The notes below the pieces were generated by a model. That model was not told the origin of the DNA, did no database searches, and saw only the letters and a list, made by a program, of their open reading frames with translations. Below are positions 1 to 64,000 of a stretch of 64,000 nucleotides of DNA, one piece after another (within the stretch, counting starts at the first letter, position 1; the number at the start of each line of letters is the position of its first letter). Both the position numbers and the translations under genes were made by a program. Origin of the DNA: Gemmatimonadaceae bacterium (GTDB lineage Bacteria; Gemmatimonadota; Gemmatimonadetes; Gemmatimonadales; Gemmatimonadaceae); assembly GCA_019186945.1 (NCBI GenBank), contig JABAQJ010000007.1:310001-374000 (forward strand), given 5' to 3'.

Positions 1-1475
1 GCCGGATCCAGCACTTCCAGCAGCGCGGACGCGGGGTCTCCCTGGAACGACGTCCCCAGTTTGTCGACCTCGTCCAGCAGGAAAATCGGGTTCTTGGTCC
101 CCGCTTGCTTCATCCCCTGGATGATCCGCCCGGGCATGGCACCAACGTACGTCCGGCGATGGCCGCGAATGTCCGCTTCGTCGCGGGCACCGCCTAACGC
201 CACGCGCACGTATTGCCGGCCAAGCGAACGCGCGATCGACTTGGCGATCGAGGTCTTTCCGACGCCGGGCGGTCCCACGAACAGCAGGATCGGACCCTTC
301 GCCATGGCTCGTGCCTTGGCCTCGCGCGCATCCGTAATCGGACGATCGTCGGGTTCGCCGTTCCCCAGGGTTGGCGTTGCGTCCTCCTTTGCAGTCTTCA
401 GCTTGGCCGCCGGGAACTCCCCGGTTCGCGTGACCTCCTCCGCGAGCTGCTGCGCTCGAAGCTGCCGCACCGCCAGGAACTCCAGGACGCGATCCTTCAC
501 GTCCTGCAACCCGTAGTGGTCCTCCTCCAGGATCTGCTCGGCGCGCTTCAAGTCGAGGAAATCGTCGGACCGCTTGTTCCATGGCAGTTCGGCGATCCAC
601 TCCAGATAGGTCCGGATCACCTGCGCTTCCATCGACTCTCGCCCGGTCCGTTCCAGTCTGCCGAGTTCGCGCTCGACTTCGGTTCGCGCCTCTTTGGGCA
701 GATCGAGCTTGGTCAGCCGGTCGCGAAGCTCCTGCACTTCCTTCGATTGATCGTCCTCGCCGAGTTCTTTCTGGATCGCCTTCATTTGCTCGCGCAGGAA
801 CATCTCGCGCTGACGCTCGCCGAGTTCCTCCTGGACCTGCGACTTGATTTCCTCCTGGGCTTCGAGCATGCCGATTTGCCGCTGCACGTGAACCAGGACG
901 CGGCGCAATCGCTCTTCTATGCTCAGGGTTTCCAGGAGGCCCTGCTTCTCCGGAACCGGGAGTTCCAGATAGCCGGCAACCAGATCCGCGAACCGTCCAG
1001 GTTCTTCGACCGCGTCGAGCACCTGATGCACAACCTCTTCTGGCAGACCGCGTCGCTCGCCAAGCTCAGCGGCGCGCTCGCGGCATTCCTTCTGGAGCGC
1101 CTCGAAGGCGGCATCGTGTTCGTTGAGTGGCGACATCTCCTCTGTCGGCATCACCACGGCCGTGAGGTAGCCGTCGCCTGGGACATACTGCAGCGAAGTC
1201 GCTCGCTGTTCGCCTTGCAGAAGGAGCTGGACGCCCCCCAGTCCGCGCTGGATCTGCCCGATGCGCGCTATGACGCCCATCGAGTACAGGATCTCCGGTT
1301 TCGGTTCGTCCTCGTTGTCTCTTTGCGCCACCGCGAACACCAGCCGATCGCCTTTCAGCGCCGCTTCGATCGCACGCAGCGTCCCCGGCCGTCCGGCCGC
1401 GATCGGCGCGGTCAGGCCGGGCAAAATGACAGTCCCGCGCAAAGGCAGGACGGGAAGAGTCTGTCGCGTAGCCAT
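1..1475 (-). CDS. lon: ATP-dependent Lon protease, N-terminal part (runs off window edge)
   Basis: Cytosolic AAA+ serine protease that degrades misfolded and regulatory proteins. About 491 residues are visible: the N-terminal substrate-binding domain beginning MATRQTLPVLPLRGTVILPG, a charged helical middle, and the start of the AAA+ module. Walker A GPPGVGKTS lies near residue 400, the RGHRRTYVGAMPGRI segment follows, and Walker B FLLDEVDK lies near 467. The proteolytic Ser-Lys domain is outside the window. The ATG at 1473-1475 gives the usual Lon N-terminus. The reading frame is open to the window edge, so the gene is cut by the window and is not broken. It is divergent from the kinase gene downstream. 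No CIRCE or HAIR heat-shock operator was recognised upstream; a short hairpin is present (see 1510-1525). Confidence 0.97.
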   Translation of the reverse strand, partial: MATRQTLPVLPLRGTVILPGLTAPIAAGRPGTLRAIEAALKGDRLVFAVAQRDNEDEPKPEILYSMGVIARIGQIQRGLGGVQLLLQGEQRATSLQYVPGDGYLTAVVMPTEEMSPLNEHDAAFEALQKECRERAAELGERRGLPEEVVHQVLDAVEEPGRFADLVAGYLELPVPEKQGLLETLSIEERLRRVLVHVQRQIGMLEAQEEIKSQVQEELGERQREMFLREQMKAIQKELGEDDQSKEVQELRDRLTKLDLPKEARTEVERELGRLERTGRESMEAQVIRTYLEWIAELPWNKRSDDFLDLKRAEQILEEDHYGLQDVKDRVLEFLAVRQLRAQQLAEEVTRTGEFPAAKLKTAKEDATPTLGNGEPDDRPITDAREAKARAMAKGPILLFVGPPGVGKTSIAKSIARSLGRQYVRVALGGARDEADIRGHRRTYVGAMPGRIIQGMKQAGTKNPIFLLDEVDKLGTSFQGDPASALLEVLDP

Positions 1476-1509
1476 CAGAGAGTCCCGGTTAGTGCATCGT
1501 AGTCGGACA

Positions 1510-1525
1510 TCGCCCCAACGGGCGA
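1510..1525 (-). other. Short perfect inverted repeat in the lon upstream region
   Basis: TCGCCC-CAAC-GGGCGA is a 6-bp perfect stem with a 4-nt loop, centred about 40 bp upstream of the lon start. It could be a 5'-UTR hairpin or an operator half. Nothing else in the 1476-1859 intergenic stretch was recognised, apart from a weaker GTACC/GGTAC repeat near 1550. Confidence 0.3.
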
Positions 1526-1859
1526 CAACTTGGAGCTTCCTGTACCACCTTGGTCACCAGGTACCATGCTTCGGATCCACTCGGAAATGGACCTGTACGG
1601 AGCGGCAGGCAGGAATCGCGCTGCTGAATTACGACACCTTGGCGGAGATTGCAACTTTGGAGAGTCGAAGTGACGTAGTGGCCTGACAGTTCGCGCATCG
1701 TGCGGCGCGACCTGGCCGACGCCGAAGTCTGAATTGCCGGCTGATGTTGCTGTAAGCGTCAAATTGCCAATGTCATACGACGTTCAGCGTTCTAGACGCT
1801 CCAGTAGACGCGTTGTACACTTCTCAGCTTGGAACAAACGACCCGAATCCGCCCAACGC

Positions 1860-3794
1860 GTGCCAGAACCTGTAGCATCCTCCGCAGCCGACGCTGAGCT
1901 GCGCACGCACGTTGAGCGCGTGTTGAGCGCGCACTACGAACTCGATCGCGAGATCGGGCGCGGAGGAATGGGGATCGTCTATCTGGCGCGCGATCGCCGG
2001 CTGAAACGCCAGGTCGCGATCAAATTGCTGCCGCCAGAACTTGCTTTTCGTTCCGAGATTCGGTCCCGGTTCCTGAAGGAGGCAGAAACAGCCGCTCAGC
2101 TGAGCCACCCGAACATCGTACCGATCTACTCGGTCGACGAACGCGAGGGGCTGGTCTATTTCGTCATGGCCTTCGTCGACGGCGAGAACCTCGCCGTTCG
2201 GTTGCACCGGGAAGGCGCTCTTAGCCCCGACGAGGCGCGCAGGATTCTGCTGGAAGTTGCGCGGGCGCTGGCCTACGCGCACGAACGCGGCGTCGTCCAT
2301 CGCGACATCAAGCCGGATAACATCCTGACGTCGGCGTCGGATGGGAGCGTGATGGTCACCGACTTCGGGATTGCCCGTGCCGTATCCGAGGGAGCGGACG
2401 CGCGTCTGACAGCCACCGGGATGGCGATCGGCACGCCGGCGTACATGTCACCCGAACAGTCGATGGGTGAGCGGCAGATCGACGGGCGCAGCGACCTGTA
2501 CTCGTTAGGCGTTGTCGGCTACCAGATGCTTTCTGGGGATCTGCCGTTCAGTGCCGCCAGTACGCCGGCTCTGCTGGTCAAGCAGATTTCGGAGCATCCC
2601 ACGCCATTGAGCGACCGCTGTCCACGTGCGCCTGCCGACCTGGCGCGCGCGGTCATGCTCATGCTCGAGAAGGATCCGGCCAACCGGTTCGCGACCGCGG
2701 CCGCGCTGGTGCAGGCGCTCGAGACGGGCATAGTGCCGGAGGCTCCCGCCAGACCGAAAGCGCTCGCACCTGTGCATCAGAAGGACCAGGCTCGCGCGGT
2801 CGTCGCCGAAGAATACCGCCCATCCAGTGAAGAGGTCACTCGCTGGAATGCCCCGGCTGTCGTCCATTTCCGGAAGAAGCTCGCACCATTCTTTGCGTTC
2901 AGCGCCGTCAGCGTCTTGCTGGCGATTGTCAACGTGCTGGATGGTTTGGTGGGCGTCGCTGGGATCTGGAGCGTGTTCCTCGCGTTCCAGTACGCGAAGC
3001 TCTGGACCGAGGGTTACGACTGGCGCGATGTGTTCAAGGAGCCGCGTGACCGTTTGTTCTTCGACGTAGTTGCGGAGTGGATGGACAGCGTGCGGGCACT
3101 ATGGGACGGCAAGAAGCGCGCTGAGATCCGGGAGCGTACGCGGTTGCGTGGCGGTCGCGGACCCGAGCTTTTCGCGCGCCAGCCATCGGCAGCCCTTCCG
3201 TCAGGCGGACTTACCGGACGGGAACTGGATGCCGCGGCCGGGCGTTACGCCTCGGTCGTGCGCGATGCACTCCGGAATCGTGACGACGCACTGCGCAATT
3301 TCCAGTCGCTCCCCAGGAGCGATCGCGATTCGATGTCGGAGATTCCGGAGACAGCCCAGGCGTTGTTTTCCCGGATCGAGGCGCTCGCGATGAACCTGGC
3401 GGATCTCGAGCGGAACGCCCCAGACGGTGGCGTCACGCCGATCGAGGACGAGATTCGGCGACTCGAGGCACAAGCGAATCCGCTCGACGTCCGTAACAGC
3501 GAGGAGCGCGTGCGACGCCTCGCATTCCTCAAGCGGCAGCGACGCGCGGTGAGCGATGTCTCCTCGAAGATCGAAAGGTCGCAGGATCGGCTAGATCGGT
3601 GCGTGCTGGCCTTGCAGAACATTCGTCTCGACTTGATGCGCCTGAAGGCCGGGAGCCAGACGGTCCAGCAGGTCACACTTGTCGCGGAACGGGCGATGGA
3701 CCTGGCACGAGAAGTCGAGAATGCCGCCTATGTTCAGGAGGAGATGGCGAAGCTGACGCGACGTCCGGTGCTGGGCGGGGGACCGCACTCGTGA
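1860..3794 (+). CDS. Membrane Ser/Thr protein kinase with C-terminal coiled coil (paralogue 1)
   Basis: PknB-type eukaryotic-like kinase that phosphorylates Ser/Thr on unknown targets. The glycine loop is IGRGGMG; VAIK carries the ATP lysine; HRDIKPDN is the catalytic loop; DFGIA and GTPAYMSPEQ complete the activation segment. After the kinase come two hydrophobic segments (FFAFSAVSVLLAIVNVL and a second ending FLAFQYAKLW), then an Arg/Glu-rich C-terminal half rich in heptad-like stretches, so the kinase and the coiled coil probably lie on the same side of the membrane. The frame is open from an ATG at 1734 with another ATG at 1770, but that leader is Arg/Ser-rich with AT-rich third positions. 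GTG 1860 matches the N-terminus of the next paralogue and is preferred. No clear ribosome site is visible. No PASTA or other known sensor domain is seen. Confidence 0.93.
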   Translation: MPEPVASSAADAELRTHVERVLSAHYELDREIGRGGMGIVYLARDRRLKRQVAIKLLPPELAFRSEIRSRFLKEAETAAQLSHPNIVPIYSVDEREGLVYFVMAFVDGENLAVRLHREGALSPDEARRILLEVARALAYAHERGVVHRDIKPDNILTSASDGSVMVTDFGIARAVSEGADARLTATGMAIGTPAYMSPEQSMGERQIDGRSDLYSLGVVGYQMLSGDLPFSAASTPALLVKQISEHPTPLSDRCPRAPADLARAVMLMLEKDPANRFATAAALVQALETGIVPEAPARPKALAPVHQKDQARAVVAEEYRPSSEEVTRWNAPAVVHFRKKLAPFFAFSAVSVLLAIVNVLDGLVGVAGIWSVFLAFQYAKLWTEGYDWRDVFKEPRDRLFFDVVAEWMDSVRALWDGKKRAEIRERTRLRGGRGPELFARQPSAALPSGGLTGRELDAAAGRYASVVRDALRNRDDALRNFQSLPRSDRDSMSEIPETAQALFSRIEALAMNLADLERNAPDGGVTPIEDEIRRLEAQANPLDVRNSEERVRRLAFLKRQRRAVSDVSSKIERSQDRLDRCVLALQNIRLDLMRLKAGSQTVQQVTLVAERAMDLAREVENAAYVQEEMAKLTRRPVLGGGPHS

Positions 3795-3922
3795 CGTGCC
3801 GGCCGCTCGTGGCTACTCGCCCGAGGGTCGATGCGCGAGGCTGATCCGGGAGCTTCGTCGATTTCCGTCGCACGTCGTTCGACATTCATCACTTTTCCCT
3901 TCCTTCCCGCCTCTCGCCCCAC

Positions 3923-5935
3923 ATGCCCGACGCCCTGCGCGATCGTGTCGAAGCAGCGTTAGGCGACGCCTACGAGTTCGAGACCGAGATCGGGCGCGGC
4001 GGAATGGGTGTCGTATACCGTGCCCGTGACCGCAAGCTGCGCCGTCTCGTGGCCATCAAGGTGCTGCCCCCGGACCTCGCGTTTCGTGACGAGATCCGGA
4101 CGCGTTTTCTGCGTGAGGCGGAAACCGCCGCGCAACTCAATCACCCGAACATCGTCCCTATCTATGCGGTCGAGGAACGTGCCGGGCTGGTAGGTTTCGT
4201 CATGGCGCTCGTCGACGGCGAGAGCCTCGGGGCTCGGCTCGCAAGGGAACCACACCCCCCGATCGAAGATGTGCGATGCATCCTCCGGGACGTCGCCGAC
4301 GCCCTCGCATACGCACACAAGCGTGGCATCGTGCACCGGGACATCAAGCCGGACAACATCCTGCTCGATCGCGCGACCGGACGGCCGATGGTTACGGACT
4401 TCGGCATTGCCCGCGCGATGGAGGGTGACTCGCGCCTGACAGTCACCGGCATCGCTGTGGGGACGCCGGCCTACATGTCGCCGGAGCAGGCGACCGGCGA
4501 TCGCGAGATCGACGGAAGAAGCGATCTCTATGCGCTCGCGATCGTCGGCTACCAGATGCTGGCCGGCGAGCTGCCGTTCCGTGCGGCCAACACGCCATCC
4601 ATGCTGATGAAACACATCAGCGAACGACCGCGCCCGCTGCACGAGCTTCGCCCGGATGTCCCCCGCCGGCTGCAACGCGCGATCGAGCGTGCGCTTGCCA
4701 AGAAGCCGCAGGATCGATGGGAGGATGCGACAGCATTCCGCGACGCGCTTTCGGCGCCGGACGATGCTGTCCCGGCCGGTCCATCGGCATCTGGCGGTGA
4801 CGTCCCGCACGACCGCCTGTCCGCTGCGTGGAAGCGGCCGGCGCTCCCGGCTCGGGTAACGCCATCGCGCCGCCACGACCCGCTCGCCGATTTCGAAGCC
4901 GAGTTCGGGCACGTCGATCGCGATCGGCCCATTGCGCGACCGCCGGAAGCGCCGCGGGGAAGGGATGCGATCGACGCCGCTGCGGCTCTGCCGCCAATTC
5001 CGTCGTGGATGCCTTCATCCTGGCGCGAAGCTCGCAAGCAGTGGGGACCGGGTATCTCGCGTCGTCAATACCGGGAGATGCTGCGCGCCCAACGGCACGC
5101 GTTCGCTGCGGCGCCCGGCGAAGGGCCGTCCGACGAAGAACGGATCCGCACGTTCCGGCGACGGACCGCATCGACCGCGGTCACGATCGGCGTGCTGTTC
5201 TTCGTCAACGCCGGGATCACGCACGGCGACCCATGGTTCCTGATTCCTTCCGCGTTCCTGGCTTTCGGTTGGCTGCGCCGAGCGTCCACGCTGTGGGCCG
5301 ACGGGATCTCGATCCGTCGGGTTTTCGGCCGGCAGGCGCGCCAAGCACTGGAGAAGGGCTCTCAGAAGGTTCCTGCGCTTCCGCCGACGCTCGATGAGCT
5401 GGCGCTGGCCTTGGCACCGGCCGAAGTCCTTCAGGGTCCGTACGGGACGGCCGTTCGGGGCGCGGCAGCCGATCGAGAGGCTGCGAGCGACGCGTTGAGC
5501 AAGTTGTCCGCGGCAGACAAGGCATTGATCCCGGACGTCGCGCCGACGCTCGATGCATTGGCCGAACGTGTTGGCAGCCTCGCACAGTCCCTGCATCGGA
5601 TGGACGAGGACATCACACCCCAGACGCTGGCCGATCTCGAACGCCGGCTGGAAACAGCCCGACGCCAGCCCGAGTCAGCGGAGCGCGATCAGCGTGTGGC
5701 GCTGCTGGAGCGACAGCGGGCCACCACGGACGATCTCATGCGGCGGCGCGATACTCTCCGCACGCAGCTGGACAGCGCCGGTCTGATGCTCCAAAGCCTC
5801 CGATTGGACTTGCTGGCACTGCGCTCGGCCGGTGTGCAGTCGGCGATGGACGACGTCAGCAGCGCAACTCAGGAAGCCCGCGCCCTCTCCCGCGACATCG
5901 CCAACGCGCTGGCGGCTGCGAAAGAGATCCGTTAG
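3923..5935 (+). CDS. Membrane Ser/Thr protein kinase with C-terminal coiled coil (paralogue 2)
   Basis: Tandem paralogue of the preceding gene with the same architecture: kinase domain from about residue 18 (IGRGGMG, VAIK, HRDIKPDN, DFGIA, GTPAYMSPEQ), a Pro/Arg-rich linker, two hydrophobic segments near residues 410-450 (VTIGVLFFVNAGI and WFLIPSAFLAFGWL), then a long Glu/Arg/Leu-rich helical tail. The kinase halves of the two proteins are nearly collinear, whereas the linkers and tails diverge, which fits duplication followed by specialisation of the non-kinase part. ATG 3923 is directly followed by PDALRDRVEAALG, a natural N-terminus. The gap to the upstream kinase is 128 bp, so co-transcription is possible. 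Targets are unknown. Confidence 0.95.
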   Translation: MPDALRDRVEAALGDAYEFETEIGRGGMGVVYRARDRKLRRLVAIKVLPPDLAFRDEIRTRFLREAETAAQLNHPNIVPIYAVEERAGLVGFVMALVDGESLGARLAREPHPPIEDVRCILRDVADALAYAHKRGIVHRDIKPDNILLDRATGRPMVTDFGIARAMEGDSRLTVTGIAVGTPAYMSPEQATGDREIDGRSDLYALAIVGYQMLAGELPFRAANTPSMLMKHISERPRPLHELRPDVPRRLQRAIERALAKKPQDRWEDATAFRDALSAPDDAVPAGPSASGGDVPHDRLSAAWKRPALPARVTPSRRHDPLADFEAEFGHVDRDRPIARPPEAPRGRDAIDAAAALPPIPSWMPSSWREARKQWGPGISRRQYREMLRAQRHAFAAAPGEGPSDEERIRTFRRRTASTAVTIGVLFFVNAGITHGDPWFLIPSAFLAFGWLRRASTLWADGISIRRVFGRQARQALEKGSQKVPALPPTLDELALALAPAEVLQGPYGTAVRGAAADREAASDALSKLSAADKALIPDVAPTLDALAERVGSLAQSLHRMDEDITPQTLADLERRLETARRQPESAERDQRVALLERQRATTDDLMRRRDTLRTQLDSAGLMLQSLRLDLLALRSAGVQSAMDDVSSATQEARALSRDIANALAAAKEIR

Positions 5936-5936
5936 G

Positions 5937-6461
5937 TCAACGGGGGATTCGCGCGGGGAACCATCGCTCGTCGCCTAACGCGTACCCCACGCCGCCCCCG
6001 ATCAGGCCGCCGACAACAAGCCCCGTCGGCATCTCCTTCAGGAAGCCCGACAACGTCGGGTTCACTTCCGGAAGATTCCCCAGCCCCCACAGGAGCCCTC
6101 CGCCGAGCGCACCGATGACCAGCCCGCGGATCGTGCTCTTCTTCACCGTGCGCCCGCCACTCGCCTCGATACGCTCGATCGCCGCCAGTTGCAGTCGCAC
6201 GCGGCGATACTCGTCGACAAGTACCGGCCCCGTGTCGAAACCCAGGCGACGGCGCGCGCCCGTCGTGTCCATCACCATGTTCACCGCGTCGAGCGAATCG
6301 ACTCGACCGACGAACCGCTCGGATCGCAATGACGGAGCGTAGACCCGCACACGGGTGCCCACGAAAACATCGCGCGTCGTGATCTGCTGCCCATGAAGAG
6401 CAGTCGCGCCGACCACGAGCAGAAGCGCTCCGGCCAGCGAATACCGCGATGAACATCTCAC
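5937..6461 (-). CDS. Secreted or membrane-associated protein with glycine-zipper-like C-terminus
   Basis: Protein of 174 residues, not assigned to a named family. A signal peptide (RYSLAGALLLVVGATALHGQQ) is followed by a small beta-rich region (TRDVFVGTRVRVYAPSLRSERFVGRVDSLDAVNMVMDTTGARRRLGF), which reads like a barrel binding module. The C-terminus has two small-residue-rich hydrophobic helices (GLVIGALGGGLLWGLGNL and GLVVGGLIGGGVGYALGDERWFP), a glycine-zipper pattern typical of envelope-associated proteins. The start is taken as GTG 6459-6461 because GGAGGA lies just upstream and the signal peptide then begins correctly; a longer in-frame ATG at 6597-6599 has no such support. Convergent with the second kinase, with a 1-bp gap between the stops. 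Function unknown. Confidence 0.72.
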   Translation of the reverse strand: MRCSSRYSLAGALLLVVGATALHGQQITTRDVFVGTRVRVYAPSLRSERFVGRVDSLDAVNMVMDTTGARRRLGFDTGPVLVDEYRRVRLQLAAIERIEASGGRTVKKSTIRGLVIGALGGGLLWGLGNLPEVNPTLSGFLKEMPTGLVVGGLIGGGVGYALGDERWFPARIPR

Positions 6462-6537
6462 GCGTGCTTCCTCCACATGACAGGCAACGTACGCTCGAAC
6501 GCGTTCCCCGGGAGTAACACCAGAGTCGGCCCCCGCC

Positions 6538-7359
6538 CTACTGCCGCACGAGTCCAGCGATCGCTTGCGCGAGGCGCTCAGGCGCCTCCTCAGGGACAAA
6601 GTGGCTAACGTCAGGAATGTAGTCGAGCGTGGCGCAAGGAATCGATCGCGCGAGACGCTGCGCGATCGTGCCGGGCAGGAACGGATCCTCAGCTCCCCAC
6701 ACCACGGACGTTGGCACTACAACATCGCCCAACCTGTGTTCGAAGCCGGCCGTTTCCCGAGCGTCGAGAGCGCGCAAGTGACGCAATAGCACTTCTCTCC
6801 CCTCCGGCGCAAGAAACGGCCGCAAGTAGTGTTCGACAGAACGCGCACCTCGCGACGGTACGACGTAGCCGCGCAACAGATCTCGCCGCACCAACGGGAT
6901 AATCCAATCACTGGGAACGTGACGTGTAAGCGGCGCCGCTGCTCTGGCCAGCCTGGTCTCTCGCCCCGGCCACTGATCGAAGCCGACGGAGTTGCACAAG
7001 CACAGGCGCGTCACCCGAGCCGGCCAGCCAATTGCCATGGCCTGCGCGACCCCACCCCCTACGTCATGCCCGACGACTGTCGCCGCCCCAATCCCGAGCA
7101 CATCGAGCAGCGCGATCACCCGCGACGCGTGGCCACGAAGACTGAGGTCTCGATCTCCCGGCACATCCGAGCGGCCATATCCCAGGAGGTCGACAACGAC
7201 AACACGATGCCCGGACGGTAGAAGTGGGACCAAGTCGTGCCACAGGTGACTCGACGTTGGGAAACCATGGATCAACAGAATCGGCTCGCCGGAGCCCCTG
7301 GACCCGGCAGCGTAGTAGTAGAGACGCGCACCGCCGACATCGACGAACTCCCCACGCAT
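6538..7359 (-). CDS. Alpha/beta hydrolase of the Asp-nucleophile type (haloalkane dehalogenase / epoxide hydrolase-like)
   Basis: A 273-residue alpha/beta hydrolase. The oxyanion motif is HGFPTSSHLW, and the nucleophile elbow is VVGHDVGGG with Asp where esterases have Ser. The acid is probably the Asp in WGAEDPFLP and the base the His in DVSHFVPEE. An Asp nucleophile is characteristic of haloalkane dehalogenases, fluoroacetate dehalogenases and epoxide hydrolases, so hydrolysis of a C-halogen bond or an epoxide is more likely than ester hydrolysis; the substrate cannot be read from sequence. Start ATG 7357-7359 (MRGEFVDVGGARLYYY) is the normal N-terminus; an in-frame extension to 7437 looks non-coding. 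It is divergent from the next gene. Confidence 0.9.
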   Translation of the reverse strand: MRGEFVDVGGARLYYYAAGSRGSGEPILLIHGFPTSSHLWHDLVPLLPSGHRVVVVDLLGYGRSDVPGDRDLSLRGHASRVIALLDVLGIGAATVVGHDVGGGVAQAMAIGWPARVTRLCLCNSVGFDQWPGRETRLARAAAPLTRHVPSDWIIPLVRRDLLRGYVVPSRGARSVEHYLRPFLAPEGREVLLRHLRALDARETAGFEHRLGDVVVPTSVVWGAEDPFLPGTIAQRLARSIPCATLDYIPDVSHFVPEEAPERLAQAIAGLVRQ

Positions 7360-7530
7360 GCTCGGCGCTTGGGCTCGGGACGAACTACAGGCGATCCTCG
7401 GCGCGAAAAATAGAGCACTATGATGTTGTGGCCACAAGACTTGTGGGAGTTCTCTAGCGCTTTTCCCGAAAAGCGGTATCGTTACGGCCGTCGGAAGTGC
7501 CAGGGTCGAGTATTCTGTAAGTCATCTGTC

Positions 7531-7536
7531 TACAAT
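7531..7536 (+). promoter_or_regulatory. Candidate -10 hexamer (TACAAT)
   Basis: TACAAT lies 22 bp upstream of the proposed GTG start at 7558, in the AT-richest part of the divergent intergenic region. No convincing -35 box at 17 bp was found, so this is a weak call. Confidence 0.25.
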
Positions 7537-7557
7537 GACTTAACTGCCAAATATCCC

Positions 7558-8715
7558 GTGATCCCTGAATCCACCGATGTCGGCACCACTGAAGCGCCTG
7601 CCCATCCTCCTCCGCCGAGTGATGCCGTCGAGTTTCCAATCGGCTGGCTGCTGAAGAACGCGGCAGCGCCGATACAGTATCGAGCCATCAAAGACGTAGT
7701 AGCACTCGACGACGCAAGTGATGAGTTCGTATCGATCGCCTTGAACTTCCGGCAATCGCTGGAGATCGCGCTCGCGCAGCGCAGCGATGGTACCTGGGGC
7801 GGTAAGATGCTCGCAGTTCCGTCCGGTGCGCGCTTCCAGGTTGGACAACTGGGGACAATTTCGGCCGCTCGTCGCTTGCTGGAGTCAGGATGGGGTCGAG
7901 AGACGCCGCCGATTCATCAGGCTCGTCGCATCCTCTTTCGTCTGCTCGCCGAAGATGACGATCAGAACTTTCTGTTCGAGTTTCGGGAAGCTGGGCGGAT
8001 GGACCTCGACCGCGTTCGGCGTGGCCGAGGCATTCTGCGCGAGGCCGCAGCGGCCACGCTGGCGCGAGCGGGGTTCGAGCAGGATCCTCGAGTGCGTGGT
8101 GCGGCCAGTCGCGCTCTGGCGCGGATCGAGCGGTTCGTCAGTTCGCCGCTCGCCGCACGACCATGGATCCGTGTAGGCAATAAGCAGGTGCTGGCGCCGG
8201 AGGCGGCTCCGCCGTCGATCTATGCTTTGGAGATGCTGGCTTTCATGCCGGCCTTTCGGCTGGAGAACTCCACTCGCATGGACCAGTTGTATGCCTACGT
8301 CACGCAGCCCCTTCCGCGACAGGAGTCAGTCCAGCTTGTCGGAGACGCAGTTGTTGAGCAGCCGCATCTGGTGTTGGGCGACTGGCTGCCTCACGCGAAT
8401 GCCGCCGATGCAGACGTGCCGATGGCGCTGTACTGGCTCGAGCTCATGGCCCGTCTGCAATTCCTCCGGCGCAACGAAGGCTGGTCCCGAGTTTTCAACC
8501 GCTTTCTTGGGCACAGGGATCGCGACGGTGTTTGGCATTCGCATTCGGGTCTGGCGGCGCCGAAGAGCTCCAACCCACTCGTGTGGCACGCGTTTCCCCT
8601 GGAGCCGACGGTAGAACGCGAGGGCAAGTGGACGGACGTGACCTTCCGGCTCGGCCTGATCGCGAAATTGAGCGGTCGCCAGATCGAGGCGATCCAGGCT
8701 GCCAGACGCACCTGA
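7558..8715 (+). CDS. Protein of unknown function with repeat-like helical architecture
   Basis: Not recognised at family level. With GTG 7558 as start the protein has 385 residues. It contains WLLKNAAAPIQYRAIKDVV near the N-terminus, then QRSDGTWGGK, a phrase reminiscent of the repeats of terpenoid-cyclase/prenyltransferase alpha-alpha toroids, and a mainly helical remainder rich in Arg and aromatic residues (HLVLGDWLPHANAADADVPMALYWLELMARLQFL; RDRDGVWHSHSG). No signal peptide or membrane segment is visible. The frame is open back to ATG 7420, but that leader (basic and Cys-containing) overlaps the likely promoter and is disfavoured. It is monocistronic, between the hydrolase and the DEAD-box helicase. 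A soluble helical-toroid fold is inference only. Confidence 0.65.
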   Translation: MIPESTDVGTTEAPAHPPPPSDAVEFPIGWLLKNAAAPIQYRAIKDVVALDDASDEFVSIALNFRQSLEIALAQRSDGTWGGKMLAVPSGARFQVGQLGTISAARRLLESGWGRETPPIHQARRILFRLLAEDDDQNFLFEFREAGRMDLDRVRRGRGILREAAAATLARAGFEQDPRVRGAASRALARIERFVSSPLAARPWIRVGNKQVLAPEAAPPSIYALEMLAFMPAFRLENSTRMDQLYAYVTQPLPRQESVQLVGDAVVEQPHLVLGDWLPHANAADADVPMALYWLELMARLQFLRRNEGWSRVFNRFLGHRDRDGVWHSHSGLAAPKSSNPLVWHAFPLEPTVEREGKWTDVTFRLGLIAKLSGRQIEAIQAARRT

Positions 8716-8782
8716 CGACCGTTAGGCGAATACCGTAGCGTGGGGCAACTGCTTACCTTCTGCGGATGACCCTGCACTGTGC

Positions 8783-9964
8783 ATGACCACGGCTCTCGAG
8801 GAGGCTCGGCCTTCGTCCCAATCGTTGCCGAACTTTGAACAACTTGGCCTGAGTGAACCGGTTCGGCGGGCCGTCGCGGATGCCGGTTACACAGTACCGA
8901 CGCCAATTCAGCTCGCTGCCATTCCGCTTACGTTGCATGGCCGGGACGTGATCGGGCTGGCGCAGACGGGGACCGGAAAGACTGCGGCGTTTACGCTCCC
9001 CCTGATCGATCGATTGCTTGGCGGGCCGAAGCGCACGCGTGCGCTGATCCTGACTCCCACACGGGAACTCTGTCAGCAGGTCGATGAGAGTGTGAGGAAG
9101 TACGGTCGGTACGCGGGGCTTTCCAGCGTTTCCGTCTATGGCGGCTCTCCGATGGATCCGCAGCAGCGCGCGCTCCGCAGTGGTGTCGACGTGATCGTCG
9201 CGACACCCGGGCGCTTGATCGATCACGTCGAACGGCAGAACGTCGACTTGAGCGAGTTGGAGATTCTGGTGCTCGACGAGGCCGATCGAATGCTCGACAT
9301 GGGATTCGCGCCGCAGCTGAATCGGATCGTACGAGAGATCCCCTCGTATCGACAGACGCTCCTTTTCAGCGCCACGATGCCACCGGAAGTCGAGGTGCTC
9401 GCGCGCAAGTACATGCGCCGGCCTCACGTCGTCGAGGTCTCGCGTCGGCACGCGCCGGCAGTTACGGTGAAGCACGCCGTGTATCCCGTGCCGCGCGAGA
9501 AGAAGACCCGGCTCCTGGTCGAACTCCTGCGCTCGCCCGAAATGGACTCCGTTCTGGTGTTCACAAGGATGAAGGTGGGCGCCGACCGTGTGGTCCGGAA
9601 TCTGGTCCACGAAGGGATTGAAGCTGAGGCCCTGCACGCGGATAAGACGCAGGCACAGCGCGAGCGCGCGCTCGAGCGGTTCAAGTCGGGTGAACTGCGC
9701 GTCCTTGTGGCCACGGACATCGCCCAGCGTGGCTTGGACATTTCCGGCATCAGCCACGTGATCAACTTCGACGTTCCTCAGCAGCCGGAGGACTACGTCC
9801 ATCGTATCGGGCGTACGGGACGTGCGGCGCAGACCGGTGACGCTTTCACCTTCATGTCGCCTGACGAGATCGGTACGGTGCGGCTGATCGAGCGGGTCAT
9901 TGGAACGCAGATCGATCGGGTATCTGTGCCGGGCTTCGACTTCGGAACGGTGGCGGAGGAGTAG
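8783..9964 (+). CDS. DEAD-box ATP-dependent RNA helicase (RhlE-like)
   Basis: SF2 RNA helicase that remodels structured RNA with ATP. All core motifs are present in order: Q motif with PTPIQ, motif I AQTGTGKT, Ia PTRELCQQ, Ib TPGRL, II DEAD, III SAT, V ATDIAQRGLD and VI HRIGRTGR. The protein is 393 residues and ends almost immediately after the second RecA domain, so it lacks the basic or RRM-type C-terminal tails that give DbpA, CsdA or SrmB their substrate specificity; the core resembles RhlE. Role is probably ribosome assembly or mRNA decay. Start ATG 8783. A CGTTAGGC octamer lies in the 67-bp gap upstream. Confidence 0.96.
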   Translation: MTTALEEARPSSQSLPNFEQLGLSEPVRRAVADAGYTVPTPIQLAAIPLTLHGRDVIGLAQTGTGKTAAFTLPLIDRLLGGPKRTRALILTPTRELCQQVDESVRKYGRYAGLSSVSVYGGSPMDPQQRALRSGVDVIVATPGRLIDHVERQNVDLSELEILVLDEADRMLDMGFAPQLNRIVREIPSYRQTLLFSATMPPEVEVLARKYMRRPHVVEVSRRHAPAVTVKHAVYPVPREKKTRLLVELLRSPEMDSVLVFTRMKVGADRVVRNLVHEGIEAEALHADKTQAQRERALERFKSGELRVLVATDIAQRGLDISGISHVINFDVPQQPEDYVHRIGRTGRAAQTGDAFTFMSPDEIGTVRLIERVIGTQIDRVSVPGFDFGTVAEE

Positions 9965-10078
9965 CGCAGGATCCGGACGAGTGTTCGGAACTCGCGTGCG
10001 CGAACCTGCGGATCTTCTGACAGGTCTGACTCGAGGATCGTTCGCGGCGTGAGGCAAGCGGTTTCGGCGGCTTTCATG

Positions 10079-10498
10079 CTACCGCTTGACGCGTCCAAGC
10101 CGTGACACGGTGACAGTTTCCGCGATGGCGCCACGGGCGACGATGACACGAGTGTTGCTTGCCCCGAAGCCCATCGCGTTTCTGGCATACGTCACGGAGT
10201 CTCGGCTGGCGCGGATGGACACGCCGTAGAGCGCGCCGAGCGGTCGCACGTCGAGCGTGTCGCCGTAGGAGTGGATGGCCAGCGTTGCCGACGGGACGTC
10301 GAACGTGACGGCGGCGCGGACGGAGCGCTCGAAGGCGATCGCGCGAGCGCGCGAGAGCGCGGAGACGACGTCCATCGTTGCCGAGTGCACGCTGAGACGG
10401 TCGCGGAAGCGCGAGAAGCGTGGCATCGTGACTCCGGCCATGAGGGAAACGAGGGCGATGGCGACTGTGACCTGCGTAAGCGTGAATCCGTTTTTCAC
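10079..10498 (-). CDS. Type IV pseudopilin-like protein (GspH/FimT type) with Gln at position +5
   Basis: Prepilin-like N-terminus: short leader ending KNG, then FTLTQVTVAIALVSLMAGVTMP, which corresponds to the class III cleavage site followed by the hydrophobic assembly helix. Cleavage by prepilin peptidase would be between Gly and Phe. The normally invariant Glu at +5 is Gln here (codon CAG, one base from GAG). The rest (MDVVSALSRARAIAFERSVRAAVTFDV...) matches the GspH/FimT layout of minor pseudopilins. GTG 10498 gives a compact leader; GTG 10528 is an alternative that adds ten residues. No other pilin or secretion gene is adjacent, so it is an orphan in this window. The protein would be inserted in the inner membrane. 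Confidence 0.82.
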   Translation of the reverse strand: MKNGFTLTQVTVAIALVSLMAGVTMPRFSRFRDRLSVHSATMDVVSALSRARAIAFERSVRAAVTFDVPSATLAIHSYGDTLDVRPLGALYGVSIRASRDSVTYARNAMGFGASNTRVIVARGAIAETVTVSRLGRVKR

Positions 10499-10692
10499 GG
10501 CGTGTGTCCGGTAGAGGTGCCGGAACACAACGCCAATCCGACGGAGGGAGCATCATCATTCGGCTGCATCCGGTATCCTCGTTATGCGAGTTCCGTGCAG
10601 GGGAAAGATGGATTGGGAGTGGCCCGATGACGCGAGGGCGACGGTTCGCTAAGTTCAACGGGCGTGTTCTGCCCTCAACCTGCACGACGCCC

Positions 10693-10929
10693 ATGCGTGT
10701 TTCGATAGAATTCTGTGTGATGTGAAACTACGAACCGCGAGCCGTCGGTCTGGCGGCTGCGATTCGCGAGAGGTTCTCCGATGTCGAGCTCGAGATGATT
10801 CCGTCCAGCGGTGGGCGGTTCGAGGTCAAGCGCGACGGGGTACTCGTTTTCTCGAAGAAGGCACTCGGCCGTCACGCGCGAGCCGGGGAGGTCGTGCGGT
10901 TGCTCCAAGGCGGCGACCAGAGGGCATGA
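10693..10929 (+). CDS. SelW-like selenoprotein (Rdx/SelT-SelW-SelH family); UGA at 10723-10725 read as selenocysteine
   Basis: Small thioredoxin-like redox protein of 78 residues. Reading through the UGA at 10723-10725 gives an N-terminus MRVSIEFCVMU, so the UGA falls in the catalytic CxxU (CxxC) motif, followed by NYEPRAVGLAAAIRERF, a middle GGRFEVKRDGVLVFSKK and GRHARAGEVVRLL, ending in TGA 10927-10929. These are the conserved blocks of the SelW family in the right order and spacing (family members are about 85-100 residues). A SECIS-like hairpin starts 10 nt after the UGA (10736-10761). ATG 10693 gives the typical start MRVSIE; an open in-frame extension further upstream is not SelW-like. 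No strong ribosome site is seen. It lies 71 bp before pfkA on the same strand. Family role: thiol/selenol redox reactions; physiological partner unknown. Confidence 0.93.
10736..10761 (+). promoter_or_regulatory. Bacterial SECIS element for selenocysteine insertion
   Basis: RNA hairpin just 3' of the UGA. Upper stem AGCCGUC (10740-10746) pairs with GGCGGCU (10752-10758), seven pairs with one U-G wobble. The apical loop is GGUCU (10747-10751), the same pentanucleotide as in the well-studied E. coli fdhF SECIS. A lower stem CGC/GCG (10736-10738 with 10759-10761) is separated by one bulged G. The loop starts 22 nt after the UGA, within the range accepted for SelB-dependent decoding. The element is also coding sequence. 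Confidence 0.88.
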
Positions 10930-11000
10930 CCGAGAGTTGTGTCCCGCGTCGGCGTTCTGCCTCGCAGGAAGGCTCCTCAATTCCTGGGCCCTGATTCGAC

Positions 11001-12080
11001 ATGCGTATCGCGATTTCGACTGGTGGAGGCGACGCTCCAGGCCTTAACGCGGTCATTCGATCGTCAGCGCTTTCCGCAATCAGTCGCGGTTGGGACGTGC
11101 TTGGCATTTGCCGGGGATACTTTGGCCTGCTTGGTGAAGATCAGATCCTTCGTCTGACGCCGGATACGGTGCGGGGGATCGGTCACTTGGGGGGGACGAT
11201 TCTCCGTACCACGAATCGCGGAAACCCGTTCTCGTTCCCGGTCAAGCAGGCGGACGGCACGTACGTCGAGGTCGACCGTTCGCGCGAGATCATCGAGAAT
11301 GCGGGGAGACTGGGTATCGATGCCCTCATCACGATCGGCGGCGATGGCTCGCTAGGCATCGCCAACCGCCTTCATCAGCTTGGCATGAAGGTCGTCGGTG
11401 TTCCCAAGACGATTGACAACGATGTGAGCGGTACGATCACCACTTTCGGGTTTGACACCGCTGTCAACACGGCGATCGAGGCCATCGATAAGCTGCACAC
11501 TACTGCGGAGAGCCACGATCGTGTCATCGTGCTGGAGGTTATGGGCCGTCATGCTGGCTTCATTGCGTTGCACTCGGGCGTCGCCGGATCTGCAGACGTC
11601 ATCCTGATTCCGGAGATTCCGTTCGATATCGAGAAAGTCTGTGACAAGGTACGATCTCGAGATGCGAATGGTCGGCACTTCTCGATTGTGGTGGTGGCGG
11701 AGGGTGCGTTCACGATCGGGGGGCAGGAGTCGGTACTCGGTGAGTCGCTTCCCGGGCAGGCCAAGCGAGTTGGCGGAATAGCGGGGCGGATAGCCTGGGA
11801 GATACAGCAGAGGACTGGGAAAGAGGCGAGGTCGCTGGTTTTGGGTCATCTGCAGCGTGGGGGGGCACCTACCGGATACGATCGGTTGTTGGCAACCCGG
11901 TTCGGTGGTGCGGCGGTCGAGGCCGTCGAAGAGGGGAAATGGGGTCAGATGGTGGCGCTTCAGTCTCCGCATATCGTTACGATTTCGTTTGATGAGGCGC
12001 TTCGGGTGCCGAAGCGAGTGGATCCCGATCATGATGTCGTGAGGACGGCGCGTGCGTCGGGGATTTCGTTTGGGGACTAG
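11001..12080 (+). CDS. pfkA: 6-phosphofructokinase
   Basis: Phosphorylates fructose 6-phosphate to fructose 1,6-bisphosphate in glycolysis. Family blocks: MRIAISTGGGDAPGLNAVIR, GGDGSLGIANRL (phosphoryl-donor site), PKTIDNDVSGT (catalytic Asp), EVMGRHAGFIAL, and LGHLQRGGAPTGYDR. In this family Gly in GGDGS goes with ATP as donor, whereas Asp there goes with pyrophosphate; the Lys in PKTIDND is the residue found in the mixed group III enzymes. An ATP-dependent group III enzyme is therefore expected, but this needs assay. Length of 359 residues is normal for that group. Start ATG 11001. The gene is followed by REP-like repeats that may form its 3' end. Confidence 0.95.
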   Translation: MRIAISTGGGDAPGLNAVIRSSALSAISRGWDVLGICRGYFGLLGEDQILRLTPDTVRGIGHLGGTILRTTNRGNPFSFPVKQADGTYVEVDRSREIIENAGRLGIDALITIGGDGSLGIANRLHQLGMKVVGVPKTIDNDVSGTITTFGFDTAVNTAIEAIDKLHTTAESHDRVIVLEVMGRHAGFIALHSGVAGSADVILIPEIPFDIEKVCDKVRSRDANGRHFSIVVVAEGAFTIGGQESVLGESLPGQAKRVGGIAGRIAWEIQQRTGKEARSLVLGHLQRGGAPTGYDRLLATRFGGAAVEAVEEGKWGQMVALQSPHIVTISFDEALRVPKRVDPDHDVVRTARASGISFGD

Positions 12081-12088
12081 TTAGGAAC

Positions 12089-12209
12089 GAATTGGGGTCA
12101 GCGAAGGCGAATTGGGGTCAGACTCCAATTTCTTTGGATCTTGAAGTCATGCCTCGGAGTTGGAGTCTGACCCCAATTCGTCCTGGAATTGGAGTCTGAC
12201 CCCAATTCG
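12089..12209. repeat. Cluster of REP-like palindromic repeats (GAATTGGGGTCAG type)
   Basis: Four copies of one unit. A half copy GAATTGGGGTCAG lies at 12089-12101. A full copy GAATTGGGGTCAGACTCC runs on to AATT at 12109-12130. Two inverted copies containing GGAGTCTGACCCCAATTCG lie at 12162-12180 and 12191-12209. The 12109-12130 copy can pair with either inverted copy to form a long hairpin, and each full copy is itself partly palindromic. Two tandem GGGACCAATTC-like fragments follow to 12225. Such clustered intergenic palindromes are typical of REP elements mobilised by IS200-like RAYT transposases; no transposase is in this window. The rest of the 12081-12415 gap shows nothing recognisable. 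Confidence 0.85.
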
Positions 12210-12415
12210 GGACCAATTCGGGACCAATCTGGGAGAGGGGAGTCGGCACTTCGCCGAATCCCGTGGGTACTCGACCGGGCTTGGGATCAGTGCCATGCTT
12301 CGATCGCCACGGTCCGGGCGTTGGCGGCACGGACGCGCAACTCTCCGGTCCGTACGAGGCCGAAGGCGCCGAGACACCTAACTTTCTTGTGCTCGTCAGG
12401 CAGTGGAGACGTTAC

Positions 12416-12751
12416 ATGAGTTGGCGATTCCTGGTGGTCGCGGTGTGCGTGAGCGGGCTAACGGCACCGCCGGTAGCTCTTGCCCAGACCCGCGTGCCTC
12501 CCAAAGGCTTTGCGCCGAGCACCGACAAGGTCGACGAGAAGCCGATCGTGCCGAAGGCGTATATGCCACCCGCTGGCATGTGCCGCATCTGGCTGAACGA
12601 TGTGCCGGCGTCACAGCAGCCAGCACCGACAGACTGTGCGACCGCGATCAAGAACCGTCCTGCCAATGGTCGCGTGGTTTTCGGAGACGATGCGCGGAAG
12701 GATTCCGCGAAGACCGGGAAGAGTGAGAAAGCGAAGGCACGCAAGCCGTAG
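12416..12751 (+). CDS. Small secreted protein with conserved CRIW...QQPAPTDC motif
   Basis: Protein of 111 residues: signal peptide (MSWRFLVVAVCVSGLTAPPVALA), a short Pro/Lys-rich segment, then PPAGMCRIWLNDVPASQQP followed by APTDCATAIKNRPANGRVVFGD, and a Lys-rich tail. The two Cys in the motif could form a disulfide in the envelope. From memory, similar short secreted proteins with this Cys-Arg-Ile-Trp...Pro-Thr-x-Cys block recur in Gemmatimonadota genomes; function is unknown to me. Start ATG 12416 is supported by GTGGAG about 9 bp upstream and by the signal peptide. The frame is open further 5', but that part crosses non-coding sequence. Confidence 0.8.
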   Translation: MSWRFLVVAVCVSGLTAPPVALAQTRVPPKGFAPSTDKVDEKPIVPKAYMPPAGMCRIWLNDVPASQQPAPTDCATAIKNRPANGRVVFGDDARKDSAKTGKSEKAKARKP

Positions 12752-12824
12752 CGCACGACACGGCTGCCGTGGGCGATAGCCGAGAAGCTGTCGCGCAGGC
12801 TGTCCACACGCGACCTTCCGTCGC

Positions 12825-15533
12825 GTGATACGCGACGCCAGGGATCGATCCCTTCCTCCGGACCACAACGCGTTCGTCGCCGCAGAACCCGCGGCAGGGC
12901 GGGTGATCGTAATTGCGCCAACGCGCGCGGCGTGCGAGACGATCGAAATCGCTATCGGGCTGCACATCGACACGGTGATCGAGCGCGAGCATGGAGACGA
13001 GCTTCGCGCCTTGGCCTCGTCACGCCGCGGGTTCGGGATCGTCGCGGGAACGGGAACCGGCAAGACGCTCGCCATTCGCACGATCGCAGAGTCCCTCCTG
13101 GGCACGACCGCCTTGCGCACGGGAGTCGTCAATCGTGAGCGTGAGGCCACGCCGGAGACGCCGTTCTGGAACGTCATTGTCGTCACCACCGGGATCGCTC
13201 GGCGCTGGTTCCAGGACGGCGACATCCTGCCGAACGACACGCTTGTGGTTGACGAGATTCACCAGACGTCGGCGGAACTCGAACTCTGTCTCGCGTTAGG
13301 CAAGCGCGTTGGCTGCCGCTTCATCTGGCTTTCGGCGACCGTGGACCCGGCGTTCTACGCGCGCTATCTCGAATCGTTCGCGGTCATTCGTTCCCTGGCA
13401 TTCGATCCTGCACGCGCGGCCGACGTGCGGTGCGTGAACGAGACGCCGGAGCGATTCCTGTCAGATCGGTTCCTGCAGCAGGTGGCCAAGCAACGGCGAG
13501 GTGTAGGGATGTTCCTGCCGACGCGGGCGGGTGTCGAAAAGGTGGTGGAGAACGTTCGCGACCGGGCGCCGCGCCTGGAGGCCGCGTTCTACCATGGTGG
13601 CGAACCGATCCGCACGATCCGACCGTTCCTCGAGGAGGGAGTGCCGAAACCGTTCTTCCTGGCGATGACCGCCGCCGGTCAGAGTGCGCTCAACGTGAAG
13701 GGGCTGGACACGGTGGTGATCGACGACACCCGATTCGCCAACGTCGTCGAGCGCGGGAAGAACGTGCTGACGCGAATGCACCTTGGAGCGAACGAGATAC
13801 TGCAGATGGCTGGACGCGTGCACGGTCGCGTCGAACATGGCAAGGTGTTCATCCTGACAGACAGGACTCTCGATTTCGCCGCCTTGACGCCGACGGCACC
13901 CGAGTTTCAGCTGGCGGGCGACGCCGAACGGGTCGCGCTGACCTGCGCTGCCCTTGGCGTCCGCGCGGATGACCTGGATCTGCCGGTGCCGCTCGATCGC
14001 CAGGCGTATCGACAGGCGGTCGTGCGTCTGGAGGAACGCGGACTGGTGGATCAAGGGCGATTGACGCGCTACGGATCGATCGTGGAAGCGCTCCCCGCGG
14101 AGCGCGAGTGGGCCGAGCTCATCGCGCATGGCGAAGACGCGCTGCTTCCGTTTCTGGCGGTCATGGCATCGGTGGAATCGCTGCATCGCATGACCCGGGA
14201 CGAGCGCAACCTGGAGGGGCTCATCGTCGGCGGAAGCGATCACCTTACCAGCTACAACGTGTACGCGGATGCATATGCGCGGGCGGGATACGTGGGCGAG
14301 GTGTATGGCCTGCCCCGTCACCTCTTCGCCGAGGCCCGAATCGAGCGTTGGGCAGAGCGGCGAGGCGTGCTGGTGAAGGCGATCGAGGATGCCGCGCTGG
14401 CCATGGCCAGTATCTATCGCAGCGTTGGCGTGGCGCTCCCGGCGTCCATGCCGCGCGTGTCGGACGAAATCGATCGCGGGTTCCGCAACCTTGTCGCGCG
14501 CATCATGCCGTTCGATCTGGCGATCGACGAAACGACGGCAGATGGCGACGAAGCGCGCGTGTCGAAGACCAGCGTCTGCGGATCGTGGGGTGCCATCGCC
14601 GGGACCGTACGATACTTCGCAGATCGTTTCGGGATACCGCGTGCGTCGATCGAAGGGACTCAGATACCGGCTGCCATGTTGCGACAACATGCGCACACCG
14701 GTGATGGCGTCCTGCACTTCGATAACAAGCGCAAGCGAGATATGTTGCTCCTCCAGCGACGTCTGACCTACCACGGGTTCGAACTCGATCGCGAAGAGGA
14801 GACCGTTGACCAGTTTCCCACGGATCTGGCGAAGGCAGCCAGACGGATGCTGGCGGAAGCGCTGGCCCGGGAGGAGGCGAGGCATCCGGCCGTGCGCCGG
14901 AATCGCCCGGATGTCGAGACGATTCGCGAATTGTACCGTCGATCCGGGGGAGGGACACGCCGCCTTGGGTTCGCAGAACTGGCGGAGCTGTACGAGCGGT
15001 CGATGAGCGAGGTGCAGTCGATGCACGAGTATTCCGCTGCTGCGCTTCGCCTCCCGCTCGATGGCTGGATAGACGCTGCGGAGCGCGATCGGCTCATGGC
15101 ACTCCCGTCTCGAGTGCACGTACGCGGCAAGACAGTCTCGATAGAGTACGATGTCGAGTCCGAGGCGCTCGAGTCAGGAGAGCGCCTGACAGGCGTGGCG
15201 CGGTTTGTGCTGCCGGAAAAGCTCGCGCGCACGCTGACAGAGATCGAGCTGCCGGTTCTGGATCGCCCGCTCCGATTCGTGGTGCATCGTGGTCAGCGTG
15301 GCGCGGTACATGCCAAGTCGTTAGGTGAGCTGCAGGAGATCCTGGAGCGTCCGTGGATGCCCGCGGAGGTAGCGGCGCAGCGTGCGGCACGGGAGGAGTC
15401 GCGTACGGCGCATCAGCGGCAACGGCGCGCGATAGACGAGCGGAGGATCGTCGGGGAGTTCAGGCGCGCCGGGAGTGGCGGCCGTGGCGGGGAGCGCCGC
15501 GGTACGGGACGAGATCGACGTCGTCGTGGCTAG
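12825..15533 (+). CDS. DEAH/DEIH-box ATP-dependent helicase, HrpA-like
   Basis: Large SF2 helicase of 902 residues. Walker A is AGTGTGKT near residue 74, motif II VVDEIH near 142, motif III LSATV near 170. A second RecA domain has GVGMFLPTRAGVEKVVENV and a motif VI-like QMAGRVHGR; a winged-helix/ratchet-like region follows (LDRQAYRQAVVRLEERGLVDQGRLTRYG). The C-terminal half (about residues 500-860) resembles the long accessory domains of HrpA/HrpB-type RNA helicases only loosely, and the tail is very Arg/Gly-rich, suggesting nucleic-acid contact. GTG 12825 is the first start in frame. The 3' end overlaps the stop codon of the convergent CGNR gene by 4 bp. RNA remodelling is likely; a DNA role is not excluded. 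Confidence 0.82.
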   Translation: MIRDARDRSLPPDHNAFVAAEPAAGRVIVIAPTRAACETIEIAIGLHIDTVIEREHGDELRALASSRRGFGIVAGTGTGKTLAIRTIAESLLGTTALRTGVVNREREATPETPFWNVIVVTTGIARRWFQDGDILPNDTLVVDEIHQTSAELELCLALGKRVGCRFIWLSATVDPAFYARYLESFAVIRSLAFDPARAADVRCVNETPERFLSDRFLQQVAKQRRGVGMFLPTRAGVEKVVENVRDRAPRLEAAFYHGGEPIRTIRPFLEEGVPKPFFLAMTAAGQSALNVKGLDTVVIDDTRFANVVERGKNVLTRMHLGANEILQMAGRVHGRVEHGKVFILTDRTLDFAALTPTAPEFQLAGDAERVALTCAALGVRADDLDLPVPLDRQAYRQAVVRLEERGLVDQGRLTRYGSIVEALPAEREWAELIAHGEDALLPFLAVMASVESLHRMTRDERNLEGLIVGGSDHLTSYNVYADAYARAGYVGEVYGLPRHLFAEARIERWAERRGVLVKAIEDAALAMASIYRSVGVALPASMPRVSDEIDRGFRNLVARIMPFDLAIDETTADGDEARVSKTSVCGSWGAIAGTVRYFADRFGIPRASIEGTQIPAAMLRQHAHTGDGVLHFDNKRKRDMLLLQRRLTYHGFELDREEETVDQFPTDLAKAARRMLAEALAREEARHPAVRRNRPDVETIRELYRRSGGGTRRLGFAELAELYERSMSEVQSMHEYSAAALRLPLDGWIDAAERDRLMALPSRVHVRGKTVSIEYDVESEALESGERLTGVARFVLPEKLARTLTEIELPVLDRPLRFVVHRGQRGAVHAKSLGELQEILERPWMPAEVAAQRAAREESRTAHQRQRRAIDERRIVGEFRRAGSGGRGGERRGTGRDRRRRG

Positions 15534-16207
15534 CGCTGCCCCTCCTTGGCGCGGAAGCGCGCGGCCTTCGCACGGTTGCCGCAGGTGGACATATCGCACC
15601 AGCGTCGTCGTCCGTTCCGGGTAGAATCGTAGAAGACACGCGGGCAGCGCGGATCGCCACAACGTCGCACCCGTCCGAGTTCGCCCTTGATCAGCGCCTC
15701 CGCGGCCGATTCCACGATCGGAATCATCAGCCCAGCGAACGCGTCACCGACGGGGACGAATGCCGGGGAGAAGGAGCCGTCCGTGCGCCACTCAAGGCGG
15801 CGCGTAACGGCGCTTCGCCCGAGGACGCGGTTGATCTCCCCCAAAGCGTCGTTACGGACGATTTCCGATGACGCCCCGCGTTCCGCGAGCGCACGCAACG
15901 CGCTGCGCACGCGTCGCGCATCAACGACCGCGGCTGCCGCGCCTGACGGTTGCTGCTGTGCGCGCCGTCGCATCTGTTGCGCACGCTCCTCGTCGAAGAT
16001 GCCGGAGACCTCCATCCATCGAAGCAGCGATTCGAAGTCGCGCAGAAAGTCCATCCGCGTGCCGCGCCGCACATCATCCGTATTGACATAATCAAGCCAG
16101 AGACGCTCGGCGATGAACGAGAACAACCCCGCCGGCCGGGGGACCGGAGGAAGCGCATGCGCGAGGGTCACGTGGTCGAGAATGAGAGAAGTTGAGGAAA
16201 GTCCCAT
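15530..16207 (-). CDS. CGNR zinc-finger protein with ABATE domain (putative transcription regulator)
   Basis: Protein of 225 residues. The N-terminal and middle part (FSFIAERLWLDYVNTDDV, then helical sequence and PIVESAAEALIKGELGRVRRC) fits the ABATE domain. The C-terminal finger is CGDPRCPRVFYD, then RRRWCDMSTCGNRAKAARFR, i.e. Cys-x4-Cys and Cys-x4-Cys with the CGNR signature. Proteins of this family are predicted stress-related regulators that bind DNA through the finger. ATG 16205-16207 is preceded by GAGGTG at good spacing. It probably controls its own promoter or targets elsewhere; none is evident here. Confidence 0.93.
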   Translation of the reverse strand: MGLSSTSLILDHVTLAHALPPVPRPAGLFSFIAERLWLDYVNTDDVRRGTRMDFLRDFESLLRWMEVSGIFDEERAQQMRRRAQQQPSGAAAAVVDARRVRSALRALAERGASSEIVRNDALGEINRVLGRSAVTRRLEWRTDGSFSPAFVPVGDAFAGLMIPIVESAAEALIKGELGRVRRCGDPRCPRVFYDSTRNGRRRWCDMSTCGNRAKAARFRAKEGQR

Positions 16208-16552
16208 GTTTCACCTCGGGGGACAGGTGATCCGCCGCACCACGCTGGCGTTAGATTCTGCTCGGGTACGCAAGAGCGCAAGTTCTTTTTTCGTCCGATC
16301 GGGTTTGCCAGACAGCCAATACGTGCTTCTTCGAGCTGGCGGAGTCCGAGCCGTCGCGTGCGCCCCGGCCAAACTTCGACCGCCATGCTGGGGACGTTGC
16401 GAGACACCGGCCGCTGATCGCCGGCCTGGAGCCACGAAGCACGACAAGGTGCGGATGCGGGCCACGGATCTCGTCGTGCCGATCGGGTTTTCGTTCCGTC
16501 TGTTCCGGGGCGGATGCGCAATGCAGCGTTGCGGCCATCTATATTCCGACCC
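16208..16552. other. Intergenic region between the CGNR gene and ispH
   Basis: A 345-bp divergent spacer. It must hold the promoters of both neighbours. Visible: the ribosome site of the CGNR gene near 16213-16218, a T-rich patch near 16286-16293, and a candidate -10 box next to ispH. No additional gene, repeat or hairpin of note was found. Confidence 0.5.
16540..16545 (+). promoter_or_regulatory. Candidate -10 hexamer of ispH (TATATT), consistent with a leaderless mRNA
   Basis: TATATT occupies positions -13 to -8 relative to the ispH ATG at 16553. Transcription starting the usual 6-8 bp downstream would begin at or next to the start codon, giving a leaderless message; no ribosome site precedes the ATG. 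No good -35 box was seen. Confidence 0.4.
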
Positions 16553-17803
16553 ATGAGTGCGTCATCGCCTGACACGTACTTCCGCAAGGGATTCGGACTC
16601 CGGTCCGAAGTGCAGGACGCGCTGGATGCCGACTACGCTGGCCGGATCGTTGACGAACTGCGTGCGCGCGACTTCACATTGTCCGCGGGCGGCGTGACCG
16701 TGCGACTGGCGCGCGAGTTCGGCTTCTGCTATGGCGTCGAGCGCGCCGTGGAGTACGCCTACCAGACGCGTCAGAAGTTCCCGGACCGCCGCGTGGTGCT
16801 CGTGGGTGAGATCATCCACAATCCTCACGTGAACGAGCGGCTGCGCCAGATGCGTATCAGCATCCTGACGCCGATCGATTCGCTCGGTAGCGACGCTCGC
16901 TTCGACTACTCGATCGTGCGACACGACGACGTCGTGATCCTGCCCGCGTTCGGCGTGACGGTGCGCGATTTTCAGGCGCTGAGTGCCATTGGGTGTGTGG
17001 TCGTGGACACGACCTGCGGGTCTGTCCTCAACGTCTGGAAGCGCGTGGAAGGCTATGCCCGCGAGGGCTTCACGGCGTTGATCCATGGCAAGGCGTACCA
17101 CGAGGAAACGCGGGCCACAGCATCGCAGGCGCAACGCTTCGAAGGTGGCCAGTACCTCGTCGTGCGGGATATGGAGGAAGCACGCGCTGTGTGCGAGTAC
17201 ATCGCGTTGCTTGCCAGCGATGAAGGACCGGGGTCCGAGCGGCGCAGCGCATTCCTCTCTCGTTTCGCGCATGCTGCTGGACACGACTTCGACCCGGACA
17301 GGCACCTGCGCCGCGTGGGCGTGGCGAATCAGACGACGATGCTTGCGCGCGAGTCGCTGGCGATCGGCGAGGAGATCGGCCGCGCCATGGCAGCGGCATT
17401 CGGCGACGAATACCGACGCGCGAACTTTCGTACGTTCGACACGATCTGCTCGGCGACACAAGATCGCCAGGACGCGGTGAGCGAGCTGCTGAAGGAGCCG
17501 TTGGACCTGATGGTTGTCATTGGCGGCTTCAACTCCAGCAACACGATCTCGCTGGCCGCACTCTGCGCGGAGCGTGTGCCGACATACCATATCGAGGACG
17601 CAGGGGACATCGACGTCGAGCACCGGCAGGTTCGCCATAGGCCAGCTGGTGCCAGGTCATCGGAAGCGATCGCGCGGGACTGGCTGCCGGCGGCTGGCGA
17701 CGTGCGGATCGGACTCACCGCGGGCGCCAGCACGCCGAACAACCGAATCGGAGACACGGTGATGCGGATCTTCGCCACGCGGGGCATCGCGATCGCGGTT
17801 TGA
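16553..17803 (+). CDS. ispH: 4-hydroxy-3-methylbut-2-enyl diphosphate reductase
   Basis: Last step of the MEP isoprenoid pathway: reduces HMBPP to IPP and DMAPP with an iron-sulfur cluster. The three cluster cysteines are in FGFCYGVERAV, VDTTCGSVLNVW and TICSATQDRQDAV. Other conserved blocks are GEIIHNPHVN, HGKAYHEET and the C-terminal LTAGASTPNNRIGDTV. At 416 residues it belongs to the longer form of the family (about 400, as in cyanobacteria and plants) with an N-terminal extension, not the 310-residue enterobacterial form. ATG 16553 (MSASSPDTYF) is chosen over an in-frame ATG at 16514. The stop overlaps the next start. Confidence 0.96.
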   Translation: MSASSPDTYFRKGFGLRSEVQDALDADYAGRIVDELRARDFTLSAGGVTVRLAREFGFCYGVERAVEYAYQTRQKFPDRRVVLVGEIIHNPHVNERLRQMRISILTPIDSLGSDARFDYSIVRHDDVVILPAFGVTVRDFQALSAIGCVVVDTTCGSVLNVWKRVEGYAREGFTALIHGKAYHEETRATASQAQRFEGGQYLVVRDMEEARAVCEYIALLASDEGPGSERRSAFLSRFAHAAGHDFDPDRHLRRVGVANQTTMLARESLAIGEEIGRAMAAAFGDEYRRANFRTFDTICSATQDRQDAVSELLKEPLDLMVVIGGFNSSNTISLAALCAERVPTYHIEDAGDIDVEHRQVRHRPAGARSSEAIARDWLPAAGDVRIGLTAGASTPNNRIGDTVMRIFATRGIAIAV

Positions 17804-18810
17804 AAGCCCCGTTCTCGTTTCCATTCCAGCGGCGCACGCGTCCCGTGTTTCCAACCGCGGCCGACCTGGGCTACGTCGAGTTGCGCGGGGGCGGGAGTCG
17901 ACTCGTGGTGATTCCCGCGCTGGGGGGAAAGATCTCCGAGATGGAGTTGGCGGGGCGGCAGTGGCTCTGGACAAGCGACGTGATACCGTACGCCATGGCC
18001 GGAACCCGGACATCGTACGTGGAGACCGCGGATACGGGCGGGTACGACGAATGCTTCCCGACGGTTGGAAGGTGTCGGATCCCGGGTTGGGTACGGGCGT
18101 ACGGCGGAATCGAGTTGCCCGATCACGGCGAGCTCTGGAGTCAGGAGCCGACGCTGGAGATCGAGACCAGCGTGCATGGCCAGTGCGCGGTGACATCGTG
18201 GCAGGGTCTGCGGCTGCCCTACAGGCTCACGCGAGTCGCGCGGGTCTCACCGACCGGCGACGCTGTGCTGGATTATCACGTAGCGAACGACGGTGACGAG
18301 CGGATGCCGTTCATCTGGTCGTCCCATCCGCTGCTGCCACTCACGCCGGACACCGAGCTGCTCTTGCCAGATGGGGCACCGATGCGAGTGTACGCGACAC
18401 ATCGCATTGCGCTTGGCGATCACCAGTCGATACATCGCTGGCCGTTCGTACGGGCTGCCGGGAAGGCGATCGACTTCCGGCGTCCGTTTGACGTGGCGAA
18501 GCAGTACGCATGCAAGTTGTTCGTGGATGTTCCGGACGGGCGCGCTCACGCGATTCTCCGTCAGGCAGGGGCCGAGCTCGTCGTGGAATTCGACGCGACC
18601 GCGGTGGGGCAGTTCGGCCTCTGGGTGAACAAGCACGGCTGGACACCGTTCAGGAACGAGGCGCCGTATCTGAATCTGGCGTTCGAGCCCTGCATTGGGG
18701 CGCCAGACACGTTGTCTGACGCACTCGGCGATTGGAAACGGGCGCATTGGCTGGAACCCGATGAGGTTCGGAGCTGGTCGCTGACGTGGCGCGGTCGACG
18801 GGTCGAGTAG
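17800..18810 (+). CDS. Aldose 1-epimerase / galactose mutarotase-like protein
   Basis: Beta-sandwich protein of 336 residues of the galactose mutarotase-like superfamily. Visible features: LVVIPALGGKISEMELAGRQWLW at the N-terminus, GGYDECFPTVGRC, DHGELWSQEPTLEI, the strand with IWSSHPLLPL (His at the sugar-handling position), and NLAFEPCIGAPDTLSDAL, where Glu is the likely catalytic base. The precise substrate is unknown. The start is TTG 17800, overlapping the ispH stop (TTGA), which indicates translational coupling; no internal ATG gives a better N-terminus. Confidence 0.82.
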   Translation: MKAPFSFPFQRRTRPVFPTAADLGYVELRGGGSRLVVIPALGGKISEMELAGRQWLWTSDVIPYAMAGTRTSYVETADTGGYDECFPTVGRCRIPGWVRAYGGIELPDHGELWSQEPTLEIETSVHGQCAVTSWQGLRLPYRLTRVARVSPTGDAVLDYHVANDGDERMPFIWSSHPLLPLTPDTELLLPDGAPMRVYATHRIALGDHQSIHRWPFVRAAGKAIDFRRPFDVAKQYACKLFVDVPDGRAHAILRQAGAELVVEFDATAVGQFGLWVNKHGWTPFRNEAPYLNLAFEPCIGAPDTLSDALGDWKRAHWLEPDEVRSWSLTWRGRRVE

Positions 18811-18911
18811 ACAGGAGAACAGCGCCGTGAGGAGCCGTTCGGCGATTTCGCCAGACACGCGGTTTTCAATGTCGCTTGACCGTGTGGGTTTGCGGGACCA
18901 TGCTAGGATCG

Positions 18912-19172
18912 ATGGAACGGTACGCGCGATCCCCGGTGCGATTTCTCCACGCGCTGCAGAACAGCTTCGCGCCGATCGAAGCGGTAGTCGTTGGCGCGCG
19001 GCTCGCGCGCACCATGGCGGTGTTCCGGACTGGGCGTTGGGAGGCAGCGCTCCCAGGTTCCATACGGGCGACGCCCTCCTTCACGGACGTGCTGGCGCCC
19101 GCGCGCATGATCGAGAGTTTCGAAGGGGTCGCCAGGCATCTGGCATTCGATGGACGGCGATTCGATGACTGA
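18912..19172 (+). CDS. Small protein of unknown function preceding xdhC
   Basis: Open frame of 86 residues from ATG 18912 (MERYARSPVRFLHALQNSF), with in-frame starts also at 18900 and 18876. Its stop TGA (19170-19172) overlaps the likely xdhC start in ATGACTGA, a strong sign of a real translated gene. Sequence: basic N-terminus, a small-residue-rich helix (IEAVVVGARLARTMAVF), then an acidic/hydrophobic C-terminus (MIESFEGVARHLAF). No signal peptide or cysteine. I do not recognise a family. Context suggests a role in molybdenum-hydroxylase maturation, but that is inference from position only. Confidence 0.5.
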   Translation: MERYARSPVRFLHALQNSFAPIEAVVVGARLARTMAVFRTGRWEAALPGSIRATPSFTDVLAPARMIESFEGVARHLAFDGRRFDD

Positions 19173-20247
19173 CCGGTTTGCACTTCCGGGTGGACGGGCC
19201 ACGGTCGCCACACTGGTTGCCACGCACGGGACATCGCCGAAAGCGCCGGGCGCGAAGATGTGGGTTGGTGAGGACGGTCGAGTTCTGGGTTCGGTGACCA
19301 TCGGTGGGTGCGTGGATGCTCGCGTGATCGAGGAGTCGGGTCGCATCCTTGCGAGCGGAGAGCCCGCGCTGGTGGAGATGGCGTTAGGCGATGAAGATGC
19401 CTGGGCACTCGGAATGACCTGCGGCGGGACCGTCGAGCTGCTCCTGGAGCCGGTCGATCCCTCTCGCGGCGACAGTCCGGTCGTGAGTGCGTTACGGCTG
19501 GCCGAAGCTGCCGTTGCCGCCGGGCGGCGGGCCGTCATCGTGTCCGGACTGGGCGCCGACACGCGTCGCATCGTGGTGGACGACCTCGGGGCCGTGCACG
19601 GTACCCTGGGCGATCACGACGTGGATGACGCGGCGACGCGCGAGGCACGAGAACTCGTGATGCGCGGCTCCTCCGCCGCTCGGGCGCTATCTGTTGCCGG
19701 CGTGGAGCGTCGTCTGTACTTCGAGGTGTATGCGCCGCCGGTCACGCTGGTCGTGTTCGGGGCGACGCATGTGGCGATGCCGCTCGTGGAGTTGGCGCAT
19801 CCGCTTGGCATTCGAGCCGTGATCGTGGATGGGCGCGAGCGATTCGCCACGCGCGATCGCTTCCCGTTGGCGGACGAGATTCACGTCGGGATACCGTCGG
19901 AGATCGCGACATCGCTTGTGTTGGGTCCGTCGACGCTGGTCGCTATCCTCGCGCACGACTACAAGTACGACCTCCCGGTGCTGAAGGCCGTCCTTGCGAC
20001 GGATGCGGCGTATGTTGGGCTGCTGGGGAGCGTGCGACGGGGGCGGGCGCTGCTCCAGTATCTCGCGGACGAGGGTGTTCCGGCGGAACAGCTCTCCCGT
20101 GTGCGCGTTCCCGTCGGCCTCGACATCGGCGCGCAGTCGGCGGCAGAGATCGCGCTGAGTGTGCTGGCCGAGGCGATCGCCGTGCAGCGCGGCCGCCCAG
20201 GTGGGGCGATGCGCGATCGGACGAAGCGTGCCGAGTCGTTGCCGTGA
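19165..20247 (+). CDS. XdhC/CoxI-family molybdenum hydroxylase maturation protein
   Basis: Protein of 360 residues. XdhC proteins bind molybdenum cofactor, promote its sulfuration and deliver it to xanthine dehydrogenase or CO dehydrogenase type enzymes. N-terminal XdhC/CoxI block: VATLVATHGTSPKAPGAKMWVG, GSVTIGGCVDARVIEE, MTCGGTVELLLEPV. C-terminal Rossmann-like block: VTLVVFGATHVAMPLVELA, VAILAHDYKYDLPVL, YVGLLGSVRRGRALLQ, DIGAQSAAEIALSVLAEAIA. ATG 19165 overlaps the upstream stop; an in-frame ATG at 19150 would add MDGDS. The 3' end overlaps the next start (GTGA). The hydroxylase subunits themselves are not in this window. Confidence 0.93.
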   Translation: MTDRFALPGGRATVATLVATHGTSPKAPGAKMWVGEDGRVLGSVTIGGCVDARVIEESGRILASGEPALVEMALGDEDAWALGMTCGGTVELLLEPVDPSRGDSPVVSALRLAEAAVAAGRRAVIVSGLGADTRRIVVDDLGAVHGTLGDHDVDDAATREARELVMRGSSAARALSVAGVERRLYFEVYAPPVTLVVFGATHVAMPLVELAHPLGIRAVIVDGRERFATRDRFPLADEIHVGIPSEIATSLVLGPSTLVAILAHDYKYDLPVLKAVLATDAAYVGLLGSVRRGRALLQYLADEGVPAEQLSRVRVPVGLDIGAQSAAEIALSVLAEAIAVQRGRPGGAMRDRTKRAESLP

Positions 20248-21284
20248 ACAGTATCGCTGTGTCGCGGGGCGACCTGGATCGGCTGGAGTGGGTTGGTGCA
20301 ACGCTGGCAACGGACCTTCGCGATGCCGACGGGCGCATCGCGCTTCGCAAGGGACGAGTGTTGCAGCCGGCGGACCGGGGGACGCTGGGCGATTTGCCGT
20401 GGCGGGAGTTGCACGTGGTGGTGTCCGGCGCCGACGATTTGGGCGAGCGGGACGCCGGGGCGCAACTGGCGCAATTCGCGGCCGGCCCCGGCTGTCGCGC
20501 AGGATCGCCGATTACCGGGCACTGGCCGATCGTCTCGGAGCATCGGGGCATCCTGCGGGTTCGAGTCGACGCCTTGACGTTCGTCAACGCGATCGGCCCG
20601 CTGGCGGTGTACACGCTGTACGATGGGCAGGTCGTCGATGGCGGCGAGACAGTGGCTCGGGCAAAAGTGATTCCGTTCGCGGTGGCACTGCAGGATCTGA
20701 CTGCCGGCGGCGCACGTGCGCGAGAGGCCGGTGGACTGGTTACCGTAGTGCCGTTCATTGCGACTCGTGTAGGGTCGGTCGTAGTCGAGTCATTGGGCGA
20801 GAGTGCCGCGGAGCGGTTCCGCGAGGCCCTCGAGGAGAAGGTCACATGGCTGGGTGGCGAGGTGTTGGACCCCGTCTTCGTGGCATCGGCGGCTGATGCG
20901 GTGGCGGGCGGCATCTCCGCGATGCGGGATCGCGGAGCGGGGATCGTGGTCGTGGCCGGATCGCGTCCCAAGGATCCGCTCGATCCCACATATGTCGCGC
21001 TGGACCGGCTGGGGGCGCTCATGGTGCGACGGGGCGTGCCCGCCCATCCTGGGAGCCTCGCGTGGCTGGCGCGTCTGGGGCAGATTCAGATCGTGGGCAT
21101 GCCTTCCTGCGGACTTTTCTCACAGGCGACGGTCTTCGACCTTGTTCTCCCAAGGTTGTTGGCCGGCGAGGTCGTCGGGGCAGCCGAACTTGCGGCGTTA
21201 GGTCATGGAGGGTTTCTCACGCACGACATGACGTTCCGCTTTCCGCCGTATCGACGGACGCTGAATCGCGGCACGGTGGAGTGA
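20244..21284 (+). CDS. Molybdopterin-binding protein (MoeA/MogA-like)
   Basis: Protein of 346 residues. The middle RVDALTFVNAIGPLAVYTLYDGQVV, then GETVARAKVIPFAV, and the C-terminal block VVVAGSRPKDPLDPTYVALDRLGALMVRRGVPAHPGSLAWLARL with IVGMPSCGLFSQATVFDLVLPRLLAGE match the molybdopterin-binding domain seen in MoeA, MogA and related proteins accompanying XdhC. It probably handles molybdopterin or adenylated molybdopterin before insertion. GTG 20244 overlaps the xdhC stop by 4 bp, so translation is coupled. A separate MoeA elsewhere in the genome is expected. Confidence 0.85.
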   Translation: MNSIAVSRGDLDRLEWVGATLATDLRDADGRIALRKGRVLQPADRGTLGDLPWRELHVVVSGADDLGERDAGAQLAQFAAGPGCRAGSPITGHWPIVSEHRGILRVRVDALTFVNAIGPLAVYTLYDGQVVDGGETVARAKVIPFAVALQDLTAGGARAREAGGLVTVVPFIATRVGSVVVESLGESAAERFREALEEKVTWLGGEVLDPVFVASAADAVAGGISAMRDRGAGIVVVAGSRPKDPLDPTYVALDRLGALMVRRGVPAHPGSLAWLARLGQIQIVGMPSCGLFSQATVFDLVLPRLLAGEVVGAAELAALGHGGFLTHDMTFRFPPYRRTLNRGTVE

Positions 21285-21285
21285 C

Positions 21286-21708
21286 GTGGCTAATCCCTAC
21301 GGGCCAAAGCTCCTGGAACGCTTTCGTCGTCCACGAAACCGCGGTGCGGTTGGAAATGCCGCCATCCGGCAGGAAGGCACCAACCCACTCTGTGGCGATA
21401 GAGTGCGGATCGAGATGGCGGTCGCCGACGGTTGGGTCACGGACGCCAGGTTCAGCGCCAACGCATGCGCCATCTGTGTCGCGGCGTCCGACGTGCTGAT
21501 GGGCCTCGTTCAGCGCGCACCTCTCGACGAAGTGGAGACGCTGACTGTCGCTGACATCTTGCGTGCGCTGGAGGCCGAGATTCCAGCGGCGCGTCTGAAT
21601 TGCGTGCGACTCCCGCTCACGGTGATGCATGGTGGTGTGCGGCTCTACCGGCTTGACGCCGAGGCGGCCGCCGATCCCGCGGCGGGTGTGCTCCGGGATG
21701 GGCGGTGA
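21286..21708 (+). CDS. SufU/IscU-like iron-sulfur scaffold protein
   Basis: Protein of 140 residues of the NifU-N/SufU fold. The ligand set is complete: NPLCGDRV (Cys and Asp), ANACAICVAASDVL (Cys; an extra Cys replaces the usual Ser of GCAIS) and RLNCVRLPL (Cys). Family members assemble or transfer sulfur/iron-sulfur clusters from a cysteine desulfurase. Its place inside a molybdenum-hydroxylase operon suggests it supplies sulfur or a 2Fe-2S cluster for that enzyme, which is inference. GTG 21286 follows GGTGGAG at good distance. The stop overlaps the MocA-like start (GTGA). Confidence 0.87.
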   Translation: MANPYGPKLLERFRRPRNRGAVGNAAIRQEGTNPLCGDRVRIEMAVADGWVTDARFSANACAICVAASDVLMGLVQRAPLDEVETLTVADILRALEAEIPAARLNCVRLPLTVMHGGVRLYRLDAEAAADPAAGVLRDGR

Positions 21709-22295
21709 TCTCGGCGATCGTGCTTGCTGCGGGGCGGGCGACGCGATTCGGTACGTCGAAGATCGTGGCGCCACTCTGGGGAACGCCGCTCGTCAGGCAT
21801 GTGGTGGACCGTCTTCAGCGGGCGGGCATCGATGAAGCGGTCGTCGTTGCCGGAGAAGCGTCCGAGGCAATAGCGCACGCCGTGCAAGGCACGGGCGCGC
21901 GGGTGGTCGTCAATCGCGATCCGGCGACGGGGCTCTCAGGATCATTGCGTGTCGGACTGCGGTCCGTTAGCCCTGACGCGGATGCGATCCTGGTGGCACT
22001 GGGCGATCAGCCGCTCATCGATGCGTCGGTTGTCGACGGCATGATTGCCGCGTGGCGCTCTCTGCGAGGGACTATCGTGGTGCCGGTCTACAACGGTGAG
22101 CGTGGCAACCCGGTGCTGTTCGATCGTTCGCTGAGACCGGTGCTGGAAGCTCTGGAGGGAGACCGCGGCGCGCGCGACCTGTTGGCCGATCACGGCGGCG
22201 CCGTATACCGATTCCGGGTGCAGGCAGCAGCGCCGAAGGACGTGGATACCGTGGACGATCTGGCGGGTCTGGAGCGATCTGTCGGTGCCGGTTGA
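21705..22295 (+). CDS. MocA-like molybdenum cofactor nucleotidyltransferase
   Basis: Protein of 196 residues of the NTP_transf_3 fold, the family that adds CMP to molybdopterin cofactor (MocA) or GMP (MobA). Nucleotide-binding N-terminus ISAIVLAAGRATRFGTSKIVAPL; substrate loop NRDPATGLSGSLRVGL; metal-site block VALGDQPLID; later GNPVLFDRSL and DVDTVDDLAGLE. The LAAG...K and GDQP patterns with association to XdhC favour cytidylyltransferase activity for a xanthine or CO dehydrogenase-type enzyme. GTG 21705 overlaps the SufU-like stop. Last gene of the accessory operon. Confidence 0.9.
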   Translation: MISAIVLAAGRATRFGTSKIVAPLWGTPLVRHVVDRLQRAGIDEAVVVAGEASEAIAHAVQGTGARVVVNRDPATGLSGSLRVGLRSVSPDADAILVALGDQPLIDASVVDGMIAAWRSLRGTIVVPVYNGERGNPVLFDRSLRPVLEALEGDRGARDLLADHGGAVYRFRVQAAAPKDVDTVDDLAGLERSVGAG

Positions 22296-22376
22296 AGGTT
22301 GCCTCTTGCCGATAGCGTGTTCGCGAAGCAGAGTCTGCGACCGTTTCGCGTTGGACTCCTTCCGCGCCATATCGTC

Positions 22377-23693
22377 ATGACCACGCTGCGTCGCACGTTA
22401 GGCGCGACCGATCTCACGCTTCTGGTCATCGGCAACGTGATCGGATCGGGGATCTTTCTGGTGCCGTCGACGGTCCTGAAGCAGTCGGGTTCCGTGTCGA
22501 TGGCGCTAATCGTCTGGCTGGTGGGTGGCGTGCTGTCGCTGTTCGGTGCGCTAGCCTATGCGGAACTGGGCGCGATGGACGGGAGTTCGGGTGGCCTCTA
22601 CGCGTTCACGAGGGATGCGTTCGGGGCTTTCCCGGCATTTCTCTACGGGTGGACGCTCTTCCTGGTGATCGGAGCGGGAACCATTGCCACGCTGGCGGTC
22701 GCGGCCGCGAACTACATGGGGCAGTTCGCCGACCTGACGCCGCGCATGAAGCAATGGATCGCGGTGACGTTGATCGCGATCATGGCCATCATCAACGTGC
22801 GAGGAACGCGCGGGAGTGCGTCAGTCCAGAACTGGGCGACAGGTATCAAGGTGGGTGCCATCCTCGTGATGAGCGGGATCCTGTTGCTGGCGGGCGCGAC
22901 TCCTGAACATTCGGCACGCGCGGGGTCGATCGCTCCCGGGGTGTCGCTCCTGTCGGCAGTCGGGACGGCGATGATCTCGGTGCTGTGGGCGTACGAGGGG
23001 TGGCAGTATGTCACGTTCGTCGCTGGCGAAGCGATCGACCCGCAGCGGTCGCTCCCGAGGGCCATCACTTCCGGCACGGCGGCTTTGATCGCGATATACA
23101 TGGTGGCTAACCTGGCGTACCTGGCGGCGCTGGGTCCCGAGCGAATGGCGGCGTCCGACCGCGTGGCAGGCGAAGCGATCGCGGCGGTCCTTGGGCCGTG
23201 GGCGGGGAAAGCGATCGCGGTCGCCATCATCATTTCGATGTACAGTGCTGCCCACGCTACCGTGATCACGGTGCCGCGCGTCTACTTCACGATGGCACAG
23301 GACGGAGTTTTCTTCGCGCGGCTGGCGGAGGTGCACCCGCGGTATGGGACTCCGGCCTTCGCGATCGTCACGTCGTCGATCTGGGCGGCTGTGCTGGCAT
23401 GGAGCGGCACTTTCGAGGAACTCCTGACCTACGTGGTGTTCATCGGCTGGATTTTCTATGCGTTAGGTGCGGCAGCGGTAATCGCCCTCCGTCGCAAGCG
23501 GCCTAACGCCGAGCGGGCATTCCGCGTTCCCGGATATCCGCTGACGCCGATATTGTTTGTGCTGGCGGCGATCGCACTCGTCGGCAACACGATAGTCACG
23601 CAGCCTGCGCAGGCCGCCAAGGGGCTGTTGATCGTTTTCCTGGGCATCCCGGCATACTGGTTCTGGAATCGCCGGCGCCATGCCTCCCCATAG
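22377..23693 (+). CDS. APC-family amino acid permease
   Basis: Inner-membrane amino acid/polyamine transporter of 438 residues with about 12 hydrophobic segments. The TM1 signature LLVIGNVIGSGIFLVP contains the unwound GSG substrate-binding turn; TM6-like ISVLWAYEGWQYVTFVAGE is also typical. Substrate is not predictable; the overall pattern resembles the LAT/SteT group (L-type exchangers). ATG 22377 gives MTTLRRTLGATDL; an open extension to 22299 is unlikely. Only 81 bp separate it from the mocA-like gene, but function does not link them. The 3' end is 70 bp before the next gene. Confidence 0.95.
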   Translation: MTTLRRTLGATDLTLLVIGNVIGSGIFLVPSTVLKQSGSVSMALIVWLVGGVLSLFGALAYAELGAMDGSSGGLYAFTRDAFGAFPAFLYGWTLFLVIGAGTIATLAVAAANYMGQFADLTPRMKQWIAVTLIAIMAIINVRGTRGSASVQNWATGIKVGAILVMSGILLLAGATPEHSARAGSIAPGVSLLSAVGTAMISVLWAYEGWQYVTFVAGEAIDPQRSLPRAITSGTAALIAIYMVANLAYLAALGPERMAASDRVAGEAIAAVLGPWAGKAIAVAIIISMYSAAHATVITVPRVYFTMAQDGVFFARLAEVHPRYGTPAFAIVTSSIWAAVLAWSGTFEELLTYVVFIGWIFYALGAAAVIALRRKRPNAERAFRVPGYPLTPILFVLAAIALVGNTIVTQPAQAAKGLLIVFLGIPAYWFWNRRRHASP

Positions 23694-23763
23694 TATCCAC
23701 ATGCCCGCCCGTGCCGCGGCGGCACTTGGGCACGGGACCACCGCGCGCCGCAGACATGAGCGT

Positions 23764-26127
23764 ATGTCGATTCGCACCTGCCTTCCGGTATTCGCGATCC
23801 TGGCCACGGGCTGCGCGGAACGCGTCGACCGGGCCACGATCGGTCCCGACGGTCCGTACATCGGCGTGGCCCCAGTGCTCGAACGCTTCATCGAACACGA
23901 GATGGCGGACAAGCACCTGCCCGGATTGTCGATCGCCCTCGTAGACGACCAGCGCATTGTCTGGGCGCGAGGCTTTGGCGTCGAGCACGGGATCGACTCG
24001 ACGCCGGCAACGGCGCAGACGGTGTATCGCGTCGGCTCCGTCTCCAAGCTGTTCACGGACATTGCCGTGATGCAGCTGGTGGAACGCGGGAAGCTCGACC
24101 TCGATGCGCCCGTCACCGCGTACTTGCCGAACTTCGCTCCGGCCAACCGATTCCAGGAGGCAATTACGCTTCGCGAGCTGATGTCCCATCGGGCGGGGCT
24201 CGTGCGCGAGCCGCCGATCGGCAACTACTTCGACGATACGTCTCCTTCGTTGGAGGCGACGGTAGCCAGCCTCAACACGACGTCCGTCGTCTACCCCCCG
24301 CGCACACGTACCAAGTACTCGAATGCCGCCATCGCGACGGTCGGCTCGGTGCTCGAAACGGTACAGGCCGAGCCGTTCGCATCGTACCTCAAGCGTACGG
24401 TTCTTGCGCCCATGGGGCTCCGTCAGAGTGGATTCGAGCCCGATCCTTCGCTTGTCAGGCACCTCGCGGATGGGACGATGTGGACTTACCACGGACGCAC
24501 GTTTCCGGCGCCGACGTTCCAGCTTGGCATGGCGCCCGCCGGCAGCATGTACGCCACGATGACCGATCTGGCGCATTTCACGAGCGTCCTTTTTGCCGGA
24601 GGAAAGGGCATCGGCGGTCAGGTGCTGAAGGAGGCGACGCTCGATTCGATGTGGACGCCGCAGTTCGCCGCTGTCGGCGCCAGGACGGGTTACGGCATCG
24701 GCTTCGCAATCGACGAACTCGACGGCGAGCGCATCGTCAGGCATGGCGGTGCGATCTATGGCTTCGCCACCGAACTCGCCGCCCTGCCAGGGAAGAAGCT
24801 CGGTGTTGCGGTTTCGATCTCGAAGGACGGCGCCAACGCCGTGGCGACGCGTATCGCCAATGCCAGCCTTCGCCTGATGATCGCGGCGAAGAAGGGTCTG
24901 CCGCTCCCCGAGCCCACGACGACGTCGCCGACGTCGATGGCGATGGCCCGTCGCCTGGAGGGCAGGTATGGTAGCGAGCCGGACGCATTCACCCTTGTTC
25001 GGCGCGATTCCACGGTGACGTTGCGTGGCGACCGTGGCGGGCACTGGGCTCGGCTGCGTTCGGCAGGTGGCGACTCGCTGGTGATCGACGATCCGCTCGC
25101 ATTCGGCGGACCGATCATCCATTCGGTTGGAGACGGCGTGATCCGTGTCGCAGGCAATACGTTTCGGCGCCAGTCGCCAACGGCGGTGCCACTCGATCCC
25201 GAGCCGTCGTTGCGCGGACTGATCGGCGAGTATGGGTGGGACCACAACACGCTCTACATACTGGAACGGCGCGGAGTCCTGACGGCCCTGATCGAGTGGT
25301 TCTTCGAGTACCCGCTGTCCCGTGTGGCCGCGGACACCTTTGCTTTCCCCGCCGAGGGTCTCTACGACGGCGAGCGGCTCGTGTTCACCCGGGACTCGTC
25401 AGGCCGGGCCACGCGCGTGGAAGCGGCGGGCGTCGTCTTCAAGCGGCGTGCGATCCCGGGTGAGGACGGGAGCGTGTTCCGCATTACGCCGTTGAAGCCG
25501 GTTGCCCAGCTTCGCACGGACGCCCTCGCGGCCACGCCGCCGGTGGAGGACGGCGAGTTCCGCGAGAGCGATCTGATGGAGCTGACGACGCTGGACCCCA
25601 CGATCAGGCTGGACATCCGGTACGCCACCGATCGCAACTTCCTCAGCACGCCCGTTTATACGCAGGCGCGTGCTTTCCTGCAGCGGCCGGCGGCGGAGGC
25701 GCTGGTGCGGGCGCACCGCGCGCTCAGGTCGTTGGGCTTCGGGCTGCTGATCCACGACGGCTATCGCCCGTGGTACGTGACGAAGATGTTCTGGGACGGA
25801 ACGCCGGAATCCGACCATGTCTTCGTTGCCGATCCGTCACAGGGATCGAAGCACAACCGTGGCGGTGCGGTTGATCTGACGATGTACGATCTGAAGACGG
25901 GCAAGCCAGTCGTCACGACAGGCGGCTACGATGAGATGTCGGATCGGTCGTACCCGGATTATCCCGGCGGCACGTCGCGACAGCGAGCCCTCCGCGAGAT
26001 CCTGCGCGAGGCGATGGAGGCGCAGGGTTTCACGGTCTACGAGGCCGAGTGGTGGCACTTCGACTGGAAAGACTGGCGGCAGTACCGTATCGGCAACACG
26101 AGATTCGAAGACCTGGGACACGGATAG
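23764..26127 (+). CDS. Lipoprotein fusing a serine beta-lactamase-type domain to a VanX-type D-Ala-D-Ala dipeptidase
   Basis: Protein of 787 residues. Lipobox LATGC with Cys17 predicts outer-membrane or periplasmic anchoring. Residues about 40-390 form a class C beta-lactamase/PBP-like serine hydrolase: SVSK (Ser92-Lys95), KYSN for the YxN motif and RHGG near the HxG motif. A beta-rich linker of about 200 residues follows. The C-terminal part from about residue 595 is a VanX/DdpX zinc dipeptidase: LDIRYATDRNF, HDGYRP, SKHNRGGAVDLTM (SxHxxGxAxD zinc site) and EAEWWHFD (catalytic Glu and zinc His). One chain could therefore act on D-amino-acid peptides from the wall twice. ATG 23764 is chosen from the lipoprotein signal; the frame is open to 23680. 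Confidence 0.92.
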   Translation: MSIRTCLPVFAILATGCAERVDRATIGPDGPYIGVAPVLERFIEHEMADKHLPGLSIALVDDQRIVWARGFGVEHGIDSTPATAQTVYRVGSVSKLFTDIAVMQLVERGKLDLDAPVTAYLPNFAPANRFQEAITLRELMSHRAGLVREPPIGNYFDDTSPSLEATVASLNTTSVVYPPRTRTKYSNAAIATVGSVLETVQAEPFASYLKRTVLAPMGLRQSGFEPDPSLVRHLADGTMWTYHGRTFPAPTFQLGMAPAGSMYATMTDLAHFTSVLFAGGKGIGGQVLKEATLDSMWTPQFAAVGARTGYGIGFAIDELDGERIVRHGGAIYGFATELAALPGKKLGVAVSISKDGANAVATRIANASLRLMIAAKKGLPLPEPTTTSPTSMAMARRLEGRYGSEPDAFTLVRRDSTVTLRGDRGGHWARLRSAGGDSLVIDDPLAFGGPIIHSVGDGVIRVAGNTFRRQSPTAVPLDPEPSLRGLIGEYGWDHNTLYILERRGVLTALIEWFFEYPLSRVAADTFAFPAEGLYDGERLVFTRDSSGRATRVEAAGVVFKRRAIPGEDGSVFRITPLKPVAQLRTDALAATPPVEDGEFRESDLMELTTLDPTIRLDIRYATDRNFLSTPVYTQARAFLQRPAAEALVRAHRALRSLGFGLLIHDGYRPWYVTKMFWDGTPESDHVFVADPSQGSKHNRGGAVDLTMYDLKTGKPVVTTGGYDEMSDRSYPDYPGGTSRQRALREILREAMEAQGFTVYEAEWWHFDWKDWRQYRIGNTRFEDLGHG

Positions 26128-26145
26128 CGCCGAGGGCACCGGCGA

Positions 26146-26173
26146 GGTGAGGCGGGCGAACGCCTGCCTCACC
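26146..26173. terminator. Bidirectional hairpin between convergent genes
   Basis: Left arm GGTGAGGCGGGC and right arm GCCTGCCTCACC pair over 12 positions (one G-T wobble) around a GAAC tetraloop. It sits between the 3' ends of the lipoprotein gene and the DUF5916 gene. No U-tract follows on either strand. Confidence 0.75.
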
Positions 26174-26195
26174 AGCGTGCGGGTCGACGCCCTGC

Positions 26196-28523
26196 CTAGA
26201 ACGAGAACATCTGTGTGACCTTCAGGATCAGCGCGCGACCAGGCACCAGGTTGTCGCTCGTCAGGAACCGCTGGTCGTTGTAAACGATGAAGATGTCGCT
26301 TAGTGGGTGGTGGATCAGGTTGAACCGGATGTTCGCATTGAACTGTTTCGTCGTGCCGTCGTACTGCGACAGTGCGTCCACGAACATGTTGGTCGTGAAC
26401 GAATAGTTGGCGCGCAAAGTCCAGAAGCTGTTGACGAACTTTACCGGCGACGGGTCGTTGTCGATCCGGAGATCGCCAAGGTCGGCCGAGGTGCGCTGAA
26501 GACCGACTGTCGTGCGGAACCGGTAGGTTGGGCGGATCGTGACCGAGCCATTGATGGTGCGCTGCGTTCCGGTGTACAGTCCGCCCACGATGATACGGGT
26601 ATTCGTCGAGATCTTCCGGCTCTGGTCGCTCATGACGTAAACCATGTATTCGGTCCAGCTGTGCAGGCCGGCGGGAATCGAATCGCGCATCTTCGCATTT
26701 GGCCTGAGGGGCGAGGTCAGGCGGTTGGCATTCGGATTGATCGAGACCTCGACCACCGCGCCATTGTTGAAGAAGGTGGACCAGCCTGTGTGCAGCGTCT
26801 TACCGGCGATTTCGCCGGCCAGATTCTCCTGGTAGTTCCAGACGACGTGCGGATGGAACTCGCGGATGCCGTGCTCGCGAAGCGATGCGGATCGAGGACG
26901 CAGTCCGGTGTCGAGCAGGTACTTTCGCACGCCAGTCCGCCGGTAATAGCCCAGATCGTTCTGGAATCCGGAGCCCAGCTGCATCACCCCGCCCTTGCCG
27001 TGAAAGAAGTTGCCCTCCCAGTTGAGCGTAGAGCGCCAGGCATAGTCGCCTGAGTCGATGCCCGGGGTCTCCGTCTTCACGACGTACGAGTTCCAGTCGA
27101 GGTTGCCGAACAGGCGGTAGTTGTTATCGGCGCCGAACACGCGATTGTGGTAGCTGCTGCCCGTGGTGTTCAGCGTTTGCATCGCGAAGAACCCGATGTC
27201 GTTGCCGGCCCTGCCGAGGTTCTGTCGCAGCCGCAACACACTGGAGTTCACTCCCGGATGCGTACCATCCTCGCGCTCCTGAACGGACAGGATGCCGATT
27301 CGCGTTCCCTCTGACAGCCTGCCCGTCACCCGGACGCCGCCGAGAATCGGCAGCTGCGCGCCGCCGGAGGTGAGTCCGATGCGCCGTGAAAAGAACAAAA
27401 GGTTGTCCTCGTCAGGCGTCGGCGTCGGGTTCACACGGTTGTTCCGGGCAGCGTCGCCCACGTAAAAGATCCCCGAGTTCTCCAGGAAGAAGTCGCGCTT
27501 CTCGGGGAAGAACTGCGAGAACTGTGTCAGATTCACCTGCTGCTCGTCAGCTTCAACCTGACCGAAGTCGGGGTTCACCGTGACGTCCATCGTTATTCCG
27601 GGAGTGAGTGCCGCCCGTACGTCCACGCCGACGTCTCCCGTCGTCGCGAAGGACGGCTTGGGTGCCGACTTGGTGCCGACTTCCCGAACTGAGCTGGACG
27701 CGACGTACGGCTTGACCCGCAGGTCGCGCCCCGCGCTGCCGGTCTGGAGTCCAGCCAGATTCCCGGCCAGAGACACACGGTTCAGATCGAACGAACGCGG
27801 CACCGGCGACCAGTAGTCGAGCTCATTGCGGCGGCGAAGATGCCGGGAAAAGTTGACGCCCCATGGCTGACTGCTTGCAGGGTTGAACCGGAGCGCGCGG
27901 AACGGAATCCGGATTTCGGCTGTCCAGCCATCGTCGTCCAGGCGCGTCCTGACCTCCCACACCGCATCCCAGCTCTGGTTGACCTCGCGGCCTTCAAGTG
28001 CAACCTGGCGGTCGTGACGCGCCCCCTCCGGGTTGGTGCTGAACACATACGCATTTCGCCGATCGCCAAACGTGTCGAGCAGGATGGAGAAGCCGTCCTG
28101 GTCGCTCTCGGCGAAATCCTTCTTGATGTCGGTGATGACGTGGCCAACGCGGCTGTAGAGCTTTGCCCCGATGTAGAGGTTGTCCGCGTCATATGCCATG
28201 CGCACGACGGTTCGCTCGCTGGCGGCCTCTCCCTCCAGCGGCTCGGCTTGCACGAAGTCCTCGGCCGGCTCGGCCCGTTGCCACACGTCCTCGTCGAGGA
28301 CGCCGTCTATGCGGATCGGGGAGTTGGCGGGCGCAGCGAGGATTTCGCGCCGTCCGTCGGCCGAGTGCCGTCCGGAGAGGGTACGCCCGCGAGCGAGCAT
28401 GCGAGCGGCAACATCTCCCGGAGTTCCCTGGGAGCGAAGGTCGGAGCTCAAGGATGCCAGTGCTAACGGAAGCACCGGCCAGAGTCGAGGCACGATACGG
28501 CGGCGTGGCGCAGGACGCGTCAT
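26196..28523 (-). CDS. Outer-membrane protein with CBM9-like domain and DUF5916 beta-barrel
   Basis: Secreted protein of 775 residues. After a basic signal peptide (RRIVPRLWPVLPLALASLSSDLRSQG) comes a carbohydrate-binding family 9-like domain: IRIDGVLDEDVWQRAEPAEDFVQ, ERTVVRMAYDADNLYIGAKLY, DGFSILLDTFGDRRNAYVFSTNPEG, WTAEIRIPFRALRF. The rest is a DUF5916 region ending in alternating strands and a terminal aromatic residue (ILKVTQMFSF), as expected for a barrel inserted by the BAM complex. Such proteins are common in Bacteroidota and Gemmatimonadota and probably handle glycans or peptides at the surface; the ligand is unknown. ATG 28521-28523 was chosen by the signal peptide; the frame is open to 28799. 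Confidence 0.88.
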   Translation of the reverse strand: MTRPAPRRRIVPRLWPVLPLALASLSSDLRSQGTPGDVAARMLARGRTLSGRHSADGRREILAAPANSPIRIDGVLDEDVWQRAEPAEDFVQAEPLEGEAASERTVVRMAYDADNLYIGAKLYSRVGHVITDIKKDFAESDQDGFSILLDTFGDRRNAYVFSTNPEGARHDRQVALEGREVNQSWDAVWEVRTRLDDDGWTAEIRIPFRALRFNPASSQPWGVNFSRHLRRRNELDYWSPVPRSFDLNRVSLAGNLAGLQTGSAGRDLRVKPYVASSSVREVGTKSAPKPSFATTGDVGVDVRAALTPGITMDVTVNPDFGQVEADEQQVNLTQFSQFFPEKRDFFLENSGIFYVGDAARNNRVNPTPTPDEDNLLFFSRRIGLTSGGAQLPILGGVRVTGRLSEGTRIGILSVQEREDGTHPGVNSSVLRLRQNLGRAGNDIGFFAMQTLNTTGSSYHNRVFGADNNYRLFGNLDWNSYVVKTETPGIDSGDYAWRSTLNWEGNFFHGKGGVMQLGSGFQNDLGYYRRTGVRKYLLDTGLRPRSASLREHGIREFHPHVVWNYQENLAGEIAGKTLHTGWSTFFNNGAVVEVSINPNANRLTSPLRPNAKMRDSIPAGLHSWTEYMVYVMSDQSRKISTNTRIIVGGLYTGTQRTINGSVTIRPTYRFRTTVGLQRTSADLGDLRIDNDPSPVKFVNSFWTLRANYSFTTNMFVDALSQYDGTTKQFNANIRFNLIHHPLSDIFIVYNDQRFLTSDNLVPGRALILKVTQMFSF

Positions 28524-28759
28524 TGAAGGCAATACACGGTGGCGGGTGGCGGACCGAAGCTGGTCCAGTGCAGGAAAAAGTACGCGCGTGCGGTGCGAGA
28601 CGCTGGCGTCCGTGTGAACGACCGGAGCGATCCGGGCTGGGCGGGTTGAGGCTGGCACGCGCAATTTCGGGAGTGGAGGGTCGGCGACGGGCGCCCTGAG
28701 GCCGGTCTGGGGGCGTTCTCGCGGCCTTCGCCATCGGGGACTCGTTCCGGGGCACCGCT

Positions 28760-28792
28760 CAACAATCCTCGTGTGATGCTGCAGGATTGTTG
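28760..28792. repeat. Perfect 10-bp inverted repeat
   Basis: CAACAATCCT (28760-28769) and AGGATTGTTG (28783-28792) are separated by 13 bp. It is markedly more AT-rich than its surroundings. It could be an operator for the DUF5916 gene, whose start is about 240 bp away, or a stem-loop in an untranslated region. Confidence 0.5.
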
Positions 28793-29012
28793 CGGGCATC
28801 GGCGTTCTGGCCTCTGCGGCCTGCCACTGACGACGTCGACCTGTTGTCGCGGCGGGTGGCCGGGCTCACTGGCCTTGGGAGGACGTAGATCTTCGGCAGG
28901 ACGTGGGTGAGGAGTGCGTACAGATGCAACGCAGTGCCGGTTCCGGGCCGAAGGCATGCGTGCTGTTCGCGTGTTTCGTCGTCGAGGACGTCTTGTTGGT
29001 ATTGGGCAGGTG

Positions 29013-29047
29013 CGGGTACGACCGGTTCTCTGATCCGGTCGTACCCG
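29013..29047 (-). terminator. Terminator-like hairpin after the imuA-imuB-dnaE2 operon
   Basis: CGGGTACGACCGG (29013-29025) and CCGGTCGTACCCG (29035-29047) form a 13-bp perfect stem around a 9-nt loop. It begins 13 bp beyond the dnaE2 stop codon. No U-tract. Confidence 0.78.
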
Positions 29048-29060
29048 TGGGGAGCGTCAG

Positions 29061-32000
29061 TCAATGGAAGTTGTGGCCTTTGGCCCAGTGTTCGCCTGCA
29101 TCGGCGCGAAGCGCACGGAACTCCTCGCCACGCAGGTTCACGACGTTGCTCTCGACCTGGAGCGTGCCGCGGATGAGGAGGAGCGGCGACGAAGAGATGA
29201 GGAGGGCCTGGCGTTCGAACCGTTTGGGTGTGACGACCACGTTGACGATTCCGGTTTCGTCTTCGATCGAGAGGAAGACGAAGCCCTTGGCGGTACCGGG
29301 GCGCTGGCGGCAGATGACGAGTCCGGCGAGGGCGACTCGTTCGTCGTCGCGTCCGCTGCGAAGGAGGTCGCGCGCGGTGCGGATGCCGTTAGGCGCCAGA
29401 AGTTCCCGCAGGTGTCGCATGGGGTGGCCGGCGAGGGAGAGCCCGGTCAGGCGGTAGTCGGCGTCCGTGAGTTCGAGGGGCGACATGGGCGGTAGATGGC
29501 GTCCGTCGCCGCCAGGCTGCTGTTGTCGGTGGGGTTGTGGGGCGAGCGGCCCGGCGTCTCCACGTACGGCGTCGAGCAGGCGCCAGAGGGCGACGCGTCT
29601 TCGTTCGAGTACTGGGACGTCGGCGACCATGCGATCGAAGGCGCCTGCTTCGCAGAGGGCGCGCAGGGCTCCCCGGTCGAGTCGGGCGCGGCGGACGACG
29701 TCTGGAATATCCTTGAAGGGACCGTCGCGCAGGGCGGCCTCGAGTATTTCCCGGGCGGCGGCTCCGAGGCCGCGTACGGTGCGCAGGCCGAGGCGAACGG
29801 CAGGGGAGGGTGGTCGAGCTGGCGGTGGCGATGGTGTGATAGGGTCGGCGTGGAAATGGTGAGGTGGGGGTGAGTGGCGCGCGGTATCGTTGTTGTTGGG
29901 GGGGGCCCCCCGCGCCATTTCAGCCGCGCGCTCGTTTCGTCTCCCGCTCGCATCGCGAGGCTCTCGAACGCGCTCGTCCTGCCCGGCATCCTGCTCGATC
30001 GTTGTCGGTTCCCCGGCAGGCATCCGGCGCACCAGTTGCACCACGCCATCGTACGGTACGATCGTCGTCCCGTCTGCCATCTCCAATGCGTGGTCCCATG
30101 CGGACCGTGTCAGGTCCACCGGTCGCACTGTAACTCCATGCCGCCGCGCATCCTCGATCAGCGTTCCCACCGAGTAGAATCCCATCGGCTGGGCGTTCAG
30201 GATCGCCGCCGTGAACTCAGCCGCGTAGTAGTGCCGCAGGTACGCCGACGCATACACGATCAACGCAAAACTCGCCGAGTGCGACTCCGGGAAGCCGTAG
30301 TCGGCGAAGGCATTGATCTGGTTGTAGATCCGTCGCGCGATATCCTCGGGGATACCGTTGCGCCGCATCCCGGCTATCAGCTTCTCGCAGATAGCCGCCA
30401 TTCGCTCGTGCGAGCGTTTGTGCCCCATCGCCCGCCGCAGCGTATCTGCCTCGCCCGGCGTGAATCCCGCCGCCACGATTGCCACCTGCATCCCCTGCTC
30501 CTGGAACAGCGGCACGCCCAGCGTGCGGCGGAGGATCGGTTCCACTGACGGATGCGGATACGTCACGGCTTCCTCTCCGGCGCGCCGCCGCAGATAGGGA
30601 TGCACCATCTCCCCTTGAATAGGGCCGGGCCGGATGAGAGCGACTTCGACCACCAGATCGTAGAACGATCGCGGCTTCAGGCGTGGCAGGGTGTTCATCT
30701 GCGCGCGGCTTTCCACCTGGAAAACGCCGATCGTGTCGGCAGCGCACAAGTCGTCGTACACCGCCTGATCCGCCAGGTCCAGTCGCGCCAGGTCGATCGT
30801 CACACCGCGAGTTGCCCGGATGTACTTGAGACAATCCTGGAGGACGGTCAGCATTCCCAGGCCTAACAAGTCGATCTTCACGAGTCCCGCGGCATCCAGG
30901 TCGTCGCGCTCCCACTGGATCACGGTGCGCCCGGGCATCGATGCCGGTTCGATCGGAACGACGGTCGACAGGGGTTCTGCCGTCAGCACAAATCCTCCGA
31001 CGTGGATCGAGCGGTGACGGGGCGCCTGGTGCAAACCGGCCACGATTTCGGGCAGCGCCTGCACACGCCGGTCGCGCGGGTCGAGTCCCGCCTGGGCCAG
31101 CATCGAACCGGGCCCGGCCTCCGGCACGGTGTGTGGCATCGTGGCCGGGTCGCGATCGACCGGTCCATGGAGAGGGGGATCCGTGGATCCGGGAGAGGAT
31201 GGCGTGGCCTGGTTGCCGGGGCCATCACCGGACGGCGGCGATCCTGCCGCTGCCGGCCGCCTTCGACGTGGAGCGAGAGCACCGGCGACGGCGGACGGTC
31301 GTCCGTCAGGGACAACACCACGCAGGATATCGGGACGTCCGGAGTGGGCAGCAGCAACACGCCGTGCTGCCACCGAGTCTCCGCGCGCCCGTGACGACAC
31401 CTCAGCGTCGTGTGGCGCGTCCCGGTTCCGTCGATGCGCCAGCAGCTTCTCCGCGGTCCATTCCTCGGGATGCTTGCGTGCGTCGTCGGGCAACCCCGGC
31501 CGATCGCTCTGCGGATCCAGGTCGTAATGCCGGCCGAGCATCTCGGTGGCGGTCGCGCCGGCTCGCAACGCCTCGGCGGTGGATTTGGCGGAGAAACGGT
31601 CGCTCAACGTGCTCAGGACACTCGCCTGATCTTCCGAAAATCCCAGTACCTTCGCAGCGTCGCGGACTGCCGATCGTCCGCGATAGGTGATCTGCTCGCA
31701 GACCATCGCCGCGTGCTCGCGCCCGTATCGCTCGTACACGTACTGCAACACCTTCTCGCGATCGCGATGCGCAAAATCGATGTCGATATCCGGCGCTTCC
31801 TGCCGGTCCTCGCTCAGGAACCGCTCGAACAGCAATTCCATGCGGATCGGGTCGATGGCCGTGATTCCGAGGCAGTAGCACACGGCGGAGTTGGCCGCCG
31901 AGCCGCGCCCCTGGCACAGCACGCCCTCCCGGTTCGCGAACCGCACGATGTCCCAGACGATGAGGAAGTATCCGGCCAGGCCCAACCGGCGAATGACACC

Positions 32001-33071
32001 GAGTTCGTGGGAGATCTGCCGGGCATATCGTTCGGGAAGCTCGGCGAGACTGGCGATCCCGGAAGGAAGTCCGCCAGTAGCAACACCCGACTGGCGGCGT
32101 TCTCGAGGGACGTCCCGACTACCAGCTCGGCGTGTCCTGGCTGCCTGCGCCTGCGCGCCGTCATGCGAGGGATGCCCCCATCGTTCGACTGCGCCCTGCT
32201 CGACCAGTCGTTCGAGGTACTCGTCTGCCGACACGCCGGGAGGCAGCGGATAGTCCGGCAGCGTCGGCCGCATGTGCTCCAGCCGGAAGGCACAACGTTC
32301 GGCGATCGTCAGCGTCGCGCGAATGCCCTCCTCGGCGCCTTGCCAGCGCCGGCGCATCTGGGCAGCGCTCTTGAGATACCATTCGCCATTGGGACGGAGC
32401 CGGGTGCCCATGCCATCCAGCGTCTCCCGATGCTTGATGGCGAGGAGGACGTCATGGACGATGCGGCCCGTGGGGTGTGCGTAGCAGACGTCGTTGGTCA
32501 CGACCCACGGTATGCCTAACGATCTAGCCAGTGGAACGAGCTGTCGAACGATCGACCGTTCCTCGGGCAGGTGATGATCCCAGCATTCGATGGCGACGCG
32601 TCCCTCGAAGATGTCCAACAGGGTGGCGGTAGCCTCGCAGGCGGCGTCGATCCGGCCGGCGGCGACGCAGGCCGGGACCCATCCCCGTGGTCCGCCTGTC
32701 AGGGCGAAGACGCCGCGCGTGTGCTGCGCCAGCAGGTCGAGGGAGACTCGCGGTTCGCCCCGCGGGTGGTCCATGCGGGCGCGGGTGATCAGCGAGGCGA
32801 TGTTGCCGTATCCCTCGCGCGACTCGGCCAGCAGGACGAGCGGCGCCGGGACGTCGTCGATCGCCAGACTCAGTTCGGCTCCGAGTATTCCCGCAAGGTG
32901 CAATTCCCGGGCGGCCTGGGCGAAGCGCACGGCGCCGCCCAGGTCGTCGCGGTCGGTGAGCGCCAGTCCCGTCATGCCTAACGCCTTGGCTCGCGCCAGC
33001 AAGGCTTCCGGTTCCGAGGCGCCTTCCAGCAGCGAAAAGACGGAGCGGCAGTGCAGTTCGATGTAGGACAT
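29061..33071 (-). CDS. dnaE2: Error-prone DNA polymerase III alpha subunit DnaE2
   Basis: Translesion replicative-type polymerase of 1336 residues, catalytic part of the ImuA-ImuB-DnaE2 mutasome. N-terminal PHP domain: MSYIELHCRSVFSLLEGAS, TGLALTDRDDLGG. Palm: GRGSAANSAVCYCLGI and the catalytic triad segment PDIDIDFAHRDREKV. Thumb/fingers blocks include FQVESRAQMNTLPRLKPRSFYD and FPESHSASFALIVYASAYLRHYY. A helix-hairpin-helix region (LGLRTVRGLGAAAREI) and a C-terminal OB fold (FVFLSIEDETGIVNVVVTPKRFE) follow. Two low-complexity Pro/Gly/Asn-rich stretches interrupt the finger region and the part before the HhH, lengthening the protein beyond the usual 1050-1150. ATG 33069-33071 overlaps the imuB stop (ATGA). 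Confidence 0.96.
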   Translation of the reverse strand: MSYIELHCRSVFSLLEGASEPEALLARAKALGMTGLALTDRDDLGGAVRFAQAARELHLAGILGAELSLAIDDVPAPLVLLAESREGYGNIASLITRARMDHPRGEPRVSLDLLAQHTRGVFALTGGPRGWVPACVAAGRIDAACEATATLLDIFEGRVAIECWDHHLPEERSIVRQLVPLARSLGIPWVVTNDVCYAHPTGRIVHDVLLAIKHRETLDGMGTRLRPNGEWYLKSAAQMRRRWQGAEEGIRATLTIAERCAFRLEHMRPTLPDYPLPPGVSADEYLERLVEQGAVERWGHPSHDGAQAQAARTRRAGSRDVPRERRQSGVATGGLPSGIASLAELPERYARQISHELGVIRRLGLAGYFLIVWDIVRFANREGVLCQGRGSAANSAVCYCLGITAIDPIRMELLFERFLSEDRQEAPDIDIDFAHRDREKVLQYVYERYGREHAAMVCEQITYRGRSAVRDAAKVLGFSEDQASVLSTLSDRFSAKSTAEALRAGATATEMLGRHYDLDPQSDRPGLPDDARKHPEEWTAEKLLAHRRNRDAPHDAEVSSRARGDSVAARRVAAAHSGRPDILRGVVPDGRPSAVAGALAPRRRRPAAAGSPPSGDGPGNQATPSSPGSTDPPLHGPVDRDPATMPHTVPEAGPGSMLAQAGLDPRDRRVQALPEIVAGLHQAPRHRSIHVGGFVLTAEPLSTVVPIEPASMPGRTVIQWERDDLDAAGLVKIDLLGLGMLTVLQDCLKYIRATRGVTIDLARLDLADQAVYDDLCAADTIGVFQVESRAQMNTLPRLKPRSFYDLVVEVALIRPGPIQGEMVHPYLRRRAGEEAVTYPHPSVEPILRRTLGVPLFQEQGMQVAIVAAGFTPGEADTLRRAMGHKRSHERMAAICEKLIAGMRRNGIPEDIARRIYNQINAFADYGFPESHSASFALIVYASAYLRHYYAAEFTAAILNAQPMGFYSVGTLIEDARRHGVTVRPVDLTRSAWDHALEMADGTTIVPYDGVVQLVRRMPAGEPTTIEQDAGQDERVREPRDASGRRNERAAEMARGAPPNNNDTARHSPPPHHFHADPITPSPPPARPPSPAVRLGLRTVRGLGAAAREILEAALRDGPFKDIPDVVRRARLDRGALRALCEAGAFDRMVADVPVLERRRVALWRLLDAVRGDAGPLAPQPHRQQQPGGDGRHLPPMSPLELTDADYRLTGLSLAGHPMRHLRELLAPNGIRTARDLLRSGRDDERVALAGLVICRQRPGTAKGFVFLSIEDETGIVNVVVTPKRFERQALLISSSPLLLIRGTLQVESNVVNLRGEEFRALRADAGEHWAKGHNFH

Positions 33072-35134
33072 CAGTCGTACCAGCCCTGGGCATACCAGTC
33101 GTTCGTGTCTGTGGCCGGGTTGCGTTCGCGGTAGATGAGCAGGCATGCCGCGGATTCCCCGTGATCGCATCGCCAGTAGTCGCGGACGTATGGATCCTTC
33201 CACCAGTCGCCCGTCAGCCGTTCCGGGCCGATGGCGTTCCGCACGTGCAGGCGGCGCCCGCGCCACCAGAGGGCCCGCGGTCGTTCGCCGACGCATTCGA
33301 CCGCGATCGGTTCCGGTGACTCGAGATGGCGGAAGGCTGCCGTCAGTTCAAATGCCGGCGGAACGGCCGGTATCGGTGTGGTGGACGGGTGCATGGCAAC
33401 GGATGGCGACCACACCGCGCGTCCGGGTTCCGGGGCTGCGGTATCGGGAGGAATCCCGTGTTGTCGTCGAGGCGCGAGGGATGGGACACGGTCGCGATCG
33501 CGCCCTTCCGGCGCCGTCGCGCATTCGGCAACACTGCCGTCCGTGTGGCGGATGCCGGCTTGCCTCCGGTTGCCGTTTCGTGTCTGGATGTCGGTCCGTG
33601 CCTGGCTGGCATCGTCCTCCGCCTCGACCTCTACCCAGTCACCCGCGTGCTCCGGCCGATGTTCGTCTCGCGCTACCGGGCGCACGATCGCACGGGGGCC
33701 CAGTTCCGCGCGCAAGCGCGCAAATGCCGCGTCGGCCGCCGCTGGATCCCGCCATGCCGGATCCAGCAACTCCCCCTGCTCCCCGGTCGATGGTGCCGAT
33801 GCCGGTATGGTCACCGTGAGTGCGCAGACCGGTGCCGTCAGCTCCCACCGTTCCAGCAGGGCTCGGCATCGCTCCAGCAATGGCGCTACCCGCGCCATTG
33901 GGCGCGGCAGCCGGATCTCTCGTGTGATCGTGTGTGCGCGCCCGCTCCCCGGGATTGCTCCCCGTGCGTCGTCCAGCGTCAACGTGATCGCCACGATCGC
34001 CGCCGCTCGTCCATCCGCGACCAGTTCCCGCGCCAGTCGATCCAGTGCCGCCCGGACCAGAAAGAGGATCGGTTCCATCCCGGTCACGCTCGGCGACAAC
34101 TCCGCCGACACGCTGCGTGGCGACTCCAGACGAGCCAGCACGGGCCGCCGTGGATCGTCGCCAGACGCCAGACGCCACGCGCGTAGCCCCATCGATCCCC
34201 AGCGGCGTTCGACGTCCTCCGCCGCCAGTGCCGCCAGCCGGCCCGCCGTCCGGATGCCTAACGCATCCAGGGATTCCCGAAGATCGTCGTCCATGGGGAA
34301 CAATCCCAACGGAGCCTGCGCCAGATAGGCGGCGCACCCGCCGGGTATCACGATCACCGGATCCCTCCGTCCCGGATGTTCCGCTTCTCTCCGGGCATCG
34401 CGGCGCATGTCCCAGGTGGCGGCCCATGCCGCGACGCAGGAGTCGGCGATTGCTACCCGAGCCTTCGGGTGCCAGCGCCGTACGATGTCGTGCAGGGTCC
34501 GCGCCAGCACCGTCTCGCCGCCCGACGCATCGAACCCGCTCGCGCCTACCCACCAGATTCCGGGCGCTCCGGCTACCGGGGCCACCTGCGGACTGGCGGC
34601 CAGCAATGCTGCGGTCACGCGCCGGACTTCGTCGGCAATCGCGACGTCATCCCATGGGCGGATCTGCAGGCTGGCGCATCGCGCGCGCGCCTCACTCACC
34701 GTCATGCCGACGCGTACCCGAACCCGCCCGGCGGCGGTCGTGACTGCCCGGATCCGCTGTCCGTCCCCGACCGCCAGCAGCAACGTGTCCCAGTGCGCTC
34801 CCGCCGTACATTCCTGTTCGCCCTCGTCTTCCGTTCGAGGGGTCGGCGAGGAGAAAGGCATCACGCCTGACGACTGGCTCGGCGCAGCGCCGTTTGTGGG
34901 CGAGTGTCGACCCGCCGAGAACCGGGGTTGCAGCCGTCCCGGACACGGGTCCGTCCCGGTCGCGGCCGCTGTCCCCGTTCCCGCGGCTATCCCGTCGAAC
35001 GCCAGCCGCAACTGATCGCCGGGCTCCCGGTACGTCGCTGCCGGCTCGTTCCCCGCGGCGATTGCGCAACGCCACACCGCGCCGATCGGGAACCTCGGCA
35101 TGCGCACACAGGCGACGCGCCACGTCGATGACAC
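33071..35134 (-). CDS. imuB: ImuB, Y-family-like mutasome protein
   Basis: Polymerase-fold protein of 687 residues, normally catalytically inactive and acting as the hub linking DnaE2 to the sliding clamp. Recognisable parts: WRVACVRMPRFPIGAVWRC start, VRVGMTVSEARARCASLQIRPWD, the palm-like block QVAPVAGAPGIWWVGASGFDASGGE, the helix-hairpin-helix LGIRTAGRLAALAAEDVERRWG, and the little finger-like region. A Pro/Arg/Ala-rich insert lies near residues 40-110, and a second disordered stretch comes before the C-terminal DWWKDPYVRDYWRCD and ATDTNDWYAQGWYD, which are conserved in ImuB. GTG 35132-35134 follows GGAGG at good distance; an open extension to 35173 is less likely. It overlaps imuA heavily and dnaE2 by 3 bp. 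Confidence 0.92.
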   Translation of the reverse strand: MSSTWRVACVRMPRFPIGAVWRCAIAAGNEPAATYREPGDQLRLAFDGIAAGTGTAAATGTDPCPGRLQPRFSAGRHSPTNGAAPSQSSGVMPFSSPTPRTEDEGEQECTAGAHWDTLLLAVGDGQRIRAVTTAAGRVRVRVGMTVSEARARCASLQIRPWDDVAIADEVRRVTAALLAASPQVAPVAGAPGIWWVGASGFDASGGETVLARTLHDIVRRWHPKARVAIADSCVAAWAATWDMRRDARREAEHPGRRDPVIVIPGGCAAYLAQAPLGLFPMDDDLRESLDALGIRTAGRLAALAAEDVERRWGSMGLRAWRLASGDDPRRPVLARLESPRSVSAELSPSVTGMEPILFLVRAALDRLARELVADGRAAAIVAITLTLDDARGAIPGSGRAHTITREIRLPRPMARVAPLLERCRALLERWELTAPVCALTVTIPASAPSTGEQGELLDPAWRDPAAADAAFARLRAELGPRAIVRPVARDEHRPEHAGDWVEVEAEDDASQARTDIQTRNGNRRQAGIRHTDGSVAECATAPEGRDRDRVPSLAPRRQHGIPPDTAAPEPGRAVWSPSVAMHPSTTPIPAVPPAFELTAAFRHLESPEPIAVECVGERPRALWWRGRRLHVRNAIGPERLTGDWWKDPYVRDYWRCDHGESAACLLIYRERNPATDTNDWYAQGWYD

Positions 35135-35843
35135 AAGACACCTCCATGGACCGGAACGGTCCGCCTTTTTCAACGACTACCGTGATCGCGCGCATCGTGC
35201 TGGCGAACCCGCGTCCAGCATTGCCCTGTCGTCCTCCCGCACGCTCGGCGAGGCGCAACCGCACCGCGCTCGCCACGACCTGTCCGCGCGACCGATCGTC
35301 GGCATCCCGCATGAGCACGAAGGCCGCATCGCTCTCCTGTGCCAGGCGCGTCAGGCGGACCGCCATGGCCCGCGTGATTACCGGCGCGCCATCGAGCACT
35401 ACCAGCCCGAACGCGCTGCTGCGTAGCAGCACATCGGCACACCATGCGCCTCGGGCGCTGTCCCTGGGACGCACGACCCACAGCAACCCGCTTGCGCCCT
35501 CTGCCACCCAGTCGCGCGGTGACAGCGTGCGTGACGCATCCACATAGGCCACCCAGCGTCGGCTCGCGATCGCGGCGGCGACCAATTCGCGCACCAGCGT
35601 CGTCTTCCCGCCCCCGCGCGGACCAGTCAGCTCCGTCAAACGTCCCCGCGGGATGCCGCCGCCCGACAACGCCGCATCGAGCTCGACGATCCCGGTTGGG
35701 ATCACGCCCGCGTCCACTCGTGGCGGATCGAGGAGGGCGGCGATCTGTTGGCGAAGGGCGGCGAGCACGGGCGAATCGTTATACGAGGAAGTGGAATGGC
35801 GGTGGCGGGCCGCGTCGTTCTGGCGAAGAAAGACCGAAGCCAT
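34692..35843 (-). CDS. imuA: ImuA, RecA-like mutasome accessory protein, with long out-of-frame overlap into imuB
   Basis: RecA/SulA-like accessory protein of damage-induced mutagenesis. LRQQIAALLD, then VIPTGIVELDAALSGGGIPRGRLTELTGPRGGGKTTLVRELV (P-loop), WVAYVDASRTLSPRDW, LWVVRPRDSARGAWCADVLLRSSAFGLVVLDGA and RLTRLAQESDAAFVLMRDAD match ImuA. The homologous part ends near residue 238, about where imuB starts; the frame then stays open for about 145 more codons inside imuB, giving 383 residues and a 443-bp overlap. The extra part is Arg/Gly-rich, as expected for an out-of-frame reading of a GC-rich gene. ATG 35841-35843 is the first start; GTG 35766-35768 (VLAALRQQ) is possible. No LexA-type operator was recognised upstream. 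Confidence 0.88.
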   Translation of the reverse strand: MASVFLRQNDAARHRHSTSSYNDSPVLAALRQQIAALLDPPRVDAGVIPTGIVELDAALSGGGIPRGRLTELTGPRGGGKTTLVRELVAAAIASRRWVAYVDASRTLSPRDWVAEGASGLLWVVRPRDSARGAWCADVLLRSSAFGLVVLDGAPVITRAMAVRLTRLAQESDAAFVLMRDADDRSRGQVVASAVRLRLAERAGGRQGNAGRGFASTMRAITVVVEKGGPFRSMEVSCVIDVARRLCAHAEVPDRRGVALRNRRGERAGSDVPGARRSVAAGVRRDSRGNGDSGRDRDGPVSGTAATPVLGGSTLAHKRRCAEPVVRRDAFLLADPSNGRRGRTGMYGGSALGHVAAGGRGRTADPGSHDRRRAGSGTRRHDGE

Positions 35844-36066
35844 GGGGGAAGAAATGACCGCGTCGACTGCCCGCGGTCACCGCTTCCACCAACGCAGGGA
35901 ACACGACTACCTCATGACAGACCGGCGGAACGAATGTGGCTGCATGCGAAACACGACCTCACCTTTCTCCGTCATGCCCAACTCCTCCCACTCCGATCGA
36001 CCGTACAGCGGCCCCATTACCGACGAGGGAGCCGCGCCACCTACGCCCAGGTTCCAGGGAGTCGTC

Positions 36067-36228
36067 ATGTCTCGAACTCGTGAAGCCGCTCGCGCCGGTG
36101 TGACGATGGGAAGCGCACTCGCCATCGCGATTTCCTGGAGTGTGCACAAGTCGATCCTCTGGGCGATCGTCCATGGTTTTTTCTCGTGGTTGTACGTCAT
36201 CTACTACGCGCTGACCCGGCCGCAGTAG
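36067..36228 (+). CDS. Small membrane protein of unknown function
   Basis: A 53-residue protein: a short basic N-terminus (MSRTREAARAGVTM), then one or two closely spaced hydrophobic stretches, GSALAIAISWSVHKSILWAI and VHGFFSWLYVIYYALTR. AGGGAG sits 6-10 bp upstream of ATG 36067, which supports translation. A hairpin-like double-pass or single-pass membrane topology is possible. Short proteins ending SWLYVIYYAL occur in other bacteria without known function, from memory. The frame is open further upstream to 35653, but that part overlaps the imuA promoter region and start and is not used. It is divergent from imuA. Confidence 0.7.
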   Translation: MSRTREAARAGVTMGSALAIAISWSVHKSILWAIVHGFFSWLYVIYYALTRPQ

Positions 36229-36311
36229 GCGCGTTGGCCGGCTGACGATCAACACCGGTCGCTGCCATCCGCGGTCGGCTACCGCCGGGTTCATCTCATC
36301 GAGATCTCCGG

Positions 36312-37457
36312 TCATAACGACAGTTCGAGCTGTGGAGCGTACATCGCCGTGTTCCCGCGCACATCGCCGGCGGGAAGATCCGCGCACGGCGAGTCTGCAG
36401 TCGCCTGCCGACCGGGTGCGGTGCCTTCGTGTTCGTTCGCGGCACTCCGTCCCAGCGTGTGCAGGGGAAGTCCCATTTCGCGGCCAGCCCGCTCCATGAA
36501 ACGCAGCAGCCCGGCTGTATACCGTTCGTTCATCCGATCCTCTTCCGCGTAGGCGATCGCGTAGCGTGGCGCCAGTGTCGGGAACTCGGCGGCCAGAAAG
36601 GGGAGGTATCGCCGTCGTGCCGCCGGCTGCAACCGGAGCGCGCAGGCATGGACATGGGAAACGCCCGCATCGGCGACATGCCGGAGCAGCGTCCGGAGCA
36701 TCGCCGGGCTGTCGCTGATGCCTGGAAGCACCGGCATGATGTTCACGCCGACGTCGATCCCGGATTCGCACAGTCGTCGCATGGCGCGGAGCCGTGCATC
36801 CGGCGTCGGTGCCCGTGGCTCGATCCGGCGCGCCAACACCCGATCCATCGTGATCAGCGACATGTGGACCGTCAGACGCGAGCGGCTGCCGAGGCGCGCC
36901 AGCACGTCGAGGTCGCGCACGACCAGCGGGCTTTTCGTCGTGACCACCACCCGCAACCCGCGGTACATCGCCAGCACCTCCAGCACATCGCGTGTGACGC
37001 GATATCGTCGCTCGGCCGGTTGATACGGATCCGTCGCCGTCCCGACGAGGAGTGTTTCTCCGCCGAGCAGACGGGCCACGCGCGGACCGCGACTTGCCAA
37101 CTGCTCCCGTAATGCGGCGGCGGCATTCTGCTTGACGAAGATCCGCCGCTCGAACGAGAGCCATCCTGGCAGCTCCAACAACGCTTCCGCGGTTCCCGAA
37201 TCTTCCTCCAGCTGGTCGATCGCCCGCTCGCTCACGTGCCGGTGCGTATACCGCGCATAGCAGTACGCACAGCCAAAAGCACAACCGACGTAGGGATTGA
37301 TCGACCAGAACTCCATTCCGGTCGTCTCCGGCCCGTTCAGGACGCCGCGCGCATGGGACCCGATGTAGCGGATATCCTTTTGCGTTCCCAATGGGCTCGG
37401 GGCAGGAAAGCGCCGCCACGCGAGCGCGTCTGCCGGGAGAAGTGGCTGTTGCTGCAT
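36312..37457 (-). CDS. Radical SAM protein of the spore photoproduct lyase-like / PA0069 group
   Basis: Protein of 381 residues. The iron-sulfur motif is CAFGCAYCYAR (CxxxCxxC) within NPYVGCAFGCAYCYARYTHRHV. Other features: GTATDPYQPAERRYRVTRDVLEVL, GLRVVVTTKSPLVVRDLDVL, RLTVHMSLITMD, IEPRAPTPDARLRAMRRL and NIMPVLPGISDSP, the usual blocks of the uncharacterised group related to spore photoproduct lyase. The reaction is unknown. It starts at ATG 37455-37457 (MQQQPLLPADALAWRRF). Divergent from the amidohydrolase; an AT-rich patch near 37503-37522 may hold its promoter. The last 40 residues are Ala/Gly-rich and probably disordered. Confidence 0.92.
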   Translation of the reverse strand: MQQQPLLPADALAWRRFPAPSPLGTQKDIRYIGSHARGVLNGPETTGMEFWSINPYVGCAFGCAYCYARYTHRHVSERAIDQLEEDSGTAEALLELPGWLSFERRIFVKQNAAAALREQLASRGPRVARLLGGETLLVGTATDPYQPAERRYRVTRDVLEVLAMYRGLRVVVTTKSPLVVRDLDVLARLGSRSRLTVHMSLITMDRVLARRIEPRAPTPDARLRAMRRLCESGIDVGVNIMPVLPGISDSPAMLRTLLRHVADAGVSHVHACALRLQPAARRRYLPFLAAEFPTLAPRYAIAYAEEDRMNERYTAGLLRFMERAGREMGLPLHTLGRSAANEHEGTAPGRQATADSPCADLPAGDVRGNTAMYAPQLELSL

Positions 37458-37665
37458 TGGTTCCCTCGCACCCCCGGGCCGTCAGTGGCACCGGGAGGGA
37501 AGGTATACCGAATAAAAACCGAAACTGCAAGCCCGGGATCTGCGCTTCTGGTCACGAATCCGACGAGTTCGCTCGCGTTCACGCGGGCTAAGTCTCTTGC
37601 TCCTGAATACTTGCGTCGTCCTGACCGGGGCCCATCATAGGGCATCACTTCTGGAGCAGGCCCCC

Positions 37666-39081
37666 GTGCACCACGTCCTCCGTACGACCGTTCTGTACCT
37701 TCTGCTCGCACCCGGCGCGTTCGCGCAGGAGAGACCGTCACTCTCCCCGGCGGCGCGCGCGTACGTCGAAATCGACGCTCCGGTCATTGCGCTCACGCAC
37801 GCGCGCCTGGTGGATGGAACGGGAGCGCCGGTGCGCGAGAATCAGACCATCGTCATCGACGGCACGCGTATCGCCGCAGTTGGTGCTGGCGGGCAGGTTG
37901 CCATTCCGCCAGGTGCTCGCGTGATCGATCTGACGGGTCACACGGTGACGCCGGGTTTTGTCGGTCTGCACGAGCACACGTACTTTTCGGCGACCACGCG
38001 AACCACGCAGATGGCGGTTTCCGGACCCCTGCTCTATCTGGGGAACGGCGTGACGACGATGCGGACGGCTGGCAGCCAGTTCCCGTACGAAGAGCTCAAC
38101 ATGAAGCGGGCGGTCGAACGCGGAGACCTGCCCGGTCCGCGCATGCACATCACCGGACCGTACCTCAACGGCGCGGGATCGGGCGGGCGGAGCCGCGGCC
38201 TTGCCACACCGGACGAAGCGCGTCGCGTCGTCGCTTACTGGGGCGAGGAAGGAGCGACCTGGCTCAAGTTCTCCGGCAGCATTACCCGCGACGTGATGCG
38301 GGCCGCGATCGACGAGGCGCACAAGCACGGGATGCGCGCCACGGGTCACCTCTGTTCCGTCACCTTCTCCGAGGCCGCCGCACTGGGTATCGACGCACTC
38401 GAACACGGTTTCATCACCAACAGCGCCTACGTTCCGGGAAAGCAACCTGACGTCTGTCCCGGGGACAACATGCGCATTCAGGCGGATGTCGACGTGAAGA
38501 GCCCGGCGGTCCAGGCGTCGATCCGGGAACTGGCCGCCAAAGGAGTGGCGCTGACGTCCACGCTCGCTGTCTACGAGACATTCGTACCCGAACGGGCGAA
38601 GCTCAATCCGCGTGCGATGGAGATGCTGGCGCCGGACACCAGACGGGAGGTCGAGGAGACCCACGCCACCATCGCCAGGGGCGGACTCGTGGTACCGGTG
38701 CGTCTGATCAGGAAGATGATGCAGTGGGAATACGATTTCGTGCAGGCCGGTGGCTTGTTAGGCGCTGGAGTCGACCCCTGGGGAACGGGGATGCTCCCGG
38801 GTTTTGGCGACTTGCGCAATTACGAGTTGCTGGTGGAGGCCGGGTTCGCCCCTCCGCAGGCGTTCCGGATCATGTCTCTCAACGGCGCGAAGATCCTGGG
38901 GGAGGATCGTCTGACCGGAAGCGTCGAGCCCGGGAAGCGCGCCGACCTCGTGGTCATTCGGGGAGATCCGGTTAGCACTCCCGCGGACGTATACAACGTC
39001 GTGACGGTGTTCAAGGACGGCTACGGGTACTCGACGGAGCGGTTGCTCGACGGCGCTCGCGGACTGGTCGGAATTCGTTAG
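37666..39081 (+). CDS. Secreted amidohydrolase (imidazolonepropionase-like metal-dependent hydrolase)
   Basis: Protein of 471 residues. Signal peptide HHVLRTTVLYLLLAPGAFAQE, then the amidohydrolase barrel: ALTHARLVDGTGAPVRENQTIVIDGTRIAAVG, TPGFVGLHEHTYF (metal-binding His-x-His; the second His follows Glu), GNGVTTMRTAG, MHITGPYLNG, GMRATGHLC (His), AAALGIDALEHGFIT (Glu-His), GVDPWGTGM (Asp) and LTGSVEPGKRADLVVIRGDPV. The Lys in WLKFSGSI may be a carboxylated metal ligand. Family members hydrolyse cyclic amides, peptides or prolidase-type dipeptides; the substrate is unknown. GTG 37666 follows GGAGCAGG and starts the signal peptide correctly. Confidence 0.9.
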   Translation: MHHVLRTTVLYLLLAPGAFAQERPSLSPAARAYVEIDAPVIALTHARLVDGTGAPVRENQTIVIDGTRIAAVGAGGQVAIPPGARVIDLTGHTVTPGFVGLHEHTYFSATTRTTQMAVSGPLLYLGNGVTTMRTAGSQFPYEELNMKRAVERGDLPGPRMHITGPYLNGAGSGGRSRGLATPDEARRVVAYWGEEGATWLKFSGSITRDVMRAAIDEAHKHGMRATGHLCSVTFSEAAALGIDALEHGFITNSAYVPGKQPDVCPGDNMRIQADVDVKSPAVQASIRELAAKGVALTSTLAVYETFVPERAKLNPRAMEMLAPDTRREVEETHATIARGGLVVPVRLIRKMMQWEYDFVQAGGLLGAGVDPWGTGMLPGFGDLRNYELLVEAGFAPPQAFRIMSLNGAKILGEDRLTGSVEPGKRADLVVIRGDPVSTPADVYNVVTVFKDGYGYSTERLLDGARGLVGIR

Positions 39082-39083
39082 GC

Positions 39084-39878
39084 GTGACGACTGGCGCGGT
39101 TCGCTCTCCGTCGGTCCCCGACGCCGGCATGGCGCCACTCCCCGTGGCATCGTCCCGGCGACCCTACACATGGCCGTACCGCCTCGCCACGGTCTTTTCC
39201 ATCCAGTTCATGGTGCTGACGACAGCCGCCATGGCGTTCTATCCGGGCGGCACAAACGGCGATCGCACGAGCCGGGGATACTCGTTCTTCCGGAACTTCT
39301 TCAGCGACCTCGGGATGACGGTGGCGCACAACCGCGCCCCCAACACGATCTCGAGTTCGCTGTTCGCCATCGCCCTCGCGAGCATCGGCGTCGGCCTCGT
39401 GGCCATCATGCTCGTCCTGCCGCAGCTGTTCCGGTGCCGCCGCGATCTCCGCGTGTTGAGCCTGGCGGGTTCGGCCGTCGGTGTCGTCTCGGGTCTGGCC
39501 TACATGGGTATCGCCCTCACTCCAGCCAATCGCCACCTGGGCTGGCACATGACCTTCGTGCAGGTGGCGTTCCGCTCGTTCCTCGTCGTCGTCCTCCTGT
39601 ACGGCGTGGCGACGTGGCGTCATCCGGACTATCCCAGGCGCTATGCCTTCGGCTGGTTCGCGTTCGCCGCGGTGCTGGCCGGTTACGTCTGGCTCCTCGT
39701 CGCCGGACCGAGCGCACGAACGGCCGGAGGGCTGCTCATCCAGGCTGCAGGACAGAAAACCATTGCCTACTCGTCGATACTCTGCGTATGGTGGCAGTGC
39801 CGAGGGGCGTTGTGGCTGGCCGAACGGATCCGGCGCTCCGTCAATTCCAGCGAAGCCCGCGCAACGGATCCAGGTTGA
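39084..39878 (+). CDS. DUF998-like integral membrane protein
   Basis: Protein of 264 residues with six predicted membrane segments: LATVFSIQFMVLTTAAMAF, then after SFFRNFFSDLGMTV the segments LFAIALASIGVGLVAIMLVL, LSLAGSAVGVVSGLAYMGIAL, MTFVQVAFRSFLVVVLLYG, FGWFAFAAVLAGYVWLLVAG and a last near LLIQAAGQKTIAYSSILCVWW. The NFFSDLG phrase is typical of DUF998 and related proteins. Function unknown. GTG 39084 lies 2 bp after the amidohydrolase stop, so the two are probably co-translated; an internal ATG at 39129 is an alternative. Its 3' end overlaps the convergent dehydratase by 38 bp. Confidence 0.78.
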   Translation: MTTGAVRSPSVPDAGMAPLPVASSRRPYTWPYRLATVFSIQFMVLTTAAMAFYPGGTNGDRTSRGYSFFRNFFSDLGMTVAHNRAPNTISSSLFAIALASIGVGLVAIMLVLPQLFRCRRDLRVLSLAGSAVGVVSGLAYMGIALTPANRHLGWHMTFVQVAFRSFLVVVLLYGVATWRHPDYPRRYAFGWFAFAAVLAGYVWLLVAGPSARTAGGLLIQAAGQKTIAYSSILCVWWQCRGALWLAERIRRSVNSSEARATDPG

Positions 39879-40800
39879 CGTTTCCGCCGGACAGTACCGC
39901 AACCACGCGGGACCCGGGTGGCACCTTCACCAGCCCGTGCAGCATTGCTGCCACCGGCGCCGCCGCCGCTCCCTCCACCACGAGCTTGCAGCGCTCCATG
40001 ACCCACAGCATGGCCTCGAAGATCTCGGCGTCCGGCAGGGTCACGATCTCGTCCACATAACGCTGTACTACGGAGAAGTTGAGTTCGCCGACGCGTTTCA
40101 CCCGGAGCCCATCGATGATCGTTCGGCAGTCGATGGTCTCCAGCCGGCCCGATTGCACGCTCCGCTGCATTGCGGGCCCGTCCGACGACTCGACGCCAAT
40201 CACGCGAACCTTCGGATTGTGGCTCTTGATCGCCATGGACACGCCCGAGATCAACCCGCCTCCGCCGATCGGAACCACGATCGCATCGAGATCCGGCCAG
40301 TCCTGCACGACCTCCAGGCCTAACGTCCCCTGACCCGCGATCAGCTGCGCGTCGTCAAAAGGATGTATGTACGTCAGTCCTTCGGTTCGCACGAGTTCCT
40401 GCGCCTTTTCGTTCGCCTCGTCCCAGATCGTACCGTGCAACACGATCTCGCCACCGTACGCCCTGGTCGCCGCGATCTTCGCCGGCGTCGCATTCTCCGC
40501 CATGCAGATTACGGCACGGATCCCGTGGATGCGCGCCGCCAGCGCCACACCTTGTGCGTGGTTGCCTGCCGATGAGCAGACGACGCCACGACGTTTCTCC
40601 TCCCCGGACATCAACGCGAACTTGTTGAGCGGCCCGCGGATCTTGTACGACCCCACGCGCTGGAAGACCTCTGCCTTGAGCCGAGCGTCGAAACCCGTAC
40701 GCTCGCTGAGCTGGCGCGACGTCAGAAGTGGCGTGTGCGCGATGTGCGGCGCGATCCGCGCGCGAACGTCCTCGAAGTCGCGGAGGGTCAGCGAGAGCAT
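39841..40800 (-). CDS. PLP-dependent threonine ammonia-lyase / serine dehydratase
   Basis: Fold type II PLP enzyme of 319 residues that deaminates L-threonine to 2-oxobutanoate (and often serine to pyruvate). PLP lysine is in RVGSYKIRGP; the substrate loop is SSAGNHAQGVA; the phosphate-binding loop is VVPIGGGGLISGV; near the C-terminus VAVLSGGNVNLDPL. The C-terminal ACT regulatory domain of biosynthetic IlvA is absent, so this is a short catabolic or serine racemase-like form. ATG 40798-40800 (MLSLTLRDFEDV) is preferred to an in-frame start at 40875. Convergent with the DUF998 gene and divergent from the amidase. Confidence 0.93.
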   Translation of the reverse strand: MLSLTLRDFEDVRARIAPHIAHTPLLTSRQLSERTGFDARLKAEVFQRVGSYKIRGPLNKFALMSGEEKRRGVVCSSAGNHAQGVALAARIHGIRAVICMAENATPAKIAATRAYGGEIVLHGTIWDEANEKAQELVRTEGLTYIHPFDDAQLIAGQGTLGLEVVQDWPDLDAIVVPIGGGGLISGVSMAIKSHNPKVRVIGVESSDGPAMQRSVQSGRLETIDCRTIIDGLRVKRVGELNFSVVQRYVDEIVTLPDAEIFEAMLWVMERCKLVVEGAAAAPVAAMLHGLVKVPPGSRVVAVLSGGNVNLDPLRGLRWN

Positions 40801-41055
40801 CGGAGAAGCAAGGGGGAAGAGGGGAATCGCGCCCGGAAGTTGTCGCCTGTCCCGGTCCTTGGCGAGCGAATGCACGTGCGGGCCTCACGGCCGTTTCTCC
40901 GGCGCAATGACGCGAGACCGGAGCCATCCCGCAGTGTCAGCGCTCGTTCGGATGACGTGACGAGACGGCGAACGGACGGGAACTGGCCAGGGACCGCTCT
41001 GCCGTCCAGTAGTGTCCCGACGCTACGTTCTGCCAACGTCCTGTCCTCGAGAACC

Positions 41056-42435
41056 ATGGATCTGCACGACCTCGATATCCTCGCACTGGCGTCCCTGCTC
41101 GGACGCCGGCGTGTATCGCCCCGTGAGGTGCTGCAAACGGCGCTCGACCGTATCGAACGGCTCAACCCCTCCTTGAACGCCTTCCTGTCCCTGCGAGCCG
41201 GCGCAATGCGCGACGCGATCGCCGCCGAGCGAGTCCTGCGTGCAGGCCGGAGCCGCAGTCCGTTGTGCGGGATTCCCATCTCGGTCAAGGACATCGTCCT
41301 TGCGAAGGACGAACCGACGACCGCCGGATCGCGATGCTTCGGGGACGGTCTGGTATCGGACACCGATGCCCCAGTCATCCGCGGGCTGCGGCGTGCTGGC
41401 GCGATCATCGTCGGTCGAACCAACCTGCATGAGCTGGCGCTGGGCGTGACCACGGTCAACGAACATTTCGGCCCGGCGCGAAATCCGTGGGATATTCAGC
41501 GGGTGTCCGGCGGGTCAAGCGGGGGGTCGGCCGTCGCCGTCGCGGCGAGGATGGGCGCCGCGTCCGTGGGAACGGATACGCGCGGGTCGATCCGTATACC
41601 CGCGGCCTGCTGTGGCATCGTCGGGCTCAAGCCGACGCGGGGGCTGGTGTCCACCGCGGGCGTCATCCCACTGAGTCCAACGCTCGATCACGTCGGGCCC
41701 ATGACGCGCAGTGTCGTGGACGCAGCGGCGATGCTGGGTCCAATGACCGGTCGTGCGCGGATGTCCGGCGTCTGGTTGCGCGCCTGCGGGCGAGGGGTCC
41801 GCCGGTTGCGTGTCGGCGTCTCCGAGTATCATCTGCGCGATCTGGATTCCGAGGTGCAACGCCGCATCGATTCGGCGCTCACCGTCGTTCGCCGGCTGGG
41901 AGTCGTTCTGGTCGACGCGCCACTCCCGGCGGTCGACGACGTGCAACAGGCCTCTGTGGTCATCACCGCTGCCGAGGCGGTGGCGTATCACGACCGTATC
42001 CTCCAGTCCGATCCGGGTGCGTTCGGTCCGCTCGTCAGGCAGCGACTGGAAGGCGGCTACCGGTGGCGGGCGCTGGACTACGTGCGAGCGATGAACGTCC
42101 GGGCCCGATTCAAGGCCGAGATCGCGACCTGCTTCCGGTCGGTCGACGTGGCCATCGGAGCTACGCTTCCCGCGCTTCCGCCCCGCATCGACGAGCATGC
42201 TGTGCACATCAACGGTCAGCCTGCCAACACGGTGGATGCGTTTTCCCGCCTGAACTCCCCCCAGAACATGGCGGGGATACCGGCGATGTCGATCCCGGCC
42301 GGGTTGTCTGCCAGCGGACTTCCCGTCGGGCTGCAACTCATCGCCGGGCACGGTCGCGAGGATCTGTTGTTCGCACTCGGCGCGGCCGTGCAACGCGAGT
42401 CGGACTGGCACCTGCGAATGCCGCGGATGGAGTGA
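41056..42435 (+). CDS. Amidase signature-family enzyme (GatA-like)
   Basis: Amidase of 459 residues. The Ser-cis-Ser-Lys triad is visible: Lys in [10 protein letters not shown], cis-Ser in [14 protein letters not shown], and nucleophile Ser in [43 protein letters not shown] is the usual following block; C-terminal [28 protein letters not shown]. The family includes GatA and many stand-alone amidases; no gatB or gatC is adjacent, so a stand-alone amidase is more likely. ATG 41056 ([15 protein letters not shown]) is a natural start; the frame is open to 40735, across the dehydratase promoter. Confidence 0.93.
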
Positions 42436-42543
42436 GGGCCGTCCCATTTGTCCGGACGGTCGCTAGTTTTCCGTTGCTGGGGCGGCATCGCCGGCCGAGC
42501 CTAACGATTACCGTATTTGCCTTCACTCCATGCGCAGCATCTC

Positions 42544-42822
42544 GTGATCACGCCGCTCTCCGATATCGAGATCCACCGTGCGTTGGGCGGCCTGCCAGGC
42601 TGGTCGCGACGCGGCACGGAACTGCTGAAGACCTACGAGTTCCGCACATTCGGAGACGCGATGGCGTTCGTGACCCGCGTGGCCGCGATCGCCGAAGAGC
42701 GCGATCATCATCCGGACATCGACATCCGCTACTCGAAGGTCGTACTCCACCTCTCGACGCATTCCGCCGGCGGCATCACCGCCAACGACGTCTCGCTGGC
42801 GCAGGCGATCGACGCTTCCTGA
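42544..42822 (+). CDS. Pterin-4a-carbinolamine dehydratase
   Basis: Small enzyme (92 residues) that dehydrates 4a-hydroxytetrahydropterin to recycle the cofactor of aromatic amino acid hydroxylases; it also acts as DCoH in animals. The active-site signature is ERDHHPDIDIRYSKVVLHLSTHSAGG, containing the two adjacent His, the Tyr and the third His, then the Asp of NDVSLAQAID. GTG 42544 (VITPLSDIEIHRALGGLPGW) matches the usual N-terminus; a TTG at 42517 would add nine residues. No phenylalanine hydroxylase is in this window. A strong terminator follows. Confidence 0.93.
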   Translation: MITPLSDIEIHRALGGLPGWSRRGTELLKTYEFRTFGDAMAFVTRVAAIAEERDHHPDIDIRYSKVVLHLSTHSAGGITANDVSLAQAIDAS

Positions 42823-42824
42823 TG

Positions 42825-42860
42825 CACGAAGGGCGTCGGACACGGCCGACGCCCTTCGTG
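42825..42860. terminator. Bidirectional hairpin between convergent genes (perfect 15-bp stem)
   Basis: CACGAAGGGCGTCGG (42825-42839) and CCGACGCCCTTCGTG (42846-42860) pair perfectly around the loop ACACGG. It fills most of the 57-bp gap between the dehydratase gene and the convergent Bax inhibitor gene. No U-tract. Confidence 0.85.
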
Positions 42861-42879
42861 ACGCGCAGAGAACGGTGGA

Positions 42880-43557
42880 CTACCGGCGGCGCCCACCCAG
42901 CAGCGTGAGGATCGCCATGAACATGTTCAGCAGATCCAGGTAGATCGTGACTGCAGCGATCACGTAGTCGTTCGGGCCGAACACGTTCTTCAGTCGCCAA
43001 GTGTCGTAGATCAGCAGGCCACTGAATACCAGCACCGTGGCGCCCGCTATCCAGAGAGAAGCGGTCTGGTTCTGGAAAAAGAGGTTGAGCAGCGACGTGA
43101 TGACGAGGACGATCAGGCCCACGAAGAAGAAGCTTCCCCATGCACTGAAATCGCGCCGGCTGAGCCACGCGTACGCGGTGAGCCCGAAGAACGACGCGGC
43201 CGTCAGGAAGCCCGCCTGAGCGATCACGCCGGGCTGCTCGCGCCCCATGACGTAAATGATCGGCGAGATCGCAACCCCTTCGATGAAAGTGAAGAGGAAG
43301 ACCAAGCCGATGTTCGCCGGGAACGCGTCACGGAAGCTCATCGCGGCCAGCAGCGGTGCGAACGTTAGCAGCAACGTGATGAACCGGTGCTCGACAACCG
43401 CCTGCATGATGCTCGGCTGGCCAAGGCCAAGCGCGACACCGCCGATCGTGACCAGGATGCTCACGAAAATGAGCGTGTACGTTCGGCGAACGAGAGCGGC
43501 GCGATCCGCACCGCTTTGGACGAGAACGCCCTGGATCGGGCGAGCGGAAATACCCAT
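42880..43557 (-). CDS. Bax inhibitor-1/YccA-family membrane protein
   Basis: Protein of 225 residues with seven predicted membrane segments, family of YccA/YbhL and eukaryotic TMBIM proteins, several of which are calcium-leak channels or FtsH modulators. Segments include LIFVSILVTIGGVALGLG, ITLLLTFAPLLAAM, IGLVFLFTFIEGVAISPIIYV, GFLTAASFFGLTAYAWL, AWGSFFFVGLIVLVITSLLN, LWIAGATVLVFSGLLIYDTW and VIAAVTIYLDLLNMFMAILTLL. The family Asp pair region (LIYDT and AVTIYLDLLNMF) is present. ATG 43555-43557 is preceded by GGAGCC. A 9-bp inverted repeat flanks the upstream region (43558-43602). Confidence 0.95.
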   Translation of the reverse strand: MGISARPIQGVLVQSGADRAALVRRTYTLIFVSILVTIGGVALGLGQPSIMQAVVEHRFITLLLTFAPLLAAMSFRDAFPANIGLVFLFTFIEGVAISPIIYVMGREQPGVIAQAGFLTAASFFGLTAYAWLSRRDFSAWGSFFFVGLIVLVITSLLNLFFQNQTASLWIAGATVLVFSGLLIYDTWRLKNVFGPNDYVIAAVTIYLDLLNMFMAILTLLGGRRR

Positions 43558-43602
43558 CGAGTCAGGCTCCAGAATCGGGACTGCCGAAATATACCTGACT
43601 CG
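43558..43602. promoter_or_regulatory. 9-bp inverted repeat bracketing the promoter region of the Bax inhibitor gene
   Basis: CGAGTCAGG (43558-43566) and CCTGACTCG (43594-43602) are perfect complements 27 bp apart; the first arm abuts the start codon. On the minus strand a TATATT lies between the arms (around 43588-43593), a candidate -10. This fits a DNA operator for a dimeric regulator or, if transcription starts further upstream, an RNA hairpin masking the ribosome site. Confidence 0.4.
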
Positions 43603-43637
43603 GAGGGCTTCGTGCGATCTAATGGTGTGCCGGCAGG

Positions 43638-44435
43638 CTACGCCCGGTAGAGTCGGACGCCGCCGTTGACCGTGCGGAACTCCAGGCGACGACCTCCCTT
43701 CCCGATCGTCGCGCGAACATGGCGCGCGTTGATTTTTCCGCTGACGACGAGCGGGAAGTCCGACGTGACGCCGCCGTTGACGGTTCGCATGTCCAACTCG
43801 GCATCGAGTCCCTCCGGGACATAGACCTCGATCGACCCGTTGACCGTCTCGAATTCGAGGTCCCGATCGCCGAGAGTCGCCATATGCGCCTCGATGCTCC
43901 CGTTGACCGTCGATGCCACGACCGGTCCGCCAGTCGAACGAGCCACGATCGATCCGTTCACCGTGTGCGCTTCCACGATGCCGGTGGCGCCATCGACATC
44001 CAGCGCGCCGTTGACCGTGTGCACGCGGAGATTCACGCCGGCAGCGATTCGCACGACGAACTCCACCGAGACATCGTTGCGGTCATCCCAGTCACGTCGC
44101 CGTTCCGGTCGGCGATAGCCGTTTTCGTCGCACGTCGTTGATTCGTCCCAGATAGCGCAGATCAGCACGTCTTCGTCGCCCGGCCCGATCTTGTGGGCCT
44201 CGATACGGACGACTTCCGGGTTGCCACGGCGCCATCGCTTCTCGGCGGTCACCGAGGTCTGGCCGTCGGCACTTCGCTCGACGCGAACGGCGCCGTTGAG
44301 ATTGCGCACGGTGAGCCAGCGACTCGTTGCGATGCGTCCGTCCCAGGAGAAGTCACGTCTCGAACGGCGTTCCTGCGCGATGCCCGGGCTCGCGCCAAAT
44401 ACGAGCAGGGCCAGAAGAAGCGGGGTCTTGAACAC
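43638..44435 (-). CDS. DUF4097-type secreted beta-repeat protein (1)
   Basis: Protein of 265 residues: signal peptide (LLLALLVFGASPGIAQE) and an extended ladder of beta repeats with a recurring TVNG phrase (HTVNGALDVDG, HTVNGSIVARS, STVNGSIEAHM, ETVNGSIEVYV, RTVNGGVTSDF, RTVNGGVRLY), spaced about 15-25 residues, expected to form a right-handed beta-helix or a stacked sheet. The repeats are also visible at DNA level as GCCGTTGACCGT-like phrases. GTG 44433-44435 has GGAGG nine bp upstream. It is the last gene of the sigma/anti-sigma operon, so it is likely an envelope effector or sensor of that regulon. Molecular role unknown. Confidence 0.9.
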   Translation of the reverse strand: MFKTPLLLALLVFGASPGIAQERRSRRDFSWDGRIATSRWLTVRNLNGAVRVERSADGQTSVTAEKRWRRGNPEVVRIEAHKIGPGDEDVLICAIWDESTTCDENGYRRPERRRDWDDRNDVSVEFVVRIAAGVNLRVHTVNGALDVDGATGIVEAHTVNGSIVARSTGGPVVASTVNGSIEAHMATLGDRDLEFETVNGSIEVYVPEGLDAELDMRTVNGGVTSDFPLVVSGKINARHVRATIGKGGRRLEFRTVNGGVRLYRA

Positions 44436-44452
44436 GGTGGATAACCTCCGAC

Positions 44453-45487
44453 CTAACGATTGATGCCGCGTTGTGCGATTCGGATGTCGCCATTGAACGA
44501 TTCGGCGACTACGCGGGCCGCTCCACCTCCGATCGTGAACTCGAAGCGACGTGGGCGGCGGTTGCTTCGCTCGCCGGGTTGCAACGTCACGGGAAAGTCG
44601 GAGTCGAGGTCGCCGCTGTACGTCTCGATGCTGAAGCGAGCGCTGACCGACGTCGGGAGGTCGAGCGTCACGTCACCGGAATGCGCATGGAACTCGTAGC
44701 GGCCGCTACCGGCGACGTCACCGCGGTACTCGATGTCGCCACTGACGGTCGACGCATACACGTCGTCGGACCGGATATCGGCCAGTCGAATTTCGCCGCT
44801 CGTGGTCTCCACTCGTACGGGACCCTCGATGGCATCCAGCTGCAGGTCGCCGCTCACGGTGGTCGCCTCGACGTCGCCGTCGATCCGCGCCGCCTGGAGC
44901 ATCCCGGAGACGGTTTCCAGGGTCACGCGTCCCCGGGCGTCGTCCACGGTCACGTCGCCACTGACGCTAGAGGCCTCCACGACGCCCTTCGTCCCACGGG
45001 CCGTGAGTTCGCCGGACGTACTTTGCATAACGAGGCGAATCCCCTCCGGCGCCGAGATCTCGATGCTCGTCTCCCCGGATCGGCCACGCACCGACTCGAC
45101 CTCGATCGATACCCGGGACGACGAAAAGTGCGTGCGGAACCGACCCCGTTCCGTGACCGCGCGAATCCGAATCTCGCCGCGACTCCACCCGTTCACGACG
45201 ATCTCTCCGGATACGCTCGATAGATCGATCGCTCCATCGCGCGGGAAGGCGAACGTCGTGTCGATCCGCTCTTCCAGGCGACCGGTACCCTCCGCGTCGC
45301 TATCCCGGTCGTAATCACGCAACGCACGCTCGACAGCTTCGCTCACGCGCTCCGCCGTGCGTTCGGCGGCAGCGGCGATGCGCTCGGCCAGACGCTCGAT
45401 GCGTCGATCCGTACTCTGAGCTTGTGCGGCGCGCGAGGCTGTTGTCACCAATGCGACGGCCAGCACGATTCGTACTCCTGTCCTCAT
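44453..45487 (-). CDS. DUF4097-type secreted beta-repeat protein (2)
   Basis: Protein of 344 residues: signal peptide (VRIVLAVALVTTASRAAQAQ), a charged coiled-coil-like segment (RIERLAERIAAAAERTAERVSEAVERALRDY), then beta repeats with a SVSGD/TVSGD phrase (SSVSGEIVVNG, STSGELTARG, SSVSGDVTVDD, ETVSGMLQAAR, TTVSGDLQLDA, ETTSGEIRLAD, STVSGDIEYRG, HSGDVTLDL). Paralogue of the following gene with SG replacing NG in the repeat. ATG 45485-45487 follows GGTGAG at 5 bp; GTG 45494-45496 is also open. The gap to the anti-sigma stop is 11 bp. Confidence 0.9.
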   Translation of the reverse strand: MRTGVRIVLAVALVTTASRAAQAQSTDRRIERLAERIAAAAERTAERVSEAVERALRDYDRDSDAEGTGRLEERIDTTFAFPRDGAIDLSSVSGEIVVNGWSRGEIRIRAVTERGRFRTHFSSSRVSIEVESVRGRSGETSIEISAPEGIRLVMQSTSGELTARGTKGVVEASSVSGDVTVDDARGRVTLETVSGMLQAARIDGDVEATTVSGDLQLDAIEGPVRVETTSGEIRLADIRSDDVYASTVSGDIEYRGDVAGSGRYEFHAHSGDVTLDLPTSVSARFSIETYSGDLDSDFPVTLQPGERSNRRPRRFEFTIGGGAARVVAESFNGDIRIAQRGINR

Positions 45488-45498
45488 TGCACTCACCG

Positions 45499-46338
45499 TT
45501 AGGCGCGGGTGGGTAACAAGGCTACCCGGCGAAGTAACCCGAGCTTCTTCTCCAAGGCGTTGTTCAACTGCTGATTCAGGAACCTGCTGGACGGGTCGTT
45601 GGCCAGCGCTCGCCGCGCGTCCTGAATCGCGATATCGATCGTCGTCAGCGAGTGCTGAATGATGGCGATCGTCGATGGATCCAGTTCGAGGCGACGCTGC
45701 TCGACAACGTCGCGAAGTTTTGCGATCTCACGGTCATACGTGGCGCTGGCGGGCGCGCGCCCCTTGCTGGCGGTCGGGAGTGCAGACGTCAGTCCAGACG
45801 ACGTCGCTCCCGGAGCCTGCCCAGCACCGGACGGTACACCCGAATCGACCGGTGGCGCCAACGTTGGTGGCAGGTCGATCGCCGTCACCGCGTCATCAGG
45901 TACGGGTTGGATGGCGACCGCGCCCGAGGCCCCGAGTTGCCGAACGCGCGCCATGGTGGCGAAATAGGTCGCGGCCGACGTCGCCGCCATCAGGATTGCC
46001 GCAGCCACGCCCCACTTCCGGAGAGACACCGTCCGCCGCGCTTGCCCGCTCCATGCAGACGCGCGCGAGCCACGCGGCTCACCAAACACCGGTGTCGTCA
46101 CAACGCCAGTGTCGATACGCCCTGAGATCTCCGCCCACAGATCGCGTGCCGGCGCCAACTCCGGAAGCGCCGCGGCATCGACACGGAGATCCTCGATGTC
46201 GCGCACCAACGCGGCGCACCGCACGCACGTGACGCGATGGCCGTCCATCGAGCTTCGAGTTGCCGGCTCGACGGTTCCCTCCAGGAAATCGGAGAGGAAC
46301 GCATCGAACTGTTCGCACGTCAGGTTGGTCCCGGTCAT
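45499..46338 (-). CDS. Anti-sigma factor with zinc finger (zf-HC2) and single membrane segment
   Basis: Protein of 279 residues that should hold the cognate ECF sigma at the membrane. N-terminal finger: CEQFDAFLSDFLEGTVE, then HRVTCVRCAALV (His-x3-Cys-x2-Cys, the ZAS motif). One membrane span WGVAAAILMAATSAATYFA (about residues 107-125) follows. The periplasmic part has a Pro/Ser/Ala-rich linker and a helical end (REIAKLRDVVEQRRLELDPSTIAIIQHSLTTIDIAIQDARRAL) that could be a sensor. ATG 46336-46338 overlaps the sigma stop (ATGA), a classic sigma/anti-sigma coupling. Confidence 0.92.
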   Translation of the reverse strand: MTGTNLTCEQFDAFLSDFLEGTVEPATRSSMDGHRVTCVRCAALVRDIEDLRVDAAALPELAPARDLWAEISGRIDTGVVTTPVFGEPRGSRASAWSGQARRTVSLRKWGVAAAILMAATSAATYFATMARVRQLGASGAVAIQPVPDDAVTAIDLPPTLAPPVDSGVPSGAGQAPGATSSGLTSALPTASKGRAPASATYDREIAKLRDVVEQRRLELDPSTIAIIQHSLTTIDIAIQDARRALANDPSSRFLNQQLNNALEKKLGLLRRVALLPTRA

Positions 46339-46925
46339 CGTTGAAGTGCCTCCCGCAACAGCAATCGTGCTCGGTGCAACTGCGCCTTGCTTCCACCAGC
46401 CGTGATTTCGAGCATCTCGCCGATTTCCTCGTGCTTGTAGCCTTCTACGTCGTGAAGAACGAACACGCGCCTGGCGCCTGGCGGAAGGAGTGCGATCGCT
46501 CTCTCCAGGTCGAGTGAGTCGCCCGGAGCCAGGGTCGGCGCCGCCCGAGGCAGGCTGTCGATTTCATTGCCATCATCTGCAAATCGTTTTCGTGAACGGC
46601 CTTCGGTCTTTCGTGCGTTGAGCACAACATTGATCGCGAGGCGATGCAACCAGGTTCCAAACGCGCTCTCCCCGCGAAACAGCGCCAGCTTGTGCCAGGC
46701 CCGGACAAAGACATCCTGGGTGAGTTCTTCAGCTTGCGCTCGTTCGCCCACCATCCGCATGCAAAGCGAGTACACGCGATCGACGTTGCCCCGGTAAAGG
46801 CGTTCGAAAGCCGCGCGATCGCCACCGGCCGCCAGGGCGGCGTCAGATGCGGTCTGTGCTGCGTCCAGAGCCTCGTCGTCGACTCTCGGCACCGTCATTC
46901 GTTCTATCGTGTGAGCGCTCGGCAT
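46335..46925 (-). CDS. ECF-type RNA polymerase sigma factor
   Basis: Group IV sigma of 196 residues with region 2 (FERLYRGNVDRVYSLCMRMVGERAQAEELTQDVFVRAWHKLALFRGESAFGTWLHRLAINVVLNARK) and region 4 (LDLERAIALLPPGARRVFVLHDVEGYKHEEIGEMLEITAGGSKAQLHRARLLLREAL). A cognate anti-sigma follows, so this is probably an envelope-stress sigma of the RpoE type. ATG 46923-46925 is the first start. ATG 46896-46898 (MTVPRVDDEALD) would place a TGTGAGC/GCTCACA repeat (46910-46939) upstream as an operator; the choice is open. The gap to the upstream HAD gene is 36 bp. Confidence 0.94.
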   Translation of the reverse strand: MPSAHTIERMTVPRVDDEALDAAQTASDAALAAGGDRAAFERLYRGNVDRVYSLCMRMVGERAQAEELTQDVFVRAWHKLALFRGESAFGTWLHRLAINVVLNARKTEGRSRKRFADDGNEIDSLPRAAPTLAPGDSLDLERAIALLPPGARRVFVLHDVEGYKHEEIGEMLEITAGGSKAQLHRARLLLREALQR

Positions 46926-46939
46926 TGAGATAGCTCACA
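46910..46939. promoter_or_regulatory. Inverted repeat at the ECF sigma start (possible operator)
   Basis: TGTGAGC (46910-46916) and GCTCACA (46933-46939) are perfect complements 16 bp apart. The arms flank the annotated ATG at 46923-46925. If the true start is 46898 this lies 12-41 bp upstream and may be a regulator site. Confidence 0.35.
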
Positions 46940-46961
46940 GGACAGGATGGTTTGAACGCGA

Positions 46962-47642
46962 TCAGGCCTGGCCGCGCTGTGCGATCGCGTCGATCAGGAG
47001 CGGGATATCGTGCGGCCGTTCCAGCACATATGACGGGCCCGCCGCGGCCAAAGTGTCACGACGAAACGCACCCCACGTCACGGCGACGGTCGCCACGCCA
47101 GCCGCGTTTCCCGCCTGTACGTCGTACGGGGAGTCGCCGATGAAGACGGACCGCTGAGGCGTCGATCGTAGTCGCTCCATTGCGTGCAGCACCGGCTCGG
47201 GGTGCGGCTTGTGTCGCGACGTGGCGTCACATCCCACGAGAACCTCGATGGCGTCCTCCAATCCCACGTGACGCAGGGATCGCCTGGCGATGGCGTCGGC
47301 CTTGCTGGTCACGATGCCGAGTCGGTGGCCACGCTGGCGCAGTTCGCCGACGGCCGCGTCGATCCCGTCGTACAACGTGGTCAGGCGGTCATGGTTGGCG
47401 ATCTGGAAACCGCGATACGCGGCGATTAGAGCGTCGAGTTCCGCCGGCGTTCGCACGTAAGGAGCGAACTGCGTGGTGAGCGGTTGTCCGATGCCGGCCT
47501 TGAACTCGTCCTCGGAAGGCGCCGGACCGTTGCGTGACGCGAACGCGTGACGTGCGGCACTGACGATCAGTTCGATCGAATCGATCAGCGTTCCGTCGAG
47601 GTCGAAAAGAACGGTCAGTGGTTCTGCTTGCTTGGATGGCAT
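46962..47642 (-). CDS. HAD-family phosphatase (phosphoglycolate phosphatase-like)
   Basis: Protein of 226 residues, HAD subfamily IA. Motif I VLFDLDGTLIDS with nucleophile Asp, cap domain helices, motif II GIVTSKADAI, motif III region KPHPEPVL with Lys, motif IV IGDSPYDVQAG. Length and cap fit Gph/PpaX-like phosphatases acting on phosphoglycolate or pyrophosphate. ATG 47640-47642. It lies directly upstream of the ECF sigma on the same strand with a small gap, so read-through is possible; functional connection is not obvious. Confidence 0.92.
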   Translation of the reverse strand: MPSKQAEPLTVLFDLDGTLIDSIELIVSAARHAFASRNGPAPSEDEFKAGIGQPLTTQFAPYVRTPAELDALIAAYRGFQIANHDRLTTLYDGIDAAVGELRQRGHRLGIVTSKADAIARRSLRHVGLEDAIEVLVGCDATSRHKPHPEPVLHAMERLRSTPQRSVFIGDSPYDVQAGNAAGVATVAVTWGAFRRDTLAAAGPSYVLERPHDIPLLIDAIAQRGQA

Positions 47643-47762
47643 GACAGAAAGTAGCGACCGCCGAGGTCCACCGGTTCCGCCGGACGAGGCGTGACGATCT
47701 GGTACCGCATGCGCTGAGGCGGCGTCCTGGAATCCAGGGTAGCGGCGTCAACGCGGAGGTCA

Positions 47763-50045
47763 TCATGGCGATGCGACGATCGCGCAGAGTATAGTCGGCT
47801 CCGCATCGGGGGCTGGGTGCGGCGAGCCGCCGCGGGATGCGGCGGCGAGCACAGCGTCAGCGGCATGGGAGTGTTCTGTCAGACTCAACGCGCCGAGTGC
47901 CTGAGAGAGTTCCTGCTCCGCTGCGGCGCCGCGGATTGCCAGCACGTTGTTGCGAAGATGCTCAATGCGAGCTGTCGCCCGCAGGCGTTCGGCGCGCGGG
48001 AGCGCTCGTTCCATCCGGCCGAGGGCGTGCATGGCTCGCACCTGTACTCGTGGCAGGCGGCTAATGCCGTCGCCGGTCATGGCTTCCGCGCGGCGTGCGG
48101 ACAGCCACGCCTCGATGACCGGCACTGCTTCGGTCAGTACATGGTGACCGCCATCCTCATGGCCCTCGAAGGGTCCGAGCAACGATGCCACCGTGGCGGG
48201 CGAGTCTTCTACCTGTGACTCCGTCAGGACGACCAGGCGCGGCAAGCCGCCGATCACTGCGAGGACGAGGGCCTGCCACGGCGCTCCCCCAGCGGACCGG
48301 ACGACGGCGACCTGCGGTCGTCTGTTGCGAGTCGTGGTAGCAACAGGATTCGGGCTGCCGGCGAGGCGTACGGCGTCGTCGGATTCACTCCAGGCGTGGA
48401 GCCGTCGCCGTAGCTCGGCATCGGCGTCCAGTTGTCCGGTTGAGGTTCGGTCGGCGACAGCTTCCCACGGGGCGCCGGCGAGCAGCTCTCGTGTGGCGAT
48501 GAGGCGTTCGCCGGCGCTCGCCTTCTTCTGCAGGGTTCTGACGATACCCGCGAGTCGTTCGGCGGAAGCGGGCGGCTCGAACGCGCTCACGAGGAGGCGG
48601 GCATGCGTCGATTCCGGGCGGCGGAGCCGCCCCACGCGCTGCTGGAGGCGGGCTGGCGTCCACGGAAGGTCCAGGTGAACGACGTGTTGCAACTGGCCAA
48701 GGTTGACTCCTTCGCTGAGCAAGTCGGTGGCAATGAGGAGGCGCAGCGGGAGACGCGGATTGGGAACGCCGTTGGGTGCTGGAAGGGCGAGGCGAAGCAC
48801 ATCGTCACGGGAGAGGCGGCCGGTTGCCGTCTCGCCTCCGTGTGCCGAAAGCACTGCAACGCCGGCGCGATCGCGCAGTCTGCGGAACAGACCGCGTGCC
48901 GTGGCTTCGAACTGCGTAAACGCGACGATGCCGCTGCAGTCCGGCTCTTCCATCATGCGTTCCAGATGCATCTGCCGGGCGCCATCGGCGCTGGGGCCAC
49001 GGGCGAGGATGTCGGTGGCGTGGCGTATCGCGGCAGCGTGCGCGTCCAGGCGGTCGAGGAGGAGGCGCACGTCGCCGTGATGCGGCGCCGGCACGACGAG
49101 CGGCGTGAACGCGAGTTGCAACGCATCGTCGTCCAGTCGCCACGACGCAAGCTCTTCGCGAAGCGGGTAGCGTCCATCCTGCAGCGCAGCCGTAAGGGCT
49201 GTGGCACGGGCGAGCAGACGGCGCAGCGCCGCTCTCAACGCCCAGTCGCTCGAGCACCAGAGGCGGATGAGGAGAAGGGCGAGCAAGGCGTCCGCCGATC
49301 CGCCGTCCCGAGGCGGCACCGGGGCGGGGATCGCCGTGAGGGCGCGGACGAGATCCTCGTTGTGCGGCACGGAGAGCCAGCGTAGCGGGGCGACTGTGGG
49401 CACCCTTACGTCGTCGGCGACGTCTGTCGCGAGCCGTCGGACCGTGCAGGCGCGCAGCAGGTCGTCGGCTCCGAGCAGGGCGCGCTCTCCGAGGAAGAGC
49501 GCCAACAGATGGCGCAGGTCGCGCTCGCCGTTATGAAACGGGGTAGCCGTCAGTAGCAGCATCGGCGCGCCGAGTGCCAGCCGCGCCAGGGCGCGGTAGC
49601 GTACGGTGTGCGGGTTACGCGCATGGTGCGCCTCGTCCACGATCACGAAGCTGGCGCGCGGGAGGTCCGTGCGTCCTGCGCTCAACTGTTCGTGCGAGAC
49701 GATCGTCGCGCGCATGGCGGCGCGTTCCGTGGCGTCGCGCCACATCGAGCGGAGGGCTGCCGGCGCGACGACGACCAGCGAATCGACCGTGCGCGCGGTC
49801 GCGAGGGCGGTGAACGTCTTGCCCATGCCGACGTCGTCGGCCAGCAGCGCGCCGCCGAAGGTCTGCAGTACGCGTGTCAGCTGTGCCGCGCCCTCGCGTT
49901 GATGAGGCCGCAGCTCGACGACGCCAAGCATTGCGGGGATCGGCGGCGGTGGGGCAAGCGCCTGCGCGACGATCGCCCGGACGACGTGGGCTTGGACGAT
50001 CGACCATGGCAGGCGGGCGTCGGCGATGCCTATCGCTGAGTCCAC
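47763..50045 (-). CDS. SNF2-family (SF2) helicase/translocase paired with a DNA methyltransferase
   Basis: ATP-driven dsDNA translocase-type protein of 760 residues. RPHQREGA marks the Q-like start, Walker A is ADDVGMGKT (residues 69-77), motif Ia VVAPAALRSMW, motif II VIVDEAHHARN, motif III LLTATPFHNGERDLRHLL, motif IV region IVAFTQFEATARGLFRRL, V LIATDLLSEGVNL, VI QQRVGRLRRPES. The C-terminal 200 residues are unassigned. It resembles RapA/HepA and DrmD-type translocases; no nuclease motif is seen. GTG 50043-50045 overlaps the methyltransferase stop by 16 bp, so the two are coupled. Role is inferred as restriction/defence with the methyltransferase, see findings. Confidence 0.87.
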   Translation of the reverse strand: MDSAIGIADARLPWSIVQAHVVRAIVAQALAPPPPIPAMLGVVELRPHQREGAAQLTRVLQTFGGALLADDVGMGKTFTALATARTVDSLVVVAPAALRSMWRDATERAAMRATIVSHEQLSAGRTDLPRASFVIVDEAHHARNPHTVRYRALARLALGAPMLLLTATPFHNGERDLRHLLALFLGERALLGADDLLRACTVRRLATDVADDVRVPTVAPLRWLSVPHNEDLVRALTAIPAPVPPRDGGSADALLALLLIRLWCSSDWALRAALRRLLARATALTAALQDGRYPLREELASWRLDDDALQLAFTPLVVPAPHHGDVRLLLDRLDAHAAAIRHATDILARGPSADGARQMHLERMMEEPDCSGIVAFTQFEATARGLFRRLRDRAGVAVLSAHGGETATGRLSRDDVLRLALPAPNGVPNPRLPLRLLIATDLLSEGVNLGQLQHVVHLDLPWTPARLQQRVGRLRRPESTHARLLVSAFEPPASAERLAGIVRTLQKKASAGERLIATRELLAGAPWEAVADRTSTGQLDADAELRRRLHAWSESDDAVRLAGSPNPVATTTRNRRPQVAVVRSAGGAPWQALVLAVIGGLPRLVVLTESQVEDSPATVASLLGPFEGHEDGGHHVLTEAVPVIEAWLSARRAEAMTGDGISRLPRVQVRAMHALGRMERALPRAERLRATARIEHLRNNVLAIRGAAAEQELSQALGALSLTEHSHAADAVLAAASRGGSPHPAPDAEPTILCAIVASP

Positions 50046-53000
50046 GCGAGCAGTTCGGCGATACGGGACTGCCTGATCCGGAACGCGCGGCAGACCTGTT
50101 CGACCAGCTCAAACGGCGTCACCCGTTCGCCGCGCGAGGCGCGTGCGCCAAGCGGCGCCAGGATCTCGCGCGCACGATTCCAGTCCTTGGGGATAGGAAG
50201 TCGCGCCACCGTCCACGCAAGAAATCGGCGGTAGCCGCCGCGCGCCGGTTCCGCGATCGATCCGAGCCACGCTGCGGCAAGGGGCGAGTTCAACCACGCG
50301 GCGAAGGCGTAGGCATCGGTGAGGTCGCGGCACCGGAGCACGTAGCAACTGTTGAGCGGCACTACTGGACTGCCGGCCTCCAGTACCACGGCGCCAGGTG
50401 CACGCGCCATGTCCGCCCATACGACGCGCGGCCTGTCGGCGAACGCCCCGTCGACCCGAAACAGAGACCACCACGGCGTACCGTGGCGTGCGTCCGCGCG
50501 CTTCAGAAGAGTGCGACGCCACGGTCCGAGCCATGCCCGAACGCCGGGAGGCAGGTCCAGGAGTGGAACCCCTGACGGACGCAGCGGGAAGACGATGTGC
50601 TCGTCCGTTCGAGCGGCGCGCCATGACGTCGTGCCCTCGCCGCGCAGCACCGGTCGTACCAGCGCCGACTCCAGCCGGCCGCGCCGGTTCCCGTCCGATA
50701 CGAGGACGTCGTCGCGGTCGCGCTCCAGCACGTGAACGAGGAACGCTTCGTTGCATCCGCTCTTGAGTCCGAGTGTGGGATGCCCGATGCCGCTGGCACC
50801 CAACGCGATGCCGGCTCTGGCCACGTGGTCGAATGCGGCGCGGGCGTCCGGCGGCAGGATGAGCCACGGCGCTCCGGACGATGCATCGAGCGGGAGTGCC
50901 GAGCGGCCAGTACGCCAGTTGATGGCCATCTCTCTGCGGTGGAGCCCCAGGGAGAGCGGTTCCGGATTGTCGTCGCGCCCGCGTCGAACGACGACGAGCG
51001 ACGGGTAAACGGCGGCATCGAACGTCGCTGGCGCCTCGGACCAGTCCTCGACCGCCCGCAGCGAATTCCACTCCAGGCACAGCCGGCGAAGGCCGCCGCC
51101 GGCCAGCGAGTGCCACAGTTTCACCGGCAGCAGCAACGCTATCGTGCCGCCCTCGCGCGCCAGGTCGACACTGCGCTCGGCGAACAGCGCCGCCAGATCC
51201 ACCTGCGCGGCAAAGCCTCGTCCCGCGCGCGCGTCCTCCGCGCCGCGCTCCCAGGCGGCCTCGCGGAAGACGCGATAGACCTGACGCAACTCCGGTCTGA
51301 CGTCCGCGGGGATGCGATGCAGGCGGACCCACGGCGGATTGCCGACAACGATGTCGAAACCCCCGCGGGAAGCGGCGAGCGGAAAGTGGGACGGAAAGGA
51401 GAACGGTATGGTACGCCCGGTCCGGACGTCGCGAATGCGGCGCCGCCAGGCACGAGACTGGGCACGTAGCGCTGCCAGGGTCTCTCCCTCGTCGCCGATC
51501 GATCCCCGGCGTTTGCCGAAGAGGTCCGGCCCGCGGGCCGCAGCGAGCAACTCCCGGCGCCGCGCGGATACCGTCGCCAGCGCCGAGCGGACGACCTCCT
51601 CCGCACGCTGGCGTTCGGCGCGGTCCAGCGAGCGTGCGAGCGTCCGCTTGCGCGCTCCAGTGGCACGTGCGTATCTGGCATGAAGGTAGACGAGCGACTC
51701 AGGATTGGCGGCAGACGCAACGACGTGGAAGCCTGGCGACCGCAGCGCGTCGCCCACGCGGATGTTGTGATCGAGGTTTGGGAGCGGTGGCACCGCCAGC
51801 GGATCCCTCACCTCGCTGTCGAGCACTATCGCGAGCCAAAGGCGCAGTTCGCAGAGCCAGACGGCGGTGGGGTGCACGTCCACGCCGAATATGCTGCTGG
51901 AGACGATGGCGCGGCGCCGGTCGGTCTCGGACCGTGTGTCGCCGGCGAGTCGCGTCAGTGCGGACAGGCGCTCGAGCGCGTGGACCAGAAACGCTCCCGA
52001 GCCACATGCGGGATCGAGGACGCGGAGCCCACGGAGTGCCGCAGCCAGCCGGGTTGCGGTGTCCGCATTCAGCCGGCCTCCCCTAAGGGCGGCATCGATC
52101 GCGTCCGTGTCCACAGCCCGGGCGTGGAGGGCATCGCGAAACGCGGCCTCGGTGACACGCTCCACCAGCGGTTGCGGCGTATAGAACGTGCCGCTGGCGC
52201 GTCGCTCGGCCGACGCCATCAGCGACTCGAAGGCACGACCCAGCATCTCGGGATCGATCGCCAGTTCAGACCAGCGGCCATCGTCCTCGCGGGTTGTGAA
52301 CCGATAGTGGAAGAGGATCTCCTCACATAACGAGGCGAGCTGTTCGTCGCGAAATCGCAAGTGGCGCCACCGAGTCTCGATCGCCGATCGCTGGAACAGT
52401 CCGCCGTTGAGAAAGGGCACCTGGCCGAACGCGCGCGAGGCGGGCGCGCGCTTGGAGACTCGTGTGTTGAGCGTGCCGAAGAAGAGCGGCAAGAGCACGC
52501 GACGCTGCACCCCGCCGCCATCGCGCAAACAGGTATCCATGACCCTGGCGAGGAAACCGCGATCGCCGTCCAGCCAGCCGCGGGACTCCAGGAAGGCGAG
52601 GAACAGGAGTCGCGAGACCGTGAGCAGGGCGAGTTCTCGTCGTGCCTCGCGCGGGGCCGATCCTTCGGCGCCTTCCGCGAGTTGCGTCACGTTTCGTTCG
52701 AGCGCTCGGTAGAATCGGCGCGACAACGCTTCGCGACCGAGGATCTCGCGCCAGCGCGCATGGACCACGACGTCCACGCCACCGGCAGCGGATGCGAGCG
52801 CTCCGAGCGACTCTGCGTCGCTGTCCGTGACGCGCTCTCGCTGGACCAGCAATACGGCGATGCGGGGTGGAGATTCCGCGCTCCAGGCAGCGATGGCGAC
52901 CTCCGACGCCGCAGGAGAGGAGACGATGAGCAGCCAGAGCAGGTGCGGCGACCGGGCGGACATCGTTCGCGCCACGCGCACCAGCAGTTCACGTGGAGTC

Positions 53001-53215
53001 ACGCCGGGCATCGGCTGCAACCAGATGGCGCGGAGCGCACCGCGGCCGCGGGCGATCGCCACGGCGCGAGCGTCATCCGGGAGCCCCAAGGCTTCACGGG
53101 CTCGCGCATCCGGCATTTCGGGCGTCCCGAAGCCGAGCAGTGCGAGGAGTCCGGGGACGCCGGCGGGTGCGCAGGCATCTCGAAGGACTGTGGCGAGCGG
53201 GATGGAGGAGGGCAC
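50030..53215 (-). CDS. N6-adenine DNA methyltransferase of the Eco57I/type IIG-like class
   Basis: Protein of 1061 residues. SAM-binding motif I is LDPACGSGAFLVHAL (near residue 400), preceded by SGTFYTPQPLVERVTE, the usual lead-in. Catalytic motif IV is NPPWVRL (near residue 615). The C-terminal half (GLKSGCNEAFLV, VLRGEGTTSW, DLPPGVRAWL, NSCYVLRC, YAFAAWLNSPLAAAWL, RRFLAWTVARLPIPK) resembles the target-recognition part of type IIG enzymes. The N-terminal 180 residues (LWLLIVSSPAASEVAIAAW...RIAVLLVQRERV) look like a beta-rich sensor or degenerate nuclease fold; no PD-(D/E)xK triad is apparent. GTG 53213-53215 is the start. Downstream helicase overlaps by 16 bp. It probably methylates adenine in a specific sequence. 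Confidence 0.87.
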   Translation of the reverse strand: MPSSIPLATVLRDACAPAGVPGLLALLGFGTPEMPDARAREALGLPDDARAVAIARGRGALRAIWLQPMPGVTPRELLVRVARTMSARSPHLLWLLIVSSPAASEVAIAAWSAESPPRIAVLLVQRERVTDSDAESLGALASAAGGVDVVVHARWREILGREALSRRFYRALERNVTQLAEGAEGSAPREARRELALLTVSRLLFLAFLESRGWLDGDRGFLARVMDTCLRDGGGVQRRVLLPLFFGTLNTRVSKRAPASRAFGQVPFLNGGLFQRSAIETRWRHLRFRDEQLASLCEEILFHYRFTTREDDGRWSELAIDPEMLGRAFESLMASAERRASGTFYTPQPLVERVTEAAFRDALHARAVDTDAIDAALRGGRLNADTATRLAAALRGLRVLDPACGSGAFLVHALERLSALTRLAGDTRSETDRRRAIVSSSIFGVDVHPTAVWLCELRLWLAIVLDSEVRDPLAVPPLPNLDHNIRVGDALRSPGFHVVASAANPESLVYLHARYARATGARKRTLARSLDRAERQRAEEVVRSALATVSARRRELLAAARGPDLFGKRRGSIGDEGETLAALRAQSRAWRRRIRDVRTGRTIPFSFPSHFPLAASRGGFDIVVGNPPWVRLHRIPADVRPELRQVYRVFREAAWERGAEDARAGRGFAAQVDLAALFAERSVDLAREGGTIALLLPVKLWHSLAGGGLRRLCLEWNSLRAVEDWSEAPATFDAAVYPSLVVVRRGRDDNPEPLSLGLHRREMAINWRTGRSALPLDASSGAPWLILPPDARAAFDHVARAGIALGASGIGHPTLGLKSGCNEAFLVHVLERDRDDVLVSDGNRRGRLESALVRPVLRGEGTTSWRAARTDEHIVFPLRPSGVPLLDLPPGVRAWLGPWRRTLLKRADARHGTPWWSLFRVDGAFADRPRVVWADMARAPGAVVLEAGSPVVPLNSCYVLRCRDLTDAYAFAAWLNSPLAAAWLGSIAEPARGGYRRFLAWTVARLPIPKDWNRAREILAPLGARASRGERVTPFELVEQVCRAFRIRQSRIAELLAWTQR

Positions 53216-53393
53216 ACGCCGACGCTACCGGGATGTGGGCGCCGGACTGTCACCGCGGTATTGCGGGTGTGGGCAAAACCACGCAGTCGGCGCCTCGTCC
53301 GGCCGAACCCTCGCGCCCGCAACTGTCGCACGTTATCGTCGGACTGGGGCGGGCCGCCAGCACTCGATGGCGCTCCGACCGGATCCCTGAGTC

Positions 53394-54452
53394 ATGACGG
53401 ACAAGCCCTGGTCGCTACGACACCATCCGCTGCTGCGCCTCGTGCTGTACTACTTGGCGTTGACCGCGGTGACGTCGTTACTGTGGATTGCGCTTCCCGC
53501 TGCCTGGGAGGCCGTCCTTCGCACGGCGTTGGGTCCACTGCTGGGGGCCAGTTTCGACGGTGTGCAGAGTCAGTCGGACATCCTGACGACGCCGCAGCCG
53601 GCGATTACCGGGCTGCCGCCGGCCTACGTCGCCCTGATGACGCTCGTGGCTGGCGTCTCCGCGTTCGCGCTCTCGCTGCCGGTATCGTGGGTCTACATGT
53701 TCGCGCGGCAGAAGAAGGGCTACTCGCAATCGGTCGTGCAGTCGCTGGTGCTGATGCCGGTGGTGATCGCGGTGGTGGCGGCGCTGGTGCGGAACAGCAT
53801 TGCGCTGGCGTTCTCGCTTGCCGGGATCATCTCTGCCGTGCGTTTCCGTACCACGCTGGACGACAGCAAGGATGCCGTCTTCATGTTCGTGGTGACCGCG
53901 TTGGGCCTCGCGTGTGGCGTCCAGTTGGAGGTGGCGGGTGTGCTCTCGGTGCTGTTCGTCGTCATCACGCTGGGTCTCTGGTTCACGGATTTCGCGCGGA
54001 CGCCGCCGGATCTGGAGGGCACCATGGCGGATCGGCGTCTGGCGCGGGCGATGGCCGTTGCGAACCGTACCAGCCAGTTCGTGGCGCGACTGGACCACGA
54101 AATAATCGAGTCGATGGCGCCGGCGCAGCTCGACGCGCTTTCGCGCCGCATCGACAAGCGGAAGAAGGATCTGAGCGACGACGAATCGAGCGAGGCGAAC
54201 GGTCCGCGGTTCGACGGCCGCATCAAGGTGACCGTGAGCGATCCGGACATCGCCATTGCTGTCGTCGAGGGGATCTTTCAGGCTCAGCTCAAACGATGGC
54301 AGCAGATTCGCGTGGACCGGCGGGAGGGCAACGCCGATCTGGTGTACGCGATCAGGGTGAAGAAGGGGCGCGACATGGCGCTGGTGCGCGACCAGGTCAT
54401 CGCCGAGGGTTCCCCACACGTGGTATCGGCGGAGGTCGGCGCATGGCTCTGA
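53394..54452 (+). CDS. DUF4956 integral membrane protein
   Basis: Protein of 352 residues. Four to six membrane segments: LVLYYLALTAVTSLLWIAL, YVALMTLVAGVSAFALSLPVSWVYMF, SVVQSLVLMPVVIAVVAALV, then the family core SLAGIISAVRFRTTLDDSKDAVFMFVVTALGLACGVQL and a last VLSVLFVVITLGLWF. The cytosolic C-terminus is soluble and contains a ferredoxin-like region (IKVTVSDPDIAIAVVEGIF). DUF4956 genes often neighbour CotH-like and VTC polyphosphate-related genes. The next gene overlaps it by 10 bp; function unknown, probably envelope or polyphosphate related. Confidence 0.9.
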   Translation: MTDKPWSLRHHPLLRLVLYYLALTAVTSLLWIALPAAWEAVLRTALGPLLGASFDGVQSQSDILTTPQPAITGLPPAYVALMTLVAGVSAFALSLPVSWVYMFARQKKGYSQSVVQSLVLMPVVIAVVAALVRNSIALAFSLAGIISAVRFRTTLDDSKDAVFMFVVTALGLACGVQLEVAGVLSVLFVVITLGLWFTDFARTPPDLEGTMADRRLARAMAVANRTSQFVARLDHEIIESMAPAQLDALSRRIDKRKKDLSDDESSEANGPRFDGRIKVTVSDPDIAIAVVEGIFQAQLKRWQQIRVDRREGNADLVYAIRVKKGRDMALVRDQVIAEGSPHVVSAEVGAWL

Positions 54453-55555
54453 AATCGTTGCTACTGGCGGCATTGGCTCTGATGCTGGGCGCGGATGCCA
54501 TGGCCGGCCAGGACTCGGGAAAGAAGAAGTCCCGGGATCCCGCCAGGTTGAAGGAGATGCCGTCGGACGAGGATCTCGCCAAGCGCAGGGCCGAGTCGGA
54601 GGCGCTGCCCCTGTTCAAGTCGCACGATCCGCTGGCGTTCACGCTGATCGCGAACTTCAGGGCTCTGTCGCGCGATCGCGATACGCTGTCGACCAAACGG
54701 TTCGCGGCACGGCTCGTGGTAGCGGGCACGACCGATACCATCCCCATGCGGTTGCGAACCCGTGGGCACTATCGCCTGGCGAAGTGTTCGTTCGTCCCGT
54801 TGCGAATGGAATTCACGAAGAAGACCGTCGATGGGAGCCCGTTCGAGAACGAGAAGTCGCTCAAGCTCGGAACCCACTGCCAGAAGGACGACCTGTACGA
54901 GCAATACGTGCTGCGAGAGTATCTCGTGTACCGGATTCAGCAGCTCGTCTCGCCGATTGCGTTCCGCGTCCGGTTGGCGCGCGTGACCTATGTCGACTCG
55001 GCAAGCATGAACTCGCAAGGCACGTATTGGGGCCTGATCGTGGAGAGCGAGGAACACATGGCGGCGCGTTTCGGCGGGATCGTACGCGAGTTGCGCAGGG
55101 CGACGTTCGACGATGTCGAACAGGTGCCGCTGCTCGGCATGAGCCTCTTCGAATACATGATAGGGAACACCGACTGGTCGCTGTACGCGCTGCATAACGT
55201 GCGCGTCATCTCCACGCCGAGCGGAGAGATACTGCCCGTTCCCTACGATTTCGATTTCTCGGGACTGGTGGACGCCCGGTACGCGACACCGGACCCCAAG
55301 CTCCCGATCAGGAACGTGCGCCAGCGACTGTTCCGCGGACCGTGCAAGGCCGTGGAAGAATGGGCGCCCGTGGTGGCCCGTTTCGTCGGGAAGAAGGCGG
55401 AGGTGATGGCGTTGTACGATTCGCTGCCGGGACTGGACAAGGGGTACGCGCAGGACGCGAAGGAGTACCTCGCGGACTTCTATCGCACGATCGAGCGTCC
55501 CGGCGACATGCGTGCCGAGATCGTCGAGAACTGCAACCGGAAGGGCGGAACCTGA
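54443..55555 (+). CDS. CotH-like kinase-fold secreted protein
   Basis: Protein of 370 residues with a signal peptide (MALKSLLLAALALMLGADAMAGQ). Resembles CotH-type spore-coat kinases: MRLRTRGHYRLAKCSFVPLRMEF, EKSLKLGTHCQKDDLYEQYVLREYLVYRI, RVRLARVTYVD, GTYWGLIVES, then IGNTDWSLYALHNVRVI (the GNxDW..HN block) and LPVPYDFDFSGLV, where the two Asp could bind metal-ATP. The match is from motif pattern, not a database search. ATG 54443 is supported by GGAGG and overlaps the DUF4956 stop. If active it would phosphorylate a secreted protein; the partner is not known. Confidence 0.75.
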   Translation: MALKSLLLAALALMLGADAMAGQDSGKKKSRDPARLKEMPSDEDLAKRRAESEALPLFKSHDPLAFTLIANFRALSRDRDTLSTKRFAARLVVAGTTDTIPMRLRTRGHYRLAKCSFVPLRMEFTKKTVDGSPFENEKSLKLGTHCQKDDLYEQYVLREYLVYRIQQLVSPIAFRVRLARVTYVDSASMNSQGTYWGLIVESEEHMAARFGGIVRELRRATFDDVEQVPLLGMSLFEYMIGNTDWSLYALHNVRVISTPSGEILPVPYDFDFSGLVDARYATPDPKLPIRNVRQRLFRGPCKAVEEWAPVVARFVGKKAEVMALYDSLPGLDKGYAQDAKEYLADFYRTIERPGDMRAEIVENCNRKGGT

Positions 55556-55574
55556 CCGTCGGACGTGTGGCGTA

Positions 55575-56825
55575 TCAAGCGTCCGCGTTATCCGGCTGAC
55601 GGGAGCCGATGCGATTGGTCACGGTCGCTGTCGCCATGTCGCCGGTGACGTTGGTGACCGTGCGGAACATGTCGGGGATGGTGTCGACACCGAGCAGGAT
55701 ACCCAGGCCCGTGAGATCGATGCCGGCAGCCATCAGGACTGGTGCCATGATGAGGATGGATCCGCCAGGGATACCTGGGACGCTGAACGTGGACAGGATT
55801 ACCGTGAGCCCGATCGTGACCATCCGGGTGACGCCTAACGTTTCCCCGTAGAGGTGCGCCAGGAAAACGACGCCGACGATCAGTCCCACGGCGCCGCCGG
55901 GGCGAAATGTGGAGGCTGCCATCGGCAGCATGAACGACACGATTTCGTCACGCAGCCGGAGCCGCGATCTCGCGCTCTCCATCATGGCAGGCAGTGAGGC
56001 CAGCGAACTGCGCGCGCTGAACGCCACGGCCTGCGGCGGCAGTGCGGCGCGGGCGAACTGCCTCATCGGAACGCGGCCCCCGAGCGCCGCCAGGGGATAC
56101 AAGACGAGCACGCAGAACGCGACCGTGACCGCGACGACGATTACCACGTAATAGGCCAGGGCGCCGGCTGCAGACGCTCCCATTCGCGAGGCCAGCGGCA
56201 CTGCGAGCGCGAAGACGCCAATCGGTGCCACGTCCAGCACCCACTGCACCAGGACCAGCGATGCGCGGGCAACGCCGTCGAAAAATCGCACGGGAGCGTC
56301 TCGCCGCTCCGGAGTCAGATGGGCAAGCGCCAGCCCAAAAAGTATGGAAAAGACGATCAGGGGAAGCATGGCGCCATCCGCGGCGGCCTTGAGCGGGTTG
56401 ACCGGCACGAGTTCCACCAGCCACTGCGTGAGCGTTGGCACGGTGCGCGCCGCGTCGCCCGACGCAGTTGCAGCGCTGCCCAGCGCAGCCCTCGCGCCAT
56501 CGTCGATCGGAAACAGCCGGATCAGAGGCGGCGCTACCAGAATGGCGAACATCGTACCGGCCACCAGCGTGGCCACGAACAGCACGACGGCGCTGACACC
56601 TACCCGCCCGATCGTGCGCGGGTCCGGTGACGACGCCACGCCGACCACAAGGCTTCCCACCACCAACGGGATCACCGTCATGCGCAGCGCGTTGATGAAC
56701 AGCGTGCCGATGGGTTCGAGCCAGCCCGCGGCGCGCAAGGCCAGCGGCTCCCCCGATAGCGACGCCACGATGCCGAGCGTCATGCCCGCGAGCAACGCGA
56801 CCAGCACTCTCGTCGTCAGCGACAT
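55575..56825 (-). CDS. Dicarboxylate/amino acid:cation symporter (DctA/GltP family)
   Basis: Inner-membrane DAACS transporter of 416 residues. The usual eight transmembrane helices and two hairpins are recognisable: VIPLVVGSLVVGVASSPD early, VNPLKAAADGAMLPLIVFSILFGLAL, the hairpin region FSARSSLASLPAMMES, GGAVGLIVGVVFLAHLYG, and PGIPGGSILIMAPVLMAAGI. The terminal VTGDMATATVTNRI includes the conserved Asp involved in sodium/substrate coupling. Substrate is C4-dicarboxylate or glutamate/aspartate; not decided from sequence. ATG 56823-56825; it is convergent with the CotH-like gene (19-bp gap without hairpin). Confidence 0.94.
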   Translation of the reverse strand: MSLTTRVLVALLAGMTLGIVASLSGEPLALRAAGWLEPIGTLFINALRMTVIPLVVGSLVVGVASSPDPRTIGRVGVSAVVLFVATLVAGTMFAILVAPPLIRLFPIDDGARAALGSAATASGDAARTVPTLTQWLVELVPVNPLKAAADGAMLPLIVFSILFGLALAHLTPERRDAPVRFFDGVARASLVLVQWVLDVAPIGVFALAVPLASRMGASAAGALAYYVVIVVAVTVAFCVLVLYPLAALGGRVPMRQFARAALPPQAVAFSARSSLASLPAMMESARSRLRLRDEIVSFMLPMAASTFRPGGAVGLIVGVVFLAHLYGETLGVTRMVTIGLTVILSTFSVPGIPGGSILIMAPVLMAAGIDLTGLGILLGVDTIPDMFRTVTNVTGDMATATVTNRIGSRQPDNADA

Positions 56826-56920
56826 GGTGCCGAAGCTACCGGTCGCAGCCTCGCGACGCGAGTAAATTGCTCCTGTTCCACACGCAAGGCACCTTACGCG
56901 CTACCGCATCCCTACACCGC

Positions 56921-57280
56921 ATGCCGTCCAAGACCTACGCCGATCTGGTCGTTGAAGCGAAGCAAGTGATTCCCGAAGTCTCCCCACGCGAGACGATGCA
57001 GCTCATGGAGCAGCCGGATACGATCGTCATCGATTGTCGCGAACCTAACGAGTTCAACCTTGGCGCGATCCCGGGCGCTCACCTGATCCCACGGGGCGTC
57101 CTGGAACAGACCATCGAGGCGGTTGCCAGCCGGTCCCAGAAAGTGATCCTGTACTGCGCCACCGGAAACCGTTCGGCGCTGGCGGCCGTATCGCTGCGCG
57201 AAATGGGCTATGCGGATGTGGCGTCGATGCAACTCGGGTTCCGTGGCTGGGTGGAAGCTGGCGGCGGCGTCGCCGACTGA
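56921..57280 (+). CDS. Rhodanese-like sulfurtransferase
   Basis: Single-domain rhodanese of 119 residues. Core: VIDCREPNEFNLGAIPGAHLIPRG, VILYCATGNRSALAAVSLREMGY, SMQLGFRGWVEAGG. The active-site loop CATGNRS carries the sulfur-accepting Cys and the Arg/Ser loop of sulfurtransferases. Cytosolic; probable role in sulfur relay or cyanide/thiol handling. ATG 56921 (MPSKTYADLVVEAKQ) is natural; an open extension to 56867 lies in the divergent promoter region with the symporter gene. Confidence 0.93.
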   Translation: MPSKTYADLVVEAKQVIPEVSPRETMQLMEQPDTIVIDCREPNEFNLGAIPGAHLIPRGVLEQTIEAVASRSQKVILYCATGNRSALAAVSLREMGYADVASMQLGFRGWVEAGGGVAD

Positions 57281-57312
57281 GTGCCGCGTGCGGCGCTGTC
57301 CCGGGCGGGATC

Positions 57313-57930
57313 GTGGCTGACGCGCTCCACCATCCGCTAGTCGACCGGATTCGGACCCGCATGGCCGAACATCCGGGTCGAATGGCGACGTTCGAGGGCG
57401 ATCCGGCGCGCGCCGCCGTGGCGCTGATCTTCCGACCAAGTGCGCGCGAAATCGATCTCCTCATGATCCGCCGCGCCGAGCGCGAGGGCGATCCGTGGAG
57501 TGGCAACATCGCGCTCCCGGGCGGACGATCGTCGCGCAACGACGCTTCGCTCGTGGACACCGCCATGCGGGAAACCTGGGAAGAAACCGGCGTGGACCTG
57601 CGTCGGAACGGCCATCTGCTGGGAATGCTCGACGAGCTGCATCCGCGAACGCCAGTCCTGCCGCCGATCGTCGTCTCTCCGTACGTGTTCACGCTGGCGG
57701 AGCAGGAAGACCGTGCCGTCGGCCTCGTTCTGAACGACGAAGTCGCGGATGCATTCTGGGTTCCGCTCGCTACCCTCGCCGATCCACGGGTAAGCCGGGA
57801 AACCGAGATTCGGCGCCGAAACGAGACATGGCGCGTCCCCGCGTTCGTCATCCACGACCACGTGGTGTGGGGAATGACCGAGCGCATTCTTCGGAACCTG
57901 CTCCACATCGCCCTCGATCCGGACGACTAG
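57313..57930 (+). CDS. Nudix hydrolase, CoA pyrophosphatase-like
   Basis: Protein of 205 residues. The Nudix box is GGRSSRNDASLVDTAMRETWEETGVDL, with RETWEETG carrying the catalytic REUxEExGU core. MIRRAEREGDPWSGNIALPGGR upstream matches the CoA-pyrophosphatase group (CoA hydrolysis to 4'-phosphopantetheine and ADP derivatives), and PFWVPLATL-like DAFWVPLATLADPRV follows. The Nudix variant motif has Ser where Asp is usual upstream of the box, so the exact substrate is uncertain. GTG 57313; 32 bp after the rhodanese, probably co-transcribed. Confidence 0.88.
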   Translation: MADALHHPLVDRIRTRMAEHPGRMATFEGDPARAAVALIFRPSAREIDLLMIRRAEREGDPWSGNIALPGGRSSRNDASLVDTAMRETWEETGVDLRRNGHLLGMLDELHPRTPVLPPIVVSPYVFTLAEQEDRAVGLVLNDEVADAFWVPLATLADPRVSRETEIRRRNETWRVPAFVIHDHVVWGMTERILRNLLHIALDPDD

Positions 57931-58151
57931 ACTCGCCAGTTGCGCGGTCGCAGCGCGCCTCGAGCGATCGCGTGGGATCGCCTGTCGACGCCGGCTGCGG
58001 TGGGTTACGTCCCCGGTCGATCGTTGCTGACCGTGACAGGGAGGCGGACACAGCGGCCGACCTTCACGGCGGCAGGTTCGGTCGCGCGTGCGTCGTGCCG
58101 GAGTCCGGTCCGCGCATACGGGACTTGTCAGCGCGACGACGTATGAGCAAG

Positions 58152-58165
58152 TTAGTCACACCTAA
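58152..58165. promoter_or_regulatory. Candidate DtxR/MntR-type operator (TTAGTCACACCTAA)
   Basis: TTAG...CTAA imperfect palindrome similar to half-sites of DtxR/IdeR-type operators (TTAGG...CCTAA). It lies 62-75 bp upstream of the mntH ATG. A DtxR-family regulator is encoded at the end of the same operon. Confidence 0.4.
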
Positions 58166-58171
58166 TTCAAA

Positions 58172-58189
58172 TGTTGCGATATAGCAACA
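58172..58189. promoter_or_regulatory. Perfect palindromic operator candidate in the mntH promoter
   Basis: TGTTGC-GATATA-GCAACA, an exact 6-bp inverted repeat around a 6-bp spacer; the spacer/right arm contains TATAGC, a possible -10. It lies 38-55 bp upstream of the mntH ATG. Binding by the operon's own MntR-like protein in the presence of Mn(II) is a natural model. Confidence 0.55.
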
Positions 58190-58226
58190 CGAAGCGTCGT
58201 CAGGCCGAAATCACTTCTACCACTGC

Positions 58227-59603
58227 ATGTCCCTTCCAGCCCATTCGGCACCCCACCATGAGCCGGCTCATCCACCGCCGGAAGAGGGATGGCGCCGGTC
58301 CCGTGTAACGCCCTCGCTCGCAGAGGTTTACCGCACGATCCCGGTGAGCGATCTGACGTGGTGGCGAAAAATCCTGGCGTTTGCGGGGCCTGGATACCTC
58401 GTGGCAGTGGGTTACATGGATCCGGGGAACTGGGCGACGGACTTGGCTGGGGGCGCCCAGTTTGGCTACACGCTGCTATCGGTGATTCTGCTCTCGAACC
58501 TGATGGCTGTGCTGCTGCAGGGGTTGGCATCCAAGCTGGGGATCGTGACCGGACGCGATCTGGCGCAGGCCTGCCGGGATCATTTCACGCCGCCCGTGGC
58601 GTTCGCCCTGTGGGTACTCTGCGAGATCGCCATTGCGGCGTGCGACCTGGCTGAAGTCATCGGGACCGCGATCGCCCTGAACCTGCTGTTCGGGATTCCG
58701 CTGGCCTGGGGTGTGGCGATCACGGCGCTAGATGTCCTGCTCGTGCTGTATCTGCAGAACAAGGGCTTTCGCCTGCTCGAGGCGCTGGTGATCGCCCTCA
58801 TAGCCACGGTCGGCATCTGCTTCCTGTTTGAGCTGCTGGTGTCGAAACCCGACTTGGGGGGAGTGGCGCGTGGTTTCGTCCCGAGTTCCGAGATCGTGAC
58901 GAATCCGGCGATGCTTTACATCGCCATCGGCATACTCGGCGCGACTGTCATGCCGCACAATCTCTACTTGCATTCGTCGATCGTGCAGACGCGGAAATAC
59001 GACGAGAGTTCGGCAGGACGTCGCGAGGCGGTGCGCTATTCCTTCGTGGATTCCACGATCGCGCTCACGTTCGCTCTGTTCATCAACGCCTCGATCCTGA
59101 TCGTGGCCGCGGCCACGTTTCACCGTACGGGCAACACGCACGTTGCCGAGATTCAGGATGCCTACCTGTTGCTTTCCCCGCTTCTGGGTGTGAAGGTCGC
59201 GAGCGCCGTGTTTGCCCTGGCGCTGCTCGCCAGTGGGCAGAACTCCACACTCACTGGCACGCTCGCCGGGCAGATCGTGATGGAAGGGTTTCTCAACATC
59301 CGATTGCGTCCGTGGTTGCGTCGTCTGATCACGCGGGCGATAGCCATTGTGCCGGCGGCAACGGTCGCCATCTTGTACGGCGCCAGCGGAACGGCGAAGC
59401 TCCTCGTGCTGAGTCAGGTTATCCTGAGTCTGCAGCTTTCGTTCGCTGTCGTTCCGCTGGTGGCGTTCACGTCGGATCGACGCAAGATGGGCGACTTCGT
59501 GAACGCACCCTGGCTCCGTAACCTCGCTTACATGGTGGCCTTCGTCATTGCCGCGCTGAACGCGTGGCTGCTGTTCCAGACCGTCAGCGCCTGGATTTCC
59601 TGA
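58227..59603 (+). CDS. mntH: NRAMP-family divalent metal transporter (MntH-like)
   Basis: Proton-coupled Mn(II)/Fe(II) importer of 458 residues with 11 predicted membrane helices. TM1 motif: [24 protein letters not shown] with DPGN metal ligands; TM6: [21 protein letters not shown] with MPHN; both are diagnostic of NRAMP proteins. The N-terminal 40 residues are Pro/His-rich and cytosolic. ATG 58227. It is followed, with overlapping stops and starts, by a universal stress protein and a DtxR-family regulator, so it is likely a manganese uptake operon regulated by metal. Confidence 0.95.
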
Positions 59604-60052
59604 TGTATCACCGGATTCTCGTGCCGCTGGAGCACTCCTCGACGGACGAACACATCGTCAATCACGTCAGGATACTAGCGCGTTTCTGTCAGGCGTCGGT
59701 GGTGTTGATCCATGTCGCCGATGGTTGGGCGGCGCGCAACATCCGCCATCTGGCATTGCGGGAATCGGAGGAAATGAAGAAGGACCGGGCGTACATCGAG
59801 CGAATCGCTGCGGAAATGGTTCGCGACGGGTTCGCAGCCGAGGCGGTGCTGGCTACCGGGGATCCGGCGACGGAAATTGCCGCGGCCGCGCTGCATGAGA
59901 ACTGTGACCTGATCGCGATGGCGACACACGGTCACAGACTGATCGGTGACGTCGTGTACGGAAGCGTTGCCAACGAGGTGCGTCACAAGTCGATGATACC
60001 GGTCCTCCTGGTGCGTGCCCCGCTTTCCGGCAAGCGCTCGGAACCCACGTGA
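59603..60052 (+). CDS. Universal stress protein (UspA family)
   Basis: Single-domain Usp of 149 residues: [97 protein letters not shown]. The ATP-binding pattern G-x2-G-x9-G-(S/T) is partly present as GHRLIGDVVYGSVANEV (one Gly replaced by His-Arg context), so nucleotide binding is plausible. ATG 59603 overlaps the mntH stop (TGATG), and its own stop overlaps the regulator's start. Placement inside a manganese operon suggests a metal or oxidative stress role. Confidence 0.92.
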   Translation: MYHRILVPLEHSSTDEHIVNHVRILARFCQASVVLIHVADGWAARNIRHLALRESEEMKKDRAYIERIAAEMVRDGFAAEAVLATGDPATEIAAAALHENCDLIAMATHGHRLIGDVVYGSVANEVRHKSMIPVLLVRAPLSGKRSEPT

Positions 60053-60774
60053 TGGCGGAGAAGCGAGCGTCCGCCCCGCGACAGTCGGAAACCCCTGTCC
60101 GCGAGACGGCGGTTGATCTGACGGGACCGGTCGAGGACTACCTCAAGGCGATCTACGACATCGAACGCGACCAGCAGGCAGCGGCCACCAACGAGATTGC
60201 CCAGCGGTTGCAGATCGCGCCAGCGTCCGTTTCCGGAATGGTGCGCCGGCTGGCGGAGCAGGGCCTGCTGGAGTACGAGCGATACAAGGGAGTGAAGCTG
60301 ACTGCTGCCGGACGGCGAGCGGCACTGCGTACGATTCGCCGCCATCGCGTTATCGAAGCCTACCTCGTGCAGGCACTCGGCTATTCGTGGGATGTGGTGC
60401 ACGAGGAGGCGGAACGCCTCGAGCATGCGGCCAGCGACGATTTGATCGATCGCATGGCGACGGCCATCGGCGAGCCGAGCACGGACCCGCATGGCGCGCC
60501 GATCCCCACGCGCGATGGCCGCGTCGACGAGCGACGCCACCGTCGGCTCTCCGAGTTGCGGCCCGGTCAACGCGCTCTGGTGACACGCGTGGGAGACGAG
60601 GATCCCGAGTTGCTGCGCTATCTGGCGTCGCTGGGACTCCTGCCTAACGCCACTGTCACGCTGGACGAACGGGCACCGTTCGAGGGACCGCTGACGATCC
60701 GCGTGGAGCAGGCGCGATACCAGGTCGGTACCGCCCTGGCCGAACGTGTCCTGGTCGAGCTGCTCCCCGATTAG
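60052..60774 (+). CDS. mntR: DtxR-family metal-dependent repressor (MntR-like)
   Basis: Repressor of 240 residues. N-terminal winged helix: VEDYLKAIYDIERDQQAAATNEIAQRLQIAPASVSGMVRRLAEQGLLEYERYKGVKLTAAGR. Metal/dimerisation domain: RHRVIEAYLVQALGYSWDVVHEEAERLEHAASDDLIDRM (Glu and His ligands of the DtxR type). C-terminal FeoA/SH3-like domain: LSELRPGQRALVTRV to LVELLPD, as in long DtxR members. ATG 60052 overlaps the usp stop, and a GTG at 60049 is also open. Gene position at the end of the mntH operon indicates feedback control by Mn(II). Confidence 0.94.
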   Translation: MAEKRASAPRQSETPVRETAVDLTGPVEDYLKAIYDIERDQQAAATNEIAQRLQIAPASVSGMVRRLAEQGLLEYERYKGVKLTAAGRRAALRTIRRHRVIEAYLVQALGYSWDVVHEEAERLEHAASDDLIDRMATAIGEPSTDPHGAPIPTRDGRVDERRHRRLSELRPGQRALVTRVGDEDPELLRYLASLGLLPNATVTLDERAPFEGPLTIRVEQARYQVGTALAERVLVELLPD

Positions 60775-60816
60775 ACGGCCGATCGCCGGACGCGTTGGAG
60801 CAGCACCGTAAACCGG

Positions 60817-61011
60817 TCAGGGTGGCGCCTCCGAGCCGGCTGTGGGCGCGGTCCCATCTCCACCGCGGTCGCGGCCCGCATCCCGGAGCGACCGGCGAAG
60901 GAGGAACTCGATCTGACCATTGAGACTGCGGAGGTCGTCGTTCGCCCAGCGCTGGAGCGCGTCCAGCACGTCACGATCGATTCGGAGCAGGAAGGACTTC
61001 TTCTCCGCCAT
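60817..61011 (-). CDS. Ribbon-helix-helix (Arc-type) small protein downstream of an SPFH gene
   Basis: Protein of 64 residues with KKSFLLRIDRDVLDALQRWANDDLRSLNGQIEFLLRRSLRDAGR, the beta strand plus two-helix pattern of Arc/MetJ-like DNA-binding proteins; a short Gly/Pro tail follows. Similar proteins are found downstream of SPFH genes in other bacteria, from memory. It probably regulates its own operon or a nearby gene. ATG 61009-61011; the gap to the SPFH stop is 111 bp with an inverted repeat (61050-61110). Confidence 0.85.
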   Translation of the reverse strand: MAEKKSFLLRIDRDVLDALQRWANDDLRSLNGQIEFLLRRSLRDAGRDRGGDGTAPTAGSEAPP

Positions 61012-61049
61012 GGCGCCTAACCAACGTCCGTCGACAAACGCCGTGAAAG

Positions 61050-61110
61050 CCCGCGCCGGGTCCGTCGGCCGCCCGACGCATCGAACGCAGACCGAACACC
61101 CCGGCGCGGG
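61050..61110. repeat. 11-bp inverted repeat between the SPFH and ribbon-helix-helix genes
   Basis: CCCGCGCCGGG (61050-61060) and CCCGGCGCGGG (61100-61110) are perfect complements 39 bp apart. Located in the intercistronic space on the minus-strand transcript, it could be a processing or attenuation hairpin, or an operator. Confidence 0.5.
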
Positions 61111-61122
61111 AACATCGACTTC

Positions 61123-61992
61123 CTAGTGGTAGATGGAGCCCGTGTTCACGACCGGCGTCACGTCACGATCGGAACAGAGTACGACAAGGAGGTTGCTGAC
61201 CATCGCCGCCTTGCGCTCGTCGTCCAGCTGCACCACGGAGCGGTCGGCGATCATCGCCAAGGCGTTTTCCACCATCCCCACGGCGCCTTCGACGATCCGC
61301 GTCCGGGCGGCGATCACCGCCGCGGCCTGCTGGCGCCGGAGCATGGCGGACGCGATTTCCGGAGCGTACGCAAGATGGCTGATCCGGGCCTCGACGACCT
61401 CGACGCCAGCCTTCTGCAACCGATCGCTGGTCGCCAATTGCAATCCGTGCGCGATCTCCGCCGGGTGGGTGCTGAGCGCGACTTCGCCCTCCTTGTGCGA
61501 ATCGTAGGGGAACGTCTGCGCCAGAGAACGCACCGCTGATTCGCTCTGCATCTGCACGTACGCAGCGTAGTCATCCACCTCGAACAGCGCTTCCGCCGTG
61601 TCCACCACCTTCCAGACGATGATTGCGCCGATCTCGATCGGGTTGGAGTGGGAGTCGTTCACCTTGAGCTTGGCTGTCTCGAAGTTCCGGACGCGCAATG
61701 ACACGCCCTTCTTGGTGTAGAACGGGTTGGCCCACCAGAGTCCCTGATCGCGGACCGTGCCCACGTACTTTCCGAACAGAATCAGGACCTTCCCCTCGTT
61801 CGGGTTCACGGTGAAGAGCCCGGCGAACGCTGTCACCAGGACTGCCAGCACCACGATCATGACGATGATGAGCGCCGGCGCCTCGCTGCGGATCGCACTG
61901 ACGAGGCGCTCCACTGCAACGGCAGAGAGTACCATCAGGGTGATGAGCATCCCCAGCCCATTCGTTGCCTTGCGCGGTATTTCGCGGAACAT
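61123..61992 (-). CDS. SPFH/band-7 domain membrane protein
   Basis: Protein of 289 residues: two hydrophobic segments close to the N-terminus ([19 protein letters not shown] and [23 protein letters not shown]), then the band-7 domain ([62 protein letters not shown]-like [32 protein letters not shown]) and a helical tail ([50 protein letters not shown]). Related proteins organise membrane microdomains or FtsH. ATG 61990-61992 is used; the open frame extends to 62127 but crosses the repeat region. It forms a likely operon with the ribbon-helix-helix gene. Confidence 0.92.
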
Positions 61993-62005
61993 TGACCGTT
62001 GCTCC

Positions 62006-62045
62006 GATAGCAATAAGATATGGTGACGATATCGACATGATATCG
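62006..62045 (-). promoter_or_regulatory. Four tandem 11-bp repeats with GATA core upstream of the SPFH gene
   Basis: GATAGCA at 62006, GATATGG at 62017, GATATCG at 62028 and GATATCG at 62039 are spaced exactly 11 bp apart. One-turn phasing of identical half-sites is the typical layout for PhoB/OmpR-type response regulators binding head to tail. It ends 14-53 bp upstream of the SPFH ATG. Confidence 0.6.
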
Positions 62046-62178
62046 GACGCGCAAGTGGGCGCTGCGTTCGTGTGCCGGAGATCGATCGCACGCGGGTGTG
62101 GCCCGATACGTGCCCGAACTCGAACACTGCCCCTCACCCATCCTTGACAGCCCGACTCGATCGGCTCGATTCACGAGC

Positions 62179-62988
62179 ATGACTGCATCCATTCATCTAG
62201 GCACGCAGGGATGGAACTACGATGCCTGGGTGGGGCCGTTCTATCCGCCGGGGACCAGGTCCGCCGACTACCTCACGGTCTATGCAAGAGCGTTCGATAC
62301 CGTCGAGGTGGATGCTACGTTCTATGCGATTCCGCCCGTCAAGACCATTCGAGCGTGGGGCGATCGTGTCCCGGACGGATTCACTTTCGCTCTCAAGATG
62401 CCGCAGGAAGTCACGCACGAGAACCGGTTGCGGCATTCCGCCGATCTGGTCAGCCAGTTCTTCGATCGTGCCCGTGAGCTGGGTCCGAAACTCGGCCCGG
62501 TTCTCCTGCAGATGAGCCCGGACTTTTCGCCCGTCGAGTTGCCGGCGCTGGCATCGTTTCTCCCCGGGCTGCCCAGCGACGTGAACGTTGCGATCGAGTT
62601 CCGGCAGCGCGGATGGATTCACGACGGCATCCTCGCGCTGCTGGCTGAACATCATGTGGCGCTGGTGCTGAGCGACGCTCGCTGGGTTCCCCGGAAGACA
62701 ATGTTGACGCTGGCGGAACGACCGACCGGAGCCTTCGCTTACATCCGATGGATGGGTCCCAATCGAGACATCGTCGACTACTCGCGCACGCAGGTTGACC
62801 GCACCGCCGAGATCGACGCCTGGGCGCGGGTACTGCCGACGCTGGCAGCGCGCGTGCGGACCGTTTACGGCTACGCGAACAATCACTTCGCGGGACACAG
62901 TCCCGCGACCGTCCGCGAGCTGCAACACCGACTCCGCCTTCCGGTGGTCGCGCCGGAACAGCTCGGCGAACAGATGTCGCTGTTCTAG
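62179..62988 (+). CDS. DUF72 (YecE-like) TIM-barrel protein
   Basis: Protein of 269 residues: IHLGTQGWNYDAWVGPFYPPGTRSADYLTVYARAFDTVEVDATFYAIPP, the classic DUF72 start, then FALKMPQEVTHENRL, LGPVLLQMSPDFSPVELPALASFL, VAIEFRQRGWI, ALVLSDARWVPRKTM, AYIRWMGPNRDIVDYS and VYGYANNHFAGHSPATVRELQHRL. The function of the family is not established. ATG 62179 (MTASIHLGTQ) is preferred to an open 5' extension at 62098. Divergent from the SPFH gene. Confidence 0.93.
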   Translation: MTASIHLGTQGWNYDAWVGPFYPPGTRSADYLTVYARAFDTVEVDATFYAIPPVKTIRAWGDRVPDGFTFALKMPQEVTHENRLRHSADLVSQFFDRARELGPKLGPVLLQMSPDFSPVELPALASFLPGLPSDVNVAIEFRQRGWIHDGILALLAEHHVALVLSDARWVPRKTMLTLAERPTGAFAYIRWMGPNRDIVDYSRTQVDRTAEIDAWARVLPTLAARVRTVYGYANNHFAGHSPATVRELQHRLRLPVVAPEQLGEQMSLF

Positions 62989-62994
62989 GAAGAG

Positions 62995-63357
62995 ATGCGG
63001 ACGACTCGTGCACGCCTGCGGATGGAGCGACTGACGTTGGTCGCCATCCCGATCATGGCAGCTGTCGCGGCGGTCGCGACGCTGGATGCAGGCCGGCACG
63101 CGGTGGAAGCGGCCGGCAGACGGCTGGTGCGGCGGGCTCTGGTGCGGGAGAGCGACCGGGCCATCGCGCGGACGCTTCCGGACATCGATCGGGACCAGGG
63201 CTGTCGGGCGGTTCGCGCCTTCCCTGTCCCATACCGGCGATGCGTCGCCATGGTGCGGTGGGAACCGGGCGCGGTTCGCATCGCCGTCATGGTCGAACCA
63301 GCGAACCGGCTGATCGCGCCCGACTCGATGTGGCTGGTAGTTCACGAGATGCGGTAA
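62995..63357 (+). CDS. Small membrane-anchored protein of unknown function
   Basis: Protein of 120 residues. Basic N-terminus (MRTTRARLRMER), one membrane segment LTLVAIPIMAAVAAVATLDAG, then an Arg-rich soluble part with two Cys (GCRAVRAF and RRCVAMVRWE) that could form a disulfide outside the cytosol. No family recognised. AGGAAG immediately precedes ATG 62995 and supports the start; it begins 6 bp after the DUF72 stop and is followed by SURF1 after a 54-bp gap. Confidence 0.6.
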   Translation: MRTTRARLRMERLTLVAIPIMAAVAAVATLDAGRHAVEAAGRRLVRRALVRESDRAIARTLPDIDRDQGCRAVRAFPVPYRRCVAMVRWEPGAVRIAVMVEPANRLIAPDSMWLVVHEMR

Positions 63358-63411
63358 TGCCTGCCTGCGGCGGCACCGACGGTAACTTTGGTCGATTCCC
63401 GACCTCCTGCC

Positions 63412-64000
63412 ATGCCCCGTCGCACCATCGGTTTCGTCGTCTTCGCGTTCCTTATCTCGTTAGGCTGCATTCGGCTGGGCTTCTGGCAGCTGGCGCGTCT
63501 CGGTGAGCGGCGGGCCCGCAACGCCGTGGTCGAGGCGCGAATCGCGGCTGCGCCGGCGTCGTTCGATTCCCTCCCTCGCGATAGCAGCGCGCGATATCGG
63601 CGTACGAGGATCCCGGGCCGTTTCGATTACGACAACGAGTTCGCGTTGACGGGGCGGCCCCGCGGCGGATCGCCGGGCGTGTATCTGCTGACGCCGCTGC
63701 TCGTGGCCAACACCGACACGGCGGTACTGGTGGTGCGAGGATGGGTTTATGCCGCCGACTCCAAGTCCGTCGACCTTGACCAGTGGCGCGAGGCAGACTC
63801 GACGACGATCGACGGTTTCGCCGACATGTTCACGCTGGCGGCGGGCCCGGTTTCGGTTGTCGACTTTCCTCGAGGTATTCGGGTTGCCGACTACGACTCC
63901 CTCGGAACGCGCCTTCCGTATCCGATCGACCCGATCATGGTTGTGGAGACGGGTGACAGCACCCAGGCCGCGAACCGTCCGGCACGGCTCACGCTCCCCG
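63412..64000 (+). CDS. SURF1-family protein, N-terminal part (runs off window edge)
   Basis: Membrane protein needed for assembly or haem handling of cytochrome oxidases. About 196 residues are visible: TM1 FVVFAFLISLGCIRLGFWQLARLGERRARN (the family phrase LGxWQxxR), then the periplasmic barrel RYRRTRIPGRFDYDNEFALTGRPRGGSPGVYLLTPLLVAN, LVVRGWVYAADS and so on. The C-terminal membrane segment is beyond the window. ATG 63412. The frame is intact to the edge. Suggests aerobic respiration with haem-copper oxidase in this organism. Confidence 0.9.
   Translation, partial: MPRRTIGFVVFAFLISLGCIRLGFWQLARLGERRARNAVVEARIAAAPASFDSLPRDSSARYRRTRIPGRFDYDNEFALTGRPRGGSPGVYLLTPLLVANTDTAVLVVRGWVYAADSKSVDLDQWREADSTTIDGFADMFTLAAGPVSVVDFPRGIRVADYDSLGTRLPYPIDPIMVVETGDSTQAANRPARLTLP

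Follow-up and report, generated by a model that had tools for sequence, protein, structure and literature searches.

An In-Frame UGA in a SelW-Like Gene

The locus at positions 10693-10929 of the window (the whole stretch of Gemmatimonadaceae DNA analysed here, 64 kb long) raises the question of whether a UGA codon near the start of a short frame terminates translation or is read as selenocysteine (Sec). Read with TGA as Sec, the forward strand at 10693-10929 is a single open frame of 78 residues, with an ATG at 10693 and a terminal UGA at 10927-10929. The product is MRVSIEFCVMUNYEPRAVGLAAAIRERFSDVELEMIPSSGGRFEVKRDGVLVFSKKALGRHARAGEVVRLLQGGDQRA. The gene almost certainly encodes a SelW-like (Rdx) selenoprotein, with a predicted Sec11 at the UGA at 10723-10725. 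This reading draws on three features of the sequence: a frame constrained through the UGA, a hairpin with a [GA]G loop at fixed spacing behind it, and SelA, SelB, SelD, and tRNA-Sec(UCA) encoded in the genome. The gene is real, and standard stop-codon gene calling would cut it at codon 11.

Profile searches in which U was replaced by C placed the product above the curated cut-offs of three models. These are Pfam PF10262 (Rdx; 67 bits vs. a cut-off of 22.6, E 1.8e-18, residues 2-71), TIGR02174 (59.1 bits vs. 34.2), and NF041051 (SelTWH_Campy; 94.9 bits vs. 88), the last being the best NCBIfam model. The UGA lies in the CxxU redox motif C8-V-M-U11 (TGT GTG ATG TGA, 10714-10725, forward strand), which every readable orthologue shares if its genome has Sec machinery. 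Sec occupies the second redox position of CxxU, where the homologues of two genomes lacking detectable selA and selB (G128 and G422) have Cys. Thus, the sequence-only reading of this DNA was right to place the UGA in the CxxU of a SelW protein with U at position 11, and its statement that frame and conserved blocks go on past the UGA agrees with the 78-residue frame and with the constraint on the downstream codons described below. The product also matches, over residues 2-64, Cys-type Rdx proteins of known structure (2fa8, 2obk, 2oka, 2ojl, 2p0g, and 3dex), which, unlike the window gene, are not known to carry Sec. We found no clear Shine-Dalgarno sequence before the ATG. A promoter and terminator scan yielded nothing resembling a sigma-70 promoter and, on the opposite strand, a single terminator at chance level.

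Selenocysteine Machinery in the Source Genome

Family searches of the source genome (G000; 3.95 Mb, 20 contigs, estimated 100% complete) recovered the full Sec-decoding trait, with selA, selB, selC, and selD all on contig C6. The selB gene lies at C6:77645-79489 (350 bits vs. a cut-off of 242), selA at C6:264610-265926 (508 bits), and selD at C6:6788-7708 (373 bits, one in-frame TGA, motif CAGU-AAK). The tRNA-Sec gene (selC) is located at C6:6596-6688 (70.5 bits), and its anticodon is tca according to ARAGORN. The sequence-only reading had proposed a search for these four genes, had named a genome without selB, selC, and selD as evidence against a selenoprotein, and had remarked that the implied machinery lies outside the window. 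That remark proved right, since the window is on contig C2 and the sel genes are on C6; ARAGORN found no tRNA in the 64-kb window.

The selD gene (L009, about 1405-2460, minus strand, corresponding to G000:C6:6788-7708) adjoins the tRNA-Sec gene, and its own in-frame UGA makes it a second predicted selenoprotein gene of this genome. We also considered FdhA as a further Sec client. Its best homologue (G000:C4:296817-299045) has no internal stop and apparently has Cys where Sec would usually stand; formate dehydrogenase is therefore no evident client here.

Sec and Cys Forms Across Gemmatimonadota

Rdx matches occur in 193 of 395 Gemmatimonadota genomes. Among the matches listed, 145 genomes have a SelW bearing exactly one in-frame TGA. 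Most of these also encode selB (132 of the 145, at E <= 1e-60), and 12 of the 13 others have selA. The single listed genome in which neither was found (G354) is a fragmented assembly, 82% complete; most relatives are MAGs, so missing genes may be assembly gaps. In a family-level sample, 107 of 179 genomes match the window protein, nearly all with one TGA. An independent collection, whose records are mostly titled Gemmatimonadetes or Gemmatimonadaceae, provided 80 loci; 79 of them were scorable, each with TGA at the Sec codon. Together with kinship at the level of whole genomes, these matches assign the window to Gemmatimonadota. A stop or frameshift elsewhere in the gene of close relatives, which had been named as evidence against the reading, is thus not the pattern found, and the retrieved relatives that are readable and come from genomes with Sec machinery all share the position of the TGA codon. 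Downstream of the hairpin described below, the proportion of nonsynonymous differences is about half that of synonymous ones (pN 0.33 vs. pS 0.66), which argues that the stretch after the UGA is translated and under protein-level constraint.

In two relatives from genus g2, G128 and G422 (loci L095 and L096), the sequence matching the window protein has no stop. Here the redox motif is CVGC, TGC takes the place of the Sec codon, and the gene has the same position upstream of pfkA. The loop codon has changed to GCG or GCC, and the loop motif of the hairpin is lost. In neither genome did we find selA or a selB match above the cut-off. G128 is a complete single-contig assembly (100% complete) and G422 is 71% complete, so the weight of this comparison rests on G128. 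The UGA and the loop motif are thus both missing where the machinery went undetected, which amounts to a natural Sec/Cys experiment. The stretch reads N in a third stop-free match, G428, and is unreadable there.

These data bear on the possibility that the UGA genuinely ends translation or results from a sequencing error, the gene being a pseudogene or a Cys-type SelW with TGC or TGT misread. The Cys forms of G128 and G422 speak in its favor, but both sit in genomes that yielded neither selA nor selB. The same TGA in 145 listed genomes of the phylum and in all scored loci of the second collection, conserved across independent assemblies, refutes this explanation, and the protein-level selection that persists after the UGA speaks against it too. 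We consider it hardly credible.

Other observations concern the wider phylum. A further Rdx subfamily, free of stops and scoring much higher against Pfam, is present in G363, G212, G052, G195, and G071 (L022-L026) and coexists with the Sec-type SelW in G071, G363, and G212. In 108 genomes of the phylum sample, selB occurs without an Rdx match, which makes further Sec clients in Gemmatimonadota probable. Sec-type SelW genes with AGTTT loops were also retrieved from records titled Gammaproteobacteria and Calditrichaeota (L159, L166, L179), reflecting either transfer or mislabelled MAGs.

A SECIS Hairpin Under Selection as RNA

Folding, pair counts, and a synonymous permutation test delineate a putative bacterial SECIS hairpin at 10731-10766 on the forward strand. 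It has an outer stem (10731-10734 with 10763-10766), a 7-bp upper stem (10740-10746 with 10752-10758), and the apical loop GGUCU at 10747-10751, 21 nt after the UGA (the gap being 10726-10746). The sequence-only reading had described a hairpin with this loop, which the fold of 10726-10770 it had proposed recovers; its placement of the start 10 nt downstream of the UGA was slightly inaccurate, as the outer stem begins 6 nt and the upper stem 15 nt past the UGA. A published model of the bacterial SECIS specifies an apical loop of 3-9 nt, an upper stem of 4-16 bp, a G within the first two loop positions, a UGA-loop distance of 16-37 nt, and a minimum free energy <= -7.5 kcal/mol (as quoted in PMC13188914). 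The window hairpin falls within each of these limits, with its 5-nt loop, 7-bp upper stem, GGUCU sequence, spacing of 21 nt, and fold energy of -20.7 kcal/mol. Against shuffled sequences the z-score is -2.2 for 10726-10770 and -0.9 for 10716-10776, so that the single sequence folds mildly better than its shuffles. Single-sequence fold energy alone is unremarkable; it is conservation that lifts the hairpin above chance, in the form of the family score, the same-codon TGA, and covariation at synonymous sites. An Rfam scan of 10400-11200 returned no SECIS family. A sub-threshold SAM riboswitch match at 10594-10686 (21.1 bits vs. a gathering threshold of 44.4, E 0.054) is probably due to chance.

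We compared the first 48 nt, counted from the UGA, of 60 loci representing 59 distinct sequences. The loop conforms to [GA]G[TG][CT]T in all 59 (GGTCT, AGTTT, AGTCT, AGGTT, or AGGCT), and its second base is always G. The codon used in the loop is fixed for each amino acid: GGT in 24/24 sequences with Gly, AGT in 29/29 with Ser, and AGG in 6/6 with Arg. These are minority codons, accounting for 19%, 9%, and 5.5%, respectively, of their synonymous sets in six genes of the window. In the upper stem, 393 of 413 cells are paired vs. 368 +/- 2 when synonymous codons are shuffled within each column, a permutation that does not preserve relatedness, and none of 500 permutations reached the observed value. 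Third-position pair 17-35 is G-C in 37 sequences, A-T in 12, and C-G in five, and pair 20-32 is C-G in 53 and G-C in four. The rarer pair states are not confined to a single genus or family (C-G, for instance, occurs in g58, g50, g20, and g3), and compensatory states therefore likely arose repeatedly, as judged by this taxonomic scatter rather than by a count on a tree. Synonymous differences in the SECIS codons are about half as frequent as downstream (pS 0.38 vs. 0.66).

The hairpin might instead be no SECIS and simply reflect the codon composition of a coding region rich in GC. The weak single-sequence z-scores favor such an origin, but third-position covariation, the invariant loop G, and the fixation of minority codons in the loop are against it, as are the lower pS of the SECIS codons and the disappearance of the loop motif from the Cys forms. 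This origin is extremely improbable, and by these comparisons selection acts on the SECIS hairpin at the RNA level. Protein family and RNA element, which the sequence-only reading had put forward as two supports, both held up, the former through models above their cut-offs and the latter through compensatory changes at synonymous sites.

A frame open through the UGA would also be seen if the codon were read by a near-cognate tRNA or were reassigned to Trp. Yet the UGA occupies a redox position that is Cys in two relatives, a SECIS-like hairpin under RNA-level selection follows it, and the genome encodes tRNA-Sec(UCA), SelA, SelB, and SelD. Moreover, the gene itself terminates in UGA, as do many relatives. 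Such decoding is very unlikely, if marginally less so than the two preceding explanations.

If selenocysteine is inserted as predicted, then by analogy with the established mechanism of E. coli, SelB carrying GTP and Sec-tRNA-Sec would bind the loop, and selenocysteine would be delivered at the UGA in place of release by RF2. Family chemistry suggests that Cys8 and Sec11 would pair as a selenenylsulfide within a thioredoxin-like fold. The CxxU motif and Rdx membership point to thiol/selenol redox chemistry as the probable role of the selW product.

Relation to Known SelW-Like Selenoproteins

The apical loop of the E. coli fdhF SECIS is GGUCU and lies shortly after the UGA. The window hairpin has the same loop, at a spacing of 21 nt, on a stem of different sequence.

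Bacterial SelW-like CxxU selenoproteins were described in 2005-2006 (PMC1088965, PMC1794560). They outnumbered every other family in the Sargasso Sea set (PMC1088965), and a 2006 table of bacterial members lists ten, with few Cys forms in Sec-using organisms (PMC1794560). SelW genes overlooked by annotation are known from Epsilonproteobacteria (PMC4607533), and a 2026 review includes the family (PF10262, CxxU) and leaves Gemmatimonadota unmentioned (PMC13188914). Searches for Gemmatimonadetes or Gemmatimonadota together with selenoproteins or selenocysteine gave, by title or abstract, nothing on a SelW-like gene. As SelW-like selenoproteins are already catalogued in bacteria, the window gene is a further member of a known family (PF10262/TIGR02174/NF041051), with which it shares the small Rdx product, the Sec in a CxxU motif near the N terminus, and the bacterial SECIS directly after the UGA. 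It differs in being spread through much of Gemmatimonadota, often beside pfkA, and its sequence is otherwise ordinary. The epsilonproteobacterial SelW is close in that NF041051 (SelTWH_Campy) is the best NCBIfam model for the window product, but it belongs to another phylum.

The additions made here are modest: the phylum-wide spread, the frequent adjacency to pfkA, and the natural Sec/Cys experiment. They leave the understanding of selenocysteine decoding unchanged. A SelW-like selenoprotein is widespread in Gemmatimonadota, and the phylum offers a clean comparative system in which Sec and Cys versions of one gene occupy one locus. The 59 natural variants allow the sequence limits of the SECIS to be read.

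Genomic Neighborhood

The pfkA gene (phosphofructokinase; 11001-12080, forward strand, PF00365 E 4.4e-101), which is context and not part of the selenoprotein gene, begins 71 nt downstream of the selW-like gene. It lies just downstream of SelW in 46 of 59 loci, and the two stay side by side across several Gemmatimonadota families. Co-transcription of the two is plausible. We considered a special linkage between SelW and pfkA, an idea undercut by conservation of the whole surrounding block, in which the upstream GspH-like gene is kept in 30 and the downstream helicase in 40 of the 59 loci. The adjacency is thus weak evidence, and a partnership in which SelW would work with phosphofructokinase, perhaps tying glycolytic flux or the thiol state of the enzyme to cellular redox, strikes us as improbable.

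The helicase-like protein (12825-15533) has 902 residues and a marginal Pfam DEAD match as its sole domain assignment. Many relatives keep it close to SelW, with identities of about 70-80%.
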